Origin: Closterium sp. NIES-65 | Taxonomy: Eukaryota > Streptophyta > Zygnematophyceae > Desmidiales > Closteriaceae | Assembly: GCA_948144175.1 (NCBI GenBank) | Contig: CANXME010000532.1 | Location: forward strand, 253,001-317,000 | Length of the DNA: 64,000 nt | Reading direction: 5' to 3' | Part shown: piece after piece, positions 1-64,000 of the stretch | Layout: each line of letters opens with the position of its first letter | Position numbering within the stretch: the first letter of the stretch is position 1 | Made by a program: the position numbers and the translations under genes | The notes under the pieces: generated by a model | Databases searched by the model: none | The model's input: the letters and a program-made list of their open reading frames with translations, nothing else | Told to the model about the DNA's origin: nothing

Positions 1-662
1 GCTCGTAGGCGCGCGGCGACGTCACAATGACTCGCCACCAGTCCATGGCGGGGCCCCTGAGTAGTGAAACCGCATACCGGATCTTGGCGGCGTCCGACTC
101 GACGTAGTTGGCGTCGAAAAACACATTCATCGTGAAGACCCACGATTGAACTGTCGGGCCGCCGCGTTGGCTTGGGTCGAAGCAGGGCGGGCGTTGCGGC
201 TTGAGTGGCATTGGGGCCATCATGGCGTTCTCGCCACTTGTCGCCGCAAACTCCACGTGCCGACGGGCTTCTCGGGGCTCCCGTGGGCTTAATGCGCTCC
301 TGTTCCCTCCCATGCCGGGCATCGGTTGGGCTGCGCCATCACTGGCTGCGCCTGAGCGCTGTCCCGTGCTGTTGTGTTGCGTTGGTGTGCCGGATGAGAT
401 GAGGATGGGCTCCTCCGAATGTGCAGATGCATTGGTTGGTGCGTGTGATGTCGTCGGTACGTTCACAGTTGACTGTTGACGGGGCGGAGTCACGTTCCGC
501 CGTGAGAGTCGCGATTTCGAGCGCCGAATCCTCCAATTGACGCACGAGACGATCGAGTTGCTCCTGCGTCAACGTGGCGAGATTGAAATCGGCCATGGCG
601 GGGGTGTTGGGCAAGTTCAGCGAGAGCCTCGGTCGTGGCCGTGCGTGCTTTCGAGAGAGCAC
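1..662 (-). pseudogene. gag N-terminal fragment of G1, frameshifted
   Basis: The frame starts at 662 with the same MLSRKHARPRPR leader as G2 Gag. It then carries the heptad-like stretch around LTQEQLDRLVRQLEDSALEIATLTAERDS, which looks like a short coiled coil. At about 481-485 there is one extra G relative to G2 (GGGG against GGG), so the frame is lost after residue 60. The rest of the gag sequence to position 1 is still recognisable in another frame. The capsid domain and zinc knuckle lie outside the window. Confidence 0.85.
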
Positions 663-777
663 TACGAGCGGCGGTGCTGTGTCGCTGAGAGACGTCTACC
701 CCCCCCAAAAATTGAGATAGTGGGAAGCGAAGGTGTGGATGCGGTCCGAGATGAGATCGTAGGCTCTGAATACCAAG

Positions 778-1109
778 TGTTACGAGTGCAATTGAGTGGA
801 CGAACGAGAATTGCACTATCGAAGCAAGAATACAAATGAGCGAAGGCATGAGCGAACATTATATAGCGAAACTATAGTGGTAACGGTAATGGTCGCGCGA
901 CGAGCCTGGGACTGAGGTTGGGAAAGTGTCGAAGCGTAGGCCCGGAGCGCGGGTTACCAGCCGAGCCGTGAGGTCGGGATGCGATGTGCGAAAAGGGCGG
1001 GATGATGAATGATGCGATGGTCGCGAGTGGTAACGGTGCTGACTGAGGTGCTACAGTGATGTACGCGTTGAGCAGGGACGCGAAGTAAGGAAAAGGGAAT
1101 TTCCTTACA
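778..1109 (-). repeat. 5' LTR of G1 (332 bp)
   Basis: On the minus strand it begins TGTAAGG and ends CGTAACA. It has the same length and near-identical sequence as the G2 LTRs at 4737-5068 and at 17339-17418 plus 24967-25217. The adjacent primer-binding motif TGGTATTCAGAGCC at about 762-775 marks it as the 5' copy. Confidence 0.9.
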
Positions 1110-1251
1110 GTATCAGTTCAGTGACGATGCACATAAGGAGCTAAGCAGATGCGTACATTTTAATTAGTTTCCATTACTCTAGAAAGGGCATGCCAAGTGT
1201 GGACGACAACCAGAAATTGATTCCAGGCACCGAGCAAAACACGTTACTTCA

Positions 1252-4200
1252 TTATTGTGGGAACGATGGCCAATTTAATTCACATGGATATGGTTTGCAT
1301 GCTTGAATTGGCTCCATTTGTGTAAAAACAGCATCGCTCGCACCTACACCAAAGAATTGGAGCTCTCTGCATACCGTACATGCATGGTCTGATTCTCTCA
1401 GTTCCGTTCCAGTGAGTTTGGAAGGGGAGGAACCTGCCAACGCCAGAGCAGGAACCATGAAAAGGCACGACTTCAAAAGTTGCACGAGGGCTTCAAACAA
1501 AAAGAAAACAAACAAACAGGGGGGTGAATGACCGGGATCATGCAAAATGAGATGCGCGACGGGGCAAGAAATCACTTGGTGGCTGGAGAGATATCTTCCA
1601 GCAGGAGGCAATGGAATGCCAAGCTTCTGAAGCTCTGCCACAGGGACCTCCCTCCTGCCAACGAGGTAAAGCATGCAGATGAGTGCTTGCCACATGCACA
1701 GTGAAGATATACCCGAACAGCACAAAAAGGTGCCAGCTTCATCCACACCCAATGCCAAGTGCGTGCGTGCGTGCGTTCATGCGTGTGGTGCATGCGTGTG
1801 CGCGTGCATGTATGCGTGTGTGCATGCACGCATGTGTGTGCATTCTGCAAGCATGGGACAGGGTGCCCACAACACAGCCACCAGGCACAGGGCTTACAAG
1901 GGCGCTTTGAACGGCCGATCCCGACAGCCAAACCGCATTTGCCCCGACTCCTTCCTCCCGCCTACTCCACCCCCTGGTTGGATACAACCACATGACAGAT
2001 GCCTTTAGGTGCAACATCTTGAAGGTGAAGTGACACGGCAACAATAATTCTCTGTCACAACACAACATCATGTAGCCATGCCAAATGACCCCGGCATGCC
2101 AGTACCAAGCAGCCCCACTCTTACCATATCTGCGTGGCAGCCATCCCGGCAGCAGCGCTTGGCGGTAAAAGTCCACCAGCACCTGCCGGCCCCCCACACC
2201 CTCCAACTCCAACCCTCGCTGCACAGAAGGGGTCATCAAATGCTGTTCCGACATCCAGTGTAGAAATGGCAGCTATGGAAAGGTGGAGGAAATTACAGTA
2301 AATGAATCAAGCACAGTGTAGTGCAAACAACGTGGCTGCATGGCCTACCCGGTATGCTCTGTCAAACTGTTGGCACGTTTCGTACTCAACAAAGGCATAG
2401 CCTCGAGATGCCCCTGTCACTGTGCATGCGCCACCACACGCACACATACCCACAGACAAACATGCGAAAAGCAGAGGCGACCGCAGAGCGAGTAGTTGGG
2501 AGGAGAAGAGCGGGAGCGAGGGTGGCAAAAGGGAGGAGAGCAATGTGAGTGGGTGGAGCAGGACAGTCTGTGTAATGCGCGGCTCATGAGACAAACGCAG
2601 CAAGATTGTGAGAGGAGAGAAAGAGATGGTTGGTACGATGGAAGGAGGACGAGGGGGGCTAAGGTGGATGCGAAGGCAGCAGGGGAAAGAAAAGGCTGGC
2701 GAAGTGGGGACATGAAACCTACCGATGTTGCGCACAATGCGCAGCTGCTTCACACTGCCATGTGCTTCTACTGCCTGCCCCCCCCCCCCCCCCCCCACCC
2801 CCCCCACACACACACACACACACATTTGCACGTTATGCTCGCACGCGCGCGTACACACAAAACACACATGCGCTGCGCACCCCTCGACCCACAAACAGAG
2901 CAGGAACCAAAAAAGACGTTTGCATGGTTCCCCCACTGGCACGGGCGCACACACACCTGCAGCAGGCAGTCCTCTGTGGTGGTGGGCAGCATTCGCCCCA
3001 CAAAGAGCGTGCACGCCGCATCCATGGCTGCCGCGCATGGTTTGTCTGCGCGGTTGAAGCCTCCATGGGAGAGGACAGGGGGATGGGGGGGTGAGGCCGG
3101 GGAGGCGGAGGGGAGAAGGAGAGGGGAAGGGGGGAAGGGAGGGGGGAAAGGGAGGGGAGGAATGGGAGGGGGAACGGGATGGGAAGCGGAACAGGTCAGG
3201 CATGCGTGTCGTGCGGAAGCTGTGCTCGCTGGGGTACACGGGCGGGATGGACCAACCTCTATGGGCTGTTGTAGGACGGTGTGATTGAAATGTCGAGGAC
3301 GGAGTTACACGTCAGCAGCACGTGTTGGAAACAGTTGTAATGGGAGAGAGCGAGAAAGCGAGCGGGAGAACGTGGGGTTGGGAGTGGCGAGCGAAAACGA
3401 AAAAGGGGCGGGAGGAGGGCAGGACAGAGAGCTGACAGGCTGCGAGGCGGCGGGCGAGGAGGGCGCGCTTGATGGCGCGGTCATGGGGGCGCGTGTCCGT
3501 GCCGTCAATGCTGCCCGCCTGCACCGGATGGTACTCCTCGTGACCGTACCACACCAGCTGCCGCCCTCCCACCGGCCCTCCCCACCCCTGCTGCGGTCTT
3601 GGCTGCTGCTGCATTCGTTCGTGTTGCCTGGCTGACACGTCAGCATTTGGGACATCCGTCCCCTCCCCCACTCTCGCTCGGCTGCTGCTCCTGCGTCTAT
3701 CCCTCTCCCTTTCCTGCTCCCTCCTCCTTTCCCTCTCCCTCTCCACATCCCACTCACTCTCCCTCTCCCGTTCCCTCTTCCTCTCACTTTCCCTCTCCCT
3801 TTTCCTCTCCCTCTCCCCATCCCAAACACTCTCCCTCTCCCTTTCCCTCTTCCTCTCACTGTCTCTCTCCCTCTCCCTTTCCCGCTCCCTCCTCCTTTCC
3901 CTCTCCCCATACCCCTCCCCCTCCCTCTCCCTCTCCCTCTCCCTCTCCCTCTCCCTCTCCCCCTCCCCCTCCCTCTCCCTCTCCCTCTCCCTCTCCCTCT
4001 CCCTCTCCCTCTCCCCCTCCCCCTCCCTCTCCCTCTCCCTCTCCCTCTCCCTCTCCCTCTCCCCCTCCCTCTCCCGCTCTCGCAGTCTGTCCAGCCCCTT
4101 CCTGTCCCGCGCATCATCTTCCCCTACTCCGCCTTCTTTCTCTCCTCTTCTCCGCCCATGCTGCCGAGAGTCCTCCCCCTCCCTCCACTCCTCTCGCCTC

Positions 4201-4295
4201 TGTTTCGAGTCTCTCCTCTTCCCTGGGGACCCAGAACGCCTCTCCCTAGCCCTTGTCCTCCGTGTCGTGGAATCCTCCTGCCCACTCCACTCCAT
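1252..4295 (-). CDS. SNRNP35: U11/U12 small nuclear ribonucleoprotein 35 kDa protein (minor spliceosome)
   Basis: RNA-binding protein of the U11/U12 di-snRNP, which recognises U12-type introns. Seven exons are inferred: 4295-3437, 3045-2957, 2774-2723, 2419-2349, 2218-2125, 1973-1898, 1654-1252. All introns are GT-AG, and the joined frame gives 547 residues. Family marks in order: AGSIDGTD...PHDRA near residue 260; an RRM at about 298-375 with TLFVGR (RNP2) and RGYAFVEY (RNP1, 339-346); [43 protein letters not shown]. The AGSIDGTD and ESGQ.RFG blocks separate it from U1-70K. Residues about 70-200 are an Arg-Glu repeat, placed before the RRM, whereas known homologues carry the charged tail after it. 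The last about 110 residues, up to the stop at 1252, match nothing I know, and a further splice after SSHQ (GTGATT) is possible. The start ATG at 4295 opens the RE frame; no 5'UTR evidence is visible. Confidence 0.85.
2778..2824. repeat. C19 run plus CA microsatellite abutting an acceptor site
   Basis: On the plus strand, 19 C (2778-2796), an A, 8 C, then a CA repeat. On the minus strand this reads (TG)n, G8, T, G19, followed at once by the CAG acceptor of SNRNP35 intron 2. Confidence 0.9.
3700..4074. repeat. CTCCCT hexanucleotide microsatellite inside SNRNP35 exon 1
   Basis: Long runs of CTCCCT with CTCCCC interruptions. On the minus strand the frame reads GAG AGG, giving alternating Glu-Arg with Gly interruptions, and this frame leads directly into the conserved AGSIDGTD block. 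The alternative frames read Gly-Arg or Pro-Ser and lead nowhere. As a hexamer, length changes keep the reading frame. Confidence 0.9.
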
Positions 4296-4731
4296 TACTC
4301 TTCTACGTTTGCTGCTGGGCCGTCCTCCCTAAAAAACGGTTCGCTTGGACGGTTTGCTCCTGGCAGTGAACATTACTCGAACGTGACAGATTGACGCGCA
4401 GTGTCGTTGCTTGTCGCACCATTAGCACAGTGTCGTTGCTTAGCACAACCTTCAGGCTGGCGAGCAGGACGATTGTGCGTGTTTGAAGTATGCGGGATGA
4501 GACCAAATTGGCTGTACCCGAAATTTCATAATTTGTGTATATATATTAATGGTTCAAAAGAGACCATGATCGCTGGATTACAATAAAAATATATACATGT
4601 CTAAATTAACGTCAACTCAATGCAGAAAATTCAAGTGAAATAGAAACTGCTGAGTTTAAAGAAGTAACCTTCAGTAACAAAATAACTTACGACATGCTGT
4701 AAGCTTGTTGGAAGTATCGAAGAGGCAGTCA
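4296..4731. other. Spacer upstream of SNRNP35
   Basis: This lies between the inferred SNRNP35 start and the target duplication of G2, and would hold the SNRNP35 promoter and 5'UTR. I see no convincing coding frame, RNA gene or repeat. An AT-rich stretch at 4530-4650 is the only compositional feature. Confidence 0.5.
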
Positions 4732-4736
4732 GTGGT

Positions 4737-5068
4737 TGTTACGAGTGCAATTGAGTGAACGAACGAGAATTGCACTATCGAAGCAAGAATACAAATGAGC
4801 GAAGGCATGAGCGAACATTATATAGCGAAACTATAGTGGTAACGGTAATGGTCGCGCGACGAGCCTGGGACTGAGGTTGGGAAAGTGTCGAAGCGTAGGC
4901 CCGGAGCGCGGGTTACCAACCGAGCCGTGAGGTCGGGATGCGATGTGCGAAAAGGGCGGGATGATGAATGATGCGATGGTCGCGAGTGGTAACGGTGCTG
5001 ACTAAGGTGCTATAGTGATGTATGCGTTTAGCAGGGACGCGAAGTAAGGAAAAGAGAATTTCCTTACA
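4737..5068 (-). repeat. 3' LTR of G2
   Basis: 332 bp, TG...CA ended. It is preceded on the minus strand by a G-rich polypurine tract (plus strand CTACCCCCCCTTCTAAGG at 5069-5086). The target duplication GTGGT is at 4732-4736. Confidence 0.93.
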
Positions 5069-5127
5069 CTACCCCCCCTTCTAAGGAGGTCCTCCTTATG
5101 AAAGCGCGTGGATGTCTCGGAAATTGC

Positions 5128-5264
5128 TGTGAGATTTGTAGAACAGGAATGTGTGGACTATGAATGAAGGCAGTACAAATATGAAACCCTAACTGGGTTG
5201 TACCTCCTATGGGATACCCCACTACAGCCTACACTATAGTATAAGCTATAGATATGTTCTGACA
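5128..5264 (-). repeat. 3' LTR of C1 (137 bp)
   Basis: Plus-strand ends are TGTGAGAT and TTCTGACA. It is adjacent to the conserved stem-loop at 5267-5287. Confidence 0.95.
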
Positions 5265-5479
5265 CACCCCCATAGGCAAAGTGGGGGAGAACAAGGGGTC
5301 ACAAGACCAGTCAAGCAAAGTAAAGCAAAGCAAGCTCGGGGTGGATCACAAAGTCACCACACAGTCCGAGCACAAGAGCAGGGCCAGAGGCCAGTTCACA
5401 TGCAAGAGTACAGACATATATATATATAAAAGTAGACAAACAAGAGCAGGTATATATATATGTCACAGTACAAGTAAAA

Positions 5480-8400
5480 TCAAGAGGAGAGCAAGTGAGG
5501 CAAGACAGGCACAAGACCCAGCTGGGTGCAGAAGCGCTGATGGTCACAAGGCGCGAGTGCCTTGGTGAACACATCAGCAGTGTTGGCCTCAGAGGCCACG
5601 TACGCAAGCCGCAACTGTCCACGCTGCTGTAGCTCACGAGCAAGGAAGTAGCGAAGAGCAATGTGCTTCGTTCTGTGCTCCAGACGCTGCTCTCGACACA
5701 AGGCCAGCATGGCCTTGTTGTCTACGTACAGCACTGGAGGAGAACGAGGCGGCTCTCCAAGGTCAGTCAGCAGGTAGGTGAGCCAGCGAAGCTCCTGTGC
5801 AGCCATGGCCCCGGCGTAGATCTCAGCCTCACAACTGGAGCTGAGAACCGAAGACGAACGAGTAGCCCGCCACGAGACAGAGCCGGAACCAAGACTGAAG
5901 GTGTAACCCTGTGACGACCGCTGCGTAGCCTGGTCGTCAGCCCAAGAAGCGTCTGCGTGCCCTGTAAGGACCACTGGACTCCGCCCTCCAAGCACTAGCC
6001 CCATGCCTGACGTACTGCACAGGTAGCGCAATACCCTCTTCGCTGCAGCCATGTGCTCTGGTCGGTGTCTCCCAGGAGCAACATAGCGTGCAAGAATGCT
6101 CAGAGGGTATGCAAGGTCAGGCCGTGTGCAGGTCATCAGGTACATGAGACAGCCAACAAGCTCTGGGTACGGGCCACTCGACTCTACGGACTCATCCGAA
6201 GGCAGAGCTGAGAGCGAGTGGCGAGTAGACAGAGGAGTGGCCTGAGGCGAGGAGTACGTGAAGCCGAAGCGCTGAAGGACCTCCTGCACCATGTGTGACT
6301 GAGTCAAGGTAATGGTGCGGCGTGCTCTGTCCCGAGTGATCTGCAAGCCAAGGTAGCTGCGCAGTTCACCCAAGTCTGTGCACGTGTGTCTCTTCAGCAG
6401 CTCGGACTTCACGTAGGCGAGTCCAGCAGTGTCCGCTGTGGCAAAGACCAAGTCGTCGACGTACACGAGGATGTAGAACGGCGGCAGGGAAGTGTCGGTG
6501 CGCAGAAACAGCGACGGGTCAGCAGTAGAAGGAGCAAACCCAAGAGCCGCAAGCGTAGTCCTCAGTGTGTCGTGCCACTCACGTGGTGCCTGGCGGAGAC
6601 CGTAGACTGGCCGTCGGAGGCTCCACTGGGTGCCAGGAGGGAAATTCCCAGTGAAGCCAGGTGGACGGCGCAGCCAGATCTCCTCGTGCAGGCTACCTTG
6701 CAGGAACGCAGTGCTGAAGTCGAGAGAGTGAAGCTCGTAGTCGCGCTGAGCGGCTATGTGCAGCAGCACCCGAAGAGTGGTCATCTTCGGGGTGGGAGAG
6801 AAGGTCTGAAAGTAGTCAACTCCCTGCCGCTGACTGAAGCCACGAGCAACGTACCGCGCCTTGAAGACAGGTGGAGAGCCCGGCGGCCGCTTCACCCTGA
6901 AGATCCACATGCCACTGACGATGTTCGCCCCAGGAGGGGGAACTGCGTCAACGTAGGTGCCTGTGGACTTCCAGGAAGCCATCTCTGCATCCATAGCTGC
7001 CTGCCACTGAGACGAGTAGGGACCCTCTACGGCCTCCGCGTAAGAGCGCGGAGTCGGGATGTCTAGTGCATCCGGGTCTCCCTCAGGAGCAAGCAGTACA
7101 GACGCAAGATGAGGTGAAGCAGCAGCCAGACACTGTAACTCCTCCTGCCTGTCCTCTAGGACGTCCGTGCCAAGAGCACACTCACCCCCGACGGACGGAG
7201 GACAGACAGACGCAGACTCAGCAACAAGGCTAGCAGCGTAGTCTAGACGACAGCGAGCAGCAAAGTCGACGAGCTCAGCGACAAGAGCAGACGCAGCAGT
7301 GGACTCAAAAGAGGGGTCAAAGACGAGAGTAGTAAGCAGACGCGTGACAGTAGGACTGGCAGCACGAAGAGAGTCCGACTCAGGGTCGGCAAGCGCAGGA
7401 AGAGAGGACTCAGGAGGAGAAGGCAAAGGGGCACGCAGAGGAGCAGTGGACGGACGCAGAGACATCCGGTGCGTGCCAGGGACAGGAGGAGGACGCTGAC
7501 GCGAACCGCGACCACTAGTGCGAGCAGCACGAACAGGCGACGCAGGACGAGACGCAGGCTCACGACGCTCAGCAAGACCTCCAGTAGGACCAGTGTAAGG
7601 AGAGGGAGCAGGCAGTGGAGAGGAAGGCTCCAACAGGGACTGCGACTGGACAGGCTGTGGACACTCTACCGGAGGAGAAAGACCAAGAACCTGCTGCAGG
7701 AGCGGAACGAAGTACGGCCGAGGCCGCGCGGCAACTCCAGACTCAGCAGGGACAGCACCAGCACCCTCAGCAACAGCACCAGCGCCACCAACACCTCCAG
7801 CGGCAGGACCTCCAGCAGCACCAGTAGCAGAACCACCGCCGGGACAGACAGCAGTAGTCTCAGCACCAACACCCTCAGGAGCTCCTGCTCCAGGAGTACC
7901 CGCAGGCCCAGCAGCTCCGGGACCGGCAGCACCAGCACCCTCGACGGTCGAAGAAGCTCCAGCTCCAGCAGCACGCCTTCAGCGGCGAGCAAACCACTCG
8001 CGCAGCTCCTGTGGAGAGAGGGGCTCCCGGCGAGACGTAGCAGCAGGAGAAACCCCAGGCTCAGCAGCTCCAGACGTAGCACCCCCAGGCTCAGCAGCTC
8101 CAGACTCAGTACCCCCAGGCTCAGCAGCTCCCGACCTAGCACCCCCAGACCCAGCACCCCCTAGCTCAGCAGCTCCAGGCACCGTACCCCCCGGCTCAGC
8201 ACCCCCAGGCTCAGCACCCCCAGTAGCAGCACCTCCAGGCTCCGCACCCCCGCGCACAGCACCCCCAGAGTCAGCACCCCCAGGCTCAGCACCTGCAGTA
8301 GCACCAGAGTCACCAGTAACCTCGACCGGGTCAACTGCGTCTACCTGGGACACACCTGAGGGGGCAGGAACCTGAGGGGGGAGGGGGTCTACCGGGGGGG

Positions 8401-11391
8401 GAACTGGCACAAGGAAGTCCGGCGGAGGGAGGAGGGAAGGAGTGCGGTAGGGGAAGAGGCGGTAGAAGGGGACTGACTCGTCGAACGTGACGTCCTGGGA
8501 GGACAGAACACGACAAGAGGAGGGGTGGTAAAACTGCCACCCGGGAGCGTCTCTGGGGAAGCCAAGGAAGACACAGGGAGCAGCACGAGGGGACAGCTTG
8601 TCCGCAGACAAGTCGCGGACAAACGCCCGAGATCCCCAGACACGGAACGCCGACGCATCGCCAACCTTCCCCGTCCACAGCAAAGCTGGGGAGGTCTCCG
8701 GTCGGGAGACTCTGGGCTGAAGGTTGATCTGATGCGCGGCGTACCGAACCGCAAACGGCCACAGAAAATGGGGGGCAGCCGCATGCACCATGGACGTACG
8801 GGCGACGTCCATGACAATGTCGATGCGGCGCTCAGCAATCCCATTCTGCTGTGGAGAGTCCGGAAGCGTGAAGGTCTGGCGGATGCCTCGTGCCCGACAG
8901 TAGGCTCGCAGAAGGCCGGAGGAGAACTCTCCGCCTCTGTCCGAATGCAGACGCAGAACAGGAAAGTCCGAGCCGAAGCTCCGCCTGAGCTGGAGACGAG
9001 CTGCGCGGATCTAGTCGATCAACACCTCAGTGACCTCACCCTTGCTGCGCGAGGGGAAGACTGTGGTGTAACGCGAGTAGTCGTCAACCACGAGCAGGAA
9101 GTAGCGCTCGTGACCCTGTCCACGGACGCGGGCTGGGCCCCACACGTCCATGTGAAGTGTCTGCATCGGGGCCTCCGTCGGAGGAAACGGGGAGGAGTGA
9201 GGGGTAGCCCGCAGGCGACCCTCGACACAGGGGACACAGGGAGGGCCAGGCCCCGGAGGAAGGGGAGGTAGGGACCGGGGAAGGCCAGAGACGAGAAGGC
9301 GAGAGACCATGCCCCGGAGACGAGGCAGGGAGGGGTGACCCATCCTGTGGTGCCACAGGAGGGTCTCGTGGGACAGGAGGCGACACGAGCAGGGGGCAGA
9401 CTCAGGACCAGACCTGGGCGCTGTAGCAAACACCTGACCCGACGCAGCTACCTGACCAGACGCAGGAGGAGGAGACGGAACAGTGAGTGTGTACAGGCTC
9501 GACCCCGGCCCACGTGTGAACGTGGTCAGGTGTCGACCCGTGTCCGCGTCCGTGCAGTGGGTGACCCGTCGGCGCGCAGGGGTGAACTGGTCAACCCCTG
9601 CATCCTGTAGGTCAGCACCCGCCACCAAGTTCGTAGAGAACGAGGGGAGGTAGAGACCGGACAGGGCGCCAGACGGGACCGCAGGGCACGGCAGGACAGT
9701 GGAGTAGCGAGCCAGAACAGGACCCCCAGAGGGGTCTGCCAGGGAGACTGCCACTGGCCGACTAAGCGGCGTGAGTGTGGTGCGGTCTCGAAAGAAGAAG
9801 CGAGACGCCCCGGAGTCAAGAGTGAAAGTGAGAGAGGGCGGAGCCGACGCAGTACCTGAGAGAGCAGACTCACCAGCACCTGAGGACTCAGACTCACTGG
9901 CACCTAGAGCAACAGCTTCACCAGCACCTGGAGCAGTAGCCTCAACAGCACCTAGAGCCGCAGTACCAATGCCCGGGTCGGGCGGGAAACACCGGTAACA
10001 GTCACCCTCCTCACTAATAGTCACAGCATACATGGCAGCAAGAATAGCATCAAAGTCAAGATCAAAGATAGCTACTCCTGACCTAGAGAGCTGGTCCCAG
10101 CGAGGGATCTCAGAGGCGTCAGGAAACTGGCGGCGCCAAGCGTCAGTCAGGCGGCCGAAGCAACGCTGGGCGGGGTGTGGACCACCACACTGCTCACCCG
10201 CACGGTCGCCAGTGCGCAGGACGTAAGTGCACGGACCAGCACCCCCACCCCGCTGACGTGCAAAGTACCACTCACGGAGCTGCTGCGGGGAGAGGGTCTC
10301 CTGACCACGCTGCTGCTGCTGGCGGTGACCACCACCGGAGCCACTCCTCCTCGACGAGCCACGACCTCCGCCGCCTCCTCCGCCGCCGCCGCCACCACCT
10401 CTGCTGCCACCGCCACTCCCACCGTCGCCGCCGCCACTGCCGCCTCCGCCTTCACTCCCACCACCACCGCCGCTGCCGCCCCCGCCTCCACTGCCTCCGC
10501 CGACACCTCCACTCCCGCTACCACTCCCGCTACCACCCTCACCTCCTCCGCTGCCTCTCCCGCCGCCTCCACCGCCCCCGCCGCCTCCACCACCGCCCCT
10601 GCCCCCCTTGCTCTTGCCAGAGCGACGTCTCCCGCTGGGGGCAGACGCCGCACCGACCGACTCAAAACCAACAAGGTCGGCCGTAGCAGCAGAGGCGACA
10701 GAGGGCAGGAGGGGGGAGGGGGAACACCCCTCAAAGATGGGGGTGCGTGGGTCACCACGAGAGGCCCCTACAGCGAGAATGCTCTTCTCGGCTGCTAGGA
10801 GGGACTTCTCGAGGAGCTCGACAGTGAGAGTCGTGGGGCAGACTGCGAGTAGGTCGTCCCTGACTCCGCGAAGGGAGTCAGGGAGGCGGGTGACAATGTA
10901 GTAGAGAGTGAAGTACTTGGGGGGGGGGGGTTCTTGGCGCAGAACTCAGCAGGAAGTGCAGCGCGGAAGCGAGCGTCACCAGTGCGCAGGTGGGTAATGA
11001 GGTCGGCTACTGTGGCAAAAGCAGCAAGGTCGGGAAAGAGGTACGGTAGCATGAGGCGGCTCAGTGCAGCAGTGACAGGGGTGGAGTAGCGTGCAATAAC
11101 GGCGTCGTACAAGGTCTGAGCACTCTTGTACGACCCAAAGTACGCACGCTCAGCGGGAGGGAGGTGGCGACGCACAGCAAGACGTGCAGCAGCATCGCGT
11201 GTGGCCCACTGTGAGCGAACAGTGGCATCCTCAGTAGCAGCAGGGGCGGGAGAGGCACCAGAAGTGAGATCAAAGAGAGAGAGGCCGTCAGCTCTGTCGC
11301 ACTGTAGGAAAAGCAGTAGGTCGTCTACCCACACGTCAAAGTCGATGGCTCTGCCCTCAGCGTCAAAGGTGAGGACACTGGGGGTAGCCAT
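5480..11391 (-). pseudogene. C1 gag-pol (copia order), broken
   Basis: Copia order on the minus strand. Gag starts at 11391 with MATPSVLTFDAEG, followed by a Gly/Ala-rich linker, an atypical knuckle (C-X13-C-X3-H-X4-C) near 10200, protease DSGAS, integrase (LHSDRGGEFSS class, core near 9000), a GGAEP-rich linker (about 8300-8050), and reverse transcriptase with YVDD near 6455 plus RNase H to the stop at 5480. Breaks: a frame change at the G run near 10918-10929 in gag; TAG at 9013-9011 where C2 and C3 have Trp in LIDWIREA; and a further frame change between the linker and the RT part, which itself is open from 7633. RT-RNase H is well kept, the rest is not. Confidence 0.9.
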
Positions 11392-11439
11392 GACAGCAGT
11401 AGAGAGAGGGCAGTGCGCAGAGTAAAGCTCAGTGCTCAC

Positions 11440-12360
11440 CAGATAGGGCAGTGCAGGGAGGGCTCGGGCGGCTCGGGCGGCTCGGCGGCGCGGCTGCTGG
11501 GCGGCTCGGGCGACTCGGCGGCTCGGGCGGCTCGGGCGGCACGGCTGCTGGGGGCGGCTCGGCTGCTGGGGCGGCTCAGCTGCAGGGGCGGCTCGGCTAC
11601 TGGGGCGGCTCGGCTGCTACTGCGGCTCGGCTGCTGGGGCGGCGGGGCCGACAGGTGCAGCAGCGGGGCCGGTAGTGGTAGCGGCGGGGCCGGTTGAAGC
11701 AGCGGCGGGGCCGGCAGAGGGGACGGGGGGGCCGTCGGGTGCAGCGGCGGAGCCGATAGAGGGGACGGCGGGGCCGTCAGGCGCGGCTGCAGGGCCGTCA
11801 GAAGGGGACGGCGTGGCCGTCAGAAAGGGACGGCGGGGCCGCGTCTGAGCGGGCGGCGGGGCCGCGGCTGAGCAGGCGGCGGGGCCGCGTCGTAGCGGGC
11901 GGCGGGGCCGCGTCGTAGCGGGCGGCGGGGCCGCGACTGAGCGGGCGGCGGGGCCGCGACTGAGCGGGCGGCGGGGCCGCGTCTGAGCAGGCGGCGGAGC
12001 CGCGTCGTAGCGGGCGGCGGGGCCGCGTCTGAGGAGGCGGCGGGGGCGCGGCTGAGCCGGCGGCGGGGCCGCGTCGTAGCGGGCGGCGCGGCCGCGTCGT
12101 AGCGGGCGGCGGGGCCGCGTCGTAGCGGGCGGCGGGGCCGCGTCGTAGCGGGCGGCGGGGCCGCGTCGTAGCGGGCGGCGGGGCCGCGGCTGAGCAGGAG
12201 GCGGGGCCGCGATCGAAATGGCGGCGGGGCCGCGTCCGAAGGGGCGGCAGGGCCGCGAGGGAAGGGCGACACGGAGGGTCGCTCGAGCGAGAGGAAAAAA
12301 AAAAAAAAAAGTTAGCGCGCCTCGGGGCGCGCTTCGGTGGGCCCTAGGCGAAGTTCCCAC
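11440..12360 (-). repeat. GC-rich tandem-repeat leader of C1
   Basis: This is the untranslated leader between the primer site and gag. Most of it is a tandem array built on GGCGGCGGGGCCGCG with units of roughly 23 bp, then a GCGGCTCGG-type array nearer gag. It is open in several frames on both strands because it is almost pure G and C; I do not consider those frames genes. Confidence 0.85.
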
Positions 12361-12380
12361 AGGGAACCCGCTCTATACCA

Positions 12381-12517
12381 TGTGAGATTTGTAGAACAGG
12401 AATGTGTGGACTATGAATGAAGGCAGTACAAATATGAAACCCTAACTGGGTTGTACCCCCTATGGGATACCCCACTACAGCCTACACTATAGTATAAGCT
12501 ATAGATATGTTCTGACA
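12381..12517 (-). repeat. 5' LTR of C1 (137 bp)
   Basis: It matches the copy at 5128-5264 except for one C/T difference. The primer binding site adjoins it at about 12367-12380 (plus strand CCCGCTCTATACCA). Confidence 0.95.
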
Positions 12518-15500
12518 ATTGCGGCTACGTAGGTTTTCGGTGACGACGGGGTGATTTTCAACTTTCTCCAGGGGAACCCAATTGTCCTCGGTGGGGGTAC
12601 GATCTTTCCAGCGGATCAGAAACTCTACTTTGCGGGCTCCTCGAGGGTCGCGAACTCTGTGACTCAGGATCTTGTCGGGGGTGATGACTGGTTCGGTTGG
12701 TGGTCGTGTCATGCTGGTGGGTCGATGTCGTGGGAGTTGGCTAGTGGATGGCACGTAAGGGCGAAGTAAGCTAACGTGGAACGAGGGGCTGACGTACCAG
12801 TCAGCAGGGAGGAGGAGGTGCGCGGTGACTGGCGTAACCATGTGACTGATTCGAAATGGCCCACAGTATCGAGGGCGGAGTTTTGGAGTGATGGGCAGGC
12901 GGAGGTTCTGAGTGTCGAGTAAAACGAGGTCGTCGGGCTGATAAGTAATGGGTCTGCGATGGCGATCGGCGTTGCGTTTAGCGATGATGTTTGATTTTTT
13001 TATTGCTTCTGCTGCCCTGGTCCGTGCTGCTTGCAGAATCTCGGCGAACTGTTGTGCTCGTGGGACGGGGTTGTCGGGATTCGGTGTCATGGGTGCTGTT
13101 GGGTCCTGTCCGTAATTCAAGTAAAACGGCGACTGTTGCGTCGTGGCTGATGGTGCGTTATTGTATGCGAACTCGATGAGTGGCAGCTGCTGTTCCCACG
13201 TATTCGGATCGTCGCACGTGGCTCGAATCAGCTGCTCCATGGTCTGATTTGTCCGTTCCGTCTGTCCGTCGGTTTCGGGGTGATAGGATGAACTGAACTG
13301 TAAGCGCGTGCCGAGCTGCTGCCACAGGTTCCGCCAGAAGTTGCTTGTAAATTTCGTGTCCCTGTCGCTGATGATCGATGCGGGTATCCCGTGCAGTCGA
13401 ACGACGGTGGTGATGAAGAGTCGGGCGGTTTCCTCGGCTGTGATTGATTTCCTGCATGCTGCGAAATGAGCCATCTTCGTTAGTCGATCGACGATGACCA
13501 GGATCGCGTCATTCCCACTCGCCCCAGCTGGTAACCCCGTGACGAAATCCATCGTCACCTGCTGCCAAGCACGCTCTGGGGGCGGGATGGGTTGTAATTG
13601 TCCCGCCGGCCGCTTCCTGCTTGACTTCATGAGCTGGCAAGTGGGGCACGATGCCACGTGTCGTTGCACATCGGTCAACATTTCTGGCCAGTAGTAGTAC
13701 CGCTGCAGCTGCTGCCGTGTTTTTTCTACCCCGAAATGTCCCGAGGTAACTCCGTCGTGTGCTTCCTGTAACAGTAGTTCCCGCAGTAGCGTGTATCCTG
13801 GTACCCAGATGCGGTCGGTTCCAGCTTTTACGTAATAGACTCCTTTTGCCGCTGCGAATTGCTGTGAGTTGCCTCCTGTAAAGAACGGGTCTGTTTGATA
13901 TCCGTGGGTAAATAGGCCTGTCAGTAGCGGGCTGGTCTGGGCGAGTAGTATCGCGTGGATCTGGGCAGTGGGGCGGGTCAGTGCGTCGGCGATATTCGAG
14001 GCTCCTTTTTTGTATGTGACCGTACAGTGAAAATTCGACTCGAGGAAATCGAGCCATCGAATCTGTCGTGGGTTGAGGTGGGGCTGTGCGCGGAGGTACT
14101 GTAGAGATCGATGGTCTGTCCGTACTGTCACGTCTGCGCCGGTCAAGTAAGAGCGCCATACTTTGAATGCGTGCACGATCGCGAGCATTTCGCGGTCGTG
14201 TATCGGGTAATTTCGCTCAGGCGGATGTAGTTTGCGTGATTCGTAGGCGATGGGTTGGAGGCCGCCGCCGAAGTCCTGTAACAGTACAGCTCCGATGGCG
14301 ATGTCACTTGCGTCGGTAACCACTTCGAAAGGGCGGTGGGGATCAGCGATGCGTAGAACGGGTGGTGAACAGAGAACGTTTTTCAGGGCAGAGAAGGCAT
14401 CATGCTCTTTCTCCCCCCACGTAAAAGCGACCCCCTTACGCAGTAAATCAGTGAGTGGGGCTGTTAAACGTGCCATGTCGGGCACGAACCGTCGAACGTA
14501 ATTAACAAAACCTAAAAAACTCTGCAGTTCCGTGATGTTCGTCGGGGGGCGCCACGCTTTTACCGTATCCAGCTTCTTTGGGTCAATCTCAACCCCAGCC
14601 TCCGAAATGACGTGACCCAAAAACTCTAGCCTGTCCCGAAAAAACTCGCACTTGGAGCCCTTGGTGAGTAGCCGATGTTCCTCCAAAACCTTAAAAACTG
14701 CTTCAAGATCCACTAAGTGTTGCTGCTTATCCCGGCTGTAAACTAGAATATCGTCCAGGTAAACTATCACGCATTTATCTAAAAGTGGTCTAAACGCCTC
14801 GTTCATGGTCATCTGAAATGTCGCAGGCGCGTTCGTCAGCCCGAATGGCATTACTGTATACTCGAATGACCCGTACCTAGTCCTAAATGCTGTTTTGGCG
14901 CAGTCCGATGGTTCGACCCGAATCTGATGGTAACCTCCCCGTAAATCTATTTTCGAAAAGACTCGTGCTGTTCGCAGTTGGTCGATCAGTTCGTCGGCGC
15001 GGGGGATGGGGTATCGCGATTTGACTGTTACCCTGTTAAGCGCTCGGTAGTCGATGCACATGCGGAACCCTCCGTCTTTTTTCGGTGTGAACAGTATCGG
15101 TGCGGCGAACGGTGACGAGCTCGGACGGATAAACTGCTTCTCTAACAGGTAATCTAACTGCTTCCTTAACTCGTCGAGCTCGGGCTGTGTCAGTCGAAAT
15201 TGCCGCTGTACAGTTGGCTGTGCCCCCGGTTCTAACTCGATCCTATGGTCGTGCGCCCGCTGAGGTGGCAGTCTCTGTGGTAAATCATCCGGAAATATCC
15301 CCGGGAACTGTTTCAGTAGTGCCTGTAGTTCGGTCGGTACAGTTGCCAGCAGTTTCTCCAAATCACTCGGCTGCTCATCTTTTTCTACGAGTGCGATATC
15401 CACTGCGTACACGTCAGCTCCAGCAACGACAGCCCGTTTCATCGTGATGGCGTTGACCTGGACCGTCGAAGATTTGGGTGGCTGCCAGCGAGGTAGAACG

Positions 15501-16087
15501 GCCCAGTTACCATTACTTCGCACTGTGCAGCTCCCCGTCGTCCAGTCGATCCGTGGATTGTACCGTCGCAGCCAATCACGTCCCAATAAAATGTCGTGCC
15601 CATCCAGTGTCGTCGCGAGCATTTCCTGTGTAAACCCGAAGTTCCCCCCGCAGCGGACTTTTACGCGCTCCACCTTTTCCCGTATGGCCAGGGGCGTGCC
15701 GTCGACTAAGCGTGCATCTATCTCAGGTAAACATCGGTTAAGCGTTAACTGTAATTTTCGTGCGGTTGCGGTATTAACTAAGCTGTGGCTTGCTCCTCCG
15801 TCAATGAAGATCTTCACTGCTGCTCCCTGTATTTTCCCGTAGATCAGTACCGGGCAATCCGTCGCTGTACCCTCCTTATTCATCCGAGCCCGATCGATGG
15901 CGTGAATCGGTACTGTGACTCGGTGAGGGTCGGTGTGGTTGGGCGAGCAGGCAGTCTCGTCAGTAGTTGGCCCAACTTCTACTGACTGCTGGCGTTTCCC
16001 TGCCTCCGAGACTCCCTCCCCTGCTCTGCTCCTCGACGCCTCAGCTCCTCTGGACATTCGCTCTTGCGATGGCCCGGCCGGTTGCAA
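12518..16087 (-). CDS. pol: G2 Pol polyprotein: protease, reverse transcriptase, RNase H, integrase, chromodomain
   Basis: About 1190 residues in one open frame. Order: aspartic protease with IDGGASHSLV (DGG where DSG or DTG is usual); reverse transcriptase with [16 protein letters not shown] and the catalytic YLDD; RNase H with DASDIAIGAVL and TDHRSLQYL; integrase with an HHCC zinc finger (HFGVEKTRQQLQ...CPTCQLMK) and a DDE core (MDFVTGLP, SDRDTKFTSNFW, ETDGQTER); a GPF module (RPRYCGPFRI); and a C-terminal chromodomain (EFLIRWKDRTPTEDNWVPLEKV). Expression needs the -1 frameshift at 16000-15994. Copia C1 landed at 12517 and cut off the last about ten codons, whose continuation is at 5127-5095. 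As it stands the frame runs into the C1 LTR and stops at 12482. Reading across the empty site, the end matches the C-terminus still seen in G3. Confidence 0.92.
15959..16000 (-). promoter_or_regulatory. Programmed -1 ribosomal frameshift signal between G2 gag and pol
   Basis: Minus strand: heptamer GGGAAAC at 16000-15994, in the required phase (CA-G GGA AAC in gag). Then a 7-nt spacer (15993-15987), then an 8-bp perfect stem GTCAGTAG (15986-15979) with CTACTGAC (15966-15959) around a 12-nt loop that can itself form a small TTG:CAA pair. Slipping one base back gives GGG AAA CGC, which is the pol frame. The gag stop codon is inside the 5' arm. In G3 both stem arms are kept although the loop differs, while the heptamer has decayed to GGGAAGC. 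Confidence 0.85.
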
Positions 16088-17223
16088 GCAAAGCAGCGCC
16101 CTCTAAACGGCGCGGCAGCTGCATTCGCTGCGACGGCATGTACAGTGGCGTGCTCGGTCGGTCCCCGAGGACGATGTCCGTAATAGGACCCCGGTCTCGG
16201 TCGGCGTAGGATATCGATTTTCTCGGCGAGCGCGAGGATCTCGTTGAAATTCGAGAGCCCGCGTAGCATTATCTCGTGCGAGATGTCCGGCTTTAGCCCT
16301 CCGACGTAACGGTCCACCCGCTCCGCCTCGTGCATGTAGCCGACCTGTTCGCAAAGTGCGAGAAACCCGCTGGTGTAGTGTTGAACTGACCCGAGCTGGC
16401 GCCAAGTGCGCAGTTTCTGACGCGCCGAAATCGAGGCCGCGATCGGCTCAAAGCGCGCCCGAAGTCCTGCGCACCACGCATCCCACGTGCTGTATTGGGC
16501 GGTTTCGCAGAACGAACTCCAGGTAACAGCTGGACCCGAGGGCCCTTCCTTGTGCGACGGTGGCTCGTAGGCGCGCTGCGACGTCACAATGACTCGCCAC
16601 CAGTCCATGGCAGGGCCCCTGAGTAGTGAAACCGCATACCGGATCTTGGCGGCGTCCGACTCGACGTAGTTGGCGCCAAAAAACACATTCATCGTGAAGA
16701 CCCACGATTGAACTGTCGGGCCGCCGCGTTGGCTTGGGTCGAAGCAAGGCGGGCGTTGCGGCTTGAGTGGCATTGGGGCCATCATGGCGTTCTCGCCACT
16801 TGTCGCCGCAAACTCCACGTGCCGACGGGCTTCTCGGGGCTCCCGTGGGCTTAATGCGCTCCTGTTCCCTCCCATGCCGGGCATCGGTTGGGCTGCGCCG
16901 TCACTGGCTGCGCCTGAGCGCTGTCCCGTGCTGTTGTGTTGCGTTGGTGTGCCGGATGAGATGACGATGGGCTCCTCCAAATGTGCAGATTCATTTGTTT
17001 GTGCGTGTGATGTCGTCGGTACGTTCACCGTTGACTGTTGACGGGCGGAGTCACGTTCCGCCGTGAGAGTCGCGATTTCGAGCGCCGAATCCTCCAATTG
17101 ACGCACGAGACGATCGAGTTGCTCCTGCGTCAACGTGGCGAGATTGAAATCGGCCATGGCGGGGGTGTTGGGCAAGCTCAGCGAGAGCCTCGGTCGTGGC
17201 CGTGCGTGCTTTCGAGAGAGCAC
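15979..17223 (-). CDS. gag: G2 Gag polyprotein (capsid and nucleocapsid)
   Basis: 414 residues and intact. It forms the cytoplasmic virus-like particle that packages the element RNA. Near the N-terminus is a short coiled-coil-like stretch (LTQEQLDRLVRQLEDSALEIA). The middle holds a Ty3-type capsid domain (WDAWCAGLRARFEPIAA, LCEQVGYMHEAERVDRYVGGLKP), and near the C-terminus is one zinc knuckle CFACNRPGHRKSEC (CX2CX4HX4C). I chose the start at 17223 because the same MLSRKHARPRPR leader is kept in G1 and G3. The stop (TAG, 15981-15979) lies five codons after a slippery heptamer and inside a predicted stem, so a share of ribosomes should pass into pol, which overlaps by 109 nt in the -1 frame. 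Confidence 0.92.
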   Translation of the reverse strand: MLSRKHARPRPRLSLSLPNTPAMADFNLATLTQEQLDRLVRQLEDSALEIATLTAERDSARQQSTVNVPTTSHAQTNESAHLEEPIVISSGTPTQHNSTGQRSGAASDGAAQPMPGMGGNRSALSPREPREARRHVEFAATSGENAMMAPMPLKPQRPPCFDPSQRGGPTVQSWVFTMNVFFGANYVESDAAKIRYAVSLLRGPAMDWWRVIVTSQRAYEPPSHKEGPSGPAVTWSSFCETAQYSTWDAWCAGLRARFEPIAASISARQKLRTWRQLGSVQHYTSGFLALCEQVGYMHEAERVDRYVGGLKPDISHEIMLRGLSNFNEILALAEKIDILRRPRPGSYYGHRPRGPTEHATVHAVAANAAAAPFRGRCFACNRPGHRKSECPEELRRRGAEQGRESRRQGNASSQ

Positions 17224-17322
17224 TACGAGCGGCGGTGCTGTGTCGCTGAGAGACGTCTACCCCCCCCAAAAATTGAGATAGTGGGAAGCGAAGGTGTGGA
17301 TGCGGTCCGAGATGAGATCGTA

Positions 17323-17336
17323 GGCTCTGAATACCA
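17323..17336 (-). other. Primer binding site of G2
   Basis: On the minus strand, two bases after the LTR, the sequence TGGTATTCAGAGCC matches the complement of the plant initiator-Met tRNA 3' end (TGGTATCAGAGCC) with one extra T. G1 and G3 have the same motif. Confidence 0.75.
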
Positions 17337-17338
17337 AG

Positions 17339-17418
17339 TGTTACGAGTGCAATTGAGTGAACGAACGAGAATTGCACTATCGAAGCAAGAATACAAATGA
17401 GCGAAGGCATGAGCGAAC
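17339..17418 (-). repeat. 5' LTR of G2, part nearest gag (split by C2)
   Basis: These are the first 80 plus-strand bases of the G2 5' LTR, up to the C2 insertion. Positions 17414-17418 (CGAAC) are the C2 target duplication. The LTR resumes at 24967. Confidence 0.93.
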
Positions 17419-17550
17419 TGTCAAACATTATATATGTTATGCTTGTGTAGGCTACAGTGGGTTAGCCTATAGGGGGTACACAATTCTAGGGTTTCCTACT
17501 TGTACTCATTTCACTGCTAGTTCATTCATTCCTGTTCGCTTATTCTCACA
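17419..17550 (+). repeat. 5' LTR of C2 (132 bp)
   Basis: TGTCAAAC...TTCTCACA, followed at once by the primer binding site. Confidence 0.96.
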
Positions 17551-17589
17551 TGGTATAGAGCGGGTCCTTCTAAGGACCGTTTTTGTTGG

Positions 17590-18650
17590 GCCCACCGAAG
17601 CGCGCCCCGAGGCGCGATTTTTTTTAGCGACCCCTCGGGTCGCCTTTTCCCCTGCGGCTCAGCCGCCTCCACTGACGCGGCCCCGCCGCCCTCCCTTACA
17701 CGGCCCCGTCGCCGGCTCTCACGCGGCCCCGCCGCCGACTCTGTCGCGGCCCCGCCCCGGCCTTTACGCGGCCCCGCTGCCTGCTCTCACGCGGCCCCGC
17801 CCCGGCTCCTACGCGGCCCCGCCCCGGCCTTCACGCGGCCCCGCCGACGGCTCTGTCGCGGCCCCGCCCAGGCTCTTACGCGGCCCCGCCGCCTACTCTC
17901 GCGCGGACTCGCCCCGGCTTTCACGCGGCCCCGCCGACGGCTCTCTCGCGGCCCCGCCCCGGCTCTTCCGTGGCCCCGTCCCGGCTCTTACGCGGCCCTG
18001 CCGCCGGCTCTCTTGCGGCCCCGCCCCGGCTCTCACGTGGCCCCGCCGTCGGCCCTCTCCAGGCCCCGCCGCCGGCTCTCTTACGGCCCCGTCGCCGGCC
18101 CTGACGCGGCCCCTGCCCCGGCTCTCAAGCGGCCCCGCCGCCGGCTCTTTTGCGGCCCCGCCGCCGGCTCTGAAGCGGCCCCGCCCCGGCTCTCACGCGG
18201 CCCCGCCGCCGGCCCTCACGCGGCCCCTACCCGGCTCTCTTGCGGCCCCGCCGCCGGCTCTGAAGCGGCCCTGCCCCGGCTCTCACGCGGCCCCGCCGCC
18301 GGCCCTCACGCGTCCCCGCCCCGGCTCTCTCACGCGGCCCCGCCGCCACACCTGCAGCAGTCGGGCAGCAGTGCAGCCGAACCGCCCGGGAGCCGAGCCG
18401 CCCAACGCCCGAGCCGCCCAGTCGCCGAGCCGCCCGGGACCCGAGCCGCCCTTCACCCGAGCCGCCCTGCCGCCGAGCCGCCCGGGAGCCGAGCCGCCCT
18501 GCACCCGAGCCGCCCTGCCGCCGAGCCGCCCGGGAGCCGAGCCGCCCTGCGCCCGAGCCGCCCAGCCGCCGAGCCGCCCGGGAGCCGAGCCGCTGTGCAC
18601 CCGAGCCGCCCGGTCGCCGAGCCGCCTTTCTGCAGAGCTGCACGACCTGC
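17590..18650 (+). repeat. GC-rich tandem-repeat leader of C2
   Basis: The first part is an array of CGCGGCCCCGCCGCC with GGCTCT spacers. The second part (about 18360-18640) is an array of GAGCCGCCCGG with GAGCCGAGCCGCCC. It lies between the primer site and the gag ATG at 18726. The long open frames across it on both strands are composition effects. Confidence 0.85.
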
Positions 18651-18725
18651 CCTGCCTGGTGAGCACAGTCCCACTGTCACTGCGAGCTCTTTCCCTACTG
18701 CTTGCACTGCGTCGCTGTCGTCGCC

Positions 18726-21700
18726 ATGGCTACCCCTAATGTCCTAGCTTTTGACGCTGAGGGTCGCGCCATGGATTTTGAGGTCTGGTTAGACGACCTG
18801 CAGCTGTTCTTACAGTGCGAGAGGGCTGACAGCCTTTCTCTCTTTGACCTCACCTCTGGCGCCTCTCCTGCTCCTGCTGCTGATGCTGATCCCACTGTGC
18901 GCTCTCAGTGGGCCACCCGCGATGCTGCTGCACGTCTTGCTGTGCGTCGCCACCTCCCTACCTCTGAGCGTGCGCACTTTAGTCAGTACAAGAGTGCTCA
19001 GACCTTGTACGACGCTGTAGTTGCGCGCTACTCCTCCCCTGCCACTGCTGCACTGAGCCGTCTCATGCTTCCCTACCTCTTTCCTGACCTCTCTGCCTTT
19101 CCCACTGTCGCTGACCTCATTACGCACCTCCGCACTAGTGACACTCGCTACCGCGCCGCCCTTCCTGCTGAGTTCTACCCACCCCCCATGTACATCGCTC
19201 TCTACTACGTAGTCGCGCGCCTCCCTGACTCCCTTCGCGTCGTCAGGGACCACTTTCTCGCAGCCTGTCCCACCACCCTCACCGTCGACCTCCTCGAGAA
19301 GGCCCTCCTCGCAGCGGAGAAGAGCATAGTCGCTGTAGGTGCTTCTCGTGGTGACCCTCGCACCCCCATCTTTGAGGGGTGCTCTCCTTCCCCCTTGCTG
19401 CCCTCTGTTGCCTCTACTGCTGCTGCCGACCTGCTTGGTCTTGAGTCGGTCGGCGCGGCGTCTGCCCCTAGTGGGAGACGTCGCTCCAGCAAGGGCAAGG
19501 GGGGCAAGGGCGCGGGTGGAGCTGGAGGGGGCGGTGGCGGTGGCGGCGGTGGCGGCGGAGGGAGTGGGGGTGGCGGCGGGACTAGTGGCGGGGGTGGTGG
19601 TGGTGGTGGCAGCAGCGGCGGAGACGGTGGTGGTGGTGCCAGCGGTGGTGGTGGAGGCAGCGGCGGAGGTGGAGGCGGCGGAGGTGGAGGCGGTGGAGGC
19701 GGCAGCGGAGGAGGCGGTGGTGGTGGAGGAGGTGGAGCTGGTCGGGGTGGTACCCAGCAGCGTAGCGGCGGTGGTGGTGGCCAGCGCTCGCAGCGGCAGC
19801 AGCAGCAGCAGCGCTCGCGGGACATCCCTCCGCCTCAGCAGCTTCGTGAGTGGTACGCTGGGCGTCAGAGGGGTGGGGGTACTGGTCCCTGCACCTACGT
19901 TCTTCGTTCCGGCGACCGCGCGGGTGAGCAGTGTGGGGGTGCCCACGCCACCCAGCGCTGCTTTGGCCGCCTGACGGACGCTTGGCGTCAGCAGTTCCCT
20001 GGGGCTAGTGAGATCCCTCGCTGGGATGAGCTTCTTAGGGCTGTTGTAGCGATCTTTGATCTTGATTTTGATGCTATCCTTGCTGCTATGTATGCTGTGA
20101 CTTATAGTGAGGAGAATGAGGGTTACCGGTGTTTCCAGCCCGACCCGGGCATTGGTACTGCTGCGCTAGGTGCTTGTGAGGCTGCTGCTCTAGGTGCCAG
20201 TGCGTCTGCGCTCTCAGGTACTGGTGAGACTGCGCTCTCAGGTACTGCGTCGTCCTCGTCCTCCCTCACCTTCACACTTGACTCCGGGGCTTCTCGCTCC
20301 TTCTTTCAAGACCGCACTACCCTTACGCCGCTCGGCCGGCCGGTTGCAGTCTCCCTTGCTGACCCCTCTGGGGGTCCTGTCCTGTCTCACTTCTCCACTG
20401 TCCTCCCGTGTCCGGCTGCCCCTTCGGGCACCCTGTCTGGTCTGTACCTTCCCTCGTTCTCTACGAACTTGGTGAGTGGCGCGGACCTGCAGGATGTGGG
20501 GGTTCACCAGTTCACTCCTGCGAGTCAGCGGGTGACCCACTGCACGGAGGCACGCACAGGCCGACACCTGGCCACGTTCTCGCGTCGGCCGGGGTCGAGT
20601 CTCTACACCCTGACCGTTGAGTCTCCTCCTGTCCCTGCGTCTGGTCAGGTGGCTGCGTCAGGTCAGGTGCTTGCTGCTGCGTCCCGGTCAGGTCCTGAGT
20701 CTGCCCCCTGTTCTTGTCGCCTCCTGTCTCACGAGACTCTCCTGTGGCACCACCGTCTTGGCCACCCCTCCTTGCCCCGTCTTCGGAGCATGGCTTCCCA
20801 TGTCCTTGTCTCTGGTCTTCCCTAGTCTCTCTCTCCTCTCCCCTCCGGGCCAGGACCTTCCTGTGTCCCCTGTGTCGAGGGTCGCCTCCGGGCTACTCCT
20901 CACTCCTCCCACTTCCCCCCGACAGAGGCTCCCCTGCAGACGCTTCACATGGATGTGTGGGGCCCAGCCCCCGTCCGTGGGCAGGGTCACGAGCGCTACT
21001 TCCTGTTGGTGGTTGACGACTACTCGCGTTACACCACAGTCCTCCCCTTGCGCAGCAAGGGTGCGGTCACTGAGGTGCTGATCGACTGGATCCGCGAGGC
21101 TCGTCTCCAGCTTAGGAAGAGCTTCGGCTCGGACTTTCCTGTTCTGCGTCTGCACTCGGACAGAGGCGGAGAGTTCTCCTCTCGCCTTCTGCGAGACTAC
21201 TGTCGTGCACGGGGGATCCGCCAGACCTTCACGCTTCCGGACTCTCCACAGCAAAATGGGATTGCTGAGCGCCGCATTGGCATGGTCATGGATGTCGCTC
21301 GTACGTCCATGATGCATGCTGCTGCCCCCCATTTTCTGTGGCCGTTTGCGGTGAGGTACGCGGCGCATCAGCTCAACCTTCACCCCCGGGTCTCTAGGCC
21401 TGCGATGTCCCCAGCCTTGCTGTGGACGGGGAAGGTTGGCGATGCGTCTGCGTTCCGTGTCTGGGGATCTCGGGCGTTTGTCCGCGACTTGTCTGCGGAC
21501 AAGCTGTCCCCTCGTGCTGCTCCCTGTGTCTTCCTTGGCTTCCCCACTGACGCCCCAGGGTGGCAGTTTTACCACCCCTCCTCTCGTCGTGTTCTGTCCT
21601 CCCAGGACGTCACGTTCGACGAGTCCGTCCCCTTCTACCGTCTCTTCCCCTACCGCACTCCTTCCCTCCCCCCTCCCCCGGACTTCCTTGTGCTGGTTCC

Positions 21701-24623
21701 CCCCCCGGTAGACCCCCTCCCCCCTCAGGTTCCTGCCCCCTCAGGTGTGTCCCAGGTAGACGCCGTTGACCCGGTCGAGGTTACTGGTGACTCAGGTGCT
21801 GCTGCGGGTGCTGAGCCTGGGGGTGCTGACTCTGGGGGTGCTGTGCGCGGGGGTGCTGAGCCTGGGGGTGCTACTGCTGGGGGTGCTGGGCCTGAGGGTG
21901 CTACTGCGGAGGGTGCGGAGCCTGGGGGTGCTGAGCCGGGGGGTGCTGTGCCTGGACGTGCTGGGTCTGGGGGTGCTGGGTCGGGAGCTGCTGAGCCTGG
22001 GGGTGCTGAGCTGGGAGCTGCTGAGCCTGGGGGTGCTGCGTCTGGAGCTGGTGAGCCTGGGGTTTCTCCTGCTGCTGCGTCTCGCCGGGAGCCCCTCTCT
22101 CCACAGGAGCTGCGCGAGTGGTCCGCTCGCCGCTGGAGGCGTGCTGCTGAGTCTGGAGGTGCTGCTGGAGCTGGAGCTGGAGCTTCTTCGACCGTCGAGG
22201 GTGCGGGTGCTGCCGGTCCCGGAGCTGCTGGACCTGCGGGTCCTCCTGGAGCTGGAGCTGCTGAGGGCGTTGGTGCTAAGCCTACTGCTGTTGGTCCTGC
22301 CGCTGGAGGTGTGGGTGGCGCTGGTGCTGTCGCTGAGGGTGCTGGTGCTGTCCCTGCTGAGTCTGGAGCTGCCGCGCGGCCTCGGCCGTACTTCGTTCCG
22401 CTCCTGCAGCAGGTTCTTGGTCTTTCTCCTCCAGTAGAGGGTCCACCGCCTGTCCAGTCGTAGTCCCTGCTGGAGCCTTCCTCTCCACTGCCTGCTCCCT
22501 CTCCTTACACTGGTCCTACTGGAGGTCTTGCTGAGCGTCGTGAGCCTGCGTCTCGTCCCGCGTCGCCTGTTTGTGCTGCTCGCGCTAGTGGTCGCATTTC
22601 GCGTCAGCGTCCTCCTCCTGTCCCTGGCAAGCACCGGATGTCTTTGCGTCCGTCCACTGCTCCTCTGCGTGCCCCTTTGCCTTCTCCTCCTGAGTCCTCT
22701 CTTCCTGCGCTTGCCGACCCTGAGTCGGACTCTCTTCGTGCTGCCAGTCCTACTATCACGCGTCTGCTTGCTACTGTCGTCACTGACCCCTCTTTTGAGT
22801 CCACTGCTGCGTCTGCTCTAGTCGCTGAGCTCGTCGACTTTGCTGCTCGCTGTCGTCTCGACTACGCTGCTAGTCTTGTTACTGAGTCTGCGCCTGTCTG
22901 TCCTCCGTCCGTCGGGGGTGAGTGTGCTCTTGGCACGGACGTCCTAGAGGACAGGCAGGAGGAGTTACAGTGTCTAGCGGCTGCTTCACCTCATCTCGCG
23001 TCTGTACTGCTTGCCCCTGAGGGAGACCCGGATGCACTAGACATCCCGAATCCGCGTTCTTACGCGGAGGCCGTAGAGGGTCCCTACTCCTCTCAGTGGC
23101 AGGCAGCTATGGATGCAGAGATGGCTTCCTGGAAGTCCACAGGCACCTACGTTGACGCGGTTCCCCCTCCTGGGGCGAACATCGTCAGTGGCATGTGGAT
23201 CTTCAGGGTGAAGCGGCCGCCGGGCTCTCCACCTGTCTTCAAGGCACGGTACGTTGCTCGTGGCTTCAGTCAGCGGCAGGGAGTTGACTACTTTCAGACC
23301 TTCTCTCCCACCCCGAAGATGACTACTCTTCGGGTGCTGCTGCACATAGCCGCTCAGCGCGACTACGAGCTTCACTCTCTCGACTTCAGCACTGCGTTCT
23401 TGCAGGGTAGCCTGCACGAGGAGATCTGGCTTCGCCGTCCACCTGGCTTCACTGGGACTTTCCCTCCTGGCACCCAGTGGAGCCTCCGACGGCCAGTCTA
23501 CGGTCTCCGCCAGGCACTGCGTGAGTGGCACGACACACTGAGGACTACGCTTGCGGCTCTTGGGTTTGCTCCTTCTACTGCTGACCCGTCGCTGTTTCTT
23601 CGCACCGACACTTCCCTGCCGCCGTTCTACATCCTCGTGTACGTCGACGACTTGGTCTTTGCCACAGCGGACACTGCTGGACTCGCCTACGTGAAGTCCG
23701 AGCTGCAGAAGAGACACACGTGCACAGACCTGGGTGAACTACGCAGCTACCTTGGCTTGCAGATCACTCAGGACAGAGCACGCCGCACCATTACCTTGAC
23801 TGAGTCACACATGGTGCAGCAGGTCCTTCAGCGCTTCGGCTTCACGTACTCCTCGCCTCAGGCCACTCCTCTGCCTACTCGCCACTCACTCTCAGCTCTG
23901 CCTTCGGATGAGTCCGTAGAGTCGAGTGGTCCGTATGCAGAGCTTGTTGGCTGCCTCATGTACCTGATGACCTGCACACGACCTGACCTTGCATACCCTC
24001 TGAGCATTCTTGCACGCTATGTTGCTCCTGGGAGACACAGACCAGAGCACATGGCTGTAGCGAAGAGGGTATTGCGCTACCTGTGCAGTACGTCAGGCAT
24101 GGGGCTAGTGCTTGGAGGGCGGAGTCCAGTGGTCCTTACCGGCCACGCGGACGCTTCTTGGGCTGACGACCAGGCTACGCAGCGGTCGTCACAGGGTTAC
24201 ACCTTCAGCCTTGGTTCCGGCTCTGTCTCGTGGCGGTCTACTCGCTCGTCTTCGGTTCTCGGCTCCAGTTGTGAGGCTGAGATCTACGCCGGGGCCATGG
24301 CTGCACAGGAGCTTCGCTGGCTCACCTACCTGCTGACTGACCTTGGAGAGCCGCCTCGTTCTCCTCCAGTGCTGTATGTAGACAACAAGGCCATGCTGGC
24401 CTTGTGTCGAGAGCAGCGCTTGGAGCACAGAACGAAGCACATTGCTCTCCGCTACTTCCTTGCTCGTGAGCTGCAGCAGCGTGGTCAGTTGCGACTTGCG
24501 TACGTGGCCTCTGAGGCCAACACTGCTGATGTGTTCACCAAGGCACTCGCGCCTTGTGACCATCAGCGCTTTTGCACCCAGCTGGGTCTTGTGCCTGTCT
24601 TGCCTCACTTGCTCTCCTCTTGA
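18726..24623 (+). pseudogene. C2 gag-pol, nearly complete, two in-frame stops
   Basis: Gag begins MATPNVLAFDAEG at 18726, a start shared with C1 and C3. A Gly-rich tract (about 19500-19740) precedes the knuckle CTYVLRSGDRAGEQCGGAHATQRC. Then come protease (TLDSGASRSFF), integrase zinc region (HHRLGHPS), integrase core (VVDDYSRY, HSDRGGEFSS, NGIAERR), the GGAEP-type linker (about 21800-22080), reverse transcriptase (ARGFSQRQGVDYFQTFSP, YVDD near 23643) and RNase H (GHADASWADDQ, VDNKAML) to the stop at 24623. It is broken by TAG at 20823-20825 and TAG at 22461-22463; C1 and C3 have CAG at the second site. Near 19175 it lacks the CAKN residues kept in C1 and C3 without losing frame. Two base changes separate it from an open reading frame. 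Confidence 0.93.
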
Positions 24624-24806
24624 CTTCACTTGTACTGTGACATATATATATACCTGCTCTTGCTTGTCTAGTTTTATATATATGTCTGTACTCCTGCATG
24701 TGAACTGGCCTCTGGCCCTGCTCTTGTGCTCGGACTGTGTGGTGACTTTGTGATCCACCCTGAGCTTGCTTTGCTTTGCTTGACTGGTCTTGTGACCCCT
24801 TGTTCT

Positions 24807-24827
24807 CCCCCACTTTGCCTATGGGGG
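24807..24827 (+). other. Conserved stem-loop before the copia 3' LTR (C2 copy)
   Basis: CCCCCA (24807-24812), a 9-nt loop, TGGGGG (24822-24827), two bases from the 3' LTR. The 3' arm is the only G-rich tract there and is the likely polypurine primer. The same arrangement is at 5267-5287 (C1), 35733-35753 (C3) and 30076-30096 (C4, with a different loop). Confidence 0.7.
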
Positions 24828-24829
24828 TG

Positions 24830-24961
24830 TGTGAAACATTATATGTGTTATGCTTGTGTAGGCTACAGTGGGTTAGCCTATAGGGGGTACACAATTCTAG
24901 GGTTTCCTACTTGTACTCATTTCACTGCTAGTTCATTCATTCCTGTTCGCTTATTCTCACA
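24830..24961 (+). repeat. 3' LTR of C2 (132 bp)
   Basis: TGTGAAAC...TTCTCACA. It has the same length as the 5' copy, with two base differences. Confidence 0.96.
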
Positions 24962-24966
24962 CGAAC

Positions 24967-25217
24967 ATTATATAGCGAAACTATAGTGGTAACGGTAATG
25001 GTCGCGCGACGAGCCTGGGACTGAGGTTGGGAAAGTGTCGAAGCGTAGGCCCGGAGCGCGGGTTACCAGCCGAGCCGTGAGGTCGGGATGCGATGTGCGA
25101 AAAGGGCGGGATGATGAATGATGCGATGGTCGCGAGTGGTAACGGTGCTGACTGAGGTGCTATAGTGATGTACGCGTTGAGGAGGGACGAGAAGTAGGGA
25201 AAGGGAATTTCCTTTCA
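24967..25217 (-). repeat. 5' LTR of G2, outer part (split by C2)
   Basis: This continues the LTR interrupted at 17418. With the 80-base part it makes 331 bp, against 332 bp for the 3' LTR. The G2 target duplication GTGGT follows at 25218-25222, about 330 bp from the LEA start codon. Confidence 0.93.
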
Positions 25218-25222
25218 GTGGT

Positions 25223-25547
25223 ACAATTTCCCTCAAATGTACCGACTATCACCCTCGAACAGAACAATCGAGCATGCAGGCAATTGCGCGTCCAACACGT
25301 GGAGCCCTCGCAGCAGTTCCGCGGACTGACTGGCGGACTAGAGGCCAAGCCACGGTGCATGGCTGCCTCGGTTCACGCCACGAAGCGCGCAATGTGGCGC
25401 GCCTTCCATTGCCTCATAGAAATTAGAGGCCGCCCTTGGTATTATATGCTCGTCACAAGCTGCTCTCTTCTCTCATCGCCTTCACTCGGTCCTTTGCTTC
25501 TTTTGCCATTTTCTTTTCTCGCAATCCAGTAATCCCTCTCAGCAAGA
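25223..25547 (+). promoter_or_regulatory. Upstream region of the LEA gene
   Basis: About 325 bp between the G2 target duplication and the LEA start. A TATA-like string (GTATTATATGC near 25438-25448) lies about 100 bp before the ATG, followed by a pyrimidine-rich stretch (25460-25520) that fits a 5'UTR. Any promoter element farther upstream has been moved 20 kb away by G2. Confidence 0.4.
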
Positions 25548-26777
25548 ATGGCTCACGCACTGACCGTCTACGTGGCCGTCGCGCCCGTGGCTGCCGCCTT
25601 CCCTTCTCTCGCCGCGGCGGGACGCTCCCGCGGCGGCCTTTGTGTGCGCCCGTCGCGCCTAGTCGCTGCGAGGCGCCTCCCCGCATTGAAGATCTCCGCC
25701 AAGTCGCAAGACGAGTTCGTAAGTCGCAGAATATTGAAAGATACTGAATCGGTTCCGGCGCGTTTGTTGTGTGCAGCAACACATGTCACAATGAAAAAGC
25801 ATCATCCGAGTCTCACATTGTACGTCACTTCCCGGCAAATCCCTTTTCCTGTATTGCAGATTGAAGACCGCAAGGAGCGCGCGGAGCGGCAGGCGCAGGA
25901 TCTGAAAGGACGTCTCGAGCACGCGCAGGACCGCGGGGAAAAGGCGAGCGAAGAGTTCCGCAGCGAGGCGCAGCGGATGGGCGAGCAGGCATGGGATCAG
26001 GCGGAGCACGCTGGGGAAGGCTTCCAGTCCCAGGCTCAGAGGACGGGGGAGAAGGCGCAGGAGAAAGGGCGCGAGGCGGGGCAGTGGGCGCAGGACACGG
26101 GGGAGAGCATCCTGAGCGCGGGACAGAGGTCCGCGGAGCAGGCGCGGGAGAGGTTTGAGGAGCAGCGCGAGAAGGCTGCCCGCGCGGGGGATGATGCGCG
26201 CACCAAGGCCTCCGAGGCCGCGGACAGGCTGAAGCAGAACACGCAGGAAAGCTGGGACCAGACCAAGGAAGCTGGGGAGAAGGTTCGTGGCCGCGCAGGG
26301 GAAATCGGGGAGAACCTGCGCGACCAGGCGCGTGATGCTGCGCGCAGGGGGCAGGAGACAGGGGAGGAAGCGAAGGAGCAGGCGGAGGGGCTGATGGGTC
26401 ACGCCAAGGAGGGCATTATGGGCGCGGTTGAGACCGTGCAGGAAGGCCTGCACGAGGGCTTTGAGCGCATCCGACACATGGGCGAGGAGATCACTGAGAA
26501 CGTGACTAAAACGAAGGACGCGGCTGGGGAGAGGGTGTCGGGCGCTGTGGAGAGCGTGAAGGGGACTGTGGGTGATGCACAGAGCAGGATCAATGAGGGT
26601 GCGGAGAGGCTGATGGGCGAGGCGGAGGAGCGTGGCGAGCGCGCTTCGGATGATCTGCACAGTGCGCAGGAGGATTTGAAGGAGGGGGCGAGGAAGGCGG
26701 AGGAGACGGGGAAGGGGGCTGTGCACCAGGGGGAGCGCAAGGTGGGGGAGGTCACTGACGACATCACGAGGATGTGA
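25548..26777 (+). CDS. LEA (group 3, LEA_4-like) protein with a predicted plastid transit peptide
   Basis: Two exons, 25548-25718 and 25860-26777, join in phase 0 to give 362 residues. The intron (25719-25859, GTAAGT...TTGCAG) is 141 bp. Exon 1 encodes an N-terminus rich in Ala, Arg and Ser with almost no acidic residues (ending PALKISAKSQDEF), which looks like a plastid transit peptide. Exon 2 is wholly hydrophilic, rich in Ala, Glu, Lys, Arg, Gln and Gly, without Cys or Trp clusters. It has degenerate 11-residue repeats of the type AQ..GE.A.E.G, predicted to form amphipathic helix on drying. LEA proteins of this class protect membranes and enzymes under desiccation or cold. The C-terminal third keeps the pattern (ERASDDLHSAQEDLKEGARKAEE). 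It has the opposite strand to UFM1, tail to tail. The intron has no in-frame stop, so a retained form would add 47 residues. Confidence 0.85.
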   Translation: MAHALTVYVAVAPVAAAFPSLAAAGRSRGGLCVRPSRLVAARRLPALKISAKSQDEFVSRRILKDTESVPARLLCAATHVTMKKHHPSLTLYVTSRQIPFPVLQIEDRKERAERQAQDLKGRLEHAQDRGEKASEEFRSEAQRMGEQAWDQAEHAGEGFQSQAQRTGEKAQEKGREAGQWAQDTGESILSAGQRSAEQARERFEEQREKAARAGDDARTKASEAADRLKQNTQESWDQTKEAGEKVRGRAGEIGENLRDQARDAARRGQETGEEAKEQAEGLMGHAKEGIMGAVETVQEGLHEGFERIRHMGEEITENVTKTKDAAGERVSGAVESVKGTVGDAQSRINEGAERLMGEAEERGERASDDLHSAQEDLKEGARKAEETGKGAVHQGERKVGEVTDDITRM

Positions 26778-27240
26778 GGTCATTTTTCGTTTATGTGGTG
26801 TGGTGTGGGGAGAGTTGGCTGGGAGTTTGTATAGTCCTTGCCTAGTCTTTATGGCTGGATAATACGGTATTGCTCTGTACATGTGCCTGTGTAAATATAT
26901 GTCTGGTCTGGCTGGACCTTAGTGTATGGATTTATACAGCACATCTTCAAAGCTCCAAGCCTGCTGTTCTGGCCAGACAGGAATGTCAGTGCATTACTCC
27001 TTTACAGGAGATAGGATAGTTGCCCCTTCAGCTGCAATATGATACAACAAACTTCAATGTTCCAGAGTTCAGGCTGTTTCAACAGTGTAGAGAGGTGCAT
27101 CAACACATTAGAATGGTAGCTTTGTACTATACCGAATAAAGAAATAATCTCCTCCTACGCTCGCATGTGACAATACAATGTGTTACTCTTCATTAGCAAT
27201 TACAAAACACTACAACCGCACCAGGTCCCACGTTCAATGC
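26778..27240. other. Spacer between convergent LEA and UFM1 genes
   Basis: 463 bp of AT-richer sequence that must hold both 3'UTRs. A TGTAA string at 26890-26894 is a candidate green-algal poly(A) signal for LEA. I see no other gene. Confidence 0.5.
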
Positions 27241-29051
<1,811 letters not shown>

Positions 29052-29294
29052 GATTCAGCAAGACCCTCAGGAAAACTGCTCTGCTCGTACGACTTGGGAG
29101 TTGCTGATTCGATCAATGTGTGAAGCTTCTGCGTGGAGGCTGCAGTTGCGGGAACTTCGAGGTATCGCGAAAGCCGAAGTAGAAGTGGGGTGGTGGGTGA
29201 TAGATTGGAGCTGAAGTGCGCGGGAACCTGTGAAATTTGGTTTGACTCCGTAGAGGAATTATTCCAGCACTCCAGGTAGGTACTTCTTGACATT

Positions 29295-29636
29295 TGTTAT
29301 GAGTGCAATTGAGTGATTGAGCGAGAATTGCACTATCTAAGCAAGAGTACCATGAGCGAAGGCATGAGCGAAGAATATATAGCGAAGCTACAGTGGTAAC
29401 GGTAATGGACTGTGGTTGTCGCGCGACGGGCCTGGGACTGAGGTTTGGGGAAATGTCGAAGCGGAGGTCCGGAGCGCAGGTTACCCGCCGAGCCGTGAGG
29501 TCGGGGTGCGACATGCGAAGGTGGCGGGAGGATTGTCGATGCGAGGGTTGCGAGTGGTAACGGTGCTGACTGTGGTACTACAGTGGTGTACGCGCTGAAC
29601 GGGGACGCGAAGTAAGGAAAAGGAATTTTCCTTTCA
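29295..29636 (-). repeat. 3' LTR of G3 (342 bp)
   Basis: Plus-strand ends are TGTTATGAG and CCTTTCA, followed by a long C run (about 29640-29659) that is the polypurine tract on the element strand. It is homologous to the G2 LTR but clearly diverged. Confidence 0.9.
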
Positions 29637-29938
29637 CTACCCCCCCCCCCCCCCCCCACTTAAGGAGGTCCTCCTTACGAAAGCGCGTGTAGATACCTCA
29701 AGTTTCGGCTGCGCAGATACTCTGTGAGGACGGGGTGGTTTTCAACTCTGTCCAGGGGAACCCAGTTGTCTCCGGTGGGTGTACAGTCTTTCCAGCGTAT
29801 CAGGAACTCGATCCTTCGGGCTCCTCGAGGGTCACGAACTCTGTGGCTCAGAATTTTCTCGGGTGTGATGATTGGTTCAGTCGGCGGTCGTGTCATACTA
29901 GCTGGGTGATTACGTGGTAGTTGGCTTGTGGACGGAAT

Positions 29939-30073
29939 TGTTAGAATCTTAGGCAAGGATGAAATTGGACTATCGAGAGTTTGGTACAAAAGTATGACCT
30001 AAGGGGTTGTACCCTATAGTGAGTACCCCACTAAAGCCTACCCAAACTATAACATATAACTATATGTTTGACA
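29939..30073 (-). repeat. 3' LTR of C4 (135 bp)
   Basis: TGTTAGAATC...TATGTTTGACA, followed by the copia stem-loop at 30076-30096. It is similar in layout to the C1 and C3 LTRs but a distinct subfamily. Confidence 0.85.
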
Positions 30074-30267
30074 CACCCCCATAGGAAAAATGGGGGAGAA
30101 CAGAGGGTCACAAGGCCAGTCAGGAAGTGCAAAGCAAGCTCAGGTTAGATCACAACGTCACCACGCAGTCTGAGCACAAACAAAAAGGCCACAAGGCCAG
30201 TTCAGATGCAGAGATATATATGTAACAACTACAGCACAGTGATCTCTACCTAGCAGAGCAAGGAAAC

Positions 30268-30303
<36 letters not shown>

Positions 30304-30324
30304 AGATCACAGTACAAACAAAGT
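30074..30324 (-). repeat. AT-rich 3' tail of C4 with a TA microsatellite
   Basis: The region between the pol stop and the 3' LTR. It holds the conserved stem-loop and a (TA)n tract at about 30270-30300. Shorter AT tracts lie at the same place in C1, C2 and C3. Confidence 0.7.
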
Positions 30325-33300
30325 CTACAGCAAGTGAGGAAAAGTGGGCACAAGGCCTAACAAAGTGCAGAAACGCTGATGATCACCAGACGGAAGTGCC
30401 TTGGTGAATATATCAGCAGTGTTGGCCCGAGTGGCCACGTGAGCAAGATGAAGCTGACCACGCTGCTGCAACTCTCGAGCCAGAATGTAACGGAGAGCGA
30501 TGTGCTTCGTTCTGTGCTCCAGTCTGTGCTCCTCACACAAAGCAATGGCTGCCTTGTTGTCAACGTACAACACTGGAGGAGAACGAGGCCGCTCTCCCAA
30601 ATCGGTCAGCAGGTAGGTGAGCCAGCGTAACTCCTATGCAGCCATGGCTGTGGCGTAGATCTCAGCCTCACAACTGGACCTAAGAACAGAAGACGAGCGT
30701 GTAGAACGCCAAGAAACTGAACCAGAGCCAAGGCTGAAGGTGTAACCCTGTGACGACCGCTGCGTAGCCTGGTCGTTAACCCAAGAAGTGTCTGAGTGCC
30801 CAGTGAGGACAACTGGGCTCCGGCCTCCAAGCACGAGCCCCATGCCCGACGTACCGCACAAGTAGCGCAGTACCCTCTTCGCAGCATCCATGTGCATCTT
30901 TCGGTGCACACCAGGAGCCACGTAGCGAGCCAGAAGGCCAAGAGGGTACGCAAGGTCGAGTCGAGTGCAGGTCATCAGGTACATGAGGCAACCCACTAGC
31001 TCTGGATACGGGCCACTCGGCTCTACGGACTCGTCCGAAGGTGGAGCTGAGAGCGAGTGGCCTGTAGCCAGAGGAGTGTGCTGTGGCAAGGACCAGGTGA
31101 AGCCGAAGCGCTGAAGGACCTGCTGCACCATGTGTGACTGAGTCAGTGTGATGGTGCGGCGTGCTCTGTCCCGGGTGATCAGCAAGCCAAGGTAGCTGCG
31201 CAGTTCACCCAGGTCTGTGCACGTGTGTCTGTTCTGCAGCTCCGACTTCACCAGGGCAACAACCTCAGTGTCAGCAGTGGCAAAGACCAAATCGTCGACG
31301 TACACGAGGATGTAGAACGACGGCAGCAACGTGTCGGTGCACAGAAAAAGTGACGGGTCAGCAGTCGATAGAGCAAACCCAAGAGCCGCAAGTGTAGTCC
31401 TTAGTGTGTCGTGCCACGCACGTGGTGCCTTGCGGAGACCGTAGACTGGCCGCCGGAGGCTCCACTGGGTACCAGGAGGGAACGACCCAGTGAAGCCAGG
31501 AGGGCGGCGCAGCCAGATCTCCTCATGCAGGCTGCCCTATAAGAAAGCTGTGCTAAAGTCAAGAGAGTGAAGCTCGTAGTCACGCTGAGCGGCAACGTGC
31601 AGCAGCACCCGAAGAGTGGTCATCTTCGGGGTGGGGGAGAAGGTCTGAAAGAAGTCTACTCCCTCTCGCTGACTGAAACCTCGAGCAACGTAACGAGCCT
31701 TGAAGACAGGCGGAGAACCTGGCGGCCGCTTCACCCTGAAAATCCACATGCCACTGACGATGTTCGCCCTAGGAGGGGGAACCTCGTCAACACAAGTGCC
31801 TGTGGACTTCCAGGATGCCATCTCTGCGTCCATGGCTGTCTGGCACTGAGAGGAGTACTCACCTGCGATCGCCTCAGCGTAAGAGGGCGGGGTCGGGATG
31901 TCTGGAGCATCCGGGTCTCCCTTAAGGGCAAGCAGCATGGACACGAGATGAGGCGCAGCGGCTGCAAGACACCCAAGGTCCTCCTGCCTGTCCTCAAGGA
32001 CGTCCGTGCCAAGAGCACACTCACCCCCGACGGACGGAGGACAGACAGAGTCAAACTCAACAACAAGACTAGCGGCGTAGTCTAGACGACAGGCAGCAGC
32101 AAAGTCAACAAGCTCAGCAGCAAAGGCAGACGGAGCAGCAGACTCAAACGACGGGTCAGTGACAGCTGTGGCTAGCAGACGCGTAACAGTAGAGTGAGCA
32201 GCACGGGTGCGGTCAGACTCAAGCTCAGGAACGGTAGGCAAAGAAGACGCAGGAGGGGACGGCAGGGGAACACGCTGCGGAGGAGAGGAAGGACGACGAA
32301 CTATATGGTGGGTGCCGGGGACAGCGGGCTGACGCGAACGAGGAACATGACGACCGGAACTACGAGAACGGATAGGCGAGACAGGACGAGACGCAGGCTC
32401 ACGACGCTCAGTAAGACCCCCTGTCTGCTCAGTGTAAGGAGAAGGAGCAGGCAGCGGTTAGCCAGGCTGTAACGGAAGACCAGTAGACGAAGGGAGACTA
32501 AGAACCTGGCGAAGCACCGAGTCAGGCGGTGGCTGAGACGACGGGGACGGTGGAGCGAAGAACAGGGGCGGCTGTGCACTGCCACCAACACCATCACCTC
32601 CAGCACCCCTAGCAGCTCTAGCACCTCCAGCAACTCTAGAACCCTCAGCGCCAGCTCCTCTAGGACCAGCTCCACCAGCAGCAGCACCCCCAGAACCAGC
32701 ACCTCCAGTCCCAGGGTCTCCAGCCTCAGTGTATCCCGCAGCAGCACCCCCAGACCCAGGGTCTCCAGCAGCAGAACCCTTAGACTCAGCAGCACCTCCA
32801 GCCCCAGCAGCTCGAGTACCTCCAGTACGAGCACCTCCGGGACCAGCACCACTCCCAGCTCCAGTGACGACAGCAGAAATACCTCCAGCGGCAGAGCCTC
32901 GAACTCCAGAAGCGCGACCCTGACGGCGACCGTACCAATCGTGCAGCTGCTGTGAGGTGAGAGGCACACGCGGACAAAGGCGGCTACTCTAGGGAGACCG
33001 TGCAACAGCAGACTCAGAACCCTCAGCGTCAGCACCCGCAGCAGCTCCAGAACCTCCAACGCCAGCACCCGTAGCAGCTCCAGAACCTCCAGCGCCAGCA
33101 CCCGCAGCAGCTCCAGAACCTCCAGCGCGAGTACCCGCAGCAGCTCCAGAACCTCCAGCTCTAGCTGTCAGAATATTATCTTATTGTTCTAGCCTGTAGT
33201 GGGGTGCTCTATAGCGAGTACAACCCTTCTAGGGTTTGCTATTTGTATCCTCATTCTTGCTAGTTCAATCCTCTTTCTTTCTTCTAATTTTGTCACTAGC

Positions 33301-34317
33301 ACCCTCAGCAGCTCCAGACTCCGCACCCCCAGGCTCCGCACCTCCACGTTCAGCACCCCCAGGCTCCGCACCCCCAGGCTCAGCACCCCCAAGCTCAGCA
33401 CCCCCAAGCTCAGCACCCCCAGAAGCAGCACCCCGAGCAGGACCACCCTCAGCAGAACCTGAGTCACCAGTGACCTCAAACGGTGCAGTCAAGGGAGGAG
33501 GGTCTACCTAAGACACACCTGAAGGAGCAGGACCGGAAGTGGGGAAGGGGTCTACCTGGGGAGCACCTGGAGCGAGGAAGAGCGGCGGGGGGGGGGGAGA
33601 GGGGCAGTGCGGTAGGGGAAGAGACGGTAAAAGGGAACCGACTCGTCGAACGTGACGTCCTGAGAGGAGAAGACACGGCGCGAGGTGGGGTGGTAAAACT
33701 GCCAACCAGGCGCGTTAGGGACAAAGCCAAGGAAGACACAGGGAACAGCGCGGGCGGAGAGCTTGTCCGCATTGGTATCGTAGACAAAGGTATGAGCACC
33801 CCAGACCCGGAAACGTGACGCATCGCCAACCTTCCCCGTCCACAACAGTGTGGGCGAGGTCTCCGGCAAGGAGACACGGGGCCAGAGGTTGAGCTGAAGC
33901 GCGGCGTACCGGACCGCAAACGGCCACAGAAAATGGGGGGCAGCCGCATGGATCATGGAGGTACGAGCGCCCTCCATGACTAAGCCAATGCGGCGCTCAG
34001 CAACCCCATTATGTTGCGGAGAGGCCGGAAGCGTGAACGACTGGGTGATGCCGTGTTCCTCATAGAAGGCTGCCAAGAGGTCGGAGGAAAACTCACCACC
34101 TCTGTCAGAGTGCAGACGCAGGACGGGAAACTCCGTCCCGAACCGCTCGCGGAGCTGGAGACGAGCAGCGCGAATCCAAGGGATCAAAATATTATGGACC
34201 TCACCCTTGGTGCGCAAGGGGAAGACCGTGGTGTAACGCGTGTAGTCGTCGACGACCAGCAGGAAGTACCGCTCGTGGCCCTGTCCACGGACGCGGGCTG
34301 GGCCCCACACGTCCAAG
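30325..34317 (-). pseudogene. C4 pol remnant: integrase, linker, reverse transcriptase, RNase H
   Basis: Minus strand. Integrase core (about 34300-33600) with VVDDYTRYTTVF and LHSDRGGEFSS; a GGAEP-type linker (33460-33300, interrupted by the solo LTR, resuming to 32300); the N-terminal part of RT (32241-31537, ARGFSQREGVDFFQTFSP); RT palm with YVDD near 31300; RNase H to the stop at 30325. Stops and small indels separate the pieces, for example TAA-type breaks near 31540 and 30630. It is diverged from C1-C3, so it is an older member of the family. Confidence 0.88.
33166..33295 (+). repeat. Copia solo LTR inside C4
   Basis: 130 bp, TGTCAGAATATT...TTTTGTCA, with a perfect 5-bp target duplication CTAGC (33161-33165 and 33296-33300). 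It shares the central TTCTAGGGTTT and TAGTTCA blocks with the C2 LTR but has no internal region. It was left by recombination between the LTRs of a former full element. Confidence 0.88.
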
Positions 34318-34322
34318 TGGAG

Positions 34323-34712
34323 TGTGAGAGTACGACGGCTTATGCCAGCTATGCTTGCTTGCCTTAACTTTATCATGCTATTTCTAGCATAGGATAATTA
34401 TATACATGCATGAATTGCTTGATTTCCTAGGCTAGGTGCTTTCCTATATTTTATTATAGTTATAGCACCGAGCTAGGTTGCGTGCACCGAATTCTGGCTT
34501 TTCGGTTGCCACCGAATTGCCTTCTACCGAATTCGGTAAGGATCCGTTCGGGACGCTACGCGGCCCGCGGAACCTTCGCGTAACACCTGGTTACGAAGCC
34601 TTGTGTCGAGCCTATATATAGCCTCGTGTTGTACCCAGGTGAAGACATTCAATTCAATTCCATTCGACTCAATTCTCATTCTCTTTTCTGAACTCGATCC
34701 TAGATCCTCACA
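34323..34712 (+). repeat. 5' LTR of G4 (390 bp)
   Basis: TGTGAGAGTACGACGG...GATCCTCACA. It contains CCGAATTC repeats and a TATATATAG string near 34612 that could be the TATA box for element transcription. Confidence 0.95.
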
Positions 34713-35142
34713 CTTGGTAATCAGAGCGGGCTTACACGCGAGGTCTTCAACCGCTTAGTTCCGGCCTTTAAAAACCGCGGGGGCGACGACGAAAGCGCCG
34801 ATACGGGTATGTAAAATCAGTTCCGCGCAATTTTTATAAGTCCTCCTCGATTCGGTTTTCGAACACCCCTCAGATTTACTGGTGGAAAGGTTGGAGTTTC
34901 GACCGTTCGATCGAGTTTCATCTCAACGGCCCAGAGAATTTCGCCCAAAAAAGTTGGAATTTGGAGCGTCGGATCGATTTTCTCCTCAACGGCCGAGATC
35001 GGACGCGAATTTCGCCTAAGGGAGATTTACGCAACCTACAGAATTCGCGCTCGTCGATTCTACAGTCAACTTGACTCGTAGTAAGTCGACCAGCACCTAG
35101 AATTCAATTATTTTTGTCGCGCATCTTCCTGTAAATCACCAA
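34713..35142 (+). other. G4 primer site and untranslated leader
   Basis: It starts with a near match to the complement of initiator-Met tRNA (TGGTAATCAGAGC, one extra A). The remaining about 410 bp before the gag ATG at 35143 are not tandem-repetitive, unlike the copia leaders, and I see no frame of interest. Confidence 0.65.
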
Positions 35143-35599
35143 ATGGAGGGCCAAGGCGACAACTACGCGACTACGAGCGACATCGCGAGCCTCCGCACCA
35201 ACATGGAGCAGACGCAGGCGACGCTTCGTCGACTCAAGGCTTTTCTGAAAAGCCAACCAGGGTTCGCCACCGCAGCAGCAGCGACCACAGCGACTGCAGC
35301 ACCGACAACTCCAGCAGCAGTGGCGACACCGACATTTCACGGACCAATGGCACCACTGTCGCCGAACCTCGAAGCAGCACGACCGAGGCTCCCGGAGGCG
35401 TTCGATCCAAGCGCGAAGTGATCCGACGTCCGGCGATTCGTGGCCAAATCGAAATTTACTTCGAGGCCATTGGCAGTTCGACCCCGCAACACGATGCAAC
35501 AAGGATTCGGCTCGCAGCGACACTGTTACGTGGACCGGCTCTCGAATGGATTTACTACACCGACGTAGCCCGCGGGGAGAAAACGTGGCAGCAGTTTCG

Positions 35600-35730
35600 T
35601 GTGAAAATCAATGAACAGGAATGAAATGACTAAGTCAGAGTTGGGTACAAATACAACCCTAGAAAGCTGTACCCCATATGTGCTACCCCACTATAGCCTA
35701 CAAACATGCATCAGCTATGATAATCTGACA
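35600..35730 (-). repeat. 3' LTR of C3 (131 bp)
   Basis: TGTGAAAATC...AATCTGACA, followed by the stem-loop at 35733-35753. Confidence 0.95.
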
Positions 35731-35943
35731 CACCCCCATAGGCAAAGTGGGGGAGAACAAGGGGTCACAAGACCAGTCAAGCAAAGCAAAGCAAAGCAAG
35801 CTCAGGGTGGATCACAAAGTCACCACACAGTCCGAGCACAAGAGCAGGGCCAGAGGCCAGTTCACATGCAGGAGTACAGACATATATATAAAACTAGACA
35901 AGCAAGAGCAGGTATATATATATATGTCACAGTACAAGTGAAG

Positions 35944-38900
35944 TCAAGAGGAGAGCAAGTGAGGCAAGACAGGCACAAGACCCAGCTGGGTGCAAAAGCG
36001 CTGATGGTCACAAGGCGCGAGTGCCTTGGTGAACACATCAGCAGTGTTGGCCTCAGAGGCCACGTACGCAAGTCGCAACTGACCACGCTGCTGCAGCTCA
36101 CGAGCAAGGAAGTAGCGGAGAGCAATGTGCTTCGTTCTGTGCTCCAAGCGCTGCTCTCGACACAAGGCCAGCATGGCCTTGTTGTCTACATACAGCACTG
36201 GAGGAGAACGAGGCGGCTCTCCAAGGTCAGTCAGCAGGTAGGTGAGCCAGCAAAGCTCCTGTGCAGCCATGGCCCCGGCGTAGATCTCAGCTTCACAACT
36301 GGAGCCGAGAACCGAAGACGAGCGAGTAGACCGCCACGAGACAGAGCCGGAACCAAGGCTGAAGGTGTAACCCTGTGACGACCGCTGCGTAGCCAGGTCG
36401 TCAGCCCAAGAAGCGTCCGCGTGGCCGGTAAGGACCACTGGACTCCGCCCTCCAAGCACTAGCCCCATGCCCGACGTACTGCACAGGTAGCGCAATACCC
36501 TCTTCGCTGCAGCCATGTGCTCTGGTCTGTGTCTCCCAGGAGCAACATAGCGTGCAAGAATGCTCAGAGGGTATGCAAGGTCAGGTCGTGTGCAGGTCAT
36601 CAGGTACATGAGGCAGCCAACAAGCTCTGCATACGGACCACTCGACTCTACGGACTCATCCGAAGGCAGAGCTGAGAGTGAGTGGCGAGTAGGCAGAGGA
36701 GTGGCCTGAGGCGAGGAGTACGTGAAGCCGAAGCGCTGAAGAACCTGCTGCACCATGTGTGACTGAGTCAAGGTAATGGTGCGGCGTGCTCTGTCCCGAG
36801 TGATCTGCAAGCCAAGGTAGCTGCGCAGTTCACCCAGGTCTGTGCACGTGTGTCTCTTCAGCAGCTCGGACTTCACGTAGGCGAGTCCAGCAGTGTCCGC
36901 TGTGGCAAAGACCAAGTCGTCGACGTACACGAGGATGTAGAACGGCGGCAGGGAAGTGTCGGTGCGAAGAAACAGCGACGGGTCAGCAGTAGAAGGAGCA
37001 AACCCAAGGGCCGCAAGCGTAGTCCTCAGTGTGTCGTGCCACTCACGCGGTGCCTGGCGGAGACCGTAGACTGGCCGTCGGAGGCTCCACTGGGTGCCAG
37101 GAGGGAAAGTCCCAGTGAAGCCAGGTGGACGGCGAAGCCAGATCTCCTCGTGCAGGCTACCCTGCAAGAACGCAGTGCTGAAGTCAAGAGAGTGAAGCTC
37201 GTAGTCGCGCTGAGCGGCTATGTGCAGCAGCACCCGAAGAGTAGTCATCTTCGGGGTGGGAGAGAAGGTCTGAAAGTAGTCAACTCCCTGCCGCTGACTG
37301 AAGCCACGAGCAACGTACCGTGCCTTGAAGACAGGTGGAGAGCCCGGCGGCCGCTTCACCCTGAAGATCCACATGCCACTGACGATGTTCGCCCCAGGAG
37401 GGGGAACCGCGTCAACGTAGGTGCCTGTGGACTTCCAGGAAGCCATCTCTGCATCCATAGCTGCCTGCCACTGAGAGGAGTAGGGACCCTCTACGGCCTC
37501 CGCGTAAGAACGCGGAGTCGGGATGTCTAGTGCATCCGGGTCTCCCTCAGGGGCAAGCAGTACAGACGCGAGATGAGGTGAAGCAGCCGCTAGACACTGT
37601 AACTCCTCCTGCCTGTCCTCTAGGACGTCCGTGCCAAGAGCACACTCACCCCCGACGGACGGAGGACAGACAGACGCAAACTCAGCAACAAGACTAGCAG
37701 CGTAGTCGAGACGACAGCGAGCAGCAAAGTCGACGAGCTCAGCGACTAGAGCAGACGCAGCAGTGGACTCAAAAGAGGGGTCAGTGACGACAGTAGCAAG
37801 AAGACGCGTGACAGTAGGACTGGCAGCACGAAGAGAGTCCGACTCAGGGTCGGCAAGCGCAGGAAGAGAGGACTCAGGAGGAGAAGGCAAAGGGGCACGC
37901 AGAGGAGCAGTGGACTGACGCAAAGACATCCGGTGGGTGCCAGGGACAGGAGGAGGACGCTGACGCGAACTGCGACCACTAGCGCGAGCAGCACGAACAG
38001 GCGACGCGGGACGAGACGCAGGCTCACGACGCTCAGCAAGACCTCCAGTAGGACCAGTGTAAGGAGAGGGAGCAGGCAGTGGAGAGGAAGGCTCCAGCAG
38101 GGACTGCGACTGGACAGGCGGTGGACCCTCTACTGGAGGAGAAAGACCAAGAACCTGCTGCAGGAGCGGAACGAAGTACGGCCGAGGCCGCACGGCAGCT
38201 CCAGACTCAGCAAGGACAGCACCAGCACCCTCAGCGACAGCACCAGCGCCACCCACACTTCCAGCGGCAGGACCAACAGCAGTAGGCTCAGCACCAACGC
38301 CCTCAGCAGTTCCAGCTCCAGGAGGACCCGCAGGTCCAGCAGCTCCGGGACCGGCAGCACCCGCACCCACGACGGTCGAAGAAGCTCCAGCTCCAGCTCC
38401 AGCAGCACCTCCAGACTCAGCAGCACGCCTCCAGCGGCGAGCGAACCACTCGTGCAGCTCCTGTGGAGAGAGGGGCTCCCGGCGAGACGCAGCAGCAGGA
38501 GAAACCCCAGGCTCAGCAGCTCCAGACGCAGCACCCCCAGGCTCAGCAGCTCCCAGCTCAGCACCCCCAGGCTCAGCAGCTCCCGACCCAGCACCCCCAG
38601 ACCCAGCACGTCCAGGCACAGCACCCCCCGGCTCAGCACCCCCAGGCTCCGCACCCTCCGCAGTAGCACCCTCAGGCCCAGCACCCCCAGCAGTAGCACC
38701 CCCAGGCTCAGCACCCCCGCGCACAGCACCCCCAGAGTCAGCACCCCCAGGCTCAGCACCCGCAGCAGCACCAGAGTCACCAGTAACCTCGACCGGGTCA
38801 ACGGCGTCTACCTGGGACACACCTGAGGGGGCAGGAACCTGAGGGGGGAGGGGGTCTACCGGGGGGGGAACCGGCACAAGGAAGTCCGGGGGAGGGGGGA

Positions 38901-41836
38901 GGGAAGGAGTGCGGTAGGGGAAGAGACGGTAGAAGGGGGACTGACTCGTCGAACGTGACGTCCTGGGAGGACATAACACGACGAGAGGAGGGGTGGTAAA
39001 ACTGCCACCCTGGGGCGTCAGTGGGGAAGCCAAGGAAGACACAGGGAGCAGCACGAGGGGACAGCTTGTCCGCAGACAAGTCGCGGACAAACGCCCGAGA
39101 TCCCCAGACACGGAACACAGACGCATCGCCAACCTTCCCCGTCCACAGCAAGGCTGGGGACATCGCAGGCCGAGAGACCCGGGGGTGAAGGTTGAGCTGA
39201 TGCGCCGCGTACCTCACCGCAAACGGCCACAGAAAATGGGGGGCAGCCGCATGCATCATGGACGTACGAGCGACATCCATGACCATGCCAATGCGGCACT
39301 CAGCAATCCCATTTTGCTGTGGTGAGTCCGGAAGCGTGAAGGTCTGGCGGATGCCTCGTGCACGACAGTAGTCTCGCAGAAGGCGAGAAGAGAACTCTCC
39401 GCCTCCGTCCGAGTGCAGACGCAGAACAGGAAAGTCCGAGCCGAAGCTCTTCCTGAGCTGGAGACGAGCCTCGCGGATCCAGTCGATCAGCACCTCAGTG
39501 ACCGCACCCTTGCTGCGCAAGGGGAGGACTGTGGTGTAACGCGAGTAGTCGTCAACCACCAACAGGAAGTAGCGCTCGTGACCCTGCCCACGGACGGGGG
39601 CTGGGCCCCACACATCCATGTGAAGCGTCTGCAGGGGAGCCTCTGTCGGGGGGAAGTGGGAGGAGTGAGGAGTAGCCCGGAGGCGACCCTCGACACAGGG
39701 GACACAAGAAGGTCCTGGCCCGGAGGGGAGAGGAGGGAGAGTTTGGGGAAGACCAGAGACAAGGACACGGGAAGCCATGCTCCGAAGACGGGGCAAGGAG
39801 GGGTGGCCAAGACAGTGGTGCCACAGGAGAGTCTCGTGAGACAGGAGGCGACAAGAACAGGGGGCAGACTCAGGACCTGACCGGGACGCAGCAGCAAGCA
39901 CCTGACCTGACGCAGCCACCTGACCAGACGCAGGGACAGGAGGAGACTCAACGGTCAGGGTGTAGAGACTCGACCCCGGCCGACGCGAGAACGTGGCCAG
40001 GTGTCGGCCTGTGCGTGCCTCCGTGCAGTGGGTCACCCGCTGACTCGCAGGAGTGAACTGGTGAACCCCCACATCCTGCAGGTCCGCGCCACTCACCAAG
40101 TTCGTAGAGAACGAGGGAAGGTACAGACCAGACAGGGTGCCCGAAGGGGCAGCCGGACACGGGAGGACAGTGGAGAAGTGAGACGGGACTGCAAGGGAGA
40201 CTGCAACCGGCCGGCCGAGCGGCGTAAGGGTAGTGCGGTCTCGAAAGAAGGAGCGAGAAGCCCCGGAGTCAAGTGTGAAAGTGAGGGAGGACGAGGACGA
40301 CGCAGTACCTGAGAGCGCAGTCTCACCAGTACCTGAGAGCGCAGACGCACTGGCACCTAGAGCAGCAGCCTCACAAGTACCTAGCGCAGCAGTACCAATG
40401 CCCGGGTCGGGCTGGAAACACCGGTAACCCTCATTCTCCTCACTATAAGTCACAGCATACATAGCAGCAAGGATAGCATCAAAATCAAGATCAAAGATCG
40501 CTACACTAGCCCTGAGAAGCTCATCCCAGCGAGGGATCTCACTAGCCCCAGGGAACTGCTGACGCCAAGCGTCCGTCAGGCGGCCAAAGCAGCGCTGGGC
40601 GGCGTGGGCACCCCCACACTGCTCACCCGCGCGGTCGCCGGAACGGAGAACGTAGGTGCAGGGACCAGTACCCCCACCCCTCTGACGCCCAGCGTACCAC
40701 TCACGAAGCTGCTGAGGCGGAGGGATGTCCCGCGAGCGCTGCTGCTGCTGCCGCTGTGAGCGCTGGCCACCACCACCGCCGCTACGCTGCTGGGTACCAC
40801 CCCGACCAGCTCCACCTCCTCCACCACCACCGCCACCTCCGCTGCCGCCTCCACCGCCTCCACCTCCGCCGCCTCCACCTCCGCCGCTGCCTCCACCACC
40901 ACCGCTGGCACCACCACCACCGTCTCCGCCGCTGCTGCCACCACCACCACCACCACCACCCCCGCCACTAGTCCCGCCGCCACCCCCACTCCCTCCGCCG
41001 CCACCGCCGCCACCGCCACCGCCCCCTCCAGCTCCACCCGCGCCCTTGCCCCCCTTGCCCTTGCTGGAGCGACGTCTCCCACTAGGGGCAGACGCCGCGC
41101 CGACCGACTCAAGACCAAGCAGGTCGGCAGCAGCAGCAGAGGCAACAGAGGGCAGCAAGGGGGAAGGAGAGCACCCCTCAAAGATGGGGGTGCGAGGGTC
41201 ACCACGAGAAGCACCTACAGCGACTATGCTCTTCTCCGCTGCGAGGAGGGCCTTCTCGAGGAGGTCGACGGTGAGGGTGGTGGGACAGACTGCGAGAAAG
41301 TGGCCCCTGACGACGCGAAGGGAGTCAGGGAGGCGCGCGACTACGTAGTAGAGAGCGATGTACATGGGGGGGGGGTTCTTAGCGCAGAACTCAGCAGGAA
41401 GGGCGGCGCGGTAGCGAGTGTCACTAGTGCGGAGGTGTGTAATGAGGTCAGCGACAGTGGGAAAGGCAGAGAGGTCAGGAAAGAGGTAGGGAAGCATGAG
41501 ACGGCTCAGTGCAGCAGTGGCAGGGGAGGAGTAGCGCGCAACTACAGCGTCGTACAAGGTCTGAGCACTCTTGTACTGACTAAAGTGCGCGCGCTCAGAG
41601 GTAGGGAGGTGGCGACGCACAGCAAGACGTGCAGCAGCATCGCGGGTGGCCCACTGAGAGCGCACAGTGGGATCAGCATCAGCAGCAGGAGCAGGAGAGG
41701 CGCCAGAGGTAAGGTCAAAGAGGGAGAGGCCGTCTGCCCTATCGCACTGTAAAAACAACTGCAGGTCGTCTACCCAGACCTCAAAGTCAATGGCTCGACC
41801 CTCAGCGTCAAAAGCTAGGACACTAGGGGTAGCCAT
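35944..41836 (-). pseudogene. C3 gag-pol, one frameshift
   Basis: Gag starts at 41836 (MATPSVLAFDAEG). One frame runs through the Gly-rich tract (about 41050-40830), the CX13CX3HX4C knuckle, protease (TLDSGASRSFF) and the integrase core to about 38940. There a run of five G, against four in C1 and C2 (plus strand near 38935-38939), shifts the frame. The second frame then carries the GGAEP linker, RT with YVDD near 36915 and RNase H to the stop at 35944. Two integrase residues differ from the siblings: HSDGGGEF for HSDRGGEF and AECRIG for AERRIG. A short in-frame deletion removes DPSGGPVL before the protease end. One inserted base is the only frame break. Confidence 0.93.
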
Positions 41837-41939
41837 GACGACGACAGCGAAGTAGTGCAAGCAGTAGGGGAAGAGCACGCAGTGACAGTGCGACTGTGCT
41901 CACCAGGCAGGGCAGGCCGGGCAACTCTGCAAAAGGGCG

Positions 41940-42760
41940 GCTCGGCGACTCAGTGACTCGGCTGCTGGGCGGCTCGGCTCCCGGGCGGCTCGGGTGTAGG
42001 GCGGCTCGGCGCCCGGGCGTCTCGGCGGCAGGGCGGCTCGGGTGCAGGGCGGCTCGGCTCCCGGGCGGCTCGGCGGTAGGGCGGCTCGGGTGTAGGACGG
42101 GGCCGGGACAGGGGACGGCGGGGCCGTCAGGGTGCAGCGGCGGGGCCGTGACAGGGGGCGGCGGGGCCGTCAGGGTGCAGCGGCGGGGCCGGCAGGGTGC
42201 AGCGGCGGGGCCGGGACAGGGGACGGCGGGGCCGTCAGGGTGCAGCGGCGGGGCCGACTGGTGCAGTGGTGGGGCCGTCAGGGTGCAACGGCGGGGCCGT
42301 GACAGGGGACGGCGGGGCCGTCAGGGTGCAGCGGCGGGGCCGACAGAGGTGCAGCGGCGGGGCCGGCAGGGTGCAGCGGCGGGGCCGGGACAGGGGACGG
42401 CGGGGCCGTCAGGGTGCAGCGGCGGGGCCGACAGGTGCAGTGGCGGGGCCGTCAGGTTGCAACGGCGGGGCCGAGAGTAGGGGACGGCGGGGCCGTCAAA
42501 AGAGGACGGCGGGGCCGTCAGGTGACGGGGCCCGCTGCAGCGACGAAGAGGCCGCGCGGCCGGCGTGAGGGCGGCGGGGCGCAGCACAGCCGAGAGGGCG
42601 GCGCGGCGCGGCCGTAAGGCCAGCGCGACGTGGGGCCCGGGCCGCGCGCGTGAAAAAAAAGGAGTCGCGCGCGCGACTCGCGGGGCGCCACAAGGGCAGC
42701 GCGACAAGCACTAGGGGGGAGCGCGCCTCGGGGAGAATAGGGCGCGCTCCGGGCAGGAAA
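41940..42760 (-). repeat. GC-rich tandem-repeat leader of C3
   Basis: An array of about 60-bp units on the theme GGGGCCGTCAGGGTGCAGCG (42100-42480), plus a GGCTCGGCTCCCGGGC array nearer gag. The unit differs from those of C1, C2 and C4 although the coding regions are close. Confidence 0.85.
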
Positions 42761-42818
42761 AAAATCGTGGGTGGGCCCTTAAAAAAAACGGTCCTTAGGA
42801 AGGACCCGCTCTATACCA

Positions 42819-42949
42819 TGTGAAAATCAATGAACAGGAATGAAATGACTAAGTCAGAGTTGGGAACAAATACAACCCTAGAAAGCTATACCCCATATGT
42901 GCTACCCCACTATAGCCTACAAACATGCATCAGCTATGATAATCTGACA
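42819..42949 (-). repeat. 5' LTR of C3 (131 bp)
   Basis: It matches 35600-35730 apart from two bases. The primer site adjoins it on the left (plus strand CCCGCTCTATACCA at 42805-42818). Confidence 0.95.
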
Positions 42950-43347
42950 TTTCGGGCAGATTTAATCGAGCGTTTCGAACCAATTAATACAACCTACATG
43001 GCGCGGCAGCAGATACACCGACACAAGCAATACAGTAGTCTAACACAGTACACGCAGCAGATGGAGTTACTGTTCAACCGCATCACCGACCTGACCGAAG
43101 GCGAAAAAATCCAGGCGTACACCGAAGGCTTAAAAATGGAGATTCGGCGGCAGGTGATTGCGGCGAATTACAACAGCTACAGAGACATCGTGCGTGCTAC
43201 CGAGCGATACGACACGCTGACTCGAGGTGAACCCGAAACACGACGCTTCACGCCGAACCGTACATTCGGCACGGAGCGATCGGCACCCCCCACGTTCGCC
43301 GAACCGATGGATATCGACAAATACGACGCGAAGCAGCAGCCGACAAA

Positions 43348-46300
43348 ATGCGAATTTTGCGGCGCAGCAGGACATCAGTTTTTGTCGTGCTACAAAATGA
43401 AGAAAGCACGTGCGGCACTCCGGGACGGAAACAGTGGAGCACCCCCGAAGTAAAAAAACGGGAATCGCCAGTAGCCGCGGATCGACCTGGCGATCGCGTA
43501 AAGATCCGAAAAGTAGGAAAAGGCGACAACGTGGCGACTTCGGAGCGGGTGAAAAAAGGAGAAAAAGCTGGCGCGAATTTAAAACGTCACGACCGATCGG
43601 CATCAGGGGAAATCGCCGAGGCGAATGGAGGCTCCGCGAAAAAAGACTCTGCACCGACCGGGAAACTCCAGCCGAACACCCACGAAAGTAAGAATTCGTT
43701 AAAAGTATCCTATAAAGATGCTCTAACGAAGAATATTGCTTCTCGTGGTTTACAAGCCTTCAAAAAATTCAGGGGAGGTCTAGAGGCCAAGAAAAAGCCT
43801 TTAGAAATTATTCAGGTACCTGAGAAGTTGGGCAAAATACTACGGAGCGTAGAGAAGGGTCGTGCGTTCCGTGGAGTTAATATTCTCTCCCCGCAGCACA
43901 GTGTTAAGGCTCCCCGTCGCCCACAGGTGAAGCCTACACAGCTGCCAAGGCTTAGAGGAGACATCCAGGCTCAGGAAAAAATATACAAGCCTCGGAAAAA
44001 TCCTCCTACCCCCCGGGTGAAGTTGGAAAGCGCTGAGTCAGGTATAGGAAAAAGGGAAAGCATTCAGTTTGATGTACCCTATGATCCTATTAACAAGACC
44101 CTCTTTGGCTTCTCAGCACAGCAGAAACCACTACTCCTCGAGGTGTTATGCAATGGGCGACGACTCCAGGCACTGGTGGACAGCGGTGCATCTCACTCGG
44201 TGTGTGACCGCGGAGCATTGGAGAAAATTGGAGAGAAGGCGGAAGAGACCCAGTTTTCAGCAACCATGGTGGACGGTACGAAGCTTCCTATCCACGGCGA
44301 AGCATCACTGCCACTGCATATAGGTGCGTTGAGGTGGAAGCCAAAGCTACCAGTCACCAACATCAAAGGATTAGATTTTATCTTGGGGCGAGATTTCCTG
44401 AAGCAGTTCAACCCCGAGATCCATTGGGTCAACAGCAAGGTGTGCATCTACAACAACGGGAAACGAGTGGAGCTGCAAAGCTGGACGGATACAGGGGACG
44501 TACCTGAAACGACACTGGCACGGTTTGAACAGACGGTGAACAAGAGTAACACGGGTTAGCTAGCACTGGTTATGGCAGCAGCAGAGGAGGAGAAGCCGAG
44601 TTCCGAGCTACCTGCAGCAGTGAAAGAGGTCTTGGAGCAGTACAAGGATATAATTCCCGACGACCTACCTGCAGGCGTACCTCCAGCACGCACCCACGAG
44701 CACGAGATCGTGGAGGAACCAGGTGCGAAACCCGTCTCACGTGCACCATACCGACTGAGTCCGACTGAACTGACAGACGGGAAAAAACAGATAGAGTATC
44801 TACTGGACAGACAACTGATCCGCCCATCCACCTCTCCCTACGGCGCACCAGTTCTCTTCACTCCAAAACCAGACGGCAGTCTACGGATGTGCATCGACTA
44901 CCGCGCACTGAACAAACAGACAGTCAAAAACAAATATCCCATACCGCGCATGGACGACCTACTCGATCAACTGCGTAGAGCAACAGTATTTTCGAAGCTG
45001 GACCTACGATCGGGCTACTGGCAGATCAAGATGGCAGACAACTCCATCCACAAGACAGCGTTCCGGACCAGATACGGCTCCTACGAATACTTGGTGATGC
45101 CGTTCGGACTCTGCAACGCACCAGCAACGTTTCATGCGGAGATGAATCACATCTTACGACCCCTGCTGGACGAATGCGTGGTGGTGTACCTGGACGACAT
45201 TCTCATCTACTCCAAGAACATGAAGGAGCACGTGGAGCATCTGCGGAAGGTGTTCGGGATCCTGAGGAAAAACAAGTTCTACGTGAAGCTGTCAAAGAGC
45301 GACTTCGCCCTGAAGAAGGTGCAGTTTCTCGGGCACATGGTGAGTGCCGAGGGCGTACACGTGGACCCACGGAAGATCGAAGCCGTCAAGAAGTGGAAAG
45401 TACCAGAGAACGTGAAGGAGTTACAGCAGTTCCTAGGCTTCGCCAACTACTACAACAGGTTCGTGCCGCAGTACGCTAAGATAGCAGCGCCACTGACCGA
45501 CCTACTGAAAAAGGATACGCCCTACAAATGGGATACCCTTCATCAGCAAGCGATGGAGCAGCTACAGACAGCACTGACTACAGTGCCAGTACTCATCTTG
45601 CCGGATCCAGACAAGGACTACGTGGTGGAAGCAGACGCTAGTGACCAAGCAGTCGGAGCAGTACTGATGCAGGATCACGGACGCGATTTGCAGCCCATCG
45701 CCTACCTCAGTAAAAAGCTACACGGAGCAGAACTTAACTACCCCATTCACGACAAGGAAGCCTTAGCGATAGTCATAGCCTTCAAGGCGTGGAGGTGTTA
45801 CCTAGAGGGAGCCAAGACTACAATCTATACTGACCACTGCAGTCTCAAATCCCTGAAGTCACAACCGACACTCTCACGACGACAGGTGCGGTGGGTGGAT
45901 TTCCTGGAAACTCACTTCCACTACGACATCGTCTACAAGCCCGGGCTACACAACAAGGCAGACGCGTTGAGCCGCCCCGGACATGTAGCAGGCATCCAGC
46001 TCGACGGGATGAACCCTCTGCTCAAAGGTCTATTCCAACATGGGTACTCCGTGGACGCAGAGATTGCTACAGCACAGACCAAGAAGCTATTACAGTGGGA
46101 GAAAGACTTAGCTGTAAGGAAGGGTTCAGGAAAGATTTGGGTACCGAATTACGCCCCGCTACGGCAGATCCTATTGGAGGAGTTTCACGACGTACCTTAC
46201 GCGGGACATTTCGGGAGCAACAAGACGTTAGCAGGGATAGCGAAGTATTACTACTGGCCCGGGATGGCAGCAGACGTGCAGCAGTTCGTCACCTCTTGCG

Positions 46301-47457
46301 ACACGTGCCAGCGGATGAAGAGCAGCAAGCAGAAAAAAGCAGGGTTACTTCAGCCTCTACCCGTACCGGAGCAGCCATGGCAGGTCGTTAGCCTCGACTT
46401 CATCACAGGGCTTCCTTCGACCTCACGGGGACATGATTCCATCCTCGTGGTGATCGATAAGTTCTCCAAAATGGGTCACTTCATACCGACCAACGCCACA
46501 GCTACAGCTGAAGCAACTGCTCGACTCTTCTTCGACCGCATCATCACCATCCACGGCATCCCCGCTACACTCATCTCAGACAGAGACCCCAAATTCACGA
46601 GTAAGTTCTGGAAGGAGCTCATGGGACTGTTGGGGACAAAGCTTGCAATGTCTTCAGCATACCACCCCTAGACTGACGGACAGGCAGAGCGACTCAATCA
46701 AGTGGCTAAACAGTTACTGCGCACAGCTTGCAAGGACGACGTCAGCCACTGGGACACACAGTTACCAACCCTAGAGTTCGCTTACAGCAACGCATCACAT
46801 GCGGCCACAGGGAAAACTCCTTTCTTCCTGTGTTACGGACGGGAACCACTCACACCACAGCAGCCAACTACACCGGCACACGTCCAAGCCGCACATGACT
46901 TCGTCACCACCATGCAGCAGCTATGGGAGAAGACTCAGCGATGACTCACCACGATGCAGAACTCCCAGAAGCAGTATGCCGATCGTCAGTGACGTGATCA
47001 CTCAGTAGCAGTTGGAGATCAGGTGCTTCTTGACACGCGCAACTTGAACCTGTCTCACCTCCCATCCAAACTCCGGCCTCGCTTCTGTGGTCCTTTTCTT
47101 GTTGAGGCACAGATGACACCAGTTACATTCCGCTTGCGCTTACCAGATACATGGAAGCTTCACAACGCTTTCCATGTCCAGCTACTGAAGCCCTACAAGG
47201 ACCCCAACCAACAGTTCCAGGGACGGCAGCTACCGCCACCACCACCTGTTCTCATACAGGATGAACCCGAGTACGAGATCGAGCGCGTTCTCTCTCATCG
47301 ACGCCGCGGTGGCAAGACCCTCGAGTTCCTGATACGCTGGAAGGGATACGACCCCACTGAGGACAGTTGGGTTACAGAAGCTGATATGGGCAACGCACGC
47401 CGTGCTCTCAAGGACTATCTTGTCAAGCAGGGTGTATCTCACGCCACCCAGCTTTGA
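43348..47457 (+). pseudogene. pol: G4 pol: protease, RT, RNase H, integrase, chromodomain, four stops
   Basis: A single frame of 4110 bp with no frameshift. Order: basic linker; protease with VDSGASHSVCD; RT ([20 protein letters not shown] near 45190); RNase H ([23 protein letters not shown]); integrase zinc finger ([11 protein letters not shown]...CDTCQRMK) and DDE core ([20 protein letters not shown]); GPF module (RPRFCGPFLV); chromodomain (LEFLIRWKGYDPTEDSWV). In-frame stops: TAG 44557-44559 between protease and RT, TAG 46669-46671 where YHPQTDGQ is expected, TGA 46942-46944, TGA 46990-46992. All other catalytic residues are present, so decay is recent and by point change. Confidence 0.92.
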
Positions 47458-47467
47458 GGGGGGGACG

Positions 47468-47857
47468 TGTGAGAGTACGACGGCTTATGCCAGCTATGCT
47501 TGCTTGCCTTTACTTTATCATGCTATTTCTAGCATAGGATAATTATATGCATGCATGAATTGCTTGATTTCATAGGCTATGTGCTTTCCTATATTCTATT
47601 ATAATTATAGCACCGAGCTAGGTTGCGTGCACCGAATTCTGGCTTTTCGGTTGCCACCGAATTGCCTTCTACCGAATTCGGTAAGGATCCGTTCGGGACG
47701 CTACGCGGCCCGCGGAACCTTCGCGTAACACCTGGTTACGGGGCCTTGTGTCAAGCCTATATATAGCCTCGTGTTGTACCCAGGTGAAGACATTCAATTC
47801 AATTCAATTCGACTCAATTCTCATTCTCTTTTCTGAACTCGATCCTAGATCCTCACA
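47468..47857 (+). repeat. 3' LTR of G4 (390 bp)
   Basis: Same length as the 5' copy. It follows GAGGGGGGGACG just after the pol stop. Confidence 0.95.
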
Positions 47858-47942
47858 TGGAGAGTCTGCAGGGGGGCCTCTGTGGGAGGGAACGAGGAGG
47901 AGTGAGGAGCGGCGCATGGCCGCCCCTCGACACAGGGAAGAC

Positions 47943-48277
47943 AGTCGAATTGAATGTTCACCTGGGTACAACACGAGGCTATATATAGGCTCGACGCAAG
48001 GCCCCGTAACCAGGTGTTACGCAAAGGTTCCGCGGGCCGTGTAGCGTCCCGAACGGATCCTTACCGAATTCGGTAGAAGGCAATTCGGTGGCAACCGAAA
48101 AGCCAGAATTCGGTGCACGCAACCTAGCTCGGTGCTATAATTATAATAGAATATAGGAAAGCACCTAGCCTAGGAAATCAAGCAATTCATGCATGCATAT
48201 AATTATCCTATGCTAGAAATAGCATGATAAAGTAAAGGCAAGCAAGCATAGCTGGCATAAGCCGTCGTACTCTCACA
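47943..48277 (-). repeat. Truncated G4-type LTR in inverted orientation
   Basis: About 335 bp homologous to the G4 LTR on the opposite strand, lacking about 46 bp at its U5 end. It starts 85 bp after the G4 3' LTR, so the two form a long inverted repeat. It sits at a deletion junction in C4: integrase zinc-region sequence is on the left and gag sequence on the right, so about 1 kb of C4 is missing here. Confidence 0.88.
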
Positions 48278-49565
48278 GCGACCACCCCTACAACCCCAAC
48301 TAGTGTACCACTCACTAAGTTGCTAGGACGTGAGGGACTCACGCGGACGTCACTGGAGCTGCATCTGGCCACTGCCAGTAGCAGAAGTAGCAGTAGTAGC
48401 AGCACTAGCAGCAGTAACAGCAGTAGTAGCAGAAGCAGCGCGTGCAGGGCATGCGCGGCAAGCAGGCAGGCAGGCAGGCCTGCAGGCAGGCCGGCAGGCA
48501 GGCAGGTAGGCAGGCAGGCCGGCAGGCAGGCAGATGGCGCGGCAGCGCGCTAACAAGGTAGGTGCTCACCAGTGGCGGGAAGAGCAGGCGCTCGCCGGGC
48601 GAGCAGGGCCGGCGCTCGGCGGGCGGCTGCACGGGGTCCAGGGGCGGCGTCGCGGGTCCAAGGGCGGCTGCACGGAGTCCAGGGGCGGCTGCTGCAGGGG
48701 CCAGGGGCGGCTGCTCTGGGTTCAGGGGCGGCTGATCGAGGGTCCAAGGGCGGCTGCACCAGGGGCGGCTGCTTCAGGGGCCAGGGGCGGCTGCTCGGGG
48801 TCCAGGTGCGGGTGCTCCAGGGGCGGCTGCTGCAGGGGCCAGGGGCGGCTGCTCTGGGTCTAGGGGCGGCGCTCGAGGGTCCAGGGGCGGCTGCTCTGGG
48901 TCCAGGGGCGGCTGCACGGAGTCCAGGGGCGGCTGCAGCAGGGGCGGCTACTTCAGGGGCCAGGGGCGGCTGCTTTGGGTCCAGGGGCGGCTGCTCCAGG
49001 GGCCTCTGGTTCAAGGGCCAGGGGCGGCTGCTCTGGGTCCAGGGGCGGCTGCACCAAGGGCGGCTGCTTCAGGGGCCAGGGGCGGCTGCTCGGGGTCCAG
49101 GGGCGGCTGCTCCAGGGGCGACTGCTGCAGGGGCCGTGGGCGGCTGCTCTGGGTCCAGGGGCGGTGCTCGAGGGTCCAGGGGCGGCTGCACCAGGGGCGG
49201 CTGCTTCAGGGGCCAGGGGCGGCTGCTCTGGGTCCAGGGGCGGCTGCTCCAGGGGCGGCATAGCTGGTGTAGGGCAGCGCGCAGGTCCCACAGGCGCCGT
49301 GACGGGCGACGGGGGGCAGCCCGCCGTCACTGGAGGAGGCGACGTGCGGGGCCAGCGGCAGGCTAAAACGGGGCCGAAAACGGGCTACGCGGGCGGCGGA
49401 CGCGGCGCGCAGGGCCTAAGCGGGCTGCGCGCGGGCCGGCAGCACACTGCGCGGGCGGCTGACGTGGCGCGCGGGGCCGAAAACAGGCCTAAACGGGCTG
49501 CGCGAGGGCTGCTTAAGAGGCGCGCGCGGGAAAAAAAAAGGGCCGCGCGCGTGCAGCCGAGCGGG
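48278..49565 (-). repeat. C4 gag remnant and GC-rich tandem leader
   Basis: 48278-48450 is a decayed piece of copia gag (the region before the knuckle). 48455-48540 is a GGCA tetranucleotide tract. 48590-49270 is a long array of GGGGCGGCTGCT with GGTCCAGGGGC-type units, equivalent to the leader arrays of C1-C3. The sequence 49300-49565 is non-repetitive GC-rich leader ending in a short A run, and it joins G3 pol with no LTR. Confidence 0.75.
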
Positions 49566-52500
49566 GTAAGGGCGAAGTAGGCTGACGTGGAAGGACGGGC
49601 TGACGTACCAGTCAGCAGGGAGGAGGAGGTGGGCGGTGACGCGCGTAATCATGTGGCTTATGCGAAATGGCCCGCAATATCGGGGGCGGAGTTTAGGGGT
49701 GATGGGCAGGCGAAGGTTCCAAGTGTCGAGTAAAACTAGGTCGTCAGGTTGGTAAGTGACAGGTCGGCGGTGGCGGTCGGCATTACGTTTAGCGATAATG
49801 TTCAATTTTTTTACTGCTTCTACTGCCCGGGTCCGTGCTGCTTGTAAAATTTCGGCGAACTGTTGTGCTCGTGGCACCGGGTTGTCGGGATTCGGGGTCA
49901 TGGGTACTGTCGGGTCTTGTCCGTGGTTCAGATAAAACGGCGACTGTTGGGTCGTCGCACGAGGCTCGGATGAGTTGCTCCATAGTCTGATTTGTCCGTT
50001 CTGTCTGTCCGTCGATTTCGGGGTGGTACGAAGAACTAAACTGTAGTCGCGTGCCGAACTGCTGCCATAGGTTCCGCGGTCGCTAATGATCGCTGCTGGT
50101 ATCCCGTGCAGTCGAACGATGGTGGGGATGAAGAGGCGTGCTGTTTCTTCGGCTGTGATTGATTTTTTGCAGGCTGCGAAATGTGCCATTTTCGTCAGTC
50201 GATCGACGACGACCAGGATCGCGTCGTTCCCACTCGCCCCGACCTGTAACCCCGTGACGAAGTCCATTGTCACCTGCTGCCAAGCACGCTCTGGGGGTGG
50301 TATCGCCTGCAACTGTCCTGCCAGCCGCTGCCGTGATGATTTCATGAGCTGGCAAGTGGGACACGATGCCACGTGTCGTTGTACGTCGGTCAACATCTCG
50401 GGCCAGTAATAATACTGCTGCAACTGCTGCCGTGTTTTCTCTACCCCGAAATGCCCCGAGGTAACTTCGTCGTGTGCCTCTTGTAACAGTAATTCCCGTA
50501 GCAGTGTACACCCGGGCACCCAGATGTGGTCGGTCTCGACTTTTACGTAATAGACTCCCCTTGCTGCTGCGAACTGCTGCGAATTTCCTCCTGTGAAGAA
50601 TGGATCCGTTTGGTACCCGTGGGTAAATAGGCCTGTTAGTAGGGGGCTGGTCTGGGCAAGTAGTATTGCATGGATCTGGGCAGTGGGGCGGGTCAGTGCG
50701 TCGGCGATGTTCGAGGCTCCCTTTTTGTAGGTGACCGTGTAGTGAAAATTGGACTCGAGAAAATCGAGCCAACGAATCTGTCGTGGGTTGAGGTGGGGCT
50801 GTGCGCGGAGGTACTGTAGTGATTTATGGTCTGTCCTTACTGTCACGTCTGCGCCGGTTAAGTAACAGCGCCATACTTTGAACGCGTGCACAATCGCGAG
50901 CATTTCGCGGTCGTGTATCGGGTAATTTTTCTCGGGCGGATGCAGTTTTCGTGACTCGTATGCGATACGCTGTAGGCCGTTGCCGAAGTCCTGTAGCAGT
51001 ACTGCTCCGATGGCGATGTCGCTTGCGTCGGTAACTACTTCGAATGGGCGGTATGGGTCGGCGATGCGCAGGGCGGGTGGTGAACAGAGAACATTTTTCA
51101 GGGCAGAGAAAGCAACATGCTCTTTCTCCCCCCACGTAAAAGCAACCCCTTTCCATAACAAGTCCGTCAGCGACGCTGTTAGCCGTGCCATGTCGGGGAC
51201 AAACCAACGCACGTAATTGACGAACCCCAAAAAGCTCTGTAGTTCCGTAATATTCGTCGGGGGGTGCCAGGATTTGACTGTGTCTAACTTCTTCGGGTCA
51301 ATTTCGACCCCAACCTGCGAAATAATGTGCCTTAAAAACTCTTGCCTGTCCTAAAAAAACTCGCACTTGGAACCCTTGGTCAGCAGCCGATGCTCGTCTA
51401 AAATCTTAAACACTGCTTCCAGATCTGCTAAGTGCTGCTGCTTGTCGCGACTGTAGACGAGGATGTTGTCGAGGTAAACTATCACGCATTTATCTAAAAG
51501 TGGCCTAAACGCCTCGTTCATGGTCATCTGAAATGTCGCTGGTGCGTTGGTCGGCCTGAAGGGCATCACTGTGTACTCGAATGACCCGTATCTAGTCCGG
51601 AAAGTTGAGCGACTTGACTGTTACCATGTTGAGCGCTCGGTAATCGATGCACATGTGAAACCCTCCGTCTTTTTTTGGCGTGAGCAGTATCGGTGCGGCG
51701 AACGGTGACGAGCTCGGTCGGATGAATTTCTTCTCTAACAAATAATCTAACTGCTTCCTCAGTTCGTCGAGCTCGGGCTGTGTCACTCTGAACTGGCGAT
51801 GTACAGTTGGATGTGCCCCCAGTTCTAAGTCTATTCGGTGGTCATGTGCTCGCTGAGGTGGCAGTCCTCCCAGTAAGTCGTCGGGAAAAATCCCGAGGTA
51901 TCGTTTCAACTGTTTCTGAGTTTCAGACGGTACCGTTGCCAGCAGTTTCTTGAAATCACTCGGCTGCTCTGCTCCCTCTACTAGTGCAATGGCTACTGCG
52001 TACACGTCAGCTCCAGCAGCGACCGCCCGTTTCATGATGACGGCATTGACGTGTACCGTTGAAGACTCGGGCGACTGCTAGCGAGGTAGCTCAACCCAGT
52101 TACCGCTACTTCGCACAGTGCAGCTACCCGTCGTCCAGTCAATTCGCGGGTTATACCGTCGCAGCCAATCACGCCCCAGTAAAATCTCGAGCCCATCTAG
52201 TGTCGTCGCGAGCATTTCCTGTGTAAATCCGAAATTTCCCCCGCAGCGGACTTTGACTCTCTCCACCCTTTCCCGTATGGCCAGTGGTGTGCTGTCAACT
52301 AAGCTTGCGTCTATCTCAGGTAAACAACGGCTAAGTGTCAGTTGCAGTTTTCGTGCGGTTGCGGTATTAACTAAACAGTGACTTGCTCCTCCATTGATAA
52401 AAATCTTCACTGTTGGTCCCTGTATTTTCCCGTGGATCAGTACTGGGCAATCCGTCGCTGTACCCTCCTTATTCGTCCGAGCCCGATCGATAGCATGAAT

Positions 52501-53816
52501 CGGTACTGTGACTCGGTGAGGGTCGGTGGGGTTGGGCGAGCAGGCAGTCTCGTCAGTAGTTGGCCCGATTCCTACTGACTGCTGGCGCTTCCCTGCCTTG
52601 GAGACTCCCTCCCCTGCTCTGCTCCGCGGCACCTCAGCTCCTCTGGGCATTCACTCTTACGATGGCCCGGCCTATTGCAAGCAAAGCAGCGCCCCTTAAA
52701 CGGCGCAACAGCTGCATTCGTCGCAACGTCATGTACGGTGGCGTGCTCGATCGGTCCCCGAGGGCGATGTCCATAGTAGGACCCGGGTCTCGGACGGCGC
52801 AAAATGTCGATTTTCTCGGCGAGCGCGAGAATCTCGTTGAAATTCGAGAGCCCGCGTAGCATGATCTCGTGCGAGATGTCCGGCTTCAGCCCTCCGACGT
52901 AACGGTCCACCCGCTCCGCCTCGTGCATGTAGCCGACTTGCTCGCATAATGCGAGAAAACCGCTCGTGTAGTCTTGAACCGACCCGAGCTGCCGCCAAGT
53001 GCGCAGTCTCTGACGCGCCGAAATAGAAGCCGCGATTGGCTCGAAGCGCGCCCGAAGCCCTGCGCACCACGCATCCCACGTGCTGTACTGGGCGGTTTCG
53101 CAGAATGAACTCCAAGTGTCAGCTGGACCCGTGGGCCCTTCCTCTTGCGACGGTGGCTCGTAGGCGCGTGGCGACGTCACGATGACTCGCCACCAGTCCA
53201 TGGCGGGGCCCCTCAACAGCAAGACAGCGTATGTGATCTTCGCTGCGTCCGACTCGACGTAGTTTGCGTCGAAAAATACGTTCATCGTGAAGACCCGCGA
53301 CTGAACCGTCGGACCTCCACGCTGACCTGGGTCGAAACAGGGCGGGCGCTGCGGCTTGAGTGGCATTGGTGCCATGATGGCCTAGTCGCCACTTGTCGCC
53401 GCGAACTCCACGTGCCGACGGGCTTCACGAGGCTCCCGCGGGCTTAGCGCGACCCTGTTTCTCCCCATGCCCGGCATCGGTTGGGCGGCGCCATCACTGG
53501 CTGCGCCTGAACGCTGTCCCACGCTGCCATTCTGTGTTGGTGTGCCTGATGAAACGACGATCGGCTCCTCCGATTGGGCACGTGCATTTGCAAGTGCGTG
53601 TGGTGGCGCCGGAGTATTCACCGTAGATTGCTGACGCGCGGAGTCACGTTCCGCCGTGAGTTTCGCAATTTCGAGCGCCGATTCTTCAACTTGGCGTACG
53701 AGACGGTCGAGTTGCTTCTGCGTCAGTGTCACGAGAGTAAATTTGGCCATGGCGGGGGTGTCGGGCAAGCTCAACGAGAGCCTCTGTCGTGGCCGTGCGT
53801 GCTTACGAGAGAGCAC
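49566..53816 (-). pseudogene. G3 gag and pol, degenerate (C-terminal part at 29675-29938)
   Basis: Gag starts at 53816 (MLSRKHARPRQR) and has a TAG at 53384-53382. The capsid and zinc knuckle (CFACNRPGHRKSEC) follow to 52572. In pol the protease motif has become INGGASHCLV, a TAG at 52080-52078 replaces the Trp of LPRWQ, and about 190 bp of reverse transcriptase before RTRYGSF are missing near 51600. RT, RNase H and integrase pieces continue to 49566, with indels in the integrase core near 50080 and 49950. The last segment, with the chromodomain (EFLIRWKDCTPTGDNWVPL), lies at 29938-29675 beyond C4. Not functional. Confidence 0.9.
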
Positions 53817-53932
53817 TACGAGCGGCGGTGCTGTGTCGCTGAGAGATGTCTACCCCCCCAAAAAATTGAGATAGTGGGGAAGTGAAGGTGTGGGTGCGGT
53901 CCGAGAAGAGATCGTAGGCTCTGAATACCAAG

Positions 53933-54270
53933 TGTTATGAGTGCAATTGAGTGATCGAACGAGAATTGCACTATCGAAGCAAGAGTACCATGAGCGAAGG
54001 CATGAGCGAAGAATATATAGCGAAGCTACAGTGGTAACGGTAATGGATTGTGGTTGTCGCGCGACGGGCCTGGGACTGAGGTTTGGGGAAATGTCGAAGT
54101 GGAGGTCCGGAGCGCGGGTTACCCGCCGAGCCGTGAGGTCGGGGTGCGACGTGCGAAGGTGGCGGGAGGATTGTCGATGCGAGGGTTGCGAGTGGTGACG
54201 GTGCTGACTGTGGTACTACAATGGTGTACGCGCTGGACAGGGACGCGAAGGATAAGGATTTTTCCTTACA
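53933..54270 (-). repeat. 5' LTR of G3 (338 bp)
   Basis: Plus-strand ends are TGTTATGAG and CCTTACA, with the initiator-Met-type primer site beside it (plus strand GGCTCTGAATACCA just before 53931). Confidence 0.9.
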
Positions 54271-54551
54271 TCGCAGTCCAGTTGCCATTCGAAATTCCGT
54301 ATTGCGTAAAAGCACATTTAGCAAGTGTCTCATCTCAAAATCGATTTACTAGTGGTGGCGTCATTACATGGCAAGCATTGAAATGCCAGCTTGATTTCTT
54401 CCATAACAAGCAGCTAGACATAATTGCTGGCCAACTTATACACACCAGCAGTCAGCAGCATGCTACCAAAGAAAGCACAAAGAACAGAGCTGGCTGATGG
54501 GTGAAAATGGTATGGCAGCGAAGAGTGCAGGTGTTGCTGCAAGATGGGTGC

Positions 54552-56173
<1,622 letters not shown>

Positions 56174-57429
56174 CTTAACGGCGAGCCGCGCCTAAACGTT
56201 CTAAGGTTTAGTGCCTGTGTCACGTCCTCTCGGAGGACGATGCAGGGCCTTGAGCAGGATAGAGGGGGAGGAGGGAGGAAGAGGGTGGAGCAGGGGAGGT
56301 AATAGGGCAAGAGGGACAGAGGGGTGAGGGAGAGAGGGCGTGAAAGTTTAGGCGGGAGTTGGGAGTGAGGGGTTGACGATCTAGCGAAATCGCTAGCGAC
56401 GGGTCAAGGTGATTTCGTGAATAAGTCCTTCTCGTAGTCAGGCTGGGTCTGGTTGTCGCTGGTTTTGGGGCTGCGACATCCTTCATGTCTTTGGGGTGTC
56501 CGATGCCATTAAAAGATATAACTGAAAGGCCGGGCTGCACTCAGGCCACAAGGTTAAGTAGAGGTGGGATAATTAGGTCTTCTGTTTTTTTAAATGGGTA
56601 CCGTATCACACCAACTAGCTTATAACCAACTAGCTTGGATGCCGTATGCATAGCTTGTTGCAATCGGTTAATCTTCTTAATTGTTTACGTTATCTAGTCT
56701 AGCAATGATGAGGATGTACCGCATATTTGTTGACATAATGAATGGTGTATTGTTTTGGAGTAACTTTTTCCAATCAGCATGACAATCCACATTGACTTGG
56801 TAGCTACGTACAGTAGTAAAATTGCAAGATTCAAAATCTAAGGGCAATCATTTAATTGGTTTCGAAACGTATACATCAAAAACTAAGATGGCTCCTTTTT
56901 CCATGCATTGACCAATCAAGGGAGAAGGCCCCAATGCACCTATTCCCACCATTGTGGCTGGTGGAGAGTCTGTCTGTGTGTAAGAATGTCCGTGTGAACT
57001 GGATGGAGGAATGCACAGGTGCAATGCTATGGAGGGATCCAGTGTAATATGAACACCAGATGCTGTCTGCATGCGGTGCGATTTCAGCCCCACCACCACA
57101 CTATTCCCGCCTTGGCCATGATACCCCTAAGTTCTCACCCCCGATTTCAAGTGCACAAGGTGGTACCGTGTCATCCCTGTCCCACACCCTTGTGCATAAG
57201 AGCACCCACCTTTCGCACATGGAGCAGCAGCAGCAACCTCACATCTCAATATGAAGTACTCATGAAGAGAGTAAAGACAGAGAGAGGGAGAGGGAGAGGG
57301 AGAGGGAGAGAGAGAGGGAGAGGGAGAGGGACGAGAAGCTGCCCAGGGGCGCAGCTGTCTCGTGGCCTTTTAAGTATTCTCAGAAGTGAAACCCTGAATT
57401 CTCCCAGCGCAGGTGCGTGCAGTGCAGAA
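56174..57429. other. Spacer between eL43 and the carrier gene
   Basis: It should hold the eL43 promoter and the carrier 3'UTR, both minus strand. A GAGGGA microsatellite is at about 57274-57331. I see no convincing coding frame or RNA gene; the region around 56560-56900 is AT-rich. Confidence 0.5.
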
Positions 57430-59355
57430 TCAGTCCACGAAGCTGTCGCGGGGGCGCAGCAGGCGCTTCATAAACTCATAGGTCATGAAGGCGATGCTCA
57501 CCCCCGGAACCACCTTAGCATACTCGGGCACAATTCCGCGGTATAGAGCCCGCCACCCCTCCGTGCGCACCACGTGCGCCAGCATCTGGGGGATTGTGCG
57601 GCGCTGTGACGGCTGCCGGCCCCCTGCTCCCTCCAGCTGCATGCGCCGCCGCACCAGGTCCAGAGGGAAGGTGGCTGGCGTGTTGCGGGAAGAGGGTGAA
57701 ACCGGGAGCAAGTGGGGGAGGATGAAGGCGGGGTTCAGGTGAGCAGCAAAACAGGTGAGAGAGGGAGAGTATGGATGGGCAAGAGGAAAGGGGGACGGGA
57801 GGGGCAGAGCGAACGAGATTGGTTGAATGAGAGGTGTGTGGAGAACGAGAGGCGAAGTGGATGAGAGGAGGAGGAGGGAGAGGGATGCAAGGAGGGGCGG
57901 ACCTGAGGAGGAGCAGATGCCAGCGAGGCTACCGCAGCCGAGGGAGACTAGAGGCACGGGCATGTCAGGGTGGCGGCGCACCCAGTTGGCCTTCACCGTC
58001 TCGTACACACAGAAGTTGATGGCTAGATTGGGCCCCACGCCCTGGGCGAGGGCGACCGGAGCGGCAGGGGGGAGAAGAGGAGAGGGGGAGGGAAGGGTGC
58101 ACAACGGTGCAGAGCGGAGCAGGAGGAGAGCAAAATGGTAAAAAACCATGAATCTGGAAACCAGTTGCTATCACCATTCGTAACAGCCCCAGCAGCAGTA
58201 TAAGCATGAGCATAACGATGACCAGAAATTACGAGGATTCTCAAAACGATTATGCATCGGAGCACATGAACTAGCCAGAGCAAGAAGAGGCATGCACATA
58301 CGAGGAGAGTGGCGCCCATGCCCTTGTAAAGGCCCAGCAGGCCCTCATCGCGCACTATGGTGCTCAGTGTGCCCACTATGCCTTTGTAGTACCGCGACTT
58401 GGTCTGCACACACACGCATGCGGTCAGGTGTGGGAGACGAGGAAGTGAATATGAGGAGAGTAGGGGAGTGATGGAGAGACGCGGAGAGTGGCAAGGGGCG
58501 TGAGGAGAGTGCAGGGGAGCGGAGGGATGCACCATGGGGTGTTGACAGCGTTGTGATTGAATTGCTCTCGAGTATTTTCAGAAGCAACTCCAGTGGAATC
58601 TTGAAGGGAGCGTAATGGTTAGAGAATGTAGGGGCGGCCATGGGGCATGTGGCGAAGGCCACCACAGCAAAGTGGAGTGGGTCGATGGAACAGGCAAGGG
58701 CAAACGCGGAAGATGGTTAAGAAAATCTCAGTCAGCAAACACGTGAAACGTTCCCTAGGAGCACTCGCTCACTCACTCATTCACTCACTCACTCACCCAC
58801 CCACTCATTCACCACTCACCCACCCACTCATTCACTCACTCACCCACCCACTCGCTCACCCACCCACTCACCCAACAGCCCACTCACTCCCTCACCCTCA
58901 CCCATCACTCACTCACCCACACTCACTCAAACACCCGCCCCCCACTCCCCACTAAGCCACTCACTCACACCCTCCCACCCACCCAGCCACTCCTAATCCA
59001 CCCACCCATCACGCACATGCAAGTCACACACGGCACCATGCTGAGCTGAGCAGCAAGGCGAGTGCGCACGAGGTCAAGCAGGTACGTGATGGTGGCAGCA
59101 GTGCACCCCGCACCCCCAACTCACTCACCCACTCAATCACTCAACTCACTCACTCACTCGATCAATCACTCAACTCACTCACTCACTCGATCAATCACTC
59201 AACTCACTCACTCAACTCACCTGAGCAGCAAGGCGAGTGCGCACGAGGTCAAGCGGGTATGTGATGGTAGCAGCAGTGCACCCCGCACCCCCTCCCGCCA
59301 GGAACTTCACCCCCATGTCCACCACCCCCCTCCGCGCCGCCTGCCACCCCTGCTC

Positions 59356-59386
<31 letters not shown>

Positions 59387-60415
59387 AGTTGGTATTGCTG
59401 GTTTGGTTGCAGTGCGTGGTGAGCGTGGGTGGGCGGGATGTCTGGGCTGGGGAAGGAATTGGCTGCCATGGTTTCAAGCATCTGGGGGAGAGAGAGTGTG
59501 ATGAGGGGTGGGAGCGGAGAGCGTCAGATGCCTTTCTGTGAGTTCAAAGGAACGGTTTTAACTGTGGGGTAGAAGAAAAAACGTCCATTAGAACTTTAAG
59601 ACATGGCTCTTTGAAAGCGGGAGGAGAGGAGAGGAGAGGGTAGGGGGTTGTTGGGTTATGATGGGGACACGACAAAAGGGTGAAGATGAATGGAAGGAGG
59701 TAGGGTGGACACAGGTTGGGGAGGAGTAATGGAGTGTCGAGCAAAGGGAGAGGGAGACTCGAGAATGTTGAGGTCGGGCGTGAGAGAGGGTCGGGCGTGA
59801 GAGAGGGTCGGGCGTGAGAGAGATTGGGGAGTGAAGAGGGGTGAAGTAAGGAGGTTGGGAAATGAGAGAGTGTGGAAGCGAGAGGAGGGAAGTGAGAGGT
59901 GGAAAGTGAGAGAGGGGAGGGAAGTGAGGGAGGGAGGGAAGTGAGAGATGGACGGAAGGAAGTGAGGGAGGGAAGTAAGAGTGGGAGGGAAGTAGCGGCA
60001 GGAGGCAAGTGAGAGAGGGAGGAAAGTGAGAGAGGATGCGGAGCGAGAGAGCGAGCGAAGTGAGAGAGTGGAGGGAAGTGAGAGGTGGGAAGTGAGAGAG
60101 GGGAGGGAAGTGAGGGAGGGAGTGAAGTGAGAGGGGGTGGGAAGCTAGTGAGGGAGAGAAGTGAGTGAGGGAGAAAAGTGAGAGAGGGACCAAGCTATGC
60201 CATGTCATGCCATGTGATGCCAGACCGGCACTAGGCACGTTTGTCTGTGGGCAGCAGATCGGTCCCCCCTGGCCAGCATGCCATCTCCACGAGGGATGGG
60301 TGGGGAATACGAAAGGGATGGCGAGGAGAGGAAGGGAGAAGAGGGGAAGGGAGGGGGAGGGAAAGAATTAAGAAAGAGAGGAGAAAGGAGGCCACGAGGG
60401 CGGGAGGAGCCGAGG

Positions 60416-60447
<32 letters not shown>

Positions 60448-63400
60448 GGGGGGGGGTGTCTCACAGATTTGTAGCTCTCGTAGGCGAAGAAGTTGATGGC
60501 GGAGTAGGGCAGGCGGTGCACGATGGTGACGGTGTTGCCCTTCCAGAACGCCAGCGCGCCCTCCTCCGCCACGATGCGCCGCGCCTCCCCAAAGATGGAC
60601 GGCCGCCGCCGCGCTGCTGACGCATCGTGCATGCCCTGCACCTGGTGGGGGGAGGGAAACGGGGAAGGGGGGGGGGGGGGAAGGGAAAGGGGGGGGAAAG
60701 GGGAAAGGGGGGGGGAAGGGGAAGGGGGGGGAAGGGGAAAGGGGGGGGAAGGGGAAGGGGGGGGAAAGGGGAAGGGGGGGGAAAGGGGGCAAGGAGGGGA
60801 GTGTGGAAGGGTGTGGGGGAAGGAAGGAGGGCGGGTAAGGTGAATATGAAGTGGGCGATCAAAGGCAGTGGTGAGGTTGGGATGGTGTGGGAGAGAGTGG
60901 GCGTGTGGGTGATGGTGGGTGGGGTGGAGGATGTAAGCGATATGGGAGTGCAGAGAGGCAGGGCAGGAGAGACGGGATTGGGGTTCCGCACACAAGGGCG
61001 TGAATCAAGGGGGAGAGGATGGATGGCTGTGGGGGACGAGGATGGCATGGCGGGGGGGGGGGGGGTTCCACAGGGGGAAAGGGGGAGGCATTGCAGAAGC
61101 GGGGAACGGGAGGAGGGTGGAGATGGGGGCGCAGGAAGGGGGAATGGGCCTGAGTCTGTAAGATGACGGTGAGGGGGGGTGGAGGGATGGCGGGATGGGG
61201 AAACGGAGTTGGGGAAGGGAGGATGAGGAGATTAAGAGATTGGGAGACGGGAAGAAGAGAACGGGCGGAATGGGGACGAATTGGGTGATGGGGATGGGGG
61301 GTTTGGGAGGATGGGAACCAAGGGAGGTGGCGGGGCAGAAGGGGAGTGCGGGAAAGGAACGGGAGGACAGGTATGGGCATGGGAGAATGAAGCCGGGGGG
61401 ACGGGATGGGGAGATGAGGGAATGGAAACGAGGGGATGGGGATGGGGAAATGGGGACGAGAGGATGGGGGTGCAGGCAGGAAACAAGTGGCGGCCTATCT
61501 GGTGATGTGATATAAGTGCTGATAAAGCATATCTTCACGCATATTATTCATTCACACAAAGACACACTATCCATCCACATGGGTGAATATAGACATGAGC
61601 AAGCCCTGGCAATGGGCATACGCGCACATGGGCATGCCTTCACACATGCACATGGATGCATGCATGCATGCATAATCATGCACCTGACCAAGCACATGGC
61701 GTGTAGATGACAAGTCACACGGCCATGCACATGACATGTGTGTGCATAACCATGCACCTGACGAACATGAACATCTAAATGACCAGGCATCTGAATATGA
61801 ACCTGAAGAAAACTTGACCAGGCATCTGACAAAGCACAAGACCAAGCACCTGACCATGCACCTGACCATTGCAACACACCTGAACAAGCACCTGACCATG
61901 CACTTGACTGTCGCATATGTCCTGCCTGAATAACCACCTGGTCATGCACCTGAAAAGCACCTGCCCTGATCCACCTGAACAGGCACCTGACCAGGGAACC
62001 TGGTCATGCACCTGAGTTCTGCGCATGATCCACCCGACCATACACATGATCAAGCACCTGACCATGCACCTGACCGTGACCATGCACGTGACCGTGACCA
62101 TGCACCTCCATCTCCATGAGCACATAGACACCCTTCACCGGCCGCCACAAGGCCATCACACCCTCCAACTCCGCCCTGCGTGCAGCCTGCACCCTCCCTC
62201 GCGATTCCCAACACCAGCGGCCCAATTCTCGTCAGCCCCATCCCTCGTGCTGCAAGCACTTTCTGAGAATCCTGAAATACGCTGTTACTCGCTCACGCCT
62301 CCACTTTCCTGTTCATATACACTCTCTCCTTCTTTCTTCACGTCGCCTCTCCTGTTTCCTTTCCAACGATACTGCCGGCCTGATTTCTAGCCTGACTTGT
62401 GCTTCCCAGTGGATTACGTTCAGCGCTCTTCACTCCTCTCTATTCTTTCCTCTCCTCCGTTTGAGTCACGAACCTGGAACAGGATCGTGAGTCGCGCCAG
62501 GGGAGCCGTGCACGTTTTACTGACGGCGCCTGCGATGCCGCCCGCCACCAGCTGCCCCACCGTGCTGATCTGTCCCGCCCGCCGCATCCGCTTCGCATAC
62601 GCCGCCGCCGCCGCGGCCGCCGCCATTTCCTCCTCGTCCTCTAGGCCGTCTTCCTCAGGCCCGTGCCCGTGCCCCAATCCCTCGCCCCGCAACCCCTCCC
62701 CGCGCAGTCCTTCCCCCCGCAGTCCTTCCCCGCGCAATCCTTCCCCCAGCAGCCCATCCCCCCGCAGCCCCTGCTGCGCTTGCTGCAGCCCCATCACGGT
62801 CGCTCCGCCCGCGCCCCACTCGTTCCCCTCCTGCAGCTCCGCCGGAGCTGCAGAGGCGGCATTGGGAGGTCGCGCGGAAGACACCGCGGCGGCGGCGGAA
62901 GCGGCGGGACGTCGAATGTGCGGAGGGTCCGCGTCTGGCCGGGCGGCAGGAGCTACTGCCACCCCAGTACTGCGGGGCGGAGAGGCGGAGTATGGAAAGG
63001 AAGGGGCGGGCGGGCGGGGGGAGGGGGGGGGTGTTGGGGGAGGGTGAGAGGAAAGATGGGAACAGCGGGGAACGGAACAGGAGAGAACGGGGAAGCGATT
63101 AGGAACCAGCGAAGCTTATAGGCACTAAAGTAACATAAGGGGACGACGACGATGACATCAGAGTTGAGCGAGCATGCGAGGAATCATAGCACGCGCGCAG
63201 ACGTGGGGACGGCGACGGGACGGCGACGGGCAGGGGAGCGACAGGGGAGGGGCAGGGGAGGGGCAGGGGAGGGGCAGGGCAGGGGTAGGGGAGGGGCAAG
63301 GGAGGGGCAGGGAGAGGCAGGCGAAAGACTCACTGCAGCGCAATCCCATCAGCGCTGGCCGCCACGGCTCCTCCCGCCCTCGGCACGAGCTCCGCACGCA

Positions 63401-63722
63401 GCGCGTGCGCCACGGACGGCATCACCAGCGCGCCCGCCGTCACGCCCGCCGCACCGCGAAGCACCGCTCCTAACCCCACGCCTGCTGCCTCTCTCTCCGC
63501 GGGTATTCTGCTGTCGGCCATCCGCCGCAAGCCGCCACCGCTAGAGCCTAGCGCTCCAACTTCCGCGCCGCCTGCCGTCTCGCACGGGCTCGTCTCTAAA
63601 CTCGTCCCTATAGTCGTCGCTACATTCGTTTCCATGCTCGTGTCTGCGCCTGCGCCGCGTGGCCTTCCAGTGATGTCGCTCGCAGCGCCAGGTGAAGCTG
63701 ACGCGGGCTCCGATGCACCCAT
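57430..63722 (-). CDS. Mitochondrial carrier (SLC25) family protein, plant type, with long N-terminal extension
   Basis: Inner-membrane solute carrier with three repeats of two helices. Seven exons: 63722-63334, 62969-62474, 60641-60465, 59481-59221, 58403-58302, 58041-57903, 57674-57430. All introns are GT-AG, and the joined frame gives 602 residues. Signatures: TAPLARLT (286-291 region; the usual acidic residue is Ala, as in the plant subgroup with TAPLSRLT), TYPLDLVRTR (P430), TFPLDLVRRRMQLEGAGG (P525). Other family blocks are KGNTVTIVHRLPYSAINFFAYE, GLLGLYKGMGATLLGVGPN and PEYAKVVPGVSIAFMTYE. It resembles the Arabidopsis At3g55640/At3g53940 group; the substrate is not predictable here. 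Odd points: about 265 residues precede helix 1, with an LRGEG pentapeptide repeat (about 198-228), an acidic patch and an Ala run, and there is a Gln tract (about 387-395) in the loop before repeat 2. Typical family length is near 300-350. Confidence 0.88.
58755..59220. repeat. ACTC/CACC microsatellite and minisatellite in carrier intron 4
   Basis: Runs of CACTCACTCACCC and, at 59120-59220, a roughly 29-bp repeated block (ACTCACTCGATCAATC). It directly abuts the exon 4 donor. Confidence 0.85.
59046..59117 (-). repeat. Partial copy of carrier exon 4 within intron 4
   Basis: 72 bp matching the 3' end of exon 4 (59221-59292) with three mismatches. It encodes the TYPLDLVRTRLAAQ segment, but no GT donor follows the CAG, so it should not be used as an exon end. 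It lies inside the ACTC microsatellite of the intron. Confidence 0.85.
60415..60800. repeat. G-rich low-complexity tracts flanking carrier exon 3
   Basis: A G run of about 28 at 60418-60446, 15-20 bases beyond the exon 3 donor, and a GGGGAAGGGG-type tract at 60660-60800 upstream of the exon 3 acceptor (plus-strand composition). On the transcript strand these are C and CT tracts; the second fits an extended polypyrimidine tract. Confidence 0.85.
61600..62115. repeat. Degenerate CATGCACCTGACC repeats in carrier intron 2
   Basis: Tandem variants of CACCTGACCATG about 12-13 bp long, with a CATG-rich start near 61600. Non-coding. Confidence 0.75.
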
Positions 63723-64000
63723 GGCACGGAAGCCGCTAACGCCGCCGTGTCTTGCGCCGTACTACTAAGTTGGCTATTAGCGCCACGGGATGAAGATCAG
63801 TTAACGGCCGCTGAGAGGAGCTACGACTGCGCGACAGGGTGCGTTGCGCGAGCGCCGATCGTAATAAGATCCAGTTTACTGACGGTGGCGTGACACGGTG
63901 GGTCCCGTTGCTCACGCGGTCCGTATGAGCATGAATTTCTCGCCAATCCAGAATCGCCTTCGTCAAGCATTCACCCGGTGATACGTCGAACGCAGAGAGA
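63723..64000 (-). promoter_or_regulatory. Region upstream of the carrier start codon
   Basis: 278 bp to the window edge, expected to hold the 5'UTR and core promoter. I see no clear TATA box and no other gene. Confidence 0.35.

Follow-up and report, generated by a model that had tools for sequence, protein, structure and literature searches.

A probable −1 frameshift signal at the gag–pol junction of an abundant chromovirus family in Closterium

The stretch of DNA analysed here, a window of 64 kb, contains three element copies designated G1, G2 and G3, of which G1 provides the main gag–pol junction (Table 1). The first ATG of the G1 gag ORF probably lies near 17157. The G1 pol frame encodes an aspartic protease, a reverse transcriptase (RT), an RNase H and an integrase in the order characteristic of Ty3/gypsy elements, and the integrase is followed by a chromodomain scoring just above the cut-off (PF00385, 26.7 bits against 25.1). 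On its sequence G1 is thus a chromovirus, a Ty3/gypsy element with a chromodomain. A site located by eye, TGGTATTCAGAGCC, which we take to be a primer site of the tRNA type, speaks against membership of the Tcn1 clade, which is described as self-primed (PMC6317226).

Table 1. Features of the G1 junction and of the G3 junction copy (window coordinates)
Feature	Position	Strand	Remark
gag ORF	15979..17223	minus	Retrotrans_gag domain and zinc knuckle
pol frame	12482..16087	minus	entered at heptamer; protease, RT, RNase H, integrase, chromodomain
Slippery heptamer G GGA AAC	16000-15994	minus	in gag phase
Spacer GCCAGCA	15993-15987	minus	7 nt; sequence differs between lineages
Stem S1, 5' arm GTCAGTAG	15986-15979	minus	holds gag stop
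gag stop codon TAG	15981-15979	minus	
S1 loop	15978-15967	minus	12 nt; variable between lineages
Stem S1, 3' arm CTACTGAC	15966-15959	minus	
S2 loop arm GTTGGGC	15970..15976	minus	possible pseudoknot
S2 downstream partner GCCCAAC	15938..15944	minus	possible
Outer stem S0, 5' arm AGTCTC	16008..16013	minus	upstream of heptamer; suggestive
Outer stem S0, 3' arm GAGACT	15953..15958	minus	abuts S1; suggestive
G3 junction copy	52572..52593	minus	heptamer decayed to GGGAAGC; S1 5' arm kept

A preliminary description of the locus had called the element a plant-type Ty3. The term plant-type needs narrowing: the named relatives of the Gag protein, among the best 120 of 165 and of 176 matches, come from strains of Closterium, a streptophyte alga, and an RT tree puts G1 and G2 in separate Closterium clades, the land-plant elements lying apart. 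The tree was made by a quick method from 57 usable of 92 rows, with no Sushi or Tf1 reference, and one row in its groups, P0213 (Tanacetum), is wrongly labelled as Closterium. No direct repeat of the two ends of G1 was found, the 3' end running into another repeat. Both ends (12401-12517 and 17416-17506) run into a short repeat whose copies are inverted relative to each other and which is also present near 5148-5264 and 24830-24911, so that G1 looks nested, with its 3' end cut. The window also starts with a fragment of another gag of the G1 type (positions 1-857, minus strand), which matches G1 at 98% identity.

Retroviral −1 frameshift sites combine a heptamer X XXY YYZ, in phase with the upstream frame, with a spacer and a downstream structure. 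At the G1 junction the gag frame reads CAG GGA AAC GCC AGC AGT CAG TAG, the last base of CAG and the next six bases forming the heptamer, and S1 is a perfect 8-bp stem in which GTCAGTAG pairs with CTACTGAC, the arms being self-complementary. S1 begins 7 nt from the heptamer, within the range of about 5-9 nt typical of −1 signals. The frames, heptamer, spacing and stem are thus directly legible, and the in-phase heptamer, 7-nt spacer and 8-bp stem containing the gag stop that had been claimed for this junction were all read at 16000-15959. The new frame is likewise pol as described, since a frame check of G1 found the −1 frame open through the heptamer, where it reads GGG AAA CGC and continues as a 1201-codon pol ORF. 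When the 187-nt region was subjected to 200,000 dinucleotide shuffles, an in-phase canonical heptamer arose in 0.93%, and four shuffles combined such a heptamer with a perfect 8-bp stem whose start lay 5-9 nt further on. GGGAAAC alone shows no enrichment in the window, occurring 7 times where 8.07 are expected; what is unusual at the junction is the phase and the stem, not the heptamer itself.

The element's own genome (874 Mb in 2,400 contigs) was searched. A pattern demanding the heptamer and both S1 arms, and allowing a spacer of 4-10 nt and a loop of 8-16 nt, found the complete signal at 1,685 places, against none for the reversed control, and all 100 of these places that were listed span 42 nt, corresponding to a spacer of 7 and a loop of 12. 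A further pattern gave 690 matches for a second subfamily, in which Gag ends in GNAGSQ (subfamily 2). Because the patterns demand heptamer bases or arms, the two counts show abundance and geometry and are no evidence of conservation. Junctions were read in 28 G1-type and 30 G3-type copies, including the window's own G1 and G3, drawn from the best 40 of 3,482 and the best 40 of 1,984 first-look candidates. GGGAAAC is present in 54 of these 58 junctions and lost in four, and both S1 arms are exact in 53; as these are close copies, such fractions alone say little on selection.

Thirty loci of subfamily 2 were also read. GGGAAAC is present in these loci, the heptamer and 5' arm being largely demanded by the pattern, and the exact S1 3' arm, which the pattern does not demand, is found in 27 of the 30; spacer, loop and flanks differ from those of G1. 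Some of the listed matches to the subfamily 2 pattern read AGGAAAC. When G1 was compared with one subfamily 2 copy, the heptamer (7/7) and the S1 arms (16/16) were identical, whereas identity was 4/7 in the spacer, 7/12 in the loop, 7/14 in the next 14 nt and 98/176 (56%) at third codon positions of downstream pol. Identical 8-mers make up 15% of all those in the stretch compared, so the retention of one arm alone would be no surprise. The preliminary description had proposed a −1 reading and selection on the structure, and both are well supported at the sequence level by the 1,685 complete signals together with arms matching at all 16 positions between subfamilies whose pol third positions have diverged this far.

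The sameness of the signal extends to the encoded proteins and to more distant copies. Among 33 Gag C-termini picked by pattern from 120 listed, N follows the G at the heptamer in 29, the remainder comprising one with N offset by a residue, two with S or K and one chance match; the residue before the G varies (Q, P, L, R or H). In a diverged lineage of two copies, L096 and L104, the heptamer is G GGA AAA with its phase unchanged; Gag ends in GSGKDTS or GSGKETS and pol starts with GKR. The lineages compared leave out a subfamily with CCG before GGA AAC. Twenty further copies, L096 and L104 among them, were picked by hand from the pattern listings for their unusual loops and, with three reference rows, gave a set of 23 rows; the heptamer is lost in six of the 20 (L094, L095, L097, L105, L106 and L111). 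Three copies sharing one rare loop lie about 13 kb apart at 4.299-4.327 Mb of contig C430, perhaps through local duplication.

These data bear on the idea that the frame offset is a product of decay, pol having once been in frame with gag and an ancestral one-base change having spread. The copies in the window are indeed decayed in places, and distant relatives outside the family have fused gag–pol, namely P0218 (metagenomic) and P0177 and P0182 (both from land plants). However, the −1 relation with a canonical heptamer was read in G1 and G3 types, in subfamily 2 and in L096 and L104, and the number of places bearing the complete signal also counts against decay, which we regard as extremely improbable. 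Copies with gag and pol fused in one frame, named in the preliminary description as grounds for rejecting frameshifting, were not seen at the DNA level in the family of G1, although some public Closterium gene models are fused. The public models P0058, P0067, P0102 and P0009 bridge or bend the frameshift, each differently.

The G3 copy in the window had been presented as a diverged copy with both stem arms unchanged. The arms are as stated, but the heptamer is broken, which had gone unmentioned and weakens the argument; reading GGGAAGC, this copy cannot slip in the standard way. Apart from this copy, 29 of the G3 type were read, and 27 of them have GGGAAAC. Where G1 has a Met in front of the protease, G3 has Thr, which argues against a separate pol start in G3.

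Covariation across family copies, suggested earlier as a check on the stem, was found at one S1 pair and is thin, the rows having been selected with patterns in which the arms were required. Of the 23 rows, 8 have C-G at pair 3, 11 have U-G and 4 have U-A, the selecting patterns allowing just these combinations, and in the diverged lineage of L096 and L104 this pair is U-A in one copy and U-G in the other. Among 87 rows with the C-to-T change at pair 3 in the 5' arm, 13 also have A in the 3' arm (12 places, one counted on both strands), a candidate compensation. In folding analyses the 69 nt downstream of the G1 heptamer fold best without S1 (z −1.65), and S1 is also absent from the best folds of 57-nt stretches of G1 and G3 and of a 78-nt stretch of G1. 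It is present in folds of subfamily 2 stretches, of a 78-nt G3 stretch and of 125-126 nt of G1. The alternative G1 fold uses bases of the spacer, which would presumably lie within the ribosome. Most subfamily 2 loops read (L059-L088) carry, at the apex of a stable stem, the palindrome GGGCCC, an arrangement that could let two genomic RNAs kiss.

The stimulator might be an H-type pseudoknot formed by S1 and S2 rather than a plain stem. A 7-bp S2 as in G1 occurred in 21 of 3000 shuffles, the core GGGC/GCCC is common to G1, G3 and subfamily 2, pair 3 having changed once from T-A to C-G, and among the 23 rows pair 4 forms in 20 and pairs 6 and 7 in 18 each. Pairs 1, 2 and 5, however, form in only 10, 8 and 12 rows, and the longest S2 is at chance level both in G3 (4 bp, 1982 of 3000 shuffles) and in subfamily 2 (5 bp, 883 of 3000). 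S2 was accordingly dropped as a feature of the family, and a pseudoknot stimulator is considered unlikely.

It is somewhat more plausible, while still tentative, that the heptamer sits in a larger structure, in which S0 closes around the slippery site and either modulates frameshifting or has some other function in the RNA. AGTCTC pairs with GAGACT in the folds of 125-126 nt, and subfamily 2 has GACC/GGTC at this position, preserving four of the six pairs, two of them through double changes, with pairs 1 and 6 lost. Pairs 3, 4 and 5 each form in 19 of the 23 rows, pair 4 being T-A in 12 and A-T in 7. In the fixed register no S0 pair forms in L096 or L104; by eye these copies have a 6-bp version of their own in another register (AGGGTC/GACCCT and GGGGTC/GACCCC, respectively), the two differing by one A-T to G-C change. 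Against a role in slippage, the upstream arm would be in the ribosome while the heptamer is decoded. By a hand estimate two of the three double changes would match by luck about one time in four, and S0 is therefore only a suggestive lead.

Splicing is the main rival to frameshifting. A short intron over the junction would join gag and pol, as in Ogre elements, and the heptamer would be incidental. The S1 5' arm starts with the donor-like GTCAGT, several public gene models have gag and RT in one protein (for example P0022, P0031, P0058 and P0184), and P0058, P0067 and P0102, which belong to the family, run from gag into pol over the stop; moreover, gag and pol are under splicing control in some plant elements (PMC12786077 and PMC6317226). 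Yet each of these last three models places the join elsewhere, the result to be expected when software bridges a stop, and a splice signal does not demand an in-phase heptamer. An intron at the junction thus appears very unlikely.

G2 (42830-44560, plus strand) belongs to a family distinct from that of G1. In the window copy pol is −1 relative to gag, with C GGA AAC before the stop, A AAA AAC over it and seven A residues after the T of TAA. In five relatives (L089-L093) pol is +1 relative to gag; four of them stop at this TAA, which the fifth has lost. The pattern used to find them fixes the A-run at six after a variable base, and so misses seven-A copies like that in the window. G2 was set aside as a candidate second −1 family; either frame relation may be the usual one, and either may be a recoding site.

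The signal is real, and we consider it highly probable, from the sequence features described above, that it is functional and that the G1 junction is the gag–pol −1 recoding site of an abundant chromovirus in a Closterium-like alga. Most ribosomes would translate gag as far as the TAG and terminate there, producing Gag. A minority, stalled at G GGA AAC by the S1 stem that follows 7 nt further on, would slip back by one base in the P and A sites, from GGA to GGG and from AAC to AAA, and the slipped ribosomes would continue in the pol frame to give a Gag-Pol fusion at a low ratio to Gag. Slippage itself, its rate and the action of S1 as stimulator are predicted features of this model.

An Rfam search returned two matches, far below the cut-off, and an exact 22-mer of the junction had no match in viral contigs. 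In mammalian systems G_GGA_AAC ranks with the heptamers most prone to shifting, and retroviral gag-pro/pol −1 sites share with G1 an in-phase X XXY YYZ heptamer, a spacer and a downstream structure (PMC5009743); G1 differs from them in being a chromovirus and in having the gag stop inside the 5' arm of the stem. PEG10, a mammalian gene derived from a sushi-type Ty3/gypsy element, also has GGGAAAC at the gag-to-protease junction with a short spacer and a downstream structure (PMC2800197). There the spacer is 5 nt and the structure a pseudoknot, whereas G1 has 7 nt and a stem, a pseudoknot being unsupported outside G1, and belongs to a multi-copy retrotransposon of an alga. The chromoviruses Sroscv4 and Sroscv5 of the choanoflagellate Salpingoeca rosetta are set apart by their description, with 6-bp motifs and a host outside the green lineage.

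Land-plant chromoviruses resemble G1 in protein order and chromodomain. Sugar-beet chromoviruses and most plant LTR groups, unlike G1, have a single ORF (PMC3605345 and PMC6317226), in agreement with the earlier statement that many plant chromoviruses have a single gag–pol frame. A 2003 survey, as related in a review, knew of just two plant types in which the frames are separate, both with pol in +1; these, the Sireviruses and another type, share separate gag and pol frames with G1 and differ from it in the +1 shift and in structure (PMC5009743). In the portions of the open-licence literature searched, no report of a −1 site in a green-lineage chromovirus was found. As predicted here, −1 gag–pol frameshifting would be used by a large chromovirus family whose algal host belongs to the group nearest to land plants, where the solutions described in the parts of the literature searched are single-frame and +1. 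The natural variants of spacer, loop and flanks around a constant heptamer and stem offer a test set for what green-lineage ribosomes need in order to slip, and predicted proteins in genomes of this kind may be bridged or cut short where a frameshift site lies. As a speculation that we hold to be rather doubtful, streptophyte algae may keep an old −1 strategy in their chromoviruses, with the slippery site clasped by the upstream arm and the arm abutting S1 and with refolding setting the ratio of Gag to Gag-Pol, a strategy that land-plant chromoviruses would have lost when gag and pol fused. The mechanism is known from retroviruses and PEG10; its use in a chromovirus of a streptophyte alga is the new part.
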